The notes beneath the pieces are model-generated. The model made no database searches, was not told where the DNA came from, and was given only the letters and a program-made list of their open reading frames with translations. Below are positions 1 to 64,000 of a DNA stretch of 64,000 nt, piece by piece. Within the stretch, counting starts at the first letter, position 1, and each line of letters starts with the position of its first letter. Source of the stretch: Hirsutella rhossiliensis. Its lineage: Eukaryota > Ascomycota > Sordariomycetes > Hypocreales > Ophiocordycipitaceae. The translations under genes were made by a program, and so were the position numbers. The stretch lies in the NCBI RefSeq assembly GCF_020360975.1, contig NW_025408669.1, positions 4,216,001-4,280,000 of the forward strand. The letters run 5' to 3'.

Positions 1-600
1 CTGTCGACGCTCTTGCGCGGCTCGTGGAGCCTGTTCCTGGCACAGCAGACGGGATCACAGACGGTCGTGTTCTCAACCTTTCTGGCAGGCCGCAATGCCA
101 ACGTCGCAGGCATCGAGCGGCTTGTCGCGCCGACCTTTGCCCACGTCCCAATCAAGGCGACCATCTCGCCGGGCCAGACGGTGCGCAGCTTCCTCGCCGA
201 GCTCCAGGCCGACGCGATATCCATGATTCCATTTGAGGGCACGGGCATGCAGACCATCTGCGAGACGCGCAACACGGCGCAGGTGATCCGCAACCTGCTC
301 GTCATCCAGCCGATGCCCGGCGGCGGCGGCAATCCGGCGAGCATGCCGGGCGACGAGGACAGGACGTTTCCGGGCGACATCCTGTGCGGGCCTCGGGTCG
401 ATGCGGCAGCCATGGGCGCCTTTAACCCCTTTCCGCTGCTGATGGAGTGTGTGATGCTGGATGCGGGCATCGCGTTCCGCGTGAGCTTTGACGAAGCTGT
501 TCTCTCCGCAAAGGCGGTCGAGCACATGCTGGACGGGTTTATCGCCATTATCCGGGCCTTGCCGGCCAGGCTGAACGGAGCGGTACCGGGCCCGGGTTAG
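1..600 (+). CDS. Nonribosomal peptide synthetase, C-terminal condensation domain (5' partial)
   Basis: The frame is open from base 1 to a TAG at 598-600, so the gene enters from the left and only about 199 residues are visible. They match the second half of a condensation domain: a segment reading VVFSTFLAGRNANVAGIE (the conserved 'GRN..V.GIE' block), then a 'VP(I/V)' strand, then MIPFEGTGMQ, the usual 'MIPFEQTGLQ' block of fungal condensation domains. No adenylation or carrier domain follows before the stop. The synthetase therefore ends in a condensation-like domain, as fungal NRPSs with a terminal cyclising/releasing C domain do. The last residues (AVPGPG) run straight into a G-rich hexamer repeat, so the native C-terminus could be slightly altered. 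The product cannot be predicted from this piece. A related epimerisation domain is a less likely reading. Confidence 0.82.
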   Translation: MSTLLRGSWSLFLAQQTGSQTVVFSTFLAGRNANVAGIERLVAPTFAHVPIKATISPGQTVRSFLAELQADAISMIPFEGTGMQTICETRNTAQVIRNLLVIQPMPGGGGNPASMPGDEDRTFPGDILCGPRVDAAAMGAFNPFPLLMECVMLDAGIAFRVSFDEAVLSAKAVEHMLDGFIAIIRALPARLNGAVPGPG

Positions 601-603
601 GGT

Positions 604-643
<40 letters not shown>

Positions 644-645
644 AT
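601..645. repeat. TCGGGG hexamer tandem repeat beside a telomere-like GGGTTAGGG
   Basis: About six head-to-tail TCGGGG units follow directly on GGGTTAGGG, which itself spans the NRPS stop codon. The unit differs from the fungal telomere repeat TTAGGG by two positions. It may be a degenerate interstitial telomere-like tract or an independent GC-rich minisatellite. Confidence 0.8.
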
Positions 646-986
646 ATTCGCACGCCCCCACTGTTAGCCGCGACAGGTGCTTATTCTCCGTGCCTAATTC
701 CAGTCATAGTTCCGTGTCAGACGCAGGCGTATTCGTACCTCGGCGCAACCAACACCACCTGATACGAATACGAGCGAGCCGTGTATGTGGTTGACATCTC
801 ACATGCAGCGGACAAAAGTGCCCCTGCAGTAATTAGCAATTAGATGTAGGACGATAAAGCAGAAGAGTGCCCCAGCGGCCAAACGTTGCTTGCTGTCTCT
901 TCCCCTTTCGTCTCTTCTTGTCTGTGTCGAAGCCGGACCTGATCTAGCATCACACTTACGCCTGGCTTGGCCAACGACGCTTCGCC
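646..986. other. NRPS-CYP51 intergenic/promoter region
   Basis: This short non-coding stretch separates the NRPS stop from the CYP51 start. I see no gene in it. The pyrimidine-rich part just before 987 looks like an ordinary 5' leader. Confidence 0.5.
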
Positions 987-2702
987 ATGTCTTCCTCGTC
1001 CTTCTTTCACGGCCTGTATCGCACAATGTTTTCCGGCCCCGCTGTTTCTGTTGCCGTTGGATTCGTGTTTTTCTCAATCTTCCTCAATATCCTCTGGCAG
1101 CTGCTCCCGAAAAGCAAGTCGGAGCCTCCTCTGGTCTTCCACTGGATCCCCTTTGTCGGCAATGCTGTCTCCTATGGCATGGATCCCTTTGAGTTTTACA
1201 CAAGTTGTCGACAAAAGGTACGTCTGACTCGCCGAAACCAACTCCTCCAGACGGGCAATTCCGAACTGCCTTGCCCAGGAGCTAGCCCAACTGTCTCCTC
1301 TTCTCTTTGTCGCTGCTCCACACTGGCGCCATGGCTAACTCTGGGCGTGGTTCGTAAACCCCAGCACGGCGACATCTTCACTTTTATTCTCTTCGGGAGA
1401 AAAATGACCGTGTACCTCGGCATCGACGGCAACGACTTCATCCTCAACGGCAAACTACAAGACGTCAATGCCGAGGAGATCTACGCGCCTCTTACCACCC
1501 CCGTATTCGGTCGCGACATCATCTACGATTGCCCCAACGCAAAGCTCATGGAGCAGAAGAAGTTTGTCAAGTTTGGCCTGACCCAGACCGCGCTCTGCTC
1601 CTATGTCCAGTTGATTGAGCAAGAGACGGCCGAGTACCTCAAATCAGCCCCTGCCTTCAAGGGTCAATCTGGGATCATCAACATCCCAGCCGCCATGGCC
1701 GAGATTACCATCTACACTGCCGGTAGAGCCCTGCAGGGGAAAGAAGTTCGGCAGAAGTTGACGGCCGAGTTCGCCGAGCTATACCACGACCTTGACCTAG
1801 GCTTCCGACCCATCAACTTCTTGCTGCCGTGGGCGCCTCTACCGCAAAACCGTCGACGAGATGCCGCGCACGCCAAGATGAGATCCATCTACATTGACAT
1901 AATCAACAGGCGTCGCCAGTCCGGCAAACCTCCCAAGGAGGAGGACGTCGACATGATCTGGCACCTGATGGGCTGCATCTATAAGAACGGAAAGCAGCTC
2001 CCAGACAAGGAGATTGCTCACATGATGATCACGCTCCTCATGGCCGGCCAGCACTCGTCGTCGTCGTCTAGCTCATGGATCATGCTGCGCTTGGCCTCGC
2101 GGCCCGATATTGTGGAGGAGTTGTATCAGGAACAGATCCAGAAGCTCGGCTACGATGCAACTCGGCCCCAACCGCTCCAGTACTCCGACATTGACAGGCT
2201 GCCTCTTCTCCAAAATGTCATCAAGGAGACGTTGCGCGTCCACTCCTCCATCCACTCCCTCATGCGCAAGGTCATGAGGCCCATGCAAGTGCCAAACAGC
2301 GATTACACCATCACGCCAGACAAGGTGCTCGTGGCCTCGCCAATCGTCACACATCTAAGCGAGGAATACTTTCCCAATGCCCAGGTCTGGGATCCGCACC
2401 GCTGGGACGACGCCGTCGAAGCAGAGGTGGACGGAGACATGGTCGACTACGGATACGGTGCCGTGTCCAAGGGAACACGGAGTCCGTATCTGCCCTTTGG
2501 CGCCGGGCGGCATCGTTGCATTGGGGAGAAGTTTGCCTATGTCAATCTTTGCACCATCATTTCCACGATGGTCCGGAATCTGAAGCTCAACACGGTCGAT
2601 GGCAAGTCGTGGGTGCCAGCGACGGATTACACGTCTCTCTTCTCGAGGCCAACACAGCCCGCCGAGGTTCGCTGGGAGCGACGCCTTCCCGAGTCGGCTT
2701 GA
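987..2702 (+). CDS. cyp51: Sterol 14-alpha-demethylase, cytochrome P450 family 51
   Basis: Ergosterol-pathway P450 that removes the 14-alpha methyl of eburicol/lanosterol at the ER membrane; it is the azole target. Two exons, 987-1217 and 1365-2702, give 522 residues, normal for fungal CYP51. A hydrophobic N-terminal anchor lies at about residues 18-38. The region with [10 protein letters not shown] and [14 protein letters not shown] is the conserved B'-C substrate-recognition region. The I-helix reads [13 protein letters not shown], the K-helix ExxR is in KETLRVHSS, and the haem loop [10 protein letters not shown] places the ligand near Cys462. The intron (1218-1364) has donor GTACGT, branch CTAAC and acceptor CAG. 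It is 147 nt with no stop in frame, so an unspliced reading stays open. The sequence looks closer to CYP51A-type than B-type paralogues, but I cannot prove that. It starts about 390 bp after the NRPS stop. Confidence 0.95.
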
Positions 2703-5700
2703 GTGCGTGTCTAACGTCCAACAGGACCGATGTAGCGGGTAAGCCATCGAGTCGGCAACTGCGATGTCTTCAGTGTAATATTGTGGCCAGTACATGTGGG
2801 GAAGTCTGGAGTATATATATATATATATATGGCATTGAAGCCTCATGTAATGTATGGTAACACTCAATCTGTAATAATTAATTCGATCCGTGATGACCTC
2901 AGAGACTCGTGGGGAGCTGCCGGTGATCATATTCCATCTCTGCTTCGCGCGTCGTGCCAAGTAGAATTTCAGGGTATGGTGCCAGAATCGAACTTGGAAG
3001 AGTAGTATTTCTCTTCATCTCAGGAACAGCTCGCTCTTCTACCGGGTGAAGTGAAGGTAAAAAAAGCCGACGATAATGGGGAGGAAGCTCAGTCATTCAG
3101 TAGGTCACTGACTCTGTCCGTCTTTGGCTGCGGGACAAGTAGCAACCAGGAACTGTCAAACCAAAGTCGCCAGCCATGGTATGGGTGCCGAAAAGGCATA
3201 TGGCCAAGACAGACAACGGAGGCGCCGACGGCACGGCAACATGAAGTGCGAATCCAAGATGTCATATACTTGGAGTACATGCACACGTAGTCGTACGGTA
3301 GCCCATCAATTGCCTGCCATTGAGCATGCTCAAGCTGCTCTCTGCATGCCCGGGCCGGCGCATCGCCACGGTGCAACGGCAAACACCAAGCGCACATGGT
3401 GAGACATTGTCATCAGACCACCACAAAGCTTGCCTGACGATGCCATTGATAGGTGGGCTACGAATAAAGGCCACGCGCCAGAGCCAGCGTTGGTGGGTTA
3501 CTTTCATCGTCAGCGAAGACCCTGGACATGGGGAAGGGACTTTTTCGATGGAAACGGAGAGGCCGCACACCTGAGCCGCCTCCAGGGGGGTTTCTGCCGG
3601 CGGATAGGTGAGGCGGGGGGGCAGGGGGCAAGGGGGGCTGGTTCGCGGCTGCGGAGGTCTCACTAGCAGTGCTTGTGCGTCTAGGGGGTGGATGGACGAG
3701 TCGCCGCCTGGTGACGAGGGAGATGTGCTGATGGCTGCGACGAACGAAGGCTTGGTACAGAAGAGATTGCCTCGTCGCTCACGCAGAGCATTTTCATGTA
3801 CCCACTCGACGCTCTACCGTTCGACATTGCGTGTAGATGAACCTGCTTGCTCAGGACACGTTTGGCAGCGGTCCGTGTATGTATCTTGGAATCCAGACCT
3901 TGCATACCTCAGCTGGCAGGCGAAAATTGACCTCGGTAGAGTGCTCAGGAGCCAGTAATGCAACTACCTCTAGTGATGGCACGAAGAGGCCATCGGATAG
4001 GTCGCTTGCTCGGCGGTTAACCAGCATGAGGAGAGCAGCCAGCGTTTGCGGGTGTTTGCTCTCCATCCCAAGTACCTTGTACTCGGCGCACACACTTGCT
4101 TGGCCTTTCTTTTTCCGGCTCGTCGCGCTTGCTGCTGGTCACGGCAACGACGGGGAGGGCTTGCAGATTTGGAACGTGGGCGGCCGGCCGGATGCGGGGA
4201 GGGAGGGGAGGCTGGCTGTCGCGGCTCTGTGGACGACGAGGTTTCGCCTTCCGAGGCCTGGGTGCGTGCCCCTGTGTGCGACTGTTTTTTCTGTTTTCGT
4301 GCCAAGCGTCAGTCCAGATTCAAGAAAGAGAAGCAGAAGAAAGATGGCCGAGGCTGGGCGCATCGTACAGCCCGCCCGGCCCCATTCTGCGACACTCTGA
4401 AAGGAGGATGCTGAGACAGCCGCGCGACCGACGTCTGACAGGCTCCCCTCTCCCTCCCGGGCAACACGCGCGCCACGCGAGACCGTCGTCGCCTCAAACA
4501 AACCTGTCTCCGTTGGTGACGATGGATGGATCGAGGCACTCTTTCGTGGCCGTAAACGTCAAATTGATGAAGCAAGCCGCCACGGTGAGGAAATAGTACC
4601 TGTACCAGGGCACCAGACACGGCGCCTCTGTCCATGAGCCTGGCGCAGGTACCGATACCTTCTCTGGGGTGCAGTGCAGCTTCCTCCTTGAAAAGGCTGC
4701 TGAGCTCGTACTGTACTGTAAGTTACACTACCTGGTGTACCCAAGTAGCCAAGGGCATGACGTTGCCTGCTTGGAAGCGCTTGACCAAAAACGGCCGTCG
4801 GCAATCTACAAAGATATTTCTGACAGGTACCTTTGCCCGCCAGCCCATCGCTCGGTAGAGGTACCTCGGCCCTGCCCAAGGTACATGATCTCTCTCCACC
4901 GTCGATCCTTGAGGCTCCTCACGACTCGCTGGTGCCACCGCCGTGGGCCTCTCGCGCTGCGTCCAGGCCGGCGACTCACTGCCCTTTGTATTGCCACGTT
5001 GGCGATGCAGCGCTGCAGAGGACCTCCTTTGCCTTTCGTTTCACCCTTGGGACGTGAGGCGCTGGGAAGCAAACATCTATAGCGTCAAGCCACCGCAACC
5101 ATACCTTCATCCCCTTCGTCCACCAGAGCCCGCCGCTCGACGCCCATTGGTGCACCGGCAGCATCCTACCCAACTTCCTCTACGAGTCAATCCTGGAGCC
5201 CTTTACTGCCACAGACTACTGCCTTTTCCGCTGATTGGATACCGGCGGCGAGCCATCAATCTGAGGCACATGCTTTGCGCCGAGGCCCGAAGCAGCGATC
5301 CAAGTCTTCCCTCTCCCCTTTCCGTACTTGCCATACTGCCTAAATCTTCAGGCACATACATGCCTCTTCGAACATTATCCTCTGTCAATGCTTCGGGCGG
5401 AATCATCGGCTCTCGCATTGTCGTCACTGTAGCATATCATGGCTATTAGCAGTGCCAACAGGGGCGGCTTTCTCCACGTGAGTCTCTGTGCACAGGACGA
5501 GCCCCGAGAGAGTACAAGTCCAGGTACCTTCCGCAGACGCCGGGTACCTCGACCTTGGCACCCCGGGTACCCAATCGAGGCCACTCAAGTACCAGGCCCA
5601 TGGGTGGAGGTGCGCTGTAGATACACTTGGTCCGCACGTTGCGCCCCGACTCGCCTACTAGCCAACTCCACTGCTTCCACCTCAACATACCTTCGTCTCG

Positions 5701-6137
5701 ACCTGGTGCCACGCCGCCCAAACTGCCACTGCCTGCCTCACCCGTCAGCGCCGCCGACATCCAACCCGCTTCTTCCATCTTCGCTGGCATCACCCGCCGC
5801 AACCCCTCGCGCCTCGACTCACTCAAAGTCCCCCCCCCGTCCGTCGCCGCCCTCGCTCCAACCTGGCCAGTCGATCCCCCGCCCGCCCGCAGCGCCGCAT
5901 CGCGCGCGCTCTGCCGCTAGCTTGACCCGAACGCCCCGACACCGAGAGCCCCCGACTCGCCCGCATCTCGTCCTCTCCGCCGCTACGATTCCGAAGCCCT
6001 CGCCCGTGTCCTATGGGTCACTAACTGCCATCTGACCTCGCCATCTCGCTCGCTGTGGCGGCAACGTCGCCCCATCAGACGCATTCGCTTACCGGTTGCT
6101 TTGCCTAACAATCCGCGAGTCTGCCAGGCCCTTGACC
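2703..6137. other. Long intergenic region/leader upstream of the G alpha gene
   Basis: This 3.4-kb stretch has only short unconvincing ORFs on both strands. It holds the CYP51 3' end with a (TA)n run at about 2813-2831 and G-rich tracts near 3610-3650. From about 4590 to 5600 there are many GGTACC/AAGGTACC-like motifs, and from about 5750 a pyrimidine-rich leader runs up to the G alpha start. A tRNA-like segment at 2975-3055 was examined and rejected. Confidence 0.5.
2813..2831. repeat. (TA)n dinucleotide run
   Basis: A TATATATATATATATATAT run lies about 110 bp after the CYP51 stop. It is probably a simple microsatellite in the 3' region. Confidence 0.9.
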
Positions 6138-7502
6138 ATGGGCGGTTGTATGAGCTCCAGCGCCGAGGAGGCGGAGCAGAAGAAGAAGAGTCAGGCCATT
6201 GACAAGGGTATCGAGGAGGACTCCAAGAGGTTACGGAAAGAATGCAAGATCCTGCTCCTCGGTAAGCCACTTTCCTGACGTCCCATTCCCGGGCTGACGC
6301 CCCCTTCCAGGCTCCGGCGAGAGCGGCAAGTCGACCATTGTCAAGCAGATGAAGATTATCCACCTCAAGGGATATTCCGAGGACGAGCTCTTCAACTACC
6401 GATCTACCGTCTTCAAGAACCTGGTCGACTGTGCAAAGGCCATCATCGCCGCCCTGGAGCAGTTCGACATTAAGCTACAAGGCCCGGACAACAGGCGCCA
6501 TGTCAACTTCCTCATGGAGTACCAAGCCGAGCCCGGCCCCGAGGCGCACATTGACCCGGAGGTGGGCGAGGCCGTGAGGGCATTGTGGTCCGACCCGGCC
6601 ACCGACGAATTGATGACGCGGCAGACCGAGTTTTACCTCATGGACTCGGCTGTGTAGTGAGTCGCTTCGTCTGCCGGCTTGGGCATGGGCTGCTACTGAC
6701 AGGTGTCCCGCAACCTAGCTTTTTCCAAGAGGCGATGCGCATCGTTGCGCCAGACTACCTGCCCAACGAGATGGATGTGCTAAGGGCACGGACAAAGACG
6801 ACGGGCATCTACGAAACGCGCTTCCAGATGGGCCAGCTCAGCATCCAGTAAGTCGGCTGTCGTGCAACGCCCAGGGCCTGCCGGTCGCCTATTTGACCAG
6901 GTAGCTGATGCGCCTCTAGCATGTTCGACGTGGGCGGCCAGAGGAGCGAACGGAAAAAATGGATCCACTGCTTCGAAAACGTGACGTCAATCATTTTCTG
7001 CGTCGCCCTCAGTGAATACGACCAGGTCCTGCTCGAGGAGAGCAGTCAGGTGAGCCGTCGCTGATCCGCGGGGCACGGTAGATGGACCATCTGACGCCCA
7101 GACACAGAACCGTATGATGGAGAGCTTGCTGCTTTTCGACTCGGTGGTGAATTCACGATGGTTTATGCGGACCAGCATCATCCTCTTCCTCAACAAGGTC
7201 GACATCTTCAAGCAGAAGCTCAGCCGGTCGCCGCTGAACAACTACTTCCCGGACTACTCGGGAGGCAACGACGTCAACAAAGCAGCCAAGTATCTGCTGT
7301 GGCGCTTTAATCAGGTTAACAGAGCGCATCTCAATCTGTACCCCCAGTGAGTACCACTTGTGTCACGGCCATGATGGGGTTATTTGGCTGACATTGATAC
7401 AGCCTAACCCAAGCAACGGACACGTCCAACATTCGACTCGTCTTCGCAGCCGTCAAAGAGACCATCTTGAACAACGCACTTAAGGACTCGGGGATTCTTT
7501 AA
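6138..7502 (+). CDS. gna-3: Heterotrimeric G protein alpha subunit, group III (adenylate-cyclase-linked)
   Basis: GTPase that couples seven-transmembrane receptors to cAMP signalling at the plasma membrane. Six exons (6138-6261, 6311-6656, 6719-6847, 6920-7049, 7108-7346, 7403-7502) give 355 residues, the usual length. The start MGGCMSS carries the Gly2 myristoylation and Cys4 palmitoylation signals. Nucleotide motifs are G1 GSGESGKS, G3 DVGGQRSE, G4 NKVD and G5 in TQATDTSN. The C-terminus KDSGIL, with no Cys at -4, is typical of filamentous-fungal group III (GNA-3/GpaB type) and not of groups I or II. The acceptor of intron 4 is ambiguous: CAG at 7107 gives SSQ-NRMM, the family pattern, while 7101 would add Thr-Gln. 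Confidence 0.95.
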
Positions 7503-9084
7503 TGTGTTTGCGATGGGCTGTCGGCCGTGAACAGCAAGCCGGCGAAGCGATGTCGGCGTCCGAGAGCATTGTATGGAGTTCCGGAGGCCTATTTTGTCGA
7601 TCCTTTTTTCCTTTTCCCTGCTGCCTTTTGCCGTTTTGCTTTCCTTTGCCTTTAATGAGCCTCTGGACGGCGTTGCTGCGGCCGGAGCTTGCTGCGGCCG
7701 GGGCTTGCTGCGGCATGACACAGCTTACTCGGGCGACGAAACCCTCTTAATTTTCCCCAACGAGCGTCCATCTGGCCCGGCATCTGGCCCCACCGGCACC
7801 TGCATCTCGTCCGCACCCTCGGCGCACAAGGCTATGCCGGACAGCCCGGTGGCTGGGGTTCGGTGTCTCTACTGCCGTGGCCCACGCAACTGATTGCGAG
7901 TTGCAAGGGACGGAAAGGTGGACCTGGAGGCCACGGATGCAGGGCCTGGGATGACCCAAGGCCAATGGACGGCACGGAGTTGGACGACGATACGGTTGAT
8001 ATGAATATTGGGGACGATGTACAGGGGGGGAGCAGTTGGATATCGATTGGACCTGAGTGGTGTGACGCCAGCCGCTCTCTGCTTGGAAGAGAGAGGCGGG
8101 CAAGGATGGAAAACGGATGGGAGTAGCGGGAACCGGAGCTGTGCAGCTAATGGTGGGAAGGTAGTGAATACAACAAGAGGCCATTTGCGGTGACGGGATA
8201 ATTACGCAGGGGTTGAGGGCAGCCAAAGTTGTGCCGCTACTAACTTAACTATACAGTATCAAGTGCTTTGTTATTAATTTACCCCGTGTCTCGATGCAGC
8301 GGCCCCACACTCTGCTGCGTGTGGAGTCACTTGGGGGTTGGGGGACGGGTGGTGCCATCTCCACCGCTTGGCCTGGGCCAACACAAGGCTCCATCTGAAC
8401 AAGACGGGGAAGCGATTGCGATTGGCGAGGGAGGGCATCGTCTGCCAAGTCGTCGACGACGACCGCTGCGGTGAGAGCCGCGGTGAGAGTCGCGGTGAGA
8501 GTCGCGGTGAGAGTCGCGGTGAGGGGATGGACAGGGGCAAGCACAGAAAACGGTGACGTCGCAGCGCATGCTGCAAAGTAGCAGCAAGATGAGGCGTTTA
8601 TGACGCTTGTCTCTCTTGACACAGCCCATGGCAAGACGCTGTTCTCTTATCAACGAGGTACCACGTCGTCTACCACCCTTTTCCTTCTTCTGCCCCCCTC
8701 TCCCCCTCCTCTCTCCGCCCACTCTCCAGCCTTTTGTCCGCCTTCACCTCCGAATTGCACAGCGGCCATCGTCGAACCGCTCTGCCCCGTCATTGCGGTC
8801 TGCGTCCGGAATCATCTCTCGAAGTCATTCCCCGTCTTGCTTCTCGCACGCCCCCTCTTGCCCCGCCCCCGCTCCGCCCCCGCTTCAGGAGCCCCCCACC
8901 ACAGCTCAAGCTCCCTCAAAGACGGCCCCGGGCAGGTGAGGACGTGAGCCCGCCCCACGTCGATTGACGCCCCTCCCCGGATTGCCAGGGGTCCTGAGCG
9001 ATTCGCGCAGCTTCACTCGCTGTCCCCCATGTTCGCTTGTCGCTGATCCGAGTCTGCAAGTAAGAATAGGAAGCAAAAGCAACC
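7503..9084. other. Intergenic region between G alpha and glycogen phosphorylase
   Basis: It holds the 3' region of the G alpha gene, a 12-bp tandem repeat near 8470-8524, and a C/T-rich leader with TC-tracts (about 8650-8900) before the glycogen phosphorylase start. ORFs here are short and overlap on both strands. I see no gene. Confidence 0.55.
8470..8524. repeat. 12-bp tandem repeat GGTGAGAGTCGC, about 4.5 copies
   Basis: Four to five near-identical GGTGAGAGYCGC units lie head to tail in non-coding DNA. One unit has C for T. There is no sign of function beyond a minisatellite. Confidence 0.9.
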
Positions 9085-12075
9085 ATGGCGACCGAACATC
9101 GCTTGCCCACGCGCGAACGCCGCCCCTCGACCGGAGCTCCCATTGTCGACATCCAGGGCCCCGTGGGCCCGGCCGGCATCTCGCGCCCCAAGCACAAGAG
9201 GACCTTTACCGGCTTCGGGCCCGGCGAGATCAAGAGCGTCGAGGGTACCTTGAACGAGCAGACCCCTTTGCCGGGCTTGGCTGGCGCTGACCAGTTCCCG
9301 CAGCCTCCATCCCCGAGCCCCAGCGCGCAGCATGGTCCAGGAACCAGATCCAGAGCTTCACCGACAAGGATGGCTTCGAGAAGGAGGTGGTACGCCACGT
9401 CGAGACCACCCTTGCTCGGAGCATGTTCAACTGTGACGAGTCGGCCGCTTACTCGGCCACCAGCCTTGCCTTTCGCGATCGCCTCATCAAGGACTGGAAC
9501 AAGACCCAGCAGCGCCAGACCTACCGGGACACCAAGCGCGTCTACTACCTCAGTCTCGAGTTCTTGATGGGCCGCGCCCTTGACAATGCCATGCTCAATG
9601 TCGGGCTCAAGGACGCTGCCAAGGGTGAGAGGTCTCCGAGCAACGCCTGCACCGAGGCCACGCTGACACTGGTCCACAGGCGGCCTTGCTGACCTCGGCT
9701 TCCGAATCGAGGACATCATCGGTCAGGAGCACGACGCCGCCCTCGGCAACGGCGGTTTGGGCCGACTGGCTGCTTGCTTCCTCGACAGCCTAGCCTCTCT
9801 CAACTACCCCGCCTGGGGCTATGGCCTTCGCTACCGATACGGTATCTTCAAGCAGGAGATTATTGACGGATACCAGGTCGAGGTTCCCGACTACTGGTTG
9901 GACTTTAACCCCTGGGAGTTTCCCCGCCACGACGTGACGGTTGATGTAAGAGAGAGAGAGGCCCCAACCAGGCCATCGTTGGGCTCGACTAACCGCTCTA
10001 GATTCAATTCTTTGGCCACGTCAGCAAGACGACCAAGGATGACGGCAAGACGGCGGCAATCTGGGAAGGCGGCGAGATTGTCCAGGCCGTGGCCTACGAC
10101 GTCCCCATCCCCGGCTACGACACCCCGACCACCAACAACCTTCGACTGTGGTCTAGCAAGGCGTCGGGCGGCGAATTCGACTTTCAAAAGTTCAACAACG
10201 GCGACTACGAGAGCTCCGTCGCCGAGCAGCAGCGCGCCGAGACCATCAGCGCCGTCTTGTACCCCAACGACAACCTGGAGCGGGGCAAGGAGCTCCGCCT
10301 GAAGCAGCAGTACTTCTGGGTGGCCGCCTCCCTCTACGACATTGTGCGCCGCTTCAAGAAGTCGAAGCGCGGTTGGAACGAGTTTGCGGACCAGGTGGCC
10401 ATCCAGCTCAACGACACGCACCCGACGCTGGCCATTGTCGAGCTGCAGCGCATCCTCCTCGACATCGAGGGTCTTGAGTGGGATGTCGCGTGGGACATTG
10501 TGACCAAGACGGTATGTCGCCAATTCTGGCCGCCCCTTGTCTCCCGTCCACGCTCGACTCTAACAGACCAAAGTTTGGCTACACGAACCACACGGTGCTC
10601 CCGGAAGCCCTAGAGAAGTGGCCCGTCGGCCTGGTCCAATACCTCCTTCCCAGACATCTCCAGATCATCTACGACATCAACCTCTACTTCCTGCAAACCG
10701 TGGAAAAGGCATTCCCCAAGGACAGGGACATGCTCACCAGGGTCTCCATCATTGAGGAGTCGCAGCCCAAGATGGTGCGCATGGCTCACCTGGCCATTGT
10801 GGGCTCCCACAAGGTCAACGGCGTGGCCGAGCTGCACTCGGACCTGATCAAGACAACTATCTTCAAGGACTTTGTGGAGGTTTACGGCCCGGACAAGTTC
10901 ACAAACGTGACAAACGGCATCACGCCCCGGCGATGGCTGCACCAGGCGAACCCGCGCCTGTCGGAGCTGATTGCGTCCAAGTGCGGCGGCAACGGCTTCC
11001 TCAAGGACCTGACGCAGCTCAACCGGCTCGAAGCCCACGCCAAGGACGCCGCTTTCCGGCGCGAGTGGGCCGAGATCAAGTACGCCAACAAGGTGCGCCT
11101 GGCCAAACACATCAAGAACGTGACGGGCGTGACGGTCAACCCGGCGGCGCTCTTTGACGTGCAGGTCAAGCGAATCCACGAGTACAAGAGGCAGCAGCTC
11201 AACATCTTTGGCGTCATCCATCGCTACCTGACGCTCAAGGGCATGAGCGTCGAGGAGCGCAAGAAGCAGCTCCCGCGCGTGTCCGTCTTTGGCGGCAAGG
11301 CTGCGCCGGGCTACTGGATGGCCAAGCAGATCATCCACCTCATCAACGCGGTGGGGTCCGTGATCAACAAGGACGAGGAGATTGGCGACCTGCTCAAGGT
11401 CATCTTCCTCGAGGACTACAACGTCAGCAAGGCAGAGATGATTTGCCCCGCGTCCGACTTGAGCGAGCACATTTCCACTGCCGGGACAGAGTATGCGGCA
11501 CAGACGACGACGAGAGGATCCAACGGCTGACGGGTGGCACAGGGCATCGGGCACGAGCAACATGAAGTTTGTCCTCAACGGCGGGCTCATCATCGGCACC
11601 TGCGACGGCGCCAATGTAAGTGGCCGCCAGCATGAAGGACGAGAGGGGCTGCTGACGAAGAGGGCAGATTGAAATCACGCGGGAGATTGGGGAGAGCAAC
11701 ATCTTCCTTTTTGGAAACCTGGCCGAGGACGTCGAGGACCTCCGGCACGCGCACAATTACGGGAGCCATAGCATCGACAGCGACCTGGAAAAGGTGTTTG
11801 GCACGATTGAGTCGGGAACGTTTGGCACGCCGCACGACTTCAGCGCCATGATAGCGGCGGTGCGACACCACGGGGACTACTACCTGGTGTCGGACGACTT
11901 CCACAGCTACATGGAGACGCACCGGCTGGTGGACGAGTCGTACCGCAACCAAGACGAGTGGGTGTCCAAGTGCATCACGTCGGTGGCGCGGATGGGCTTC
12001 TTCAGCAGCGACCGGTGCATCAACGAGTACGCCGACGGCATCTGGAACGTGGAGCCGCTGGTGGTGCAGGAGTAG
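9085..12075 (+). CDS. GPH1: Glycogen phosphorylase
   Basis: Pyridoxal-phosphate enzyme that releases glucose-1-phosphate from glycogen in the cytosol. Seven exons (9085-9244, 9304-9624, 9680-9945, 10002-10511, 10574-11490, 11543-11615, 11668-12075) give 884 residues, as in other fungal phosphorylases. Recognisable blocks are [49 protein letters not shown], the KRIHEYKRQ segment, and the PLP-lysine signature [10 protein letters not shown], restored only when the 11491-11542 intron is removed. The intron after exon 4 must end in AAG (10573) to keep VTKT joined to FGYTNHT; the more obvious CAG at 10566 would break the frame. The N-terminal tail of about 60 residues probably carries regulatory phosphorylation, as known for yeast Gph1; no specific site is proven here. 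Confidence 0.96.
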
Positions 12076-12108
12076 GCGAGGTGAAGGAGCAGAAGCGCGA
12101 GGATGTGA

Positions 12109-12158
12109 AGAGGAGGAGGAGGAGGAGGAGGAGGAGGAGGAGGAGGAGGAGGAGGAGC
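12109..12158. repeat. (GGA)n microsatellite
   Basis: About 16 GGA units lie just after the glycogen phosphorylase stop codon, within its likely 3' UTR. Confidence 0.92.
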
Positions 12159-14924
12159 AGTACCTAACGGTCGGGACACGGCATGGAGAAGGATGGAGTA
12201 TGACGGCTCTGGGCCCCAATGTGGACCGGGGACTGGGCTTTAGAGCAGATTGCATGGCGAAGCAAAGTTGGACGTGTCTCGTGATGGCTCCTGCAACGAC
12301 AAGGCTCAGTCATGTATGTAACTTATTACATGCATGCCCAAATGGGCATTGGGCGTGCAACATTGACGGGCAAGTCTGGTCGGGGCGTCTCGACAAGCGA
12401 GCGGCGGCCATCAGCTTCCCATCGCGAGCACATTGCAGGGGCAGGGGGTTTTAAGCCGGTCGCTCCAGCGCATGATGATGAGTTGCCGACCTCGTTGTTT
12501 GCTGCTATTACTCGGCCACTTGTCCGTATATCCCTCCCGATTGACTACCGTACTGTACCTTTTACGGGACGGGTCGCCGCGACGGGGAATTTCAAGCTAG
12601 GACTGACTGGAGGGGGCGGGGCAAAGGCGAGTGAGCGGGGCAAAAGGAGCGGGGAGCAAAAGGGAGCGGGGAGGCGAGGCGAAGCACGGGGCCGGGCGGA
12701 GGAGAAGCTCCTGGCATCAGGCGTTTGCGCCGATTTCCCACTTGTGCGTCGATGCACGGAGCGGGGTGCGCGAGCGTACAGCAATTACGTACAGTACAGT
12801 GTACAGTACCTTGTAGCAGATCCGAGGTGTGTCCCTCCAGGGTAGCTCGGCACAGACCGACGACGTTTGCTTGGCTGGCGGACGGGCGCTAGCAACAAGA
12901 GCCGGAACGAGTTTGACGAGAGTGCTTGGCACTGGCTGTCAGGATTTTATGCGGGTAATTAATTTTCCACGCTTTGGGGTTGACTTGGTGGAGGGAGAGT
13001 GAGTGGTGGCCGCAGAAGCGGGCAAGCTGGAACGCGTCGAGATGATGCACCATTGAGATGCAACGCAAGAAACAGACGAGGGTTTTCATCAGTCTCCGTG
13101 TATTACAGTACAGTCTCCGTACATCATCCAGCATGTAACTACGGTATAACTACGGTATATGTATAGGACATTGCCAAGCACAGACATGAAGCAGCAGGGG
13201 CCCCGGAAACGCCATTATGCGCCCTCTGCGCCGAGAAAATCCAGCCGCCGCTCATCTCTGCATCAGCCTCGTCCGGTATCCGTGCCCCCAGAGCGATGCT
13301 TACAGTACCAACAGAACGGGGCATTGATCCCTGATCCCCCATGGAGTAACCAGAATCCAATGGCTCAGAATAAATACTATTTTTTATTTAATATTTTATT
13401 TTATCGCATATCACCCCCAATGAGGATGCCTGCCTTGCAGCCAACAAATCTCGATGAGCGGGAGCATCGACATTGTGGTTGATGCAGGCAAAAGTCGATT
13501 TGCGTCCCCATTTTCCCGACTGCCTTTCTCTTGATCCCCGTGCACACGGAGTTCCGTGTTTCGTCTTGGGCGCATGCATGTGCAAAGACAAGGCGAAGAG
13601 ACATGTCTCGACGCTTGTCTCCCCAATGCGCGCGAATCGAAACGGCGCAAATCCCGTCTCCATCGATGGATCGAGCATGCATGTCTCTGCTGCGGCTGGC
13701 GTCGGAGCCGCACGGCATCAAACCCATGAGAAACCAACTAATTAATTACTGTGCCCTCTTCTTGCTCACCTCCACTCTCCCAGGCCACACTAGAGTTGGT
13801 TTATTCAGCCACAGGTACTGTAAGTTAATTACAATCCCGTCTCCCCTTGTGGACCGGGATCCCTGGCGGAACAACCGAACGTGTCTACACGTCCGTTCTT
13901 GGCGCGGGCCAAACAAACACCCTCCTTACCTTTATACCCTTGATCAAGGATATATTTCTTCCTGACACGCAGTCTCCTTTCTCTTCCCCCTTTCCTCCTT
14001 CTTGGAGCGACCCCGCACCCGGTGAGGGCGAGCCCGTCGGCAACTCACGGGAGCGATAAGACGGAAAGCCTCGCGCCGCGCATCGTCCCTTGGCCACGCA
14101 CGACGAGAGTCAAGTCGGTGCTTTGCCTTGCTCGTCGTACCCTTGGGTTGCCTTGATGCACACATCCAAGGAACTGCTTTGCCCCACCCCTCTTTCCAGC
14201 GGAGAGCAGAAGCACACGAGCTGTACACGGCCTTGGACAAGGGCACCGCCGCGGCTCCGGCCGGCCGTTTGCCCGTCGGCGGTCCGGCACGCATCCGGTC
14301 CCGGGCTGGCTGACTTGCAGGCCAGGCTGCGGTTGCACAACGGCCGGTCCAACTCCGACAGTACATACACGAGATACTGTACGAAGCACGGAATACGGGC
14401 TAGGCGCATGTATTGCTATCTTACTGTCCATGAACTTGCACGTTCCCATTGTCGGCTGCCTCCGGATTTGTCCAAGACAATGCCTGCGGCGGCCGTTGGT
14501 GCCTGTGGTGCTGTGCGTCGCTCAGGCACCGCGTCTCACGGTACAAGCATCCCAGGTTCCTGCCCTGCTTTGACGCAGCAACCAGTACTTGCATGTCTGG
14601 TACCTTTCTGATCATTCCGCACCGCCCTTGGGCCATTCGTCGGTGGGGCGAGCTGAGGATTCTTGTGGGCAGGCCTTGATTGCCTCAGGGGATACTACGT
14701 ACTGTGCACCGCCTACCCGCCGGACAGTACTCCTGCGGTACAAGCCCCGTAGCTCTGTGAGCCCCCCGCACTCGCATGCACCAGTCCGCGTGGCTGCTGT
14801 ACCCTGAAGGTACTACATCTACCAGCGTCGTGGCGCCTCTAGGGCACGGCGGCTAGTGGGCCTCTTTTCCTCCAGTTGGCGTCCATCCATTTTTGCCCCT
14901 CCTTTGCTCCTCCTCTTTCTGCCG

Positions 14925-14990
14925 CTCCTCCTCCTCCTTCACCTACTCCTCCTCCTCCTCCTCCACGTCCTCCTTCACGTCCTCCACGTC
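14925..14990. repeat. Polypyrimidine (CTC)n / CTCCACGTC tract
   Basis: Repeated CTCCTC and TCCACGTCCTCC units lie in the HOG1 upstream region. Such tracts are common in fungal promoters and leaders. Confidence 0.7.
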
Positions 14991-15524
14991 CACTTTGGCC
15001 TGCTCTCGGCGCCCCGTCACGCCTCTTTTTGCATCTGTTCCCTCGCCCGCCGTCTCATGCACAAACGCCGCTAGAGCTTGGCTCCCCTCGCTGACCCCCA
15101 GCCAGCAAGCCAGCACACTGCCCGGGCTGCCGTCCTTGCCGCCCTGCCGTTTCACCGCAGCCACGGTTCACCGTATCACACGACGAGAAAAAGGCGCCCT
15201 GCGATAGCTTTCGAGGAATCCCTTCACCCTCTTGACCACCGCCAGCGGCCCAACCCATCGCCGCCGCCACACCGGGGGAACTCGCTCGTCGTGCCCTGCT
15301 TCCAAAATCCCGACGTGCTTCGCCTCTCCCACCCGTGCCCGCACCCCTTCTTCCGCCCCTGGTCTGTTGTTGGCTGCCCGCCTGCCGTCGACGCTGGCAA
15401 TCCCCCCCTCCCCACGCGCCATCGGCAGCCTTCTTCATCACCTCCTGCACCTTGCACTGCTCTGCCTCCACGCACATCTTCGTCTTGTTTGTCACAACGA
15501 AGCGCCGCTTCATCCTCCGCAACC

Positions 15525-17127
<1,603 letters not shown>

Positions 17128-17687
17128 TAAGAGGATCAGATGTACTGTCGCAACGCGCTTGTGCGCATTTGGATAGTAGTAGATGGCAGAGACAGGCCCT
17201 TGCAGGGCGGCTCCCGATACCACCGTGGCAATCGTCGCAGACTTGGCCGGCGTTTGCGACGAGAAGACGTACGCACGCGATGGAGCCGCTCACGACACGA
17301 GAGTTATGGCGTTGGGGGGCGGGCGGAAGAAAGAAGACGGGCTCTTCCTTTGGGTTCGTGTACGAGTTTCGAGGCTGTAGCAAACGCACAAAATACACGA
17401 CGTGGGCGAGCACGATGAATTGCTTTGCCGGTTGAATATTTCTCTCACAAGGCGCCATGAATACGGGATGCTCTCGGGGGTGCCGCTTTGCCGATGCGAT
17501 GGTGGAGCGACAGGTGAATATAGATAAGGGAGAAAGCAGCGTCTGGCAAGTAGTAGGAAGCGCATGCATGAGAAACGAGAATGAAGAGGGAGAAGAGACT
17601 CTGAGGAGGGCTTCATTTTAATTTCTGCGGCTCGTGCACGTCCCCGGGAGCAACATACTCTGGCCTCTCTCTCCGCGACCCCCTTGG
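17128..17687. other. HOG1 / ABCC convergent 3' regions
   Basis: This is the 3' flank of HOG1 facing the 3' end of the ABCC gene on the other strand. Small overlapping ORFs on both strands show no family likeness. I see nothing else. Confidence 0.5.
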
Positions 17688-20600
17688 TCAGCTCTCCTCG
17701 AGGAACTCGCGCAGCTCGGTCTCCTCGCCGCTGTGGCAGACCATGTCGTAGAACTGGCCCCTGGAATCGTAGAGGTCCTTGGGCGAGCCTTGCCTGGTGG
17801 GCGGCGCGCCCCATTTTGTCAGTCTTGGCCGCACTGTCAACGGGCGGTGGATTTTGCTTACTCGAGAACTCTGCCCGCGCTCATGACGACGACGACGTCG
17901 TAGTCGATGATTGTGCGCAGGCGATGGGCAATGGTGACGAGGGTGCGCCCGCTGCCGCCGCCGTCGTCGTCGGCGCGTTGGAGCTCGGCGCGCAGGACGC
18001 GCTGGATGCCGCGGTCCGTCGCGTAGTCCATGCTGGCCGTGGCCTCGTCGAGGAGCATGAGGCGGCTGTCGCGGACGAGCGCCCGGCACAGCGAGAGCAC
18101 CTGGCGCTGGCCGTGGGAGAAGTTGTCCCCGCGGGCGTGCACCTCCGTGGCGAGGGCAATGGCCTCGTTGCCGTTGACCGCCGCGGCCCCATGGACGTGG
18201 TTGTCGTCGTCGTCGTCGTCGCCGCCGCCGGAGGAAAAGGACGCGATGCCCTTGCAGTTGTCGAGGGCGGCGTCGAGGCGTGCGCGGGAGGCGAGGCCCG
18301 TCGGGTCGAGGTTGGAGGCGACGGAGCCGCTGAAGAGGACGGCTTCCTGCGGGATGATGGTGAGGCTCTCGCGGAGGCGGCGGCGGGGCACCTTTGTGAT
18401 GTCGACGCCGTCGAGGAGGATCTGGCCCGAGACGATGTCGGTGAAGCGCAGGAGGGAGAGGACCAGCTGACAGTCGTCATTAGCTTCAACCCCGAAGCGA
18501 TGAGCCACAGATGCGAAGAAACTCACGGTGCTCTTGCCCGACCCCGTCCTTCCGACGATGGCGACCCGCTGGCCGGCCCTGAACGTGAGGCTAATGTCGG
18601 AGAGAATGTCCGGGCCGCCGGGGTCGTACCGCACCGTCACGCTGCGAAACTCGACCTGCCCCGAGCACGGCCAGCCTTCGGGGATGACGCGGGCGTCATT
18701 GTCGGTGTAGCCCCCTTCGGCCTGGTCCGCGAATGGCCTGTCGTCCTTGCCCTCGGGCTCGAGCTTGACGTATTCCTTGACGCGGTGGAACTGGTGGTGG
18801 GGAGATGAATACTTAGCATCCACGGGCTCGGCCAAAAGGGGGTCGCGGGAGCAAAGAAGCAAGGGAGGACTTGACCAGGAACTTACACTTTGCATCTCCA
18901 CCTCGAGATCATTCATGCTGCGCACGAGCATGAGAATCGTCTGGCTCAGCTCGTTGGCACTGGTGAGAGAGAAGCCGACCAAGCCAGCTCCGACAAGCCC
19001 GACCTTGGACACGGCAATGATGCCGGCCGAGAGGGCGACGAGGGCAGTGACGAGGTCGATGCGCACCGCGACCCAGCGGTTGCAGTTGTAGTTCGTCTCG
19101 GACGCGGCGGACCACACGCGCAGCTTGTCGGCCAGCTCGGCGCCAAACGTGCCCGCCATGCCGGTTCTGGCGCGGATGACGGGCAGGCCGGCGAGCGTGT
19201 CTGCAAACTGCGAGAAGACGGGCGACTGGGCCGACGAGGTCAGGCGCTTGATGACGACGGCGGTGCGCGTGTACATCTCGCCCACGACGATGCCGACGCA
19301 GCAGGCCGCCAGGCCGGGCAGCATGAAGACGGGCATGATTGCGCTGACGGCGCCGACGCGCAAGAGGAGCTGGATGATGGTGTCGAGGGACGCACGCAGC
19401 ATGGCGCCCAGCGCGCCGTCAATCGACGCCATGTCGCCCGAGAAGCGGTTTGTGATGCGGCCCACGGGTACCGCCTTGAACCATGATAGCGGTACCCTCA
19501 TGACGGCGCGGATAAAGTCGTTGTGCAGCCTGCGTGCCGCGCGCCACGAGCCCCATTCGAACGCGATGACGATGACGCCGTACGACATCAGCTCGGAAAA
19601 AACCAGTAGCGCAAAGATGCCCATGTAAAAGGCAACGTCGACGTGCGCATTGTGGTTGTAGGCTTCGACCCAGACCGACAGCCATAGGGTCGTCGAGAAG
19701 AAGAAGACATTGGCGAGGAGGAGGCCCACGAGGCAGACGACGGCAAACAGCGGGTGGCCAAAGTAGCCCATGTACTGGAGCACTGCAGAGGAGAAGCGTC
19801 AGTCAGCACATGTCTTGCGAGGATCGCCGGGGACGAGCAGATGCGCGTACTGCCCAGGCGGCCCGCCTTGCTCGTCGCCTTCATCTCCTGATCCACGGCG
19901 TCGTTGCGGACGGAGGCGTCTTGGGCCACCTTGCTGGTGTCGTTGAACCCATCTCCGTTGGGCTGGAGCTCCGGCTCGGGCACCTTGTCCGCTTCTCTCC
20001 CGTTTCCGTCGTCATCGCCGCCCCCGAGGACATCGGCAATCTTGATAGGCCGGCGAACAACGCCAATGTTGGGATCCACGCTCTTGACCTGGCCACCGTC
20101 GAGCATTATGGAAAGGTCTGCTTGAGCAGAGATCCACGGGACCTGAGTGACGAGGACCGTCGTCCGCCCCCGCAGCAAGTCGCCACAGAAGCAATGCTTC
20201 CACACGCCCGCCGACGTCTTGGCGTCCAGGGCCGAGAAGACGTCGTCTAGAAGTAGCAGCGGAGCCTTGGAATACAACGCTCGAGCCAGGGCAACTCGGG
20301 CTTTTTGTCCGCCGGACAGAGACGTCCCGTTCTCGCCCACTGCTGTCTGATCTCTCAGGGGCAACTCGCGCAAATCCTCGGGGAGGCAGCAGGCCTCCAG
20401 CACCCGGCCGTAGCGAACTTCTTCCATGGGGCTCCCGAAGAGGATGTTGTCGCGGATGGTTTCATTCTGGAGCCAGGCTGACTGAGACGCAAATGCAATG
20501 TCTTCCGGGGCCGTGACGCTCCCGCCTTCCAGGTAGGTCTCGCCAAGGATGGCGAGCAGGAGGGTCGACTTTCCACAGCCGCTCTGTCCAGTGACGACGT

Positions 20601-22648
20601 TGAGGCCGCCCTCGACAAAATCGAGGTTGATGTCTCGAAGACTGAAGGTGGCCTTCTTGCTTCGGCGAAAGTGGCCTCGTTCGATGCGCAAGGGACCGGC
20701 AGGATACTTGACGAGCGGAACAGTGCTTTCAAAGTACTTATCCAGCCGGCCGAAAGCGACGAGGGCGCCCGCGAAGTTGCGGGAAAACATGCTGGCCATC
20801 ATGATGTTTCTGCGAATGTTCTTGACCAGGTATAGGGTTGTAAAGGCGGTCGAGGCTTCCAGGGGCTTCCTGTCGAGTCCGACGTGCAGACCAAACAAGA
20901 CGAGTAGAGCAAGATACGGAAAGATGTGGGAGATTTCATTGATAGTGGTTTGCAACACTGCGAGCCCCCATAGTCCCTTTTGCTCAACGGCTCGAGCGGC
21001 GACAAGCTTTTCGGTAATGGGCGTCTCCCAGGCAAAGTACTTGATGGCCCGTATGGAAGCCAGGTACTCGGTTACGAGGGAGATGCGAGCATCCTGTGCT
21101 TTTCGGACTCGTTTCTGCGTCCCATACATCATCTTGCCGAACCAGACAGAAAGGGGTACTCCCAGGAACAACACAAAGGTCCCGACGAGGGAGGCCCAGC
21201 CGAGCATCTTGTACAGGCCGATGAGGGATATGACGGTGCCCGATGGGACGCCGACCAGGACAATAATCATGTCGCGGGCCCGGAAGATGGCGTCGACATC
21301 GGCAGCCATCAAGTTGGCTAGCCGCCCGGCCGAGGTTGACTTTTGCGCCTTGTCACTGTCGTTGTCAGGCTTGGCCTTGTCACCGCTCGCCTGGAAAGGG
21401 TCGTCCTCGATCTCCATGGACTGCAATGCCTTGTGGTAGAGTTCCTGCGTCATGGCCGACTTGATGCGCACTATGAGCCGGGTAGAGGTGAATATGTATT
21501 GCTGGTAGAGAATGGATCGACAGACTGGCCCGGAAAACATGAGGATCAGCCAGACCCAGGGGTGGTAGACGGCATCAGCAGGAGCGTCGAGATATTGCAG
21601 CAACCTAAACATGGCGAACGGTGCGATATTTTCCACGATATAGCTGCAGCCGACCCAGAGGGACATGAGGAGCAGCTCTACCCTCTGGAACCGGAGCGTC
21701 GTCCACAAGGTGGTCTTTGAAATGGAGCGAGCAACTTGAACCTTGCGAAGGAGATAGAGGGGCTCGTCGTACCAGGCCAGCTTGGGAATACCCGACATGT
21801 CGAGCTTTCCCGTGGTACCTTTCCAGATGACGGGCGTGAGCCACTCGTAGGTGCAATAGTAGTTGATCCAGCTGCACGTTTCCTCCAGGGTGGGCTCGCC
21901 TGGAAGCTCAAGGCCGGGGGTGTCATCGTGGTCATCTATCTGGGGCAGGACCCATGCTCTCGGAGTGAACATGGCCAAGACGAGGGCGACCAGGAGAGAA
22001 GCCGCGGCGCCGAGGATGCTGGGGTCGATGGTGCACTGGATTCCCGTCTGAACACAGGGAAGAAAGTGAGTCGCCACGAGCATGGCCAGGGACGCGACCG
22101 TAACAAAGTTGACCTGGTGAAGGGCCGCTTGGCGCCACTGGAGATGTCTTGAGAGCCGCAGTAGCCCGAGGACGAAGAGATAGACGAGGAGGACGAGACT
22201 CGGCCAGTGAGTGCGGCGGCGCACATAGGCGACGGCGAGAAAGGTCAAGGCAGCGGCCCTGGAGGCCTGGGAGAGCAGCTCAAAGCGCCAGGGGATGGAT
22301 GAGGCCTTGGGCTTGGCGCCTGGGCGGCCATTGCGATGCCGAGAAAGACAAGCGACGGCTACGCAGGCGAGGGAGACGGCGAGGATGACGGCCTGGAGAA
22401 TGCCCGACTGGGAGAAGCGGGAGAGGCGGCGGATCCATGGGACCTGGGAGACGGCGGTGCTGATGAGGCTGGACGAGGCGGGGGCTTCATCAGCATCGAA
22501 ATGAAGTGTTGAAGCTCGAGCAGCAGAGGAGAAGAGGAGCCATCACCAACCTGGACAGCGGCGGCCGTCTCGGCGGGTCGTAAGCACCGACGATGCTCCG
22601 AAAGGGCGAGGACTCGTAGGAGCCAAGGCGAAGAATGGCAACGTCCAT
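17688..22648 (-). CDS. ABCC-family (MRP-type) ABC transporter, full length
   Basis: ATP-driven exporter of conjugates or metabolites across the plasma or vacuolar membrane. Read on the minus strand, the clear exons are about 22464-19849, 19782-18887, 18790-18527, 18466-17862 and 17793-17688. Order: N-terminal membrane helices, TMD1, NBD1 (Walker A TGQSGCGKST, signature LSGGQKARVALARAL, Walker B LLLLDDVFSALD), TMD2, NBD2 (Walker A VGRTGSGKST, degenerate signature FSHGQRQVLSLCRAL, Walker B LMLLDEATASMD), then the tail QGSPKDLYDSRGQFYDM. NBD2 carries a D-rich insert (GGGDDDDDD) before the signature. The N-terminal exon is not resolved: the long frame opens at about 22550 without an ATG. An ATG at 22646-22648 (MDVAILRLG) is one candidate joined by an intron. 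Substrate unknown. Confidence 0.9.
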
Positions 22649-24503
22649 GGCAGAATCCACGGCCCAGTTCCACAACCAAGGCGTGTGTCGGAGAAAAGAT
22701 GGGTACGGATGGGGAAACGGGGCAAGGAAACCGCGCTCTTGACCGCCCGTGAGGCGCTGTAGCCGGCGCGCCCCTCCCCTGCTGGGCGGGGTCTCTGCCC
22801 GCTGAAGCCCCGAAGCCGGGGCTCAGTTTAGGCCCCTGGTTCGACGGCCCCTGGTTCAACGGCCCTTTGCATCATTATACATCCTCCTGCCTCTTCGGTC
22901 CCCGTGCGGTAGCCCTCTTCTTCACCACCGAAACTCTTTGTTACGCAACGCAGCCATGTTGAATACAGTCAACAAGGAAGCCATTCTACCACTAACCAGG
23001 TCAAAACCCTTGTACCCAACGCAGCAGCCATGCTGAACATGGGCAAGGAAAAAGCCATTCTACCAGCAACCACGCTACTCCGTGCCATCATCCTCCGCCT
23101 ATCCATCCACTTTGCGCCGGTTCCACCCGGTTCATCGAGCCTATGGTCGCGACAGGATATGGAACGGGTAAAAAAGACTCGCCTCGTCGGGCGTCCGGGT
23201 CGTAACTTTTCCACCCAGCTTGGTTCCCTGCTGTCCGGACTTAGGTTGCGCAGCTAAGGGATCGGGCAATTGACCTTTCGTTTCCATGGGGGCCTCATGG
23301 AGAGCTGGTTTGCATTGGGTGGCGATGGCATGACCGCATTGCCAAGATAGACTGGCCGGCTCTACCGAGATCCAGATCACGGCTGGAGGATCCGAGGTGT
23401 CTTCGTAACTGATTCTCAGGATGTCGACGGCGTTGCATTTAATCTAGTGCCTTGATAACATATCCATCACCTTTCCCCTTAGACACGTAAGTCCATTGAA
23501 GGCGTTCCATTTGCCGCCAACAATAGGATGGGCACTTGGGGTTCTCGACGACCTTTGGTTGCAGTCGATCAGTTTCCTCGTAGGGCCCAAGGAGTCGAGC
23601 CAGATGGTGCCACGAATCTTGGCTCTGACGGCAATCCAAAGATAGTGGAATTCGAGAGAGTCGACCGAGGGAGGAGAAGGCCAGAACTTCGACTTGTCGT
23701 CCAAGGGCGTATACCGTGCGAAAAGCGCGAGAGAGAACAGACCGACACCTTGGATTCACCGTCGACAACCAGGAACGAAGCTGAAGGCTTCAGAGTCGCC
23801 CCGAAGTCTAATCGTAACGCGCAGGCACGAGCAACAAGTCGGACTCGCCGACAAAAGCCGGCTGGAAGTCCAGGTTCGTCTTCGACGATCAGATAACAGG
23901 GGGCCGCAAACTAACTCGCGGGGACAATGGGGCCGTTCGGCGGCGAGGGTTCGATAACGAGCCTAGAGGACTGGACAGAGAGATAAGGACTTTCTCGAGC
24001 TTGGGGAATCTTGCCAGGACACGGTGTGGGTATAATGCCTGACGAGGACGTGATCTTCGTCGTATCTCTTGTCGTACCTCTTCCAAGACTTCGCTTCGCC
24101 GGCCTATGGGACTCCCAAGCCTCTAGCGTCGAGGTTGCGTTTTCCGTGGCGAACTCATGAGGCTTGCCTTGGACGCAGCAGTGCTGGCCAGGGCCGACGT
24201 GGTGAAGGTTCGGATGGATGCTTGCTTCGCCATGGCGAAGACATGTTGATGGTGTGAGTGCGTTGTAATCTACTCGTGTCCGTGTCCATTTCTTGAGGGG
24301 GAAAGGGGGAGAGAAAGGGGGAGAAGAAGGGGGGGGGAGGTCTTTAACGGCGGCTCCATCGAATAATAGGGCGACTGTCCTCTTTGGTGGGCTTTGGTTC
24401 AAAGGTCGCCCAAAACTCTGCGAGCTCTTCCAGGCGCTGCGTCTATGTCATTGGACTGATATTTTCAAGAAATTTTCTGGCCCTGTCCTATAGAGTGACG
24501 ACC
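22649..24503. other. Gene-poor region, lower GC
   Basis: It follows the ABCC 5' end. ORFs of 60-160 codons overlap on both strands (for example 23439-23768 and 23911-24402, minus). None shows a family motif or a clear ATG start. A direct repeat of ATGTTGAA...AAGGAA...AAGCCATTCTACCA occurs twice, near 22954-22990 and 23030-23065. I cannot exclude a degenerate gene. Confidence 0.4.
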
Positions 24504-25289
24504 TCATTGGATTCGCTCAAGCTCGAGACCAAGGTTGGGTAAGAGGTGAGGATGATATGTCGTCCAGTCTGCCATTTTGGTTAGTAGCCTATCCTTGAGA
24601 ATGGGAAACCAAAGTCTGGACTCCAGTGTATTGTGCGACTTACTGCTGGTTCCCACTGTGTGATCGCGATGACGGACCTGAACCTGCTGCGAGACGCCCT
24701 TGCCCGTGGAGTCCAGCAACTGCCCCGACTGGCTCCTCTTCAGGGCCCCGACCGGACCGTCAAACCCGCGCCCCCTCCCCTCGCTCTGCCCTCGCTCTGC
24801 CCTCGCTCTGCCCTCGCTCTGGCCGGAGCCCCCTCCCGACCCGTCACCGCCACCACCCCCGTTCCCGTTGCTGTTCCCGCTGTTGTTTCTCGGCGCCGGG
24901 GCGAACGGATTCGCGAACATCTTCGCATTCGTCTCGGTCTGCTCGGGCGCGGTCTCGGGGTGGTACCAGTTCGTGCCCGACTCCCCCCTGTCGTAGTTGC
25001 GCTCGTCGATGACCCCCGACGCCCCGACGCCCTCCATCATGGACGCGAGGTCGAAATCCGACATGGTCTCGTACGCGCTTCTGACCGAGTTGATGAACTT
25101 GTTCAAACTCGACATGATCGACTCGAAGATGACGTCCGGGCTCCTGTACTTGCACAGGACCAGGACCGGCCCCGGGGGCTCATCCAGTCCTATCCTCCTG
25201 CGCACGAACCTGGCCTTGGTCGGGTCCTTGCTCTCGCCGTAGACGGCGCACGTGTGCTCCAACCTGGACCTGCTCCCTCGGGATGCAGA
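24504..25289 (-). CDS. Unrecognised protein with Gly/Ser/Glu-Gly-Arg-rich middle (5' end unresolved)
   Basis: I do not recognise the family. Exons 25289-24644 and 24568-24504 are supported by a good intron (donor GTAAGT, branch ACTAAC, acceptor CAG; 75 nt, keeps frame). The first part is protein-like: segments such as ARFVRRRIGLDEPPGPVLVL and SSLNKFINSVRSAYETM are not low complexity. Then comes a Gly/Asn/Ser stretch and repeats of GQSEGR(A/G)R coded by a 12-bp DNA repeat (24779-24822). The short C-terminus reads WTTYHPHLLPNLGLELERIQ. No ATG lies upstream in frame; the coding exon seems to begin at an acceptor TATAG at 25290, with a possible donor GTGGGT about 55 nt further upstream. An internal ATG at 25113-25115 is the alternative start. 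No signal peptide or membrane helix is visible. Confidence 0.5.
   Translation of the reverse strand, partial: SASRGSRSRLEHTCAVYGESKDPTKARFVRRRIGLDEPPGPVLVLCKYRSPDVIFESIMSSLNKFINSVRSAYETMSDFDLASMMEGVGASGVIDERNYDRGESGTNWYHPETAPEQTETNAKMFANPFAPAPRNNSGNSNGNGGGGGDGSGGGSGQSEGRARAERGQSEGRGRGFDGPVGALKRSQSGQLLDSTGKGVSQQVQVRHRDHTVGTSSKSHNTLESRLWFPILKDRLLTKMADWTTYHPHLLPNLGLELERIQ
24779..24822. repeat. 12-bp tandem repeat CCTCGCTCTGCC, about 3.7 copies
   Basis: The unit is a multiple of three and lies inside the unrecognised minus-strand gene, where it codes the repeated (G/A)QSEGR-like block. Copy number can change without breaking the frame. Confidence 0.9.
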
Positions 25290-27434
25290 CTATAATTGCC
25301 ACTTCTGTCAGAACCAAATCTCTCGTAGAATTGGGCCTACCCACCGTCCGAGACTTGCTTGTCAAACACAGACTGAGCCCAAAAGGCGATATGATTCCAT
25401 GTGACGTGCCATGTGTGCCGACGGTATGGGCGTTGGAGCCGAGTAGACGTGTACAGTTGTTGTATTGTGCACAGCGATGTGGATTGTGGCAAGGCAAGGT
25501 CGTTGCACCAATCCAGACGTCAAATGGTCAGACAGTCTCATCGTATCTCTGCCTGTGCCTACATCGGTATGGAAGATGCTCTGAAATGCCCGTCATGGTG
25601 CAAGACGCATGGACGACGGGGAATCTGCCCGGAGACCCAATTGTAAAGAGTCAAGGATGAAACAGGCAAAGGTATGGGAAAGGAAGAGGAAAAGCAGTTG
25701 GAGACGGGGCGGGACGAGATTTTTATATACGTACTGTGGCGGGTTGTGAATCAGACGAGGTCCAGATTGGCGGTTGCTATTGTGGAGGCATTGAGTGATT
25801 CACTGGCGAACTGTGGGCTCTGCAGGTTGCCGTAGCGTTGGGTGGGCAAGAAGGTCGGGTCCAGAGAGAACATGTGCATGATGATGCCATGTTTGACCTT
25901 GAAGACCGAGTCTTGGATGGTCATGCTTGGAACTGAGCTCGTGCCAGGCTGCCTTTGACGATGTCGGTAGAAGGCGGCGTTGGTAGGGGCTGCCTGCAGC
26001 TCAACCGGGACTTGGGTGAAAGGGACAGTGGAGATTCAATCGACTTGAGGAGAGAGGGTTGATTTTGAAGGGGAAAAAAGAAATGTTGATGTTGCAGACT
26101 TCCTTAACAGAGAGCATCTGCCGTGCCAGTGCCTTTTACTTCTACACAGGCTACGAAGAACGTAAGTTAGGCTGAGTCTAGTAAGGGACGTATCACTACT
26201 TTACTTTCCGCCTAATCATCCGGGCGGACAGGTAGCTTGAGGTCTTTTGCAGCTTGACTTAACACCTAGGACAGTACCTACTGGAGGGAGCTCAGCAGCA
26301 CCGTGTTGCACACAGTAAGTACATTAAGGTACAGAGCAAATGGAGACGGGGCTTTCTTGAAGACACGTGACGCTAGCTACATCGGGTAACAGGGCGGCAA
26401 GGCACATGTTGGAGCCATGTGCCGAAAAGTGCAGTAAAGAAAGAAAGTGAAAGTCGAAAGGTAGATGCGAAAAAGGTACTTTTTACCAATGACGGAGGAC
26501 ACAAAACAAGGGTCCGAAGAGCGAACCGACTTGTCCTATCAAGTTGCCATTCAGCACTGAAGTACTTTGTGCTTGGTGAGGACGGGGCACTGTCTTGGGT
26601 ACCAACATGGCAAAAAAGGACTGGGCGATGAAGCAACTCTTCGGTGCAAGCAACGAGCCGTGCCGACGGGTGGCGTGTTTCGTGTTCTGCTCGGGCGCCA
26701 AAAGCAAAGACAATAAACGAGTATTATCTCCTGAGACCTGAGCCAGTCTGACCCCGCCGCCGCGACCCATTGGGCACTACAGAGGTAGACTAACTAATTA
26801 GAGGCCAGCCACCAGAGGCCAGCCACCACCACTACCAGACCCTCAGACCACCCTTTGTTTCCCTCGTCGGGACGATGCATGCACAGGCTGGGTCGGGTAT
26901 TATTATTTGATTTTTCTACGTACGAGCACGCACTGGTCGCCGCGGCCTTTGTGCGTGCTGCTACTTGCTTGCTCTGGCATTTTTGGTGGCTGCCGCTTGC
27001 TTTTTCTCACTCACCATCTCCTCCTCTCCTCCCCCCTCTCTCCCCTCCCCTCACCCCCCCCTCCCCTCCACTCCAGCCCACGCTTCATGGTCACGACACA
27101 TCATCATCCGCCCCCCGGACCCGCGAAGGCGCGAGCAGGTCTCGCTTCCCACCGTGTCGCCAGCATCCCAAGCCTCCGCCTCCGCTCCGCTCTGTCGCCT
27201 CGCTCTCCCGCAGCCAATCGCGCGCCCTCGGCAAGTAACCAAGACCCAGCCTCGTCCCTTAGACGCCACGACACGACGCCAGCGACCACAAGTGACGACG
27301 CCTGCCCCGGCTGACGCTCAAGCACCCCTCGCTCTCTCAAATACCCTCCGTCGCCCACTCCCATCTCCAACCACAAAGGACAGACTCCCATCGGTATACT
27401 GCCGTCTCGTCTCGCCCCCAACTTCCCCGCCACC
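25290..27434. other. Intergenic region with a possible small ORF and a pyrimidine-rich leader
   Basis: It holds a possible 5' exon of the minus-strand gene (about 25340-25500), a 57-codon ORF (listed separately), A/T-richer sequence around 26100-26450, and a C/T-rich leader (27000-27434) of the downstream histidine-phosphatase gene. I see no other gene. Confidence 0.45.
25751..25924 (-). CDS. Possible 57-residue small ORF, unknown
   Basis: The ORF has an ATG at 25922-25924 and a TGA at 25751-25753 and codes MTIQDSVFKVKHGIIMHMFS... with balanced composition. The same frame stays open upstream of the ATG for about 45 codons with plausible residues (for example FTQVPVELQAAPTNAAFYRH), so the ATG may lie inside a longer exon. 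No signal peptide or known motif. It could be an exon of the neighbouring minus-strand gene or chance. Confidence 0.25.
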   Translation of the reverse strand: MTIQDSVFKVKHGIIMHMFSLDPTFLPTQRYGNLQSPQFASESLNASTIATANLDLV

Positions 27435-29518
27435 ATGACCAGCTCCCCCTCCCCCCCCGCATATCTCTTCGTCGTGAGGTCAGTTGACGCGGCGCATCTC
27501 CGCTACCCTCCCTCCCCTCCTGCTGACTCGCTGCCCGCAGACACGGAAACAGGCTCGACGCCGCAGACAAGAAATGGCACCTCTCGTCCCCGACGCCCTA
27601 CGATCCCCCCCTCACATACGGCGGTCTCTTGCAAGCGAGGCAGGTTGGCAACCAGATCGGTGCCATTCTCGAGCAGGCCAAATTCGACGACCAAGAGTCA
27701 CGCACCGGCGCCTCGTCGAGGAAGCGCAAGCGCTTCAAGGTTGTCATCCACAGCTCTCCCTTTCTGCGCTGCGTGCAGACGTCGATTGGCATTGGCTCCG
27801 GTCTGGCCCAGACGTCGCCCGACTCCATCTACAGCCCTGGCGATGTCATCGTCCCGAGAGCCGCCCCCTGCGTCCACCCGCTCCTGTTCAAGTCAGCCTT
27901 GCTTCGTCTCGACTCCTTCCTGGGCGAATGGCTGTCGCCCGAATACTTCGAGATGATCACTCCGCCGCCGGGCCCCGCGCTCATGATGGGCGGCGCAAAG
28001 GCCGATCTTCTTCGACGCGAGGACTACAGCGCCTACACCGACCCCATGCCTGATGAAAAGCCAGTCTCAAATGGCCGCTTGTGGCACGCTTCGTCTGCCT
28101 CGAGCCCTGCCAACGGCGCGCAATCGCCCGCTTCCGAGTCTAACCGCGCCATTGACCTGTCCGCACTGGCCTCGGCTCTCCCCGTGCAGCGCCAGGAACC
28201 ACGGAACTACGTCGCTCCCAGGCCGCTCTACGCCATCTCGACCAGCGGCAGGATCCCTGAGGGCTTTGTGGCACACGCCAGAGATGCCTGCGTCACGGTC
28301 GACTACCAATGGGACTCGATGCGGGAGCCGCTCGACTTTGGAGACGGGGGCAAGCTCGGTGAGGAATGGACGGCGATGCACATGCGGTTTCGGGGTGGGC
28401 TGAGAAAGCTCGTCAACTGGTACGCGACGACGGAGTCACCCGCCGACTTGGTGACGAAGCCTGCCCAGTCGCTACAGGGCGACGGCCCGGAGGTGGAGGC
28501 GGAAGACGACGAGGTGGAGACGGTCATCATCATCGTCTCCCACGGCGCAGGCTGCAATGCCCTCATCGGGGCCATCACCCACCAACCCGTCCTCATGGAT
28601 GTCGGCCTCGCATCCATCACCATGGCCACGCGAAAGCCCAACCTCGACTACGCCCAAATGCTCGCCGCGGTACCTCTGCCCGCGGACCAATCGGCAAAGC
28701 CTGTCGTTCAGGTCGACAGGATGTACGACATGCGGCTCTCCGCCAGCACCGAGCACCTCCATTCCTTCAGCTCCACGCCCGTGTCCTCGAGGTCGACGTC
28801 GAGGTCCAACACCCGGAACCCCAACGGCCATGGGAATCGAGGTAGGACGTCGACGCTGGGCAGCTCGGGGGGGCCAGTCATGAACCCCTTCACGTACCAT
28901 GACCTCTTCTCTTCTCCAGTCAGCCGCAGCACTTCGGCGAGCGCCACCGTCGGCGACCCGTTCCGACGCGAATCTGCCTCCCACCGGCCTGCGCTGCGCG
29001 GGTTGGCTCTTGCCACGGCCGGTCTCGCCGGTGTCGTTGGCACGCCGTCGAGCGGAACACACTCGCCGAATGCGGCGCCGTCGTTTGGCTTGTGGTCGCC
29101 GGCTCCCTCGTCTCTGCGGCTCATGGACGACGGCGCCGAAGACACCGACGACTTTGGCTCACTCCTGCCCGACTTTGACCAGAAGCGCTTCGCTGCCGCG
29201 GTTGCAGACAAAGAAGACAAGGAGCCATCGCCCACGACTATGCCGTCGACAGCCCCAGCCGTGGGCGGAGCCCCGATGACGGGCGAAGCCAGCACACCGT
29301 CTCTAAAGCATCCTCCCAAGGGCCCCACGTTTGCCGCGCCCATCAAGATCAACACCAACGTGGTGGCCGATCGCCCGTCGGCAGAGGAGGTCAAGATGTC
29401 TCAGCTCGGCGGCGGCCTAGGGGGTCTCTGGGGCCTGCCGCCTCCGCTTGACGAGGCAGAGCTGTTCCGCGACCTCAGCCACACCAAGCGACGGTGGACG
29501 GTCAACGAGCGCGTGTAG
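27435..29518 (+). CDS. Histidine-phosphatase (phosphoglycerate-mutase-like) family protein
   Basis: Two exons (27435-27478 and 27541-29518) give 673 residues. The intron (62 nt) splits the catalytic motif: joining VVR to HGNRLD restores the RHG signature with the phospho-accepting His at about residue 16. The second conserved His lies in IIIVSHGAGCNALIGA. Between them is the SPFLRCVQTS segment, the usual phosphate-pocket Arg of this superfamily. After about residue 400 the chain becomes Ser/Thr/Pro-rich and looks disordered (many SRS, SPV, TPSS runs), ending in a short block WTVNERV. Fungal homologues are annotated only as phosphoglycerate mutase family proteins. The substrate is unknown and it is unlikely to be the glycolytic mutase. 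Confidence 0.88.
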
Positions 29519-30370
29519 GCGGGGGAAGCTGGCTGACCACTCTCCTTGATCTTTTCACACCCTGCTGCTTTTCTCTCCTCTTTCTCCCCTCTCCTCTGAT
29601 TGCGGAAGCTCGGTTTGAGTGGTCTGCTGCCAGCGTGGCTGGCTTGACTTTGTTTGTTTCAAGGACGAGTGACGAATCCATATGCATGCATGGCGCTGGC
29701 GAAAAGGCGAGGGCTGCAAAACATAATTATTCGATACTCAGTTGTGATATTTTCTTGGACGGCATTCCACGCGGGACCACGAGCGACTGCTTTTCTTTTA
29801 CGTTTCGTGTTTCGTCACGTTTGCCTTTGCTTGCATGCTTCCCATGCTGGACTTGCGTCTTTCCCGGTCAAGGTGCTTGAGGGCATAGTGTGAGCCGGTG
29901 ACGCGCGTGCAGGTTGTCTTTCAGCGCACATTTCGAGATTGAAGAATCCCTCAGTCTAATTCAAGCGGCTCTTTTTAATATACTGTAATACCTGAGCTAG
30001 CCTCCCTTTTATCCTTGATCTTGGGTCTATTTTGCTGCGCTACTCTGACAAAAAAAACACCAGAATGAGTTTCTCATGGCCCTAAATAGTCACATGCGGC
30101 AAAACGGCGCCTCCTTGTCGAGTACCCCCGCGCCCTTGTTTTCTAGCGAAAGTCTAGTACGCTCCCAGTCAAAAGGGAGAGCCCCTTGTGTGGGGGTGCC
30201 GCTCCTCTGCGTCTCCGAGGTTTCTGCGTCTCCGAGTTGCCTGCGTGCCCCGTCTCCGCGACCTGGGTCTGAGGAGCTGGTCGCTGCCCTCCCTCGGGCA
30301 ATTGGGAGCATGCCAAGGGGACCGGAAGGAAGCAGAGTAAAGATAGTCATCGCAACCTTGCGGCCGGACC
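29519..30370. other. Convergent 3' regions
   Basis: This lies between the 3' ends of the histidine-phosphatase gene (+) and the carrier gene (-). Pyrimidine-rich 3' UTR-like sequence and an A/T-rich patch around 29960-30060. No gene seen. Confidence 0.5.
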
Positions 30371-31499
30371 CTAGGCAGGACCAAATGCCTTGGTCATGGC
30401 CTGATGCGCCAGCTCGACGCCGAGGAAGGTGGCTGCGTTTGCGGGCACGGCTCGCGTGAGGGCGGGGCCGAAGCCCGGGAAGAAGGCCTTGAAACCGCCC
30501 TTGCCGTAGAGGTCGCGGATGACGCCGCCGAGCGTGACGTTGCCCTCGGCCGTTTGCAGGCGCGACTTGACCGTGTCGACGGGGAAGACGGGGATCCACA
30601 TGGCGACGCCGGCTGCGGCGCCGGCACAGGTGATTGCGGTGAGGCTGAGCTCGCCGGTGGGGAGGCCGGTGGCCTTGTCCTTGGGGCTCATGGAGAGCTT
30701 GATGTACTCGTAGGCGGCGAAGTAGGCGGCGGAGCCGGGCCCGTCGCGGGCCAGAGTGGCGGCGCTGCCGCGGAAGACGCTGCGCAGGCCGCCTTCGCGG
30801 TAGAGCTGGCGGACGACGTCGAGGCCGCCGCTGTACTTTGGTTTCTCGCCGGGGGCGCGCGGCTTCTGGCCCTGGACCTGGAGGATGATCTTGACGCGCT
30901 CAAAGGGGGCGGTGATGGCCGTCATGGGGATGGCAGACAGGAAGCCGGCGGCCGAGGTCTGGGCAATGGAGAGGCCGTGGGGGGAGGCGGGCGAGATGGA
31001 CGTGACGATTTGCTTGCCGAGGTCATAGCCCCAGAAGGAGACGGCGACTGGGTCGGGCGAGCGCGGAAGCGTCAGTGGTTGTATTCAATGGGCGCGACAA
31101 GCTTCGGGGGGGTGGCAACTCACACATTGGCGTGACGCCGATGAGGGGCGCGCTCACGCCGGCATAGAGGCCTCTGCGCAGGCCATCGCGGGCGACGCTC
31201 TTGCGGACGACATCAATGGCAGATGAGTAGACGCCGCGCTCGGCCGTCTGCAGGCGGACTTTGACGAGGTCAAAGGGATGGCCGACGACGACGGCGCAGA
31301 GGCCGCCGAAGCCGCCGGCACCGAGGGCGCGCAGCTGGGACAGGAGGCTGGACGAGGCGGCGGCTTTCGCCTCGCCCAGGTCCTTGGTGTTGCTGTCGGG
31401 CACGCGCGGGAGCTTGTCGGCGAGAGGCGCAGGCAAGGCGTCGAGCCCTTGGTTGACAGCCTGGGCGGCGGCTGCGGAGGAGGAGCCGGAGGATGGCAT
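30371..31499 (-). CDS. acuH: Mitochondrial carrier, probably carnitine/acylcarnitine type
   Basis: Inner-membrane solute carrier. Exons 31499-31124 and 31047-30371 (intron 76 nt, donor GTGAGT, acceptor CAG) give 350 residues. The three-fold repeat is clear, with carrier signatures HPFDLVKVRLQ, APFERVKIILQ and FPVDTVKSRLQ at the end of odd-numbered helices. The join reads MFAVSFWGYDLGK. The order and the PFERVK second signature fit the carnitine/acylcarnitine group (yeast Crc1, Aspergillus AcuH), which feeds fatty-acid-derived acetyl and acyl units into mitochondria. The N-terminal extension of about 50 residues (Ser/Ala-rich) is longer than in yeast. An ornithine carrier is the main alternative. 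Confidence 0.82.
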
Positions 31500-32941
31500 G
31501 GTGGGGGGTGGGTTTCGCGCAAGCGCCGGAACTGGAGAGGGTTGGGAGGAAGAGGAGGAAGGGGAGGAAGAGAGAGGTTTTGAGACTTTTCGTCGATGAG
31601 ATTCAAGCTTTGTCGTCGGGACGGATTAGGTAGGTCATTGGCGGCGCGGGGGAGATGCAACCACTCGAGGCGACAGGTGACAGGGCAAGATACGTTGCAA
31701 AGAAGAGAGTGATGGAACCGTCGCTGGGAGTTGCGCCGCTCTTGATGGTGTTGTCTGTCGGAGTGTCTGTTAAAGGCTGGCCACGTTGGCGGCCTGAGCA
31801 AAGCAAGGGCGAGCGCTTTGCCCGTCGCAACCGAGGCGATCGGTCTACGTCACAATTTGTCCCTCGGCAATGGTTTTGGCGGGCGTCAGCAGGAGGCTTC
31901 TGGTCAGTGTTTAGGTGCCCTTTTTTTGGGGCTCTTTCTGGTGATTTCTCCGTCTCGGAGGGGGTTTTTTTTTTAATCCGCAAAAGATTGGACAAGGCAT
32001 GGCAAAACGGCCAGTCAATCTTGTACATCTCGTCGATATATTCATCGCGTGTACGTTAATTAGATGGAGTGCTTGGTTCCGTTCGCGGGGGAGAAAACTG
32101 GGGACTAATTAGAGCTGGGAGATTCTTTTGGGACGTGCCTCGGCTTCGGCTTAAGCCGGCATCTGTGTGTCCGTCGTCCAGTCTCTTCCTCGCCTATCAT
32201 AATATCGCAGATGCATGTTTTCCCGTCACCTGCGCTTACATTCAGCCTCTTCTGCCATCCGTTGGGCCGGTCCGGCCGGCCGGGCTTCCGCTTGCCTTGG
32301 TCATTGTGTCGTCGGCATAAATGAGCCACTCGTTTGCTCTGACACGTGCCAGACTGGCCAAGTGACGGACGTCCCGCTGGTCGCTGGCGGCCCCCGTATT
32401 TTAGAGTTGCCGGCTCCGAGCTCGAAGTTGCGTGCAAGATGGAGAAGAACAAGATGGCGATGAGATGTGAAGGAGGAGGAGAGGAGGAGGAGGAGGAGAA
32501 GTGGAGGAGGAGGAGGAGAAGAGGAGGAGGAGGAGGAGGAGGGGAAGAGCAAGAGTCTGGCAGGTACGGCGGGAAGACGTGCTGTACATACTTCGTACAG
32601 GACCTGCCGTTGCTGTAGAGTGTAGATCAACGTGGTCACATGACGCCGACCTCGTTCCCTTTCTGCCTCTTTACCCTCACAGCGCATCTCTATTCCAATA
32701 TCCGCATGGCATCTGCGGGCTGCCTGTCCGCCCAGCTTCCTAGAAGGCATCATCTATGGCTGGGATGCAGACGCGTCATCCCGGTTCCTCGCTTCTCGAC
32801 ATGAGGCTTCTGTCCCTCGTCGGTTCCGGAGTCTGGGCACGGTTGACAGTCTCGTCGACATGGCAAGCCCTTTTCTTGTCAGGACTGGTCGAAAAGATAC
32901 CTTCCAACTCATTCATGTACCAAGCCAAGCCAACCCTTCCA
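31500..32941. other. Carrier gene upstream region with purine-rich repeats
   Basis: This is the 5' flank of the carrier gene and the 3' flank of the ureohydrolase gene. It holds GAGGAA tracts (31545-31575), a T-run near 31965, and a long (GGA/GAGGA)n tract at about 32464-32548. The overlapping ORFs are shadows of these repeats. No gene seen. Confidence 0.5.
32464..32548. repeat. GGA/GAAGGA purine tract
   Basis: A strongly strand-asymmetric purine run of about 85 nt built of GGA and GAGAA units. It is a simple repeat. Confidence 0.9.
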
Positions 32942-34431
32942 TCAACCTTCCTTGCTGCTGCCGCCCGCCTTGGCCCAGTTGGTCAAAATCTCAAAGGCCA
33001 CCTGAGCTGCAACGAGGGCCGTCTGCTCGCCGGGCCCGTCATATGCTGGATTCACCTCGACAATGTCGGCCCCCACCACGTCTAGCCCTTCGAGCCCGCG
33101 CAGCATCCGGATAACCTCCCTGCTGGTGAAGCCCCCGACCTCGGGCGTCCCCGTCCCCGGCGCGAGGCCCGGGTCCACGACGTCAATGTCGAAGCTGAGG
33201 TAGACGGGGCCGTGCCCAACCCTGGCCTTGACCTTGTCGACGATGCCCTCGACGCCGATGCTGTCCACCTCGTCGGCGCCAATCTGTGCAAACCCCTGTC
33301 TCGCGTCGTCGTCGTTGTCCTCGGGCCCAGAGAGCCGGGTGCGCAGCCCGACGTGGACCGAGCTCCCGTTGGCGATGAGACCCTCGTCCCATGCAAACGT
33401 AAACACGTCGCCGTGGTTGAAGCGGCCCTGCTCCGAGAACCAGGGGAACTGCTCGGCGCTGGCGGGCGGGATCCACGTATCGAGATGAGCGTCAAAGTGA
33501 ACCACCGTCAACGGCTGCCCGTGGATCTGCCGTAGGGCACGCAGCGCTCCGAGAGCCACGCTGTGATCGCCCCCCAGGGTCAGAAGCCTGGGCGGACCTT
33601 GTTGTCCCGTCCCGCGGCGGGCGCTGGGCCGCGATCCGAGCTCCGTCATAGCCTGTGTCATCTGCCGCAGCGCCACGCCGTTGTCGAGTGGCATCAGCGG
33701 GATGTCGCCGCAGTCGAGCACCGTCAGCCCTGACTTGTACGGGTTGATGTGTGCCCGCGGGTTCCAGCCCCGGCTGCGAGACTGTCGTGCCGAGGCCGTG
33801 CGGATGGCTCGCGGCCCGAAACGGGCGCCTTTTGGACGACGTTAGCCTGTCTGCGGACCATCAACTATCCAGGCTTTTGATGACATGGTCTGCCTTTGCG
33901 CTGGTCGGTGCGGGACACGACGCACCGGTGCGGTAGGAAACGGCCGTGTCGAAGGGAGCCCCGATGATGCCGATATCAAAGGGCGTGTCGGGTTCCGTCA
34001 AGCAGCTGACGTGCTTCAAGTGAGCAAAGGTGGAGATGCCCGAGTAGGACCACTACAGCTGTTAGAGTCTCATTGTGCCACGCAATGACTTTCGCTCCTC
34101 CGCCGCAATCGCCCCTCGGTTGCGCCATAACCAGAAGACGGACACGCATCGTGTGTAGGCAATGCTCACTGACCTGAATCCCCCACAGACGCTCTAGTTC
34201 GGCTTTCCTCCCCACCGCCTTAGGAGACTTATTTTCGACTGCATCATGCTGTGTCAAGAGCGCGCCAGCTGCTGACCGATGTTGGGGGCCCCAGAGCACT
34301 TCTGGCTGCACCACGTACAGGGTGCCGATGACGATGAAGAGGGAGAGCGGTATCGTCGTCAAGAGGAGCAGCAGAGGGGCAAGCCTGGATCTGTGTAGTC
34401 CTAGGCGGCCTTGTGTGTTCGCCATCAACAT
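32942..34431 (-). CDS. Agmatinase-like ureohydrolase with N-terminal membrane anchor
   Basis: Binuclear-manganese hydrolase of the arginase/agmatinase superfamily, cleaving guanidino groups to urea. Exons 34431-34174, 34052-33926 and 33828-32942 give 423 residues. Splicing restores [13 protein letters not shown] and [13 protein letters not shown], both typical of agmatinases. Metal ligands are visible in [10 protein letters not shown] (His217), DAHLD (Asp241, His243, Asp245) and [10 protein letters not shown]; the C-terminal block is [12 protein letters not shown]. Residues about 18-42 form a hydrophobic segment after Arg-rich residues, consistent with a signal anchor, so the catalytic domain would face the secretory lumen or outside. 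The second intron ends in AAG. The true substrate (agmatine, guanidinobutyrate or another guanidine) cannot be read from sequence. It sits on the same strand 0.9 kb downstream of the repeat protein, whose every repeat holds an arginine. Confidence 0.88.
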
Positions 34432-35345
34432 GATGAGACGAGGCTTTCCTAGTGGCCGGGAGAGGGAGATGGAGATGCCAAGGTGTCGAGGTCGGAGGGG
34501 GGCAGATGAATCGACCAAAGGGAGCTTGTTCAGGGCATGCTTGTGAGCTCCATGCGTTGATGCCGACGAAGCCTCCATCCAGAGAGCGGATGATTCGCAA
34601 CTAGCCACAGACAACTGGACCCTATGTGCCCCTCCAACTCCTACCCGAATGTAGATGAGGACCATGCAGCTTTGCGTCGTGGCGAGGCGGGAACCACTGC
34701 AGCATACAGGCAGGGGTACGATACTGTGCATGGCAAGCTCTCGTCTCACTCTTCACACCCCCCACACTGCATGGACGCAATTGAGTTGCATCGGCACGCT
34801 TACGCCTCGGAAAGGATTGCCGACCCCTTGGTGCTTGTCCTCACCAAGTTCACGTTGCATGATGGCGACATCGGCGCCGTATGTTGCTCATATCGCCATG
34901 TCAAAGCCGTGGTTGAAAGAGATACAGACGGAGGGCCCCGGAGAGCCGACCTTGACACTTCATCAGCAGTCCGAGTACAGTGAGACATAGCACAGATGGT
35001 GTTCAGATTTCTAGAAGTTCGCTGTCGTGTAAAGGAGGACAAGACAGGGGGGCTGCTACGTTGTACAAGCCCTTGGACTTCACCACAACTACAGATGTGC
35101 AGAGAAAGATTAGAATTAGAAAGGGAGTTTCAACGCAGGCTTTTTGGCGACGGCAGCAATCGTGTGTTTGACTTTGACTTGTAGTAGCCGGCTATCTGAA
35201 GTGATGAAAAAGCTATCCATGTCCAGAACAGATCGGCTGCCAGCCAAGATGATGAAGAGTTCCCACGAAGCTCTCGTCGTCTCCTGTGTTGCCGCGCTTT
35301 GTGTCCCTTGCGGTTTGACACGGGCCGTAAGGCGTGTGGGTTGAC
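34432..35345. other. Ureohydrolase promoter / repeat-protein 3' flank
   Basis: Non-coding as far as I can see. The frame of ureohydrolase exon 1 stays open further upstream (to about 34749), but that part lacks family likeness and I treat it as leader. Confidence 0.45.
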
Positions 35346-35813
35346 TTAGTTGACCTCGGAGCGGACAGCGTAGTCGTTGTTCTCAGACCGGACAGCGTAG
35401 TCATTGGTGTCGGAGCGAACAGCGTAGTCGTTGGTATCAGACCGGACAGCGTAATCGTTATTCTCAGACCTCACAGCGTAGTCGTTGGTATCGGATCTGA
35501 CGGCGTAGTCATTGTTCTCGGACCTCACGGCGTAGTCGTTGGTGTCAGACCGGACGGCGTAGTCGTTGTTCTCAGATCGGACAGCATAGTCATTGTTCTC
35601 AGATCGGACAGCATAATCGTTGGTGTCAGACCGGACGGCATAGTCATTGTTCTCAGACCGGACAGCGTAATCGTTATTCTCAGACCTCACAGCGTAGTCG
35701 TTCTCAGACCGGACAGCATAGTCGTTCGACCTCACGGCATAGTCGTTCGTCTCAGCCACGGGAGCAGCTACGACGGCAGCAGCCAGAGCCACAAGGGTGA
35801 GAGCGTACTTCAT
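35346..35813 (-). CDS. Secreted 15-repeat protein, candidate RiPP precursor
   Basis: Single exon of 155 residues. Residues 1-17 (MKYALTLVALAAAVVAA) form a clear signal peptide. After PVAET, residues 23-152 are fifteen copies of NDYAVRS, mostly joined by EN or DT to make a 9-residue unit (E/D)(N/T)NDYAVRS; the end is EVN. The architecture (signal peptide plus near-identical short repeats each with one Tyr) matches fungal repeat precursors such as those of ustiloxin-type dikaritins. The Tyr-Ala-Val core resembles the Tyr-Ala-Ile/Tyr-Val-Ile cores cross-linked by UstYa enzymes. Unlike those precursors it has no Lys-Arg Kex2 sites; the only basic residue per repeat is a single Arg before Ser-(Glu/Asp). 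An UstYa homologue lies 2.1 kb away, divergent. A structural cell-wall repeat protein or effector is the alternative. Confidence 0.85.
   Translation of the reverse strand: MKYALTLVALAAAVVAAPVAETNDYAVRSNDYAVRSENDYAVRSENNDYAVRSENNDYAVRSDTNDYAVRSENNDYAVRSENNDYAVRSDTNDYAVRSENNDYAVRSDTNDYAVRSENNDYAVRSDTNDYAVRSDTNDYAVRSENNDYAVRSEVN
35358..35747 (-). repeat. 27-bp coding tandem repeat, 15 copies of NDYAVRS
   Basis: Twelve full 27-bp units plus three shorter units (21-24 bp) at the N-terminal side. Two versions alternate (ENNDYAVRS and DTNDYAVRS). Synonymous differences between copies are few, suggesting recent amplification or gene conversion. Confidence 0.95.
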
Positions 35814-37951
35814 GGTGAAAAGCTGGGGAGAAGCGGAAAAGCAGTGAACTGAGTGATGAAACAACGTGGACAATGTCTAATGTCAAGAAGCGGAAGGGAA
35901 AAGTAGATGAGGGGCGACGAAAAGGTCTGAGTCAATGCTCTCTCTTATAGATAAGCACACAGACCATGACATTGGCGACTCGTTGCTTCTCCGGCTCATC
36001 TTCCTCCTTGCCCGGCGGGACTGTCCATCGCTCGGCACACCACCAGTGCCATCCATTGCGTGAGCCTCCCCCGCCCCCGTCATCAATAAACCGAAGCCGG
36101 CAGTCTCGTCGAAGACACAGAGTCGCATCAGCCGGAGAGCACGTCGAGGGGGGCCGATCTTTGCCCTCTCGAATACTCTGCCTCTCACGCCGGCAACTTG
36201 ATCATGATGTGTCGTGGTCAACCCACCCCCCTGCCTTTCCGCTTTCTCCACCTCCTCTTCTCTTCCTCCTCCGCCTTTTTGTCATCTTCTCCAGAACCCC
36301 GCTTCTCGTGAGCCAGAGGCCGCATCCGGGAAGAGAAGGAGGCGGGAGGCAGCGCCGGCATCAGGTCGAGTTGCATCTACCTATCAGTAGATCATACGGT
36401 CCGGGATACCATCGAAGAGGGAGGAAGCTTTGCCGGTAACCGATGGCCCCTGTTGCCCGCCCGTGTCGACCGAGATCAAAGCCCAAAGCATAGGCTGCAA
36501 CTGGGACATATTTTCTTCTTGCGTCCTGGCCACCGACCCTCCTTTCCGCCCCGTCCAATACTGACAAGTCGAGTGACGACTGGGATTGCACGCACGGACT
36601 GCTTGCTGACTGCAGGTAACACTTGGCCAGTGGTCACTCGGAGAAACCGACAGTGAAGAGCGATGGACGGCCGGCGTTTTGCATCGAGGCAGCCCGCGTT
36701 GTATTGCAGTTTTCTCCAGCCCGAACCGCAAGTCATCGTCACCGTCTTGACAGCCACGTCGATATTGCGGCTCGTGGCGTCTCACCGAATGCACGCAGCA
36801 GAGGCGAGAGAACAGGGGGGAAAACGAGAGTAAGATTCAAACAGTGCTCGGCGGCAGCATCGGCAGGCCCTGAGAGTCGTTTGGGAGACCGAGTCTGTCC
36901 TTCAATGACAAGGAGCCATGCATGTAAAGCGGCATGTAGGCGACAGAGCCCAAGCAAGGCAGTTCGATAAACAGTACAACGCCCGCGCGTACGTCGTCGA
37001 GGGCTGTTATCCAATGAAAAGTGAGCAGAGTCCGGATCCATGACAGTTATTGCTGCCGCCGGCGAGATGTCGGAGATGGAGACCCTTTGCTTACGGCCCT
37101 GGACCCATAATGCACATCCTGATATCCATCCGTCGCGGGCGGGGGCTGACAGATGACAGAGGAACGCATGCAGAACCGCCTCCCCTTTTGTCGTTGATGA
37201 TACGATTTCGCAGAGAAACCCGAAAGACACGCTGACGATCTGGTGCGGCTTATCTTCCCTGCATCGCGGGCTGCCTCTTTGAGAGCACAGCAACCAAGAC
37301 AAGGCCAGGGACGGGTTCATCTTATCGACGCCACCCGGTCACAGGCCGCGGGGGCCCTGCGTCGTCCAAGATGCATCAAGAACCGCCTGCCTATAAGAGA
37401 TCCCCCCTGCTGTCCGATGCTACCCCAGTGCTGACCCTTGGCCCCACGGCCCGGAGCCGAGTGCAACCTCGAGTACACGGGGTGGCTTGATTGTCCCTGT
37501 TGAGGTTTGCAGCGAGTAGCGACACGATATCCGAACCCGGTGATGTTCGGGGGAGAGGATGCTCCGCTCTTGATGCGGGCGAGTAGGGCGGCAGGCATGC
37601 GGGGGTCTGGAACCAAGGCCGGCGTGCCTGGCTGATGACGGGACTGATACCGAGACGCTTCAATCCGGCGGGCAATCTTCCCCGCCAGTTCCCGTCAGAC
37701 TTGGTGAGCGGAGCAGGGGGCAAAGGTCCAAGGACATATTCACATCGCCGTTGTCGGCGCTGTCCTGAGTTCCATACCTCGTCGGGGAGCAAGTCGACTT
37801 GGGCAACAATTCAGCTTCAAGCCCCTGGCGTGGGATGTCCCCTTGGGCTCTTTGCTCGTATCCCCAAGTCGTTGCTGTTGGTTTCAAGGGACGACCGTAA
37901 GCCCGTCGTCCTTCTGCGAGCCAGCCTCACCACCTACCCCTGATCAATCCA
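35814..37951. promoter_or_regulatory. Divergent intergenic region between repeat protein and UstYa-like gene
   Basis: This 2.1-kb region separates the two divergently transcribed genes and so must hold both promoters. ORFs inside (for example 36384-36794 and 36739-37320, minus) lack family motifs and I read them as chance. No transcription-factor gene or defined operator was identified. Confidence 0.45.
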
Positions 37952-38872
37952 ATGGCACCCCCAAGTCGCGATGCGAGCCTCGACGCGGAGGCCGGCGAGG
38001 CTCTGCTCGAGAAGCACTCGTCACTGTCAGACTCGGAATCGTCTCAATTTCCCCTTTGCCCGTCTTGTGCCCGCAGACAGGCGCGCCAGCCGTCCGTCTT
38101 CCGGAAAAAGGGCCTCTGGGTCACGTACCTCAACCTCGTCCTCTTCCTCACCAGCATTCTTCTCCTCATCGGCGCCCGCCGCAGCCTCCGCCCGCCGCCG
38201 CCCTCGGGGCGCGAGGTCGTCGAAGCCACCTCGGCCTACTCTCCAATCTTCGATGCCGTCGACCTCACGCCGGTGCCCCTGACCGTTGACGGACGTCTGC
38301 ACGCGCCCGCCAACGCCTCCGTCTTCCGTGGCGAGCCATCCAACGTGACCGATGCCGCGTGGGACGACGTGTCGGCCGAGGCCTACGAGGTCATCCTCGT
38401 CAATGCCACCGTCCTCGAGCGCGCCGGCTACAACCCGACGCACTACTTCAAGGCGCCCTCGTCATGGGGCCACGGCGAGGGCCAGTATCCCGTCCAGATC
38501 GACGTCTTCCACCAGATCCACTGCCTCAACGCCGTCAGGAAGCAAATGTATTACCAGCATTACTATGCCGATGAGTTCCCCAACGGCCCCGACGAAATGC
38601 ACTGGATGCACCAGCGCCACTGCCTGCACATGGTGCTGCAGAGCCTCATGTGTAACGCCAATGTGGACATTGTGCCGCATCGGTGGGTTGAGAAGGACAA
38701 CAAGCCCTTTGCGCAGTTCAGCATCCAGAGGCAGTGCAGGAACTTTGACAGCCTGCGCAGTTGGAACAAGAAAAACGCCGTCAAGAACGTACGCGACTTG
38801 TGGCCGCACGACAAGAAGGCGATGCCGCAGGATGCCTTTGTCTGGTCAGGATTTGGCGAGTCGTTTTCCTGA
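37952..38872 (+). CDS. UstYa/DUF3328-family oxidase
   Basis: Copper-dependent-type tailoring enzyme family that installs oxidative cyclisation, dehydrogenation or chlorination on fungal peptides. Single exon, 306 residues. A cytosolic N-terminus of about 53 residues is followed by one membrane helix (about 54-74) and a lumenal domain with N-glycosylation sequons at Asn121, Asn131 and Asn151. The two hallmark HxxHC motifs are intact: HQIHC at 187-191 and HQRHC at 220-224. The C-terminal part carries several Trp/Asp-rich blocks (for example VRDLWPHD) seen in the family. The nearest neighbours are the repeat protein (divergent) and an ABCC exporter that converges on it with 17 bp between stop codons. 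Known clusters often have two UstY proteins; only one is visible here. The same family also acts in nonribosomal (cyclochlorotine) pathways. Confidence 0.9.
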   Translation: MAPPSRDASLDAEAGEALLEKHSSLSDSESSQFPLCPSCARRQARQPSVFRKKGLWVTYLNLVLFLTSILLLIGARRSLRPPPPSGREVVEATSAYSPIFDAVDLTPVPLTVDGRLHAPANASVFRGEPSNVTDAAWDDVSAEAYEVILVNATVLERAGYNPTHYFKAPSSWGHGEGQYPVQIDVFHQIHCLNAVRKQMYYQHYYADEFPNGPDEMHWMHQRHCLHMVLQSLMCNANVDIVPHRWVEKDNKPFAQFSIQRQCRNFDSLRSWNKKNAVKNVRDLWPHDKKAMPQDAFVWSGFGESFS

Positions 38873-38889
38873 AGCTAGATCGTATATAT

Positions 38890-41800
38890 TTAATGGATTC
38901 GAACCCCCTGCATGTCACACAGCCGCTTGAAGATGGAGTCGCGAGACAGTAGCTCGGCGGGCGACGCGCTCTCGACGAGCTGGCCCGCGTCCATGACCAT
39001 GATGTGGTCCAAGTCGATAATCGTGCTCAGCTGGTGCGCCACTGCGATGACGGTCCGGCCCTTGAACTCCTCCCGGATGATTCGCTGCATGACTTCTGCC
39101 ACATGCTTGTCCACACTGCTGCTTGTCAGTTCAAGACGGGAGAAGCGTCTGCTTCGGATAAGACTTACTTGCTCGTTGCCTCATCCAGCACAACAATCCT
39201 CCCCGGCCTCAGTACCGCACGGGCCAGCGCCAGAAGTTGCCTCTGGCCCTGGCTGAGAGTCTCAACGTCTAGCTCGCTGTCAAGGCCGCCGGCAGATTCC
39301 ACCACGTCCCACAGCTGCACCTTCTCAAGAGCGGAGCGCATGGCTGCGGCCGAGGCCGAGCCCGACGAGTCGAGGTTCTGCGCCAAGGTCCGGTGGAAGA
39401 AGTAGGGCTCCTGGGGGATGATGTTGAGCGCAGATCGAACCACGGAGCGAGGCACTGTGCTGAGGTCCACGCCGTCGACGGTGATGGAGCCGCAAGTCAA
39501 GTCTATCATCCGTGCAAGAGCCATGACGAGAGAGCTCTTCCCGCTTCCACTTCTCCCGCAAATGGCAACCTTTTGGCCTCCGGGGATGTCTATGGAGACG
39601 TCACGCAGCGCGAAGCCTCCCTTCTCAGACATGTCGTAGCGGGCCGAGATGGAATCCAGGCGCAAATGGCCCGTTTGAGGCCACGGCGGCTGTGGTGTAT
39701 TCGACTCGCCTGCCTTGTTCTCCGATGGCGTCTTTTCCTCAAACGACTTGGTTCGCGCAAGCGCACTGAGCGACGTCTCCAGGTTTGTCCAGTGAATGAC
39801 AATCATCTTGAGTTCCTGGCTGATGGACATGAGGTTCACCAATGCCACGCCGATGAACCCTGCCGACGTAGACTGCAGCTTGACGGCCACCGCGATTAGA
39901 ATGACGGCGGTGGCGGCAATCAAAAGCTCCAGAACCAACTGCAGCCATCTTTGCACCATGTAGAGGAGATAGAGTGGCCTTTGCGACGCGTCCACCAGCT
40001 CGTGGTTCAGCTCGTTGCTCTCGCCCGACCATCCAAACGAGCGAATGGTGGCGAGGCCTTGCAAAGTCTCCAGAAAGTGCGTGTACAGCGGACTCTTTGC
40101 CTCGAGGTCAAGAAACCTGAGCTGCCGAGAGGTGCGCAGATAGAAGCTCTGCACGCCGTACAGCATCACGGCCAGAAAGGGGTAGGCGATAGCCACGTAC
40201 GGCGCCGCAATGGCAATGAGAACGGACTGTGCCAGCGCAACGAGACCGGCCGAAACGGTTTCGAGGAGGGCCATCGGGAGATCTCCGTCGATGAGGATGA
40301 CGTCCTGCGAGAAGCGGTTCGTCGTGATGCCCACGTCAACAGAGCTGAAGAATGACACCGGTGCTGCCATGACCGTCCTGAGCAGAACTTGGTGCAGTGA
40401 TGCGCCGACCCTGACGGCCATCGAGGTCAAAGTATGGCCAGCGAAGAGGGCAAGAAACACCAGCGCGAGGCTCTGAAAGGCTGCATACACGCCCATGTAG
40501 TAGCCGTCGCGGCTCTGCCCCGTGGCGTTTGCCGCGGCCCAGAACTTGAGCCACACAGGCCCGATTGTTGAAAAGACTGCCCAGCCACATTGGAAGCCGA
40601 CAAACAAGAGTACTCGCCAGAGTCCAATATGGTTGTACAGGTATTTGTAGATGGAGGCATCGCCTAGGCGCCGCGTCATGTCCTCCGGAGCCTCTGCTCC
40701 AGTCGCTTCGGTTCCCAAGGGCAGACCGGCAGACACATCACTGGCTTCTTGAGCCCCGTGAAGGTCAGCAGCCTGTCTCTCACGAACAGCCAGCGATTTG
40801 ATGTACTCGGAAGCTTGGCTCAGATGGCCAAAGGTTCCACTGTCAGCTACCCGTCCGTCCTTCCCCAGGGCAATGACATGGTCGGCTTCCGGTAGAAGGT
40901 CGACGTCGTGGGTGGAGAGTACAACCGTGCATCCCCCCTTTCGAAGCAATCCCCGAGGGCCGAAGACGTGCTCAAACACGTGTTCCTTGGTAACCGCGTC
41001 CAACCCGCTTAACACATCGTCAAACACGACCAGGGGTGTCCGGGCGTAGATGGCCCGGGCTATGGCGACCCGTTGCCGTTGACCTCCGCTTAAAATGACC
41101 CCCTTGCTGCCTATCCGGGTATCGTTTCCCTCCGACAGCGACGATATATCTTTGGTGAGGTCGACTGCCCGCACGACTGTGTCGTACCAGCCGCTTTCGA
41201 AATCTGAGAAGCCGACTATGTTTTGTTGTAGCGTTCCGTTCACGAGAAACGGGTTCTGGTCGCAGTACGCTATCTCAGGGCGCGGAACCCTGAGTCGGAC
41301 CTGACCCTTACAGAATGGGAGTTCACCAATGATGGCCTTGCTGAAAGAGCTCTTGCCGCTGGCCACTGGTCCGACAACCATGGTCAGTCTCGAGGCAGGA
41401 ATATCAACGTTGACATCCCGCAGCACGGGGCTGGCGCTTGTCCAACCAAACTCTCCGTTGCGAATTGCGATGGCATCGCCGTCTATGCCCTTGCGTTCCT
41501 CTTGCATCTCCTGTGTTGAGCTGGCACTAGTAGAGGATGGGGCAAACTGACATCCGTCAAGTCCCAATATGCGATTTTCCGTCTTGGGCTGAGCATCGAG
41601 GTACTTGCCAATGCGGCCAAGGCACCCCAGAGAGGCGACGAAGAGCGGTATGGCTTGGAAAAGCCAGACGAGCGGTTGAGTCATGAGCTGAAGCAGAGAA
41701 AGCGACGTAAATATCTTAGTTGTGTCCAGATTCGCCCCGTTGCCTCGCCCTTGTATCACAAAGATCATGAAGGTAAACACCGGGGACAACAGAAGCGGTG

Positions 41801-43292
41801 CAAACGAGAGAGTCGCAGTGAGCACCTCGATGTATCGGAAGTATCTGGCGGCGTGGAGCTCGGCTGCTCTCAACCCCCTGAGCATCGCGTCTATGCTGCC
41901 GGAGAGCCCAAGGAGCCTCGCGATTTTGATGGCGGCTATCGCCTTGACCGTTGCACCAACTCGCGCCTGGGTCGCTTCCATCCATTTCCTCTGGGCATTG
42001 TCAGCGTAGGAGCTCATCAATAATGAGCCGAAGCTGGCGAGAACGGCCACAACAGCGGGCGCCACGCAAGCGATGCCCAGGTCTCTGTAGAGCAGCCAGA
42101 CGGAGATGGCCACCTGCAGGGCGTTTGCCCAGATCTCGTGGAAGTCTTTGCAGCCTTGGAGAATGCGCTCCATGTCGGTGCTCATGAGAGCAACGGGCGC
42201 CGTCATGTCGTAGCGGGCAGGGTCAACATCCGTCGTCTTTCTGTAGATGGCTGCCACAAGACAGCCGCGCATCTTGACGAGACACTTGTAGGTCAAGCGC
42301 CAGTAGACACAGGTCGAGATGGCCAGGCCGCAGTAGACCAGGCCGTATGCGCCGATGAAGCCATAGCCGGTGCTGCCGGCAAAACTGTCCTCGCCTTGAA
42401 GATAGCGGAGAAACTCGCGCAACAGGAGAGGCTGGCAGATGGTGAAGGCCCCTTGGGCAAGACGCGGTGCCACGGGGGCCAAAAGGGACCACTTGAGAGT
42501 CTGCACGAGGGCCAGGGCAATGCTTCGCGACGAGGCGCCGGCAGACCTCGCGGACCAAGCCGTCCAGAAGACGCCAGATAGACGTCGAGTCTCGAGGCCG
42601 GAAGCGAGAGCATAGAGATCCTGGGGGTAAAGGATGCGTTTGCGGCCCTGCACTAGGATACGACGGAGCCACAGGAGAAAGCCCCGGCTGAAGACTCCGC
42701 TCTTGTCCTCCGGACTCCGATGACGCCATAGAGGAGACAAGAACCTGTCCTTTTCAAGGCTCTCGAGGACAAGAAGGCCTATCTTTACGGCGAGCGACGT
42801 TGTGAAGAGAACGGGGAGGGCGGTACCCGAGTTCTTGAGCCACAGGGTGCGGGCTTGCACGGCATCAAACAGGACGGAAAGCAAGAGGTAGATGTTGATG
42901 AGAGCCGAGGGGCGTGGCGAGTAGCCATGTTCAACCCAGGAGAGAGTGGCGAGGGCGAAGACATCAACAAAAGACAGCACGGCAGCGGCGAGGCTCGTGC
43001 GGGTGCCATAGACTCCGGTTCGGGCCCAGAGGACCAAGAGGGCTGCCTGGACAGCGCCGTAGCAAGCAACGGCGGCCAGCTTTGCGAGCTGGAACCGAGT
43101 CCCCGAGACCTGTCTTCTTCTCCTGGACAGCAGAAGACTGAGGCGCGCAGCCGATAGCAGAAGAAAGAGGGAGGATGGCGTTATCGAGAGGAAGCTCTGC
43201 TCAAACAGCAGGGTGAAGTCAAAGTTGCCTCGGCAGCCGCCGTTGATGGCCGGGCCGAAGCTCCCATCGTCACAAACAGTCGCGTTCTCCAT
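38890..43292 (-). CDS. ABCC-family (MRP-type) ABC transporter, full length
   Basis: Two exons (43292-39169 and 39115-38890; 53-nt intron, donor GTAAGT, acceptor CAG) give 1449 residues. I chose the ATG at 43292 because it begins MENATVCDDGSFGP and is followed by CRGNFDFTLLFEQS, the typical start of fungal ABCC proteins; the longer open frame upstream is leader. Order: TMD0-like helices, TMD1, NBD1 (Walker A GPVASGKSS, signature LSGGQRQRVAIARA, Walker B LVVFDDVLSGLD), TMD2, NBD2 (Walker A GRSGSGKSS, signature LSQGQRQLLALARA, Walker B IVVLDEATSNVD). It lies tail-to-tail with the UstYa-like gene and is the natural candidate exporter for that locus. Vacuolar conjugate transport is the alternative role. 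Confidence 0.93.
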
Positions 43293-44428
43293 GGCGCCTT
43301 TGTTTAGCACGTAAGCCAAGGTGCAGGGAGGACAGTTCCTGAGGGCGTGAAGGAGAAAGACGACGACGATACCGTGGAGGACGGGCCAAACAACGGGCCT
43401 AGGCGTTGGTGGCGTACCAAATTCGCTTGAATTTCGCAAGCATGTAACGTAAAAGAGGGCGAGATTGCCAAGTGGCCTTGGCAGAGTGTCTGTCGTCGTC
43501 GACGAAGAGGAATCGGTGACGGGACGAGAGGGAAGAAGCAAGGAAAGAGCAGCCTTTTTGGTGTTTCCTACCGCGGGCTGTAAGCACTGGAACCCTGGGA
43601 CAACACGCCTCCGATTGCGACCCACGGGACAAGAACCAACAATGACTTGTACTGCACACTTCCCCGCAGGTCAGCGACATAAAGGAGGTGAGATAAGAAT
43701 CAGTGGCAGCTTTCTGACAGCGGAATTCACCTGGTCTCACAGGCTCCGCCCTTGTTGATTTGTTCCGTCCTGTGCCGAATGCACGGGATGTGCAGGGTAG
43801 GCCGAGGTACAGGTGCTGGGAAGGATGAACCGCTTTTGTGACCTGTCTTGCAGAGAAGGCCATTCCATCATGCTCCCGGACCCTTGGTCTGTGTAACGCA
43901 GCGTCGGCAGAAGCTACCAGCGGGATAGATGCTGTGTTGTTTGCAAGACTGAACCCGGAGCCGAGGGCGGAGAGGAATCGAGAGTTGGAAAATGGAGCTC
44001 TTTGATCTTGAATATATATGTCCGGTTCATCCAAGATACGGACTGACGTCCACAGACAGCTACGCCCACGCAACGCAGCATCTCAGCGTTTGCGAATACA
44101 TGGTCCAAACCCGCGGTTTATATCGACTCAAGCAGCTATTGAAGCAAGGTCCTCGAGTTTACTCCCGACTATGGATCCATGCCGGCCAATGCGCCTCTCC
44201 GTTTCCTTACCAGGTATACACTGAAAATAATTCATCTGTTCGGAACAATGTTGAACAAAAACCGCTGACGGCTCCTCCATCCACGATGCATAAAGGGCAA
44301 CTGTGGCGTCAGGACGGCTCGCTGCGCGTCCCGACAGCACGGGATATCAAGGACGACCCTCTGTCCGGCGAGGGCCGCTTCGGCCGAAAGAGAGCGGACC
44401 CGGACTCGGCGTCGGCCGCGCGCCTACT
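43293..44428. other. ABCC upstream region / CDF transporter 3' flank
   Basis: Lower-GC sequence that holds the ABCC promoter. A minus-strand ORF of 224 codons (43399-44073) has no family motif and I leave it as chance or leader. Confidence 0.45.
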
Positions 44429-46113
44429 CTAGAATGGCTTCGGCGCGCGCGGAGTGGCCGGCGTCCGTGTCTTTGCACACCAACACTCGTCTCCTTCTCT
44501 TTCCACCTGCACCACCACGTCGATGCCTTCCCGCAGCAGATATTCCTGCACTCGGTTTCGCGCATCGTCCATCGAAGCCCCCCGCGCCACCGTGATGTGC
44601 ACAACGCCCACGAGCCTGCTGTTCGCGTCACCTCCGGTTCGGTCGTCAAGCCATAGCTTGGGAACCGTATAGCTCACGACTCCTCGCTGTTGCAGGATCC
44701 CTCCCAGCGAACTCCGCAGGTTGTACTCGGAATCTTCCGGGACACTTAGGAGCAGTCGTCTGGCCGACGAGAGGACGAGTGGCTGCGACGACAGGAAAAT
44801 GAGGACGGCGATGAAGCACGACGCCAGCGGATCCCAGCCGGACCACCCCCACAAGCTGGTAAGTGCCGTCGATACGATGACCGAGACGCTGCCGAGCGTA
44901 TCAGCCAAGACATGCAGGTAAATGCCGCGCATGTTGTCGTTGTCGTGGCAGTGGCCGTGACTGTGCCCACTGTGCGACTGGGCGCTGGGACTATTGTCGT
45001 TGGAAGACTTGTCGTGGCCGTGTCCATGCGAATGCCCATGGTCGTGTCCGTGATGATGATGCCCAAAGGCCATCATGCCCACCAAGTTCACGGCCAAACC
45101 GAGCGAGCTGACAATGAAGAGCTCGCCCAGCCTCTTTGTCCGCTGCCCCTCCCACAAGCGCTCGAGCGCCTCGAATGCGATTTCAACGCTCAAAAGCCTG
45201 CGCCATGGTCAGCATTGCGACGCCCTCAAGCTAGCTGCGTTTGCTCACATAAGGAGAATGCCGTTGGCAAAACCGCTCAGCGTCTCAATCTTGCCGAAGC
45301 CGTATGGGAACCGCTGGCTCGGAGGCCATTTGCTCATCACAGCTGCCAGCAACCCCACGAGCAAGGCAACGCAGTCGAAAAACATGTGTATGCTGTCGCT
45401 CAGCAGGCCCAAGGAATCGGTGAGATAGCCGTAAACAGCCTGTACGACCATGAAGCAAAAGTTGAGCCTGATGCGGGCTCCAGTCAGCGCCAATTCTCGC
45501 TCTCGTGTATGAGGGGCAATGGCACAACTCACGCCATGAAATAGAATATCCGCCTCGAGTCCTTTTCAACCAGGATCGCGTGGAGAAGGGGAAAGCGGGC
45601 CGCGTACGGGAGCAGGGCCCTCGTGAACAACGACGGCCGGGATTTTTGGTCGTCGCCGGGATGCGCGTGGGCAGCGCCATGATGGTTGCATTGTCGGGGG
45701 GAGTGATGGTCGTTGTGGTTGTGGTGGTGATGCTGCCTCGGGGGCGAGTATGGCGTCGTCAAAGCCCCGGGCCCGGGCGTCAAGACGAACTTGCCCCCCG
45801 CCGTCTTCTCCTGCGACCAGCCGTCGAGCGTGTCCAAGGCAGCGGGCGCCGGCTTGTCCCTCATGAGCGTAGCACTCGTGTTGGAGGCCTGCGAGGACAT
45901 GCGGTTGTGCGAGTGGCCGCGAGAGTGGCTGCGAGAGTGCGACTGGGCGCGGTCATGGCCGTGGGCGTCGTCCTCGAAGTGCACGGGCAGCGGTTCCCGA
46001 GACATGGAAGCTCGCCAGGCGCTCAGCGACGATGGGGAGCGCGAGTGCGAGTGCAGATGTTGATGGTGGGCGTGCGGAAGCGCCGACGATGGCAAGGCGT
46101 ACGGCGCGGCCAT
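44429..46113 (-). CDS. Cation diffusion facilitator zinc transporter (ZnT5/ZnT7/Msc2 type)
   Basis: Proton-coupled zinc importer into ER/Golgi lumen. Exons 46113-45533, 45467-45249 and 45197-44429 give 522 residues. The N-terminal 190 residues are His/Ser-rich and cytosolic. The six-helix CDF core begins YFMALNFCFMVVQAVYGYLT and contains the zinc-site motif DSIHMFFD; the second site is in HVLADTLGSVS. The loop between helices IV and V is a long His-Gly-His-Asp run (GHHHHGHDHGHSHGHGHDKS), as in ZnT5/7 and yeast Msc2. Yeast Msc2 is longer, with extra N-terminal helices that are absent here. The C-terminal cytosolic domain is complete. It is divergent from ALG1. Confidence 0.9.
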
Positions 46114-47464
46114 TGGTACTTTTGTACTTTGGACTGCGAAGCTGTCGCTGGCCTGTCGCCGGAAGCGGGTCGCTCGCCCACAATTTCGCCCCTGGCCGGG
46201 GGCGGCGAAGCGTTTGCCTGGACGAGGAGGACGAGGAGCGGGACCACCCAACGGGTCGCGGCGACGTCATGCACCGTGGGCGAGCAGCGATTTGTCCACG
46301 TTTGTGATGCCCGGCTCACTTGTCGAGGGAACGGCGCGGGCTATGAAGTAGGAGATGGATGCCCCCGTCGGCCGCAGTGGAATAGGAGGCGGTATTTAGC
46401 GGCGGGGTGTTAAGAAGAGGGGGCACTTGGCGGCAAAGAGAAAATCAGACGACCTCAGAGGTAGAGCGACAGGGGCAAGGGGAGTTCTCGGTGTTGAGGA
46501 GCAGCAGATGTGCAGAGATGGAGAGGGGAAAAGCGCAGGTTGGAGACGCGTCCGGCGAGACATTCATTCACTGACCATGTCTCGCCGCCCATTTTACTTG
46601 CTAATGAGGCACAGGCCAACGCGAGTCAGTTTCCCACAGCAGAGTCCAGCGCGAGAATCGGCCGGCATCACGAGCTTAACTGCCATCGGGGCAACTGGAG
46701 CCCTTGCAGCAGCGCAGCGCGGCTATTATTAGGGGCTGGGGGCACTGAAGGCGCCGACGCCGTTGGCTACCGTCCGGGAAGCAAGCCACCGGCACAGAGG
46801 CGGAATCTGGAAAATCGTGGATTGGCTGGCTACTGTCCTTGAGTCGCACATGAGTCCCGGCACCGCTACAGTGCCAGCTTCTCGAGTATGGAAAAAGCCG
46901 TGGAAAAGCCTCTCGTCAGGCCCTCATCCACCACACCGCAGTGCCAAGTGCAGCAAAAGCAGAGCATGATGGTGGTCCTTCAGCGCTTGGCGCGGGCCCC
47001 TTGATCCACCAACACCTTGAAACCCGCCACATTTGGCGCGCACCCAGACTCTCTATCGGATGCTGCCTATCGCGGGCTACGGAGTAGATACTCCGTTTAG
47101 CCAGAGTTTCAGCAGGCAAGTAATGTGCCCGGGCAGTATGGCGCGTTAATCTGCAACCCACAGCTACAAGCTACCTCTCAGCTAGTCTAGGCCACCTCTC
47201 GCTGTGCAGTGTGTGGACGGCGTTGGGCCAATGCAATGCACACCACCACCAGAGGCCCATTTCGATCAAACCGTCACCAACTGCTGGGCAGCGCCGCCTG
47301 TGCCGCCTGCGCCGAGGCGACAAGTCTCGGCACTCAAGACCAGGAGACGGATCTCACGGGCCGTGTCCTCCGCCGCCCGTGGGAACAACAAGCGTCGCGG
47401 CTGGAGCTAGAGCGCCTCTCACAGCGCTCTCGTCGTATAGCTCCAAACTTCGGCTTCGCCCAGC
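46114..47464. other. Divergent promoter region, CDF transporter / ALG1
   Basis: This 1.35-kb region lies between divergent genes. Open frame continues upstream of the transporter ATG for a while, but without family likeness. No gene recognised. Confidence 0.5.
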
Positions 47465-48976
47465 ATGATCGTGCAATTTCTTGCGTCCGTCCTGGCCGGC
47501 GTCCTGTTCGTCTTTGGTATCAAGTATGCCATCGCCCTACTCGCCTGGCTGAGTCAACGCGTAATCCCGTCTCGCCATCGTCCGGCTGAGAAGCCCGAGG
47601 ACGAGCACGTCCAGGTCCTCGTCCTTGGCGACATTGGCAGGAGTCCGCGCATGCAGTATCATGCCATCAGCCTGGCCAAGCACGGCCGCAAGGTGGACAT
47701 TGTGGCATACAAAGGTGAGTTGTCGAGCTGTGCCTGCTGGTATGCCTGAATTGACACGCGCCAACTCGCCCCAGAGACGGCCAGACATCCCGCTCTCGTT
47801 GGCGATGCCCGCGTCACCATGTATGCCCTCGCGCCACAGCCCGAGTGGATCGCCTGGGGAACTCTGCCCTTCTTCATCAACCTCCCGGCCAAGGTCATTC
47901 TGCAGTTCTGGACCCTCTTCTACACGCTCATGTACGCGACACCCCCGGCGCAATGGATCATCATCCAGGTGAGCTCTCCATCTCACAAGCCGCCGCGTCT
48001 CCATCCTCATCGGCTGTAGAACCCGCCCTCGATTCCCACCTTTCACGTCGCTCTCCTCGTCTCCCTCATCAGAGGCAGCAAGGTCGTCGTTGACTGGCAC
48101 AACTACGGCTACTCAATCCTTGCCCAAAAGTCGCTGTATCGGCCGTTGGTTCCGGTCTACCGGTGGTACGAGATTGGCCTTGGCCGCTTTCTCGGAAATG
48201 TCAACCTGGCTGTCACAGATGCCATGGCACGCGAGCTGCGGGGAGGGCGCTTTAACCTGAAGAGTCCAGTTTATGCTTTGCACGATCGCCCTGCCGAGAC
48301 GTTCCAGCCCATCGAGTCGGACAAGGAGAAGCTTGCGTTTCTATCCAAGCTGCCCGAGACGGAGAGCCAGGCAAAGGACATTGTCGATGGCGTAGTCCGC
48401 CTCGTCGTGAGCAGCACCTCCTGGACCGCCGATGAGGACTTTGGTATACTGCTCGATGCATTGGTGTCATACGCCAATCCCGAGGACGGTTTAACGGCAG
48501 AGCCCCCATCGCCTATCTTGGCCATCATTACCGGCAAAGGTCCGGAAAAAGAAGCCTACTTGAAGAAAATTAAACAGCTCCAGGATGGCGATCGGCTTCC
48601 TGGCATCCGCATCCTGACTGCCTGGCTGTCCAACCGTGACTACGCCTCGTTGCTCGCTTCTGCCGACTTGGGCATCTCGCTGCACAAGTCCAGCTCGGGC
48701 GTCGACCTTCCCATGAAGATTGTCGACATGTTTGGAGCCGGCCTCCCCGTGGCCGCATACTCGGCTTTCGAAAGCTTCGGCGAGCTGGTCAAGGAAGGCG
48801 AAAACGGTTGCGGCTTCGAGACGTCGGCGCAGTTGGCGGATATCCTCAGGAAGCTCCTCAGCGAAGCGGGCGAGCGGGAGCTGGCGGCGCTGAGACGGGG
48901 GGCCGTCAGGGAAGGCTCTCTACGATGGGACGAGGAGTGGGATCGAATCGTGGCACCGCTTGTACAAGTGGCCTGA
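47465..48976 (+). CDS. ALG1: Chitobiosyldiphosphodolichol beta-mannosyltransferase
   Basis: Adds the first mannose to dolichol-PP-GlcNAc2 on the cytosolic ER face, in N-glycan precursor assembly. Exons 47465-47714, 47775-47968 and 48020-48976 give 466 residues. There is an N-terminal membrane anchor (residues 3-30). Conserved blocks are [30 protein letters not shown] and, near the C-terminus, [23 protein letters not shown] with the donor-binding glutamate/aspartate region of GT33. The introns have canonical ends and small size. ALG1 is normally essential and single copy. Confidence 0.95.
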
Positions 48977-49278
48977 ATAAGAGCATGGCGAGACGAGTTG
49001 AGAAAGACAGCAGCAATGCCCAGGCAGGAAATCCAAGCCATTCTCGAGTTGCGGGTGGCCGCGATTCTTGGAGAGCTGCCAATCGATGTAACCTGTATCC
49101 AATGCTTCATGACCTTGAAAAAGGAAAGAAAGAAGGACAGAGGGAAGGAATGTATTCAGAAAACAACATGGCTCCCAGACGCCAGCCAATGGGCGACTCT
49201 CGCCCCGGTGATACCCGCTGCCAAACGCCCCGGCGCCGCGATAAAACTGCCTTGTGGCCTTGCTTGACAGCCGGCCGT
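48977..49278. other. Convergent 3' regions of ALG1 and the E2 gene
   Basis: About 300 bp between two stop codons on opposite strands. Nothing else seen. Confidence 0.6.
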
Positions 49279-49925
49279 CTAATCCTCGCCGAGGCTCTCG
49301 CGCACACAGGCACGGCAGCGCTTCCGAAAGTCCCTGTGTTTCCCCTCGCGCTCCTCGCGCAACATGCGAGCGGCCTCGACGTTTGCGGGGCTCTCGTCGT
49401 TGGGGCTGTAGAAGAGGCTGATGGTGCTGAGCAAGATGGTCTCAGGGGTCTGGACGGGGGACCAGCGCTCCGAGGCGGCCTCGTAGCCGTAGACATCCTC
49501 CTCGGGCGGGTGCAGGATGGAGATGCACAGGCCGCCGTTTTCGTAGATGTTGGGGTGGAAGGGCACGGGGCGCTGGAAGGTGAGCGAGGGAGGCATGTGA
49601 GGGTAGTTGGGCGGGAAGACCATTCGTGCGCGAAAGTTGCCTCCTGATGAGCGCGATTGCGGCGTCAGCATGCGTCGTCGTCTATTAGCGGTGATGGCCT
49701 GGTGGCCGGGGTGTCTGGATGGGCGAAGAAGACGGAGAGGCCAAAATGGGAAACCAACGCACCGCCGTAGTATTTGCAATCGTCGTTGATCATCAGCATG
49801 ACCTCCCACTCGAAGATGTTGCTTTCGTTGACAAGGCCGCACGATATGCCGGGCAGGTCCTTGCCCGCCTGCATCTCCTTGAGCTGCCGCTTGAGCAGCG
49901 ACCCGGCAGCAGAGGTGGCAGACAT
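49279..49925 (-). CDS. UBC7: Ubiquitin-conjugating enzyme E2, UBC7/UBE2G type
   Basis: E2 of ER-associated degradation. Exons 49925-49763 and 49643-49279 (intron 119 nt) give 175 residues. The UBC fold is complete: HPN at 84-86, active Cys94 in GGLCISILHPP, then the acidic insertion PEEDVYGYEAASERW that marks the UBC7/CDC34 group, and SPNDESPANVEAA. The C-terminus RDFRKRCRACVRESLGED is typical of UBE2G/Ubc7. No C-terminal membrane anchor is present, so it would be recruited by a partner such as a Cue1-like protein, which is inference. Confidence 0.94.
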
Positions 49926-50401
49926 GTTTGCCCTGCCCCCTCCGAGGTGTGCGTGTGCGTGTGCGTGTGCGTGAGCGTGAGCAGGACGGTGGACCGGTCG
50001 TGGGCGGAGTGGCTCTGGACCGAGGCTACAGTCTCTGGCGCCGGATGGTGTGGTGGGTGGTTGTTCTGGTGTGGTGGTGGGGGGAGTCGGTGAGATGTTG
50101 CTTGTTTCCTTCCCCCTTGGGATTGATTGCCATACGCCCCGCAGAGGGGCTGAGAGAACCCAGGATGTGCTCACGTCGAGGAGAGGCGGCAAGAGCCGTA
50201 CGCTCGAGGCCTGCCTTGACGGATCAAAAATAGACGGTTTATCCTCGTCCAAGCAAAAACCCGTTTCCAATTCCGGGTACAAAGTCATGTCGTTAGGCCC
50301 GAGATGCGCATCCGCTGCTCACAGTATAAGAAACATTACACTGCCATCCCAAACCCGGGGTATCAAATGCCAAGTCCAGCTCCCGCCTCAGCCATGCCTC
50401 G
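49926..50401. other. E2 gene upstream region
   Basis: It holds a (GTGTGC)n run at about 49949-49985 just before the E2 start, and GGTG-rich sequence. No gene seen. Confidence 0.55.
49949..49985. repeat. (GTGTGC)n / GTGAGC simple repeat
   Basis: Four GTGTGC units followed by GTGAGC units, in the 5' leader of the E2 gene. Confidence 0.85.
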
Positions 50402-51118
50402 TCATCTCTGCTTCGAGCCGCCAAATCCCGTAAAGCCCATCTGGGCCATCATGTCGTCCTCGTCGTGCTCCCCCTCGACCCGCACGTCCTCTCCATACTC
50501 CGTCTTGACCTTGGCCTCGTGCTCCTTTTGCTCACGGCGCCGGTCGGCCTCGGCCCGCCTGCGCTGCTTCTTTTCGTCCGCCTCCTTGGCCATCTCATCC
50601 TCGCGCAGCTGCAGCCTCTCGTGCAGACTCGTCGCCCGCTCCCGTTCTAGCTCCTCCCGCCGGCGGATGTAGTAGGCGATGCGCTCGTGCACCTCGTCGA
50701 CCGTCGCCCGCTTGACCTGGGCCGTTTGGCCCGTGTTGGCCAGGTGCTGGATCGTGTTGAGATGCTCGACAAACTGCTTGTTGTCCTTGAAGGTGAGGTC
50801 GCACGAGTCACAGTAGAAGCCCGCGCCGCGCCCTCGCTTGCCCACGCCGGCGCCCGCGGGCACGAGCTGCGTCTTGCCCACCTGCGCGCTGAGGTCCATG
50901 ACATGGCGCCGCGCCGTCGTGTACGTCTCGTTACCCGTCAGGGGCTTGTGGTATTTCTTGCCCGCGAGCTTGGCCTCATACCGCGCCTTGGCCTCTTCCT
51001 TTTCCCGGGCCTCGCGCTCCTTGCCCTTGGCCGCGTACTCGTCCAGGTCCCAGTTCTTGCGGAAGTCGGTGTCCCCCGCGGGCGCGCCATAGGCGCTTTT
51101 GTTTTTGGAGTCGGCCAT
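50402..51118 (-). CDS. SNU23: Spliceosomal zinc-finger protein, SNU23/ZMAT2
   Basis: Component of the U4/U6.U5 tri-snRNP acting at 5' splice-site transfer. Single exon, 238 residues. The N-terminus DTDFRKNWDLDEYAAKGKERE and the central RRHVMDLSAQVGKTQLVP are ZMAT2 signatures. A matrin-type C2H2 zinc finger follows: FYCDSCDLTF...FVEHLNTIQH. The C-terminal half is charged coiled coil (ERERATSLHERLQLRED) ending in an acidic tail with MMAQMGFTGFGGSKQR. It is divergent from DPH5 with only 253 bp between starts. Confidence 0.95.
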   Translation of the reverse strand: MADSKNKSAYGAPAGDTDFRKNWDLDEYAAKGKEREAREKEEAKARYEAKLAGKKYHKPLTGNETYTTARRHVMDLSAQVGKTQLVPAGAGVGKRGRGAGFYCDSCDLTFKDNKQFVEHLNTIQHLANTGQTAQVKRATVDEVHERIAYYIRRREELERERATSLHERLQLREDEMAKEADEKKQRRRAEADRRREQKEHEAKVKTEYGEDVRVEGEHDEDDMMAQMGFTGFGGSKQR

Positions 51119-51371
51119 GGCGTGTGGACGTGCGGCGCGAGTATGCAAAGGTTCAAGGTGTCGCAGCTTGAGATGGATGTCGAAGTCAGATCTCGCCGCT
51201 GTCCGACTGGAGCCACTTTTCTCAACGCGCAATGACATGCTGGTACCGAATACATACGTGCTTTGTACTGTAGGTGCCCCGCGGCGGGGCTCGCGATAAG
51301 AGCAGGACGGACAGGAATTTTCTCCCTGCTTCGCCATCTGGGCACATTTTATACGGCAAACGTCAGCCACG

Positions 51372-52334
51372 ATGCTGTATCTCGTCGGTCTCGGCCTCTC
51401 CGACGAGACCGACATCACCGTCAAGGGGCTCGAGGTGGTCAAGAAGGCGTCCAGGGTGTACCTCGAAGCCTACACAAGCGTCTTGCTCGTCGACCAGTCG
51501 GTCCTGGTACGCCGGCTTCATGGGAGCCTCGCGCGTCTGCAGCTGACGTGCCGCAGGAGAGCTACTATGGCCGCTCCATCATGATTGCAGACCGTGAGAT
51601 GGTCGAGTCCAACAGCGAGGAGATTCTGCGCAGTGCCCAGGACGAAGACGTGGCCTTTCTCGTCGTCGGAGATCCCTTCGGGTACGCAGCTACCCTTGCT
51701 CAGCTTGACTGCCAAACGCTCACGTTTCCTCAGCGCAACCACGCATACTGACCTCGTTCTCCGAGCCAGAGAGCTCTCCATCCCGGTCAGAACGGTGCCC
51801 AACGCCTCTATCCTGTCGGGCATCGGCGCCTGCGGTTTGCAGCTGTACAACTTTGGGCAGACCGTGTCCATGGTCTTCTTCACCGACGCATGGAAGCCGT
51901 CGTCATTCTACGATCGGATAAAGGAAAACCGCTCGATTGGTCTGCATACTCTTGTGCTCGTCGACATCAAGGTGAAAGAACCTAGCCTGGAAAACATGGC
52001 CAGGGGAAGAAAGATTTACGAACCGCCCCGATACATGACTGTCGGCCAATGCGCGGCGCAGATGCTTGAAATCGAGGACCAGAGGCAAGAAGCCGTGTAC
52101 AGCCGCAACAGCTTGGCCATTGGCGCTGCTCGGGTCGGGGGCAAGACGGAAAAGTTTGTTGCTGGGACGCTCGAGGAGCTGTGCTCTGCCGACGAGGAGC
52201 TCGGCCCGCCGCTGCACAGCCTGGTGTTGCTTGGAAGCAGGACGCACGAGCTTGAGCGTGACTTTGCCCATCAGTTTGCGCTGGATAAGGACAGGTGGAA
52301 CAAGCTCTGGAAGACAGAATATGGCAAGCAATGA
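51372..52334 (+). CDS. DPH5: Diphthine methyl ester synthase
   Basis: SAM-dependent methyltransferase that methylates the modified histidine of elongation factor 2 in diphthamide synthesis, cytosolic. Exons 51372-51506, 51557-51681 and 51734-52334 give 286 residues, the usual length. The start [20 protein letters not shown] is diagnostic. SAM-binding segments are [15 protein letters not shown] (complete only after splicing) and [21 protein letters not shown]. The C-terminus RDRWNKL-type tail is conserved ([15 protein letters not shown]). Confidence 0.96.
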
Positions 52335-52444
52335 GACCGCAAGTTCTATTACTATTGAGCGGCTGTCTCGTCGGCACACCTGCGGATGCCACGCGTGGCT
52401 GCGTCTCTCGGTAACGCTTGCTCCTGCAAGACGTGATATCAAAG

Positions 52445-53118
52445 CTATGCGTGTGTCGCCCGCCATTCCTGCACCTCCGCGGCTGATATCTCCCTCAGCT
52501 TGTTGGTCTGGGCTGGCTTGCCCGTGATGGCTCCCTGGACGACTTCGGCTGCGCGGCTCAGGATGTTCTTGGCCACGAGGGCGTAGGTGGCCGAGTGCAT
52601 CTTGACGCGAATGATGCCGATGCGGGGGTCGTTTTCGGATCCGTCGTGTTTGCCGTCGCCCAGGTCACCGAGCCAGGCCTTGAGGGCCGGGCTGTAGTGC
52701 TTCTTGATCAAGTCGCGGTCCGTCGCAATGGTGGCCTGCCCCGACACCGACGCCCACTCGCCCGAGGCGTTGAGGAAAGAGATGTTGATGTTGGGGTCGC
52801 TGGAGAGGTCGCTGGTCTTGCCAGACTCGGTGTTGGTGTGGAACAGCAAGTCGATGCCGCCGGCTTCCTGTGATGATGCCGTCAGCGTTGTCAAGACGAG
52901 TGGCGAGGAAAGAAGGCACGCACCGTGGCAGCTAGAGCCATGCAGCGTGACACAAGATGACTCGTGGACGCCTCGTGGGTGGTCATCATGCCAAACTTGC
53001 ATGCAGTCTGGAACTCGACGAGGTCATTGATCTTTGTCTTCATGTCCACGTCGTCCTGATTGGCCTGCTTGTAGGGGTCGGCGGGCTTGTCGCCGACAGA
53101 GGTGTTGGAAAAAGACAT
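52445..53118 (-). CDS. bli-3: BLI-3-like protein, pyridoxamine 5'-phosphate oxidase fold
   Basis: Small flavin/pyridoxine-fold protein homologous to Neurospora blue-light-induced BLI-3. Exons 53118-52924 and 52867-52445 give 205 residues. The join reads LAATEAGGIDLLFHTNTES, part of the split-barrel fold, and is followed by DPNINISFLNASGEWASVSG. The C-terminal helix SAAEVQEWRATHA is present. Enzymatic activity is unproven for the family. It converges with DPH5, with 110 bp between stops. Whether it is light-regulated here cannot be read from sequence. Confidence 0.88.
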
Positions 53119-55016
53119 GGTGTTGGCAGTGTGAGCTGAACGTGTGTGGATTCGTAGATGCTTGCCGACTCTTGATCGAAAAAGACGTTTTGGGAAGCGG
53201 GATTACGGCGGGAGAAGTTGCATCTTTGGCTTTTATCTGCCTCTATCTGTAGTCGTCACTCGCGCTCACTTCCATCATCGGGAGGCGGGGGATGGCAGCT
53301 TCATCATGACGTCAAACGCGAAGCGTTGTTGGCAGGCACGAACATCGGAACACACAGTACAAAGTACATGCAGGCATGGGGAGGATGCACAAGTCATTGG
53401 CGAATCGGGACCACGCCTGGCGATTGGCGAACAAATCCGAGTTATGGATGACGATTCGAGCCGGTTGTAGCGCCGTGATTTCACCCGTTGGCTCTAGACA
53501 GGGAGCCTAGGGGGTCAACTACCGTGGGATGGAGTTGGCGTCGATTACACTGCGGTTCTTTGTGGATTCAACGCCGAAAATCTCGCCTTATTATATACTG
53601 CGAATAACATGCTCACGTAGTTGTCCATCACCAACCTCGGCTGTAGGGGCGGCACCCTTTGAAGCGAAAGGGAGAGCCAAAACCCAAAAGGCTAGGCATC
53701 GAGAGCGCTAAGCAGCTGATTGCCCGGTCCGTCTCGCCCCACCGGATATTATACGACCGGACGAGTCCGACAGGGACGGACCCATGTCTGGGAACAAGGT
53801 GTAAATGTGTTGTCGAATTGAGCAATTGCATCGCAGTGCTCTCGCGCGGGCTGCGCGGGCTGCGCAGGGCTGCTGCCTGATGATGGGCCCAGTCTGGTAG
53901 GTGAGCAGCAGGGAGTATGTCAGTGTCATGGCCGTTGCAGGCACTCGCTCGAGGACGCCCTGGCTCTCTCCATGGTGGTGCTACGCTGAAAAACGTACGA
54001 TTTTCTGACCGTACCTGATGCCCGCGCGAGCAGATCCAGGCCATTCGTCGCGTCCACACAGTCTTTCTCTGCCTGTGCTCGGAGCCATCGGCTGCCACGC
54101 TGCCAAGTGGGCAACGGGGCAGCTGTAGCGTCACATGACGCCGCGACGTCTCACCGCAAAAGGACTCGAAAGGGGGCAGCTGCGGCCCGCTTGCCTTTCC
54201 CCGCGCGTGGAGACCCAGACCCAGTGCAGAAGGAGCGCCCTGACGCTGAGACAGCTTTGCAGGCCAACCTCGCTCTCTCCCCCCTCCGCCCCCCGGGCTA
54301 GAAAGATCATCTTCGCGGCGCCATCATCTCCCCGACCATCACCTTTCTTCCCCCTGCGCCCATCTGCCCAGCCCCCGGCACGACGCGCTCGTGGCTCACT
54401 TGTGGAATCCTCGCACGCGCTGCCGGCTGCCCCGTGTCCTGTCCACCTCTCTCCCAAGTTTTTCCTGCCCGCCTCAAGCTCCAACAAGCCCCGCCGGGAT
54501 TTCATCGTCGTCTTCGTCGTCGTTGGGGTCGCGGTGCGACATAGCCGGCCGCTTGCGAGGCCCTGTACGACGTTTGATTGTCTGCCGCCCAGAGCAATTC
54601 CTAGGTCACACAGCACGAGGCCGCGCTGGCTGAGCGACTTTTACTACCGGTTTCCTGTCTCCGTTTACCACCGCCTCTGCTCTCTTTCCTCTCTTGATCT
54701 CATTGTCATCTGCCCACGCCTGCCAAAGCGGCAACCTCGCCTGCAAAGTCACATCAAGTCCATTTGCCTCACCTGTTCACATTTGTTCGACAAAGATTCA
54801 TCCACTCCATCTCCCTTCAGCTCGTGGCCACACATACCTGCATCTCGGACCTCAGCATCGACAAGTCGCGTTGTCCAAGCCTTTCGCCATTTCTCTCTGC
54901 CCATCGCATCTCTCAGCCTCGCACCTGCTGGCGGTGCTGCTCCGACTCCTGCTGTAAAAACAGCCAAGCTCAGGCCGGGAGGGTCAAGAAAGGACACCTT
55001 GCCCTCTCCCAGCAGG
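53119..55016. other. Divergent region between bli-3 and the F-box-like gene
   Basis: It holds the bli-3 promoter and a very long C/T-rich leader before 55017. From 54135 to 55016 one plus-strand frame stays open and is in frame with the downstream start, discussed as a finding. No separate gene recognised. Confidence 0.5.
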
Positions 55017-56522
55017 ATGGCGTCGTCCGGACCGGTAAAACTCCCCGTCTCCTCTCGTTGCTATCGATCCAAGGACCGGTGACCCTTGCTCAGTCCCGTG
55101 CTGACATATAATGCACAGTCCGTCTTCCCCTGGGAATGCCGGGACAAGGAAGACCAGGCAAGGATATCGTACCATCATCCTCTCCGCCGCACCAACCAGG
55201 CCCTGGCCGAGGAGAACATGAAACTCAAGAGGATCTTGCGAGAAAACGGCATCTCCTGGTCCTCCGTCGCCCAGGCACACCTGAAGCAGAGAGACCCAAA
55301 CATGCGCAAGACGCGATCCTCCAGGTCTGCACATGAGCTCGGCCGGCCTTGCCTGCCGACAGAAGTCATTCTGCGCATTCTCAAGCTCTCAATGAAGAGC
55401 TCGCATCCCATCATTGACCCTCTCAGCCCCCTGACGCCCGAGCACCTGTCCGACCAAGAAAAGGCACGAGGCAACCAGATCGCCATCCACTTTCTTGCAA
55501 CTTGCAAGGCTCTCCACACCGAAGGCACCCGGTACCTGTGGGAGGGCAATACCTTTGTCTTCACCACGGCACAGGCGCTGCGGAACTTTGCCGAGCTCAC
55601 TCCCAGGTTCCGCAGCAGCGTCACCCACGTGAACCTTCGCATCGTCGCCCGCTACTACGACGACCAGCGCCGTAGGCACAAGCTCGAGCGATGCTATCAC
55701 GCCGACCTGAAGAAGGATCAGCTGCTCAAGGTTCAGCTGAGGCCAAAGGAGACGCCTCTTGTCCGCGGCGGTTTTCGATGCTACACCTGGACCCAGATTG
55801 TCGACTTCCTGGCGGCCCTCAGAGCACCCTACGATCCGGCGTACCGGGACAAGAAGAACCCGAGGCCCAGACTGCTCCCGTCTCTATCGTCCCTTCGACT
55901 CGACCTGGTCAACTTTTCCGACACTCTGCTCCCATTTTCGGGCTCGGAACTGCATGACATTGCCAGTCACGAACTCGGGTGCACATTGAACGAACTGCAG
56001 GTCACCGGAATGCCCTTTGACGACGCGGGCATGAAGGCGTCGGCCGAACTGAGCGGGATGCTCAAGGACGAAGGCCTCTATCTAGACGGACCCCCCTCGT
56101 TCATTGCCCACGTCAGATACCTGCAACCTCTGTCGGGGAACAAATGGTGCGCCCGCGTCATTCGCGCTTGGAAGGGCAACGGCACCGACTCCGACTACGG
56201 GGACATCACCGACGAAGACATGGACGATCACGTGGCCCACTTTAGCGGCTACCATCCAAGGCTGGGCGCTCTGCCTCCGGCGCCCTTGGAGGAGGGACAC
56301 CCGCCCTCGACGCGGGACGAGGAGACGGTCATTTGGAAACGAGTGCCGACGTCTCGGGACGGCGGGGCGCGCTCATGGGTCCAGTTCTCACGGTTTAGCG
56401 GATATGAGATCACAGATCCAGACTGGGACACGGACGACGAGGGTATTTGTCCCTGCTGCGGCGAATCGCACCCAGGCTCGTCTTTTCTGGAGTTTCTGGT
56501 GGATGATGACCTTGCTGACTGA
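55017..56522 (+). CDS. F-box-like fungal protein with N-terminal coiled coil
   Basis: Exons 55017-55034 and 55119-56522 give 473 residues starting MASSGPSVFPWE. The first exon is only 18 nt, but the splice (GTAAAA donor, CTGAC branch, CAG acceptor) brings an ATG directly to the conserved-looking part. A short leucine-zipper-like segment (NQALAEENMKLKRILRENGI) is followed by an F-box-like block LPTEVILRILKLSM and a CKALHTEGTRYLWEGNTFVF block, the pattern of many fungal F-box-like proteins that nucleate at 'cr....eg..yLw..n.f.f'. The C-terminus is acidic and contains CPCC (GICPCCGESHPGSS). Function unknown; a substrate receptor of an SCF ligase would be inference. Confidence 0.75.
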
Positions 56523-56943
56523 CCGCAGAATGAGTACCCTTGGGCGTTTGTGGCTGTTGGCGAAAGCGTGGAACTGAGCTGGGGAAGAAAATGTTTGCAT
56601 GAATAGATACCCTTTAGCTAGCGAGGGCGTAATGACCTACGCGGTGGTAAAGCAATACGAGCTGTCTGATTTTTGGTCACTTTTGGTCACTCTGAGTGCC
56701 TTGATCGTGTCAAGATGAGGGAGGATGAGACGCTTTTGATACATGACGTCGGAGTGAAATTGTTAATTAGTCACGGGTGAGAAACGGTCCAGATTGGTAA
56801 GCTTCATGTGTGCGCGGTACGTGATGAATGTGCATTTGTCATCCTGGCATCAACATCGAATACCCCTTGCGGCAGATGACAGCTCGTGACTGCAAGCCAC
56901 AGCATCGAAGGACTCTGGCCGGAGCAATCAAAAGCAGCCCGCG
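56523..56943. other. F-box-like / GPI8 intergenic region
   Basis: It holds a tandem TTTTGGTCAC pair near 56670-56690. It serves as the GPI8 promoter. No gene seen. Confidence 0.5.
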
Positions 56944-58173
56944 ATGAAGCTCTTCGACATGCACCTGCCGGCCTTGGTGGCCCTGGCCATGCTCCTGTCT
57001 ATGGCCACGTCGGAGCACACGAGTAACTGGGCCGTCCTGGTGTGCACCTCGCGGTTCTGGTTCAACTACCGCCATCTGGCCAATGTTCTTTCCATGTACC
57101 GGACGGTGAAGCGGCTCGGCATCCCCGACTCGCAAATCATCCTCATGCTGCCCGACGACATGGCGTGCAACCCGCGCAACGCCTTCCCCGGCACCGTCTA
57201 CAGCAACTCGGACCGCGCCGTGGATCTGTACGGCGACAACATCGAGGTCGACTATCGCGGCTACGAGGTGACTGTTGAGAACTTCATCAGGCTGCTGACG
57301 GATCGCGTCGGCGCCGAGATGCCCCGGAGCAAGCGCCTCCTGACCGACGATCGAAGCAACATCCTGGTGTACATGACGGGCCACGGCGGCAACGAGTTTC
57401 TCAAGTTCCAAGACGCCGAGGAAATCGGCGCGTACGATCTCGCGGATGCGTTTGAGCAGATGTGGGAAAAGAAGAGGTGTGTGGTGATTCGGCTCTTCGG
57501 TGTTTCTCCCTGTGCCCCCGCAGGAACTGACCCATAAAGGTACCACGAGATTCTCTTCATGATCGACACCTGCCAGGCCAACACAATGTACAGCCGACTA
57601 TATTCGCCAAACATCATCGCCACCGGGTCGTCGGAGCTCGACCAGTCGTCGTACTCGCACCACGCCGACAACGACGTCGGCGTCGCCGTCATCGACCGCT
57701 ACACATACTATAACCTGGAGTTCCTGGAGAATCAGGTCCAGGACTTGAACAGTAGGAAGACGGTCGGCGATTTGTTCGACAGCTACGACTTTGAAAAGAT
57801 TCACTCCAACGCCGGTGTCCGCTACGACCTCTTCCCCGGGGGCGCCGAGGGAGCTCGGAGCCGGCTTATCACCGACTTTTTCGGCAACATCCAGAACGTC
57901 GAGGTGGACCGGGCCAACGACTCGGCGTTGGAGGAGGAGCTACTCTCGTTGAGCAGAACTATTGCTCTACTTCGAGAAAAGGAAGCCAGCACGGCTGCTG
58001 CGTCGCGCAACGTCACGTCCATGCCGCCGAGCGTCCCAAGCGAGCCGGTCAGGAAGACACAGGGCGTCACGGCTTTGAGCGATGACGACCGGTGGACGAA
58101 GAAGATTATCGGGGCCACGGCGCTGGCCGGCTGCGCCCTTCTTTGGGGCATCGGGTCATTTCTGGAGAGATGA
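56944..58173 (+). CDS. GPI8: GPI transamidase catalytic subunit
   Basis: Cysteine-protease-like subunit that attaches GPI anchors to proteins in the ER lumen. Exons 56944-57476 and 57540-58173 give 388 residues. A signal peptide (residues 1-23) is followed by [19 protein letters not shown], the family's start. The catalytic dyad is His147 in YMTGHGG and Cys189 in MIDTCQA; the spacing of 42 residues equals that of the yeast pair. The C-terminal helix ([20 protein letters not shown]) anchors it in the membrane. The intron ends in AAAG, a non-CAG/TAG acceptor; the frame requires it. Confidence 0.95.
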
Positions 58174-58630
58174 TATCATATCCGCTTGCAGAGGAGGTGG
58201 GTGGAAAATACAGAGACCGGACTCATGAGCGGAGTCCGGTTTGCCGAGTTTGAATCGATTGCATCGCCATGTGCGCGAGGGTGTGAGGGCGCTTTGCCAC
58301 GGGCAGGAGTTTACGGTATTGTTAGTATTCCGAATCTGTCGTTTATACCCGGCTTGTAGCTAGACGAGACACGAACAGGCAAATAAAGGTGAAAGGTGTG
58401 TTGCGTGCAGGATTCTAGGGTGCATTCCTTGATCAGGAGTGCAAGTCGAAGGTGTGCTTAGTCAGCCGGAAGCCTAACCGTCGGAATGACTCTATCACGG
58501 GCGGCTCAGTGTGGCGAAAACTTGAGAGGCTTCCTAATTTTCAAATAAGACTCACAGACGCCAACTTGGTGATGGATGAATTGAGACTGCGGCCTTGGAA
58601 CCTCGTGCGCGTCTGGAGCGGCTCGGCATG
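58174..58630. other. GPI8 / TFIIIC intergenic region
   Basis: This is the 3' flank of GPI8 and the promoter of the next gene. A 19-codon ORF (starting ATG at 58573) ends just before the presumed TFIIIC start and could be an upstream ORF. Confidence 0.45.
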
Positions 58631-61265
58631 ATGGATCCGTCCAAGGTAAGCTTTGCGCAAGGCAGAAGCCATGGTGAAAAGTCGCGGCTGAAGGCGCCCA
58701 ACCCACCAAAGAGAGGTTGCTGACGCGGATTCGTCGCAAGGCCCGTCCGCTTGAGGCACTAGACTTTCGCTTCCGTCCCCTGGCGCCCCTGGCCCTCGCG
58801 TGGTCGTGCGACGCAGAGCTGGCCGTCGCCTTGGACGACGCCATCCACGTCCTCATCCCCGAGTACCCCAAGGAAAAGAGCGGCGGCGGCGACAATGACG
58901 CGGGCTTCGACGAGGCCCTGCTGCAGCCGCAGTTCTCGCTGTCGCTGCAGGTGTCGGGCATCTTCCGGCCCGAGCCGTCCATCAACGCCAAGCTGTGCGC
59001 GGCGGCGGGCGTCGTGCTGCCGGCGCGCGGCGCGGGCGACGAGTTCCGCTTCCGCGGCGTCGGCCACGGCCTGCTCTCGCGGAGCGGCGCGGCGCTGGGC
59101 CAGACGGTCCGCGTCGAGTGGTCGCCCAGCGGGCTGGGGCAAAACCTGCGGCCCGTGCTGGCGGCGCTGACGACAAACGGCGGCGTCGTGACGCTGGGCG
59201 AGCACATTGATCCCGCGTCGACGGTTGCGTCGGGCGCCACTGCGCGCTCGTTCAAGAACTGGCGCGTGCTCTGGGGCCTCGGCGCGCTCTTGCCGGTCCC
59301 GGACGGGACGCGCAAGGAGGGGTTTCGCGAGATGGAGGACAAGATTGTGGCCTTTTCGTGGGCTAGGGAGGTTCTTCCTGGCAGGGCTCTGCTGGCCTAC
59401 GCAAACGATGCCGGGAGGATTGCCATCATGGGAGTCCAGCACTTTCCCGGCCGGCGAGAGGAGGAGGCATCCCAGGGGCACGAGTCCGTCTGGCAGTTGC
59501 GCGAGCTGGCCCGGTTCGACGGGCGAGGGCCTCACAAGGTTAGATCAAATCGAGGGTCGCGCCTCAACCAAGCTCTGCCGTTGACCCGTCGCCTCCCCCA
59601 CAGGTCCTGGACCCCCATGATCCCGATTTCGTTCCCTTTGGCAGCGCCTTCAGTCTCAAGTGGAGCCCGTGGCACGTCTCGCCCGACTCCCGAACCGCAA
59701 CACTGGCCTACATCGCCCACAACTACGTCGGCTTCCGCCGCATCACCATCACCGGCGCCTGGGAGCGGGCGCGCAACCCGGCGCTGCGCGTGGAGCAGAC
59801 GGACACGACGGCGTTTTGCATGAACCTCGGCCCGGATGCCTTTGTCGAGTGGGAAGATGCTGTACAGGCCTCGAGTTCTCGGACAGAGTGTGTGCGTGGG
59901 CTGACGATGCTGTTGTCAGGTATGGCCAGACGGCTCCCATGGCCAAACGGCGCGCGGCATCATCGCAACGCCCTTTGTGCCCAAGCCGTTCCAGGTCGAT
60001 CTCTGCGCGGGCCCGAGCAAGCCGATGGCGCCTCACGCCACCTCGCAGTGCGCGACGGTGTATCCCGCGGACGAGGACGCCTCGACGAATCCAATCACCG
60101 GTACGTCTGGAGCAGCAGCACACCCTCTGCCCCCCTTTTGCCACGGCCGAGGCCCCCGACGGGGCTGCCGATGACGGGCTGACGACGGCGCAGGCCTCGT
60201 CGTCCACAGGCCCGATCCGCACGATAAGCCCGCCGCGCCGCGCTACACCATGGTGCGCCTCTCGGCCACGGCCGCGACCCGCGACTGGTACCGGACCAAC
60301 GTGCCCGAGGACGCCGCCGCCGCCGGCTCCCCGCGTCTGCCGCAGTGGGCCGAGTACGTGCGCGCCCAGACGGCCCGCGTGGTGCCGCGCCTCGCCGCCA
60401 TGCAGGGCGTCGACTCGGACTCGGAGTCGGAGGACATGGAGGACGAGTACCTCCTCGGCGACGGCCGCCGCCCCATGTCGCGCGTCCACCCGCACCGCTT
60501 CCGCCTCTGGGGCCTCGCCGCCTCCCCCGGCGACGCCTGCTCCGCCGTCCTCGTCACCAAGCACAGCACCCACCACCCGCACCGCCGCGCCCTGTCCAAG
60601 CTGCTCTTTGCCTGGCCCGAGAGGGGCGACCCGCCGCCGCCGCCGCCGCCGACCGCCGCCGCGTCGCGCCCCCGCCTCACCACCGAGGGCCGCCTCTGGG
60701 AGGCCGTCTATGGCTGCCAGGGGAGCGTCGCCGACATTGTGCCCACCGCGGGCGCCGCCGCCGCCCCGGCCCTGCCGAGCCCCCTTCGCGACCTGTTCCG
60801 CGACGTCGTTTCGCTGCAGCGCTGCGTCTTTTGCGTCGCCCCGCTGCGCATCTCCTTTGACGAGTCGGCGTGCGAAAACGGCCACTTGTTCGGTCAGTCT
60901 CCACCTCTTCTCCCCTTTCCTCTTCTTCCCTCTCCTCTTCTTCCCTCTCCTCTTCTTCCCTCTCCTCTTCTTCCCTCTCCTCTTCTTCCCTCTCCTCTTC
61001 TTCCCCCCAACCAAGTCATGATCAACTCCCCGTTCTCTTCTCTCGCTAAACAACCCCCCCCCCCATCGGGGACGCAGCTACCTGCGCCGCCTCGGGCCTC
61101 GCCATCATGGCCCCGGGCGTGTCGCGCCTGTGCGCCGTGTGCGGCCTGCGCTGCCTCAAGGTCGGCGAGCTGGCCGCCCTGGCGCGCCGCCTCGTCGGGC
61201 CCGATGCCGTCGTCGACTCGACGGGCGACGTGTGCGGTGGGTGCGGGGGCAAGTTCGTCGCCTAG
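58631..61265 (+). CDS. RNA polymerase III factor TFIIIC subunit (90-kDa type) with C-terminal zinc finger
   Basis: DNA-binding factor subunit for tRNA and 5S promoters, nuclear. Six exons (58631-58645, 58741-59538, 59604-59861, 59920-60100, 60194-60892, 61078-61265) give 712 residues. The N-terminal half is the WD40-like domain: LAWSCDAELAVALDDAIHVL, VRVEWSPSGLGQNLRPVLA, FSLKWSPWHVSP. The spliced join EDAVWPDGSHGQTARGIIATPF supports intron 3. The C-terminus holds the TFIIIC zinc-finger module: CVFCVAPLRISFDESACENGH, then CAVCGLRC and CGGCGG. The exon-1 choice (MDPSK, then a CAAG acceptor at 58740) is uncertain; AGAG at about 58718 would add RLLTRIRRK. The last intron (60893-61077) is filled by a 15-bp minisatellite. 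Confidence 0.85.
60918..61008. repeat. 15-bp minisatellite CCTCTTCTTCCCTCT, about 6 copies, inside an intron
   Basis: Near-perfect head-to-tail 15-mers lie within the last intron of the TFIIIC gene. The unit is pure pyrimidine on the coding strand, so it extends the polypyrimidine tract of the intron. Confidence 0.93.
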
Positions 61266-61647
61266 ACACTTTGGCATGGTCCTGCAGGCTCTCGCGTTGG
61301 GCATCAGGGCATGGTCGCTTGGGTGCTGAGTGTGCCCGTGGGGAGGATCCAAGGGGAGTTTCTCTTATGTGCGCTTCTGCGCGAGTATCAGCCGTCGCCA
61401 GACTTCAAGCAAGATTCCTCTGGATATGTTCCATGCAAAGGCGAGCATTTCAGATATCAGTCCGTCGTCAATTATGTGCATTATAGCCCGTCCTCCATGA
61501 ACATTGTCCATCTCCACCATCGGCGATAGCCCCAGCCCCTTCGTCCCCTGCCGCCAGCAAGCCGAACCCTTCTAGTCACCAGTCGTCCACTTCCGAGATA
61601 ACTCGCGCCCCTTTCCTTCCCAGCCCAGTTTTCAAGTGCCCGCGTCT
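61266..61647. other. Convergent 3' regions of the TFIIIC and CVNH genes
   Basis: About 380 bp between the two stop codons on opposite strands. No gene seen. Confidence 0.55.
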
Positions 61648-62474
61648 TCAGAGCAAGGGCGTGCGATCGCCCTCGTGCGCGCCGCAGACCAGTCGCCCGT
61701 CACTGGGCTGGACGGCGTGGGGATGCTCGGCTGCGCGACAAAACGGGTCAGCAAGTCAAGTCCAGCCGCGGTATGGTACAAGGCGGGTAGAGGGGGATGC
61801 ATTACCTTGAGAGCCAAGTTGCAGTGTGGCGGTCTTTGGGCTGCCGAGGTGGTCCAGGCAGGTACACTCGAGGCGGAGGGCAGCAGCCTCGTCGCCCGGG
61901 AGAGCATCGTCGCCGCCAAGGACGACGCAGGGCCAGCAGAGAGAGTCAAAGTCGCCCCTGTTTATTTGAACAAGCCAGTCAGTCAGCCAGCTCCCGACGC
62001 GTCTTCCGAGAGAAGGTGGGGGAAAGACTCAACGCACGACTCTTGGTAGATGAGCTCCCCGTCGTGAGCGCCAATGCAGCGGTTCAGGTTCAGGCTCGTC
62101 CGCCACCACTGCCCGTCCCCATCTACGCACTGCCCCTCGAGCATCGTCCTCCCCTTTCCCCCGTGCGCCTTGAGCATCAGCGAAGGCCGGCACTGCCCGC
62201 TAAACAGCAGCGGCCCGTCGTCGCCGTCCTCCACGGCGTTGTGCACCTCCTCACCAGGAGCAACCGTCGCCGCCGCAGCAGTCTCGGTGGCCACCGCGCT
62301 CGACGCCTCGGCAGCCGTGGTGGGCACGACAAAGACGCCCGCAGGCCGGCCGACGACCAAGCCGTCAGCGACGGCGGCGGCGGCGGCGACATCCTTCTTG
62401 GGGAGGCCGACACGAGCGGCTGGGCCCGGCACTGCGACGGCGGCGGTGGAGAGGATGAGCCTGGCGGGATGCAT
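61648..62474 (-). CDS. Secreted cyanovirin-N homology (CVNH) lectin-like protein
   Basis: Exons 62474-62038, 61957-61806 and 61730-61648 give 223 residues. A signal peptide-like start (MHPARLILSTAAVAVPGPAA) is followed by an Ala/Val/Thr-rich stretch of about 60 residues. A CVNH domain follows in two halves: CRPSLMLKAHGG...LEGQCVDGDGQWWRTSLNLNRCIGAHDGELIYQ and, after splicing, SGDFDSLCWPCVVL...LRLECTC...DGRLVC. The 'L.A.C.....W..TSL.LN.CIG..DG.L' pattern and 'G.FD..C' restart are characteristic. CVNH proteins bind mannose-type glycans. Intron 1 has donor GTGCGT, acceptor ACAG; intron 2 donor GTAATG, acceptor GCAG. The second half is more diverged than the first. Biological role unknown. Confidence 0.8.
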
Positions 62475-63436
62475 CTTGGTTTTTCCTGCCCCTTCTTTCG
62501 TTTTCGCTTCGTCGCTTCGCGGGAAGAACTTTGGTCTCGATGCTTCTTTTCCCCGGGGGTTCGCCTTTTCAGTGTGCGGTTTGGTGACTTCGATGGGAAG
62601 CAGATGGGTGAGATGAGTGGGCAGCTTGTGTTGGTAGTCAGCGAGTTTCGAAAGGTAGTCGAACGGAGGAGGAGTAGTTGCCCACGAAAGGAAGGTGCCG
62701 GTTTTTGTGCGGCCGGTTTTTTTGTAACGATTTTTTTGGGGGATTGGATTCCTGTTTTTCAACCCGCATGAGAGAGAGACGAACAATAGGATACAGGAGG
62801 AGACGAGGATGGGATGAAAGATGAGAGTAGAGGGGTGGGGAGGAAAAGACGAGAAAAGAGAGCAAGCGGGGAGGCAGATTCCAAGCTGGTGCCCGAGGCA
62901 TCAAGATCCAACCATCGCCTGTTCAGGAGCAGAACAATAGGCAGGTCCAAAGGAGACAGCCCCTCCTTCCCCGTCCCCAAGCCCAGATCCAGGTCAGTTT
63001 CATGATTCATCAGCCAGCCGTGGCCGTTGAAGGCCTCCAATCCCCGTATATTCCTCCTTTACGTCTGCACTCGCGTCTCTCGAGCCAGAGAATCGCATCG
63101 TTCCCAGCCGACCTCATCAAGACCTGCGGGCTCCGGGACAAGCGCGCAGCCGTCTGTGACCGCCCGCTACATAAGAGGATGTATTGAGAAAAGGAAACTA
63201 GATCTGCCTACGTGGGCTCCCGGGGACTAAATCCCTCCAAAATGGGTATGAGTGAGTGACGAGAAGAGTACAATTAGTCTTCAAAAGTACGTTCCCAACC
63301 ATCATGACAATTGGCCCTGAGGGACCTTGTGCGTTATCCATGTCGCACCCCGTTCCAACAAAAACTCCTGGCCTTTTCGTTTCCTTCGCTTTTTGCCGCC
63401 TCAAATAACCAGTCCAAAGTCCTCGAGCCGTGCGCT
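62475..63436. other. CVNH promoter / SH3 gene 3' flank
   Basis: Purine/T-rich sequence with a T-run near 62730. Short ORFs only. No gene seen. Confidence 0.5.
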
Positions 63437-64000
63437 TCATTCCGTGGCCCACGGCCGGGGCTCTTTCAGCCAGTTTGACCGGCTCCCGAGATTCTGCCCG
63501 GGCACCGGCTTTCTGCCGACGGATCCCGGTGGTGGAGGGCCTGACGGGGGAGGCCCAGGCGGTGGCGGGCCCGGCTGCGGAGGAGTCACCAATCTCGCTC
63601 CACCTGGGCTCTGGGGTCGACTAGATAAGGCTCCTTGCTGTCTTGGTCGCGGGGACTGGGCTCGCCGGTTGGTGCTCGTGGGCGAGGTTGAGCCGGAGCT
63701 CTGGACCAGCCTGAGGCGCGAAGACTCCGAAGCAACGGGCCTCGACCCGTTGAGGGAGCCGGGACCTCGGGCCTGGCCGCTTGGGTTCACGGGAGGCCCC
63801 GGACGAAATGCGCCCGGGGGGAGTCGCGGCTTGACGGGCCGAGATGACAGGCACGTCCGAGGCACGACGCCCTGCTGAGAACGGTTGAGGCGGATGACGA
63901 GACACTGTTTGATGCGTTAGCGATTCATCGGGCTTCTGGCATGCTCCGAGACTTACCCATCCGTCGTCGTACTCGTGAAGCAGGCGGACCAGTTCCCCAA
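63437..64000 (-). CDS. SH3-domain protein, C-terminal part (5' partial, continues past the right edge)
   Basis: Exons 64000-63957 and 63904-63437 are joined by a 52-nt intron (donor GTAAGT, branch GCTAAC, acceptor ACAG). Joining gives GELVRLLHEYDDGW|CLVIRLNRSQQGVVPRTCL: the second half of an SH3 domain (ALYDY-distal part) with the conserved DDGW and GVVPxxCL. The remaining 140 residues are Pro/Ser/Arg-rich with PPQPGPPPPGPPPSGPPPPG, likely disordered, and end in KEPRPWATE. Fungal proteins of this layout often carry an extracellular region and one membrane helix before a cytosolic SH3 domain; that part lies outside the window. Confidence 0.78.

Follow-up and report, generated by a model that had tools for sequence, protein, structure and literature searches.

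A secreted NDYAVRS repeat protein beside a conserved UstYa-ABCC gene pair in Hirsutella rhossiliensis: a possible dikaritin-like locus

Known dikaritin precursors are described as being marked by dibasic Kex2 sites (PMC7329392; PMC9769878). KEX2-processed repeat proteins (KEPs) have been defined as proteins with at least three repeats of at least eight residues between Kex2 sites, and the same account gives DUF3328 gene counts as highest beside Kex2-repeat genes (PMC7329392). For the dikaritin cluster as a whole, the criterion of Ding et al. (2015), as quoted in PMC12048977, names multiple DUF3328 proteins, a tyrosinase and a methyltransferase; later dikaritin clusters are reported there to miss one or more of these genes. 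A further DUF3328 enzyme, CctR, is described as the copper-dependent hydroxylase of cyclochlorotine, a non-ribosomal cyclic peptide, with a copper site proposed to face the organelle lumen (PMC12435403).

The window analysed here, a stretch of 64,000 nucleotides, is part of contig C3 of the 81.8 Mb H. rhossiliensis assembly (G000; 40 contigs). Within it, this nematode parasite carries a minus-strand gene (35346-35813) for a secreted protein of 155 aa with 15 perfect NDYAVRS heptads, a candidate non-canonical precursor. Upstream of the plus-strand UstYa/DUF3328 oxidase gene (37952-38872; 306 aa, Pfam UstYa 188.6 bits), this is the first recognised gene, 2.1 kb away. An ABCC-type ABC transporter gene with TMD0 follows on the minus strand (38890-43292; recognised from Pfam and by eye), and an agmatinase-like ureohydrolase gene of three exons, encoding 423 aa with an N-terminal hydrophobic anchor, lies on the minus strand at 32942-34431. 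The anatomy of these genes is firmly established, and three statements of a preliminary description of the locus were borne out: a secreted protein of 15 NDYAVRS repeats (15 perfect units behind a signal-like start), an intact UstYa enzyme with two HxxHC motifs in a single open frame, and a full ABCC gene ending 17 bp from it.

Judging by flanking Pfam families and GC content, the surroundings look like conserved core and unlike a typical secondary-metabolite cluster. Flanking ORFs matched P450, G-alpha subunit, carbohydrate phosphorylase, protein kinase and a second ABC transporter, and further ones glycosyltransferase, zinc finger, cation efflux protein and mitochondrial carrier. In all, 18 ORFs of the window were scanned, three of them without a match to any family. 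GC content is 60% in the window, compared to 45-56% at the 11 other places in the genome with UstYa matches. None of the 13 genomic matches to tyrosinase (PF00264) lies inside the window, no methyltransferase appeared among the 18 window ORFs given a Pfam scan (a subset of all ORFs), and one of the genome's 19 UstYa matches falls within it. A cytochrome P450 gene is located near the window start (948-2699, plus strand). The second large ABC transporter (17861-22542, minus strand; two overlapping ORFs) is situated approximately 11 kb from the ureohydrolase gene and 16 kb from the UstYa-ABCC pair.

The repeat protein has a signal peptide at its N-terminus, as judged by eye and by a hydropathy script. 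Its heptads follow one another directly or are separated by E, EN or DT, with no degenerate unit in between, and all seven heptad codons vary across the 15 units. All 36 codon differences to the consensus are synonymous and none changes a residue, whereas the 21-base unit, when read in the remaining five frames, shows 7 to 31 residue-changing differences; the all-synonymous outcome has a p of about 1.7e-5, counting eight variable sites and assuming random changes. On this codon evidence the NDYAVRS heptapeptide is under strong protein-level constraint, which we regard as firmly established, the exact heptad being kept by selection while the spacers vary. Homogenisation of the copies is an insufficient explanation on its own, because silent sites differ among units. 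The dibasic pairs KR, RR, KK and RK each occur 0 times in the 155 aa. The likeness of the heptad to the ustiloxin core comprises two residues. Two Pfam matches of the protein, both below cut-off, were taken as artefacts.

The UstYa protein, encoded in one open frame of 306 aa, carries HQIHC at residues 187-191 and HQRHC at 220-224. In an alignment of 36 sequences, H187 and H190 never vary; C191, H220, H223 and C224 are kept in at least 90%. In the predicted structure (mean pLDDT 75.1, pTM 0.65), a long N-terminal helix at 49-78 appears to form a membrane anchor, and the motifs are placed on two further helices. The features of DUF3328 copper oxidases, HxxHC(x)nHxxHC and one membrane helix, are present. 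A fold search with the model was uninformative, none of its 125 PDB matches reaching E<=0.001. Cyclisation at Tyr is a reaction that we infer, since DUF3328 enzymes are also described as implicated in hydroxylation and halogenation (PMC12435403).

The ABCC gene has its start codon at 43292 and its stop codon at 38890-38892, both placed by eye, leaving a gap of 17 bp to the UstYa stop. Pfam recognises two ABC_tran domains, two ABC_membrane domains and one TMD0. The annotated ABCC protein (P0037) agrees with the open frame at its start and in its final residues but omits two internal pieces of it; an intron near the 3' end was identified by eye. We assessed pairing by comparing 36 UstYa entries with the best 120 of 126 ABCC entries, taking contigs of identical size as the same contig. 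By this proxy, UstYa and ABCC shared a contig in 11 cases including the window, or for 10 of the 35 other UstYa entries, among the matches listed. Five of the 10 other shared contigs measure at most 12.2 kb; the 721 kb contig of Camillea is too long to show closeness, and closeness on the 604 kb contig of Cytospora rests on locus tags. Close tags for UstYa and ABCC were seen in Cudoniella acicularis (g14100/g14101), Diaporthe ilicicola (9822/9824) and Cytospora leucostoma (03163/03161). Among the matches listed, no shared contig was seen for the remaining 25 UstYa entries; the cause may lie in the tables rather than in the genomes.

Pairwise distances of UstYa and ABCC were strongly correlated (r 0.94, Mantel p 0.0001; nine of the 11 pairs, two with a fragment UstYa being dropped), a pattern that fits inheritance as a unit but also plain vertical descent. 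The pair is present in Sordariomycetes and Leotiomycetes. From these comparisons of sequence, UstYa and ABCC emerge as a conserved pair; the pairing is firmly established and makes a clear target for finding its product. In a tree of 22 chosen ABCC sequences, two Leotiomycetes stood beside Hypocreales, a placement that hints at transfer. We make no claim of transfer, because the rooting of the tree is poor and the Cudoniella ABCC lies on a 10.6 kb contig. A limited literature search returned no published description of the UstYa-ABCC pair.

The picture for the repeat protein is different. One search returned no homologue at E<=10 among 4139 candidates, and it missed the window's own copy too; the database may be without the gene, or the scoring may be unsuited to such a repeat. 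Searching its own genome returned the protein itself and two weak matches (E 0.025 and 0.23), the latter being a KR-bearing repeat gene on contig C7, and no second copy was found in that search. Conservation in relatives, as expected by the preliminary description, was seen for the UstYa-ABCC pair, and a homologue of the repeat protein was not found. Given that relatives carry the pair, the missing repeat homologue means that the pair may serve another substrate. An old UstYa-ABCC module would then lie by chance 2.1 kb from an unrelated, lineage-specific secreted repeat protein, which might serve in adhesion, in the wall or in interaction with the host, or might supply linear peptides. We rate this explanation as a serious possibility, somewhat short of an even chance. 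The presence of the pair in both Sordariomycetes and Leotiomycetes, the lack of Kex2 sites and the conserved-looking surroundings all agree with it. Against this, the absence of a homologue is weak evidence, because repeat precursors evolve fast, as suggested by the 2560 of 7878 Kex2-repeat proteins reported without a homologue (PMC7329392), and because the search missed the window's own copy.

The other UstYa genes of the genome bear on the same question from both sides. The 18 UstYa matches outside the window fall in 11 places, each of which was taken as a 9.9 kb stretch and compared to 10 control stretches. Tandem-repeat ORFs were found at three of the 11 places (on contigs C7, C1 and C17) and in one of the 10 controls, a difference that is not significant (Fisher p 0.33). 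The sole control match (L035 8902-9901, contig C8) is a satellite-like array open in two frames. One of five further window tiles contained a repeat ORF, short and low-complexity. ABCC-like pieces occurred at four of the 11 places and in none of the 10 controls (p 0.055). That the other eight UstYa places have no repeat ORF within 9.9 kb favours an unrelated repeat protein in the window. Elsewhere on contig C3, at 8.05 Mb, a plus-strand ORF (L010 1155-1952) is built of PPPPPGDKK and KKDD repeats and includes a signal-like stretch.

Among the three places with repeats, the gene on C7 (L021 5648-6271, plus strand) has a signal-like start, KRDGT(I/L)Y(S/G)R(A/S)NGHASPD units, KR sites and nine dibasic pairs, the usual dikaritin-type form. 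Its units show 28 synonymous and 7 residue-changing codon differences, and there is a single UstYa match at a distance of about 2.5 kb. UstYa genes on both sides of it were considered and rejected, the flanking ORFs matching no Pfam family and showing HxxHC-like pairs by eye only. The ORF on C1 (L017 7879-8448, plus strand) begins with a signal-like sequence. Its four AVEAINNQAGWGK units are linked by RDT, which gives KR at each junction, and two UstYa matches lie nearby. To judge from these putative genes, KR-form repeat genes near UstYa exist in H. rhossiliensis, and the window's repeat gene is not of the KR form.

The locus on C17 (C17:66900-83500; L018/L033) comprises UstYa matches on both strands, a ESSIVDNNWKTY repeat gene and ABCC pieces. 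Repeat (minus), UstYa (plus) and ABCC (minus) stand here in the same order and direction as in the window. The ESSIVDNNWKTY repeat has KR at one of its three junctions and single lysines at the other two, and a probable separate signal exon was recognised by eye. The repeats on C1 and C17, of four units each, show 13 and 11 synonymous differences, respectively, and 0 residue-changing ones, counts to be read with a search pattern that required exact units, although the printed ORFs contain no degenerate ones. Pfam confirms UstYa and ABC_membrane domains at C17 together with polyketide-synthase KR and ACP domains; an MFS-like ORF was set aside, having matched no Pfam family. The frames are interrupted, with stop codons in some UstYa matches and the ABCC spread over several frames, reflecting introns or decay. 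Over pieces longer than 60 residues, the C17 ABCC is merely 28-45% identical to that of the window, and the arrangement is therefore recurrent and not a recent copy. This recurrence of the three-gene order counts against a repeat protein that is unrelated to its UstYa-ABCC neighbours.

Taking these results together, we tentatively prefer a dikaritin-like locus built on an old UstYa-ABCC pair, in which the repeat protein, UstYa and ABCC act together and single Arg residues are the cleavage sites of the precursor; we give this reading a probability of roughly 0.45, its main rival being the unrelated repeat protein. The repeat protein would enter the secretory route via the signal peptide seen in its sequence, and the membrane-anchored UstYa, a homologue of CctR, would oxidise each NDYAVRS core, perhaps at Tyr. 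A protease would cleave every repeat behind its one Arg and not at KR pairs, which would free short peptides like S(E/D)(N/T)NDYAVR, and the ABCC, going by its family, would carry the product across the membrane. Single-Arg cleavage has precedent, because expressed fungal repeat proteins are reported to have yielded peptides ending at a single Arg (PMC9769878). Published surveys are described as seeking UstYa-type peptides via repeats between Kex2 sites (PMC7329392; PMC9632046); if the NDYAVRS precursor is real, searches based on Kex2 sites would overlook a set of such precursors.

The UstYa-ABCC pair might also serve a product, of dikaritin type or not, for which the real precursor is encoded elsewhere in the genome. 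CctR, a DUF3328 enzyme that tailors a non-ribosomal peptide (PMC12435403), and two lichen UstY cluster families described without a repeat precursor (PMC12048977) offer parallels for such an arrangement. We consider it improbable here, as the first recognised gene on the upstream side encodes a secreted repeat protein with a Tyr in every unit.

The preliminary description had added the ureohydrolase as a fourth member of a coherent set making a Tyr-cyclised short peptide. Its family assignment stands, as does the anchor judged by eye; the single-ORF extent does not, the gene reaching 34431 in three exons (34431-34174, 34052-33926 and 33828-32942, with splice sites chosen by us). The segment 32942-33721 scores 234 bits against the Arginase family, above the family cut-off, and the agmatinase model TIGR01230 gives 155.9 bits, under its curated cut-off of 174.3 bits. 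The spliced protein contains, by eye, GGDHS, DAHLD and SFDIDVVDP, which we take to be typical metal-site stretches of the ureohydrolase family, and its N-terminal anchor is compatible with lumenal placement. These features and the neighbouring positions are what a single four-gene pathway has in its favour. The closest solved proteins, proclavaminate amidinohydrolase and guanidinobutyrase, have small guanidino compounds as substrates. In addition, contig C10 carries a relative with 55-66% identity over three pieces. With adjacency as the only tie to the other genes, the ureohydrolase is probably a neighbour and not a pathway member, and we hold a pathway of all four genes to be decidedly improbable. 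A peptide-arginase role is known from bacteria. That the locus represents a class of peptides without dibasic sites, with a UstYa-oxidised heptapeptide, single-Arg cuts, a dedicated ABCC and a lumenal ureohydrolase turning the Arg of NDYAVRS into ornithine, seems to us highly improbable. The coherence proposed for the set is seen in the conserved UstYa-ABCC pair and in the recurrence with a repeat gene on C17, and probably does not extend to the ureohydrolase. Likewise, the proposed dikaritin-type precursor has secreted, constrained, Tyr-bearing repeats in its favour, while dibasic sites and a tyrosinase match in the window are absent. Overall, the earlier picture is partly supported, a reasonable hypothesis that is weaker than stated.

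Compared to the described systems, the locus resembles those of the dikaritins (ustiloxin, phomopsin, asperipin-2a) in its signal peptide, many short Tyr-bearing cores, nearby UstYa and transporter, with UstYa 2.1 kb from the repeat gene and the ABCC 17 bp from UstYa. Unlike in dikaritins, no KR, RR or KK stands between the cores, and the window has one UstYa match in place of multiple DUF3328 proteins and no tyrosinase match. Like KEPs, the repeat protein is secreted and has perfect tandem repeats, its 15 heptads exceeding the three tandem repeats required; unlike them, it has no repeats of at least eight residues between KR, KK, RK or RR, and is therefore not a KEP by the published definition, as given in PMC7329392. 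In common with CctR as described (PMC12435403), the window's UstYa is predicted to have a single membrane helix and to carry HxxHC(x)nHxxHC on two helices; the substrate of CctR is a non-ribosomal cyclic peptide, whereas a repeat protein is the proposed substrate of the window's enzyme. Finally, although the C17 locus differs in its second UstYa match, polyketide-synthase KR and ACP domains, ESSIVDNNWKTY repeat and interrupted frames, it shares with the window the order of repeat gene (minus), UstYa (plus) and ABCC (minus).
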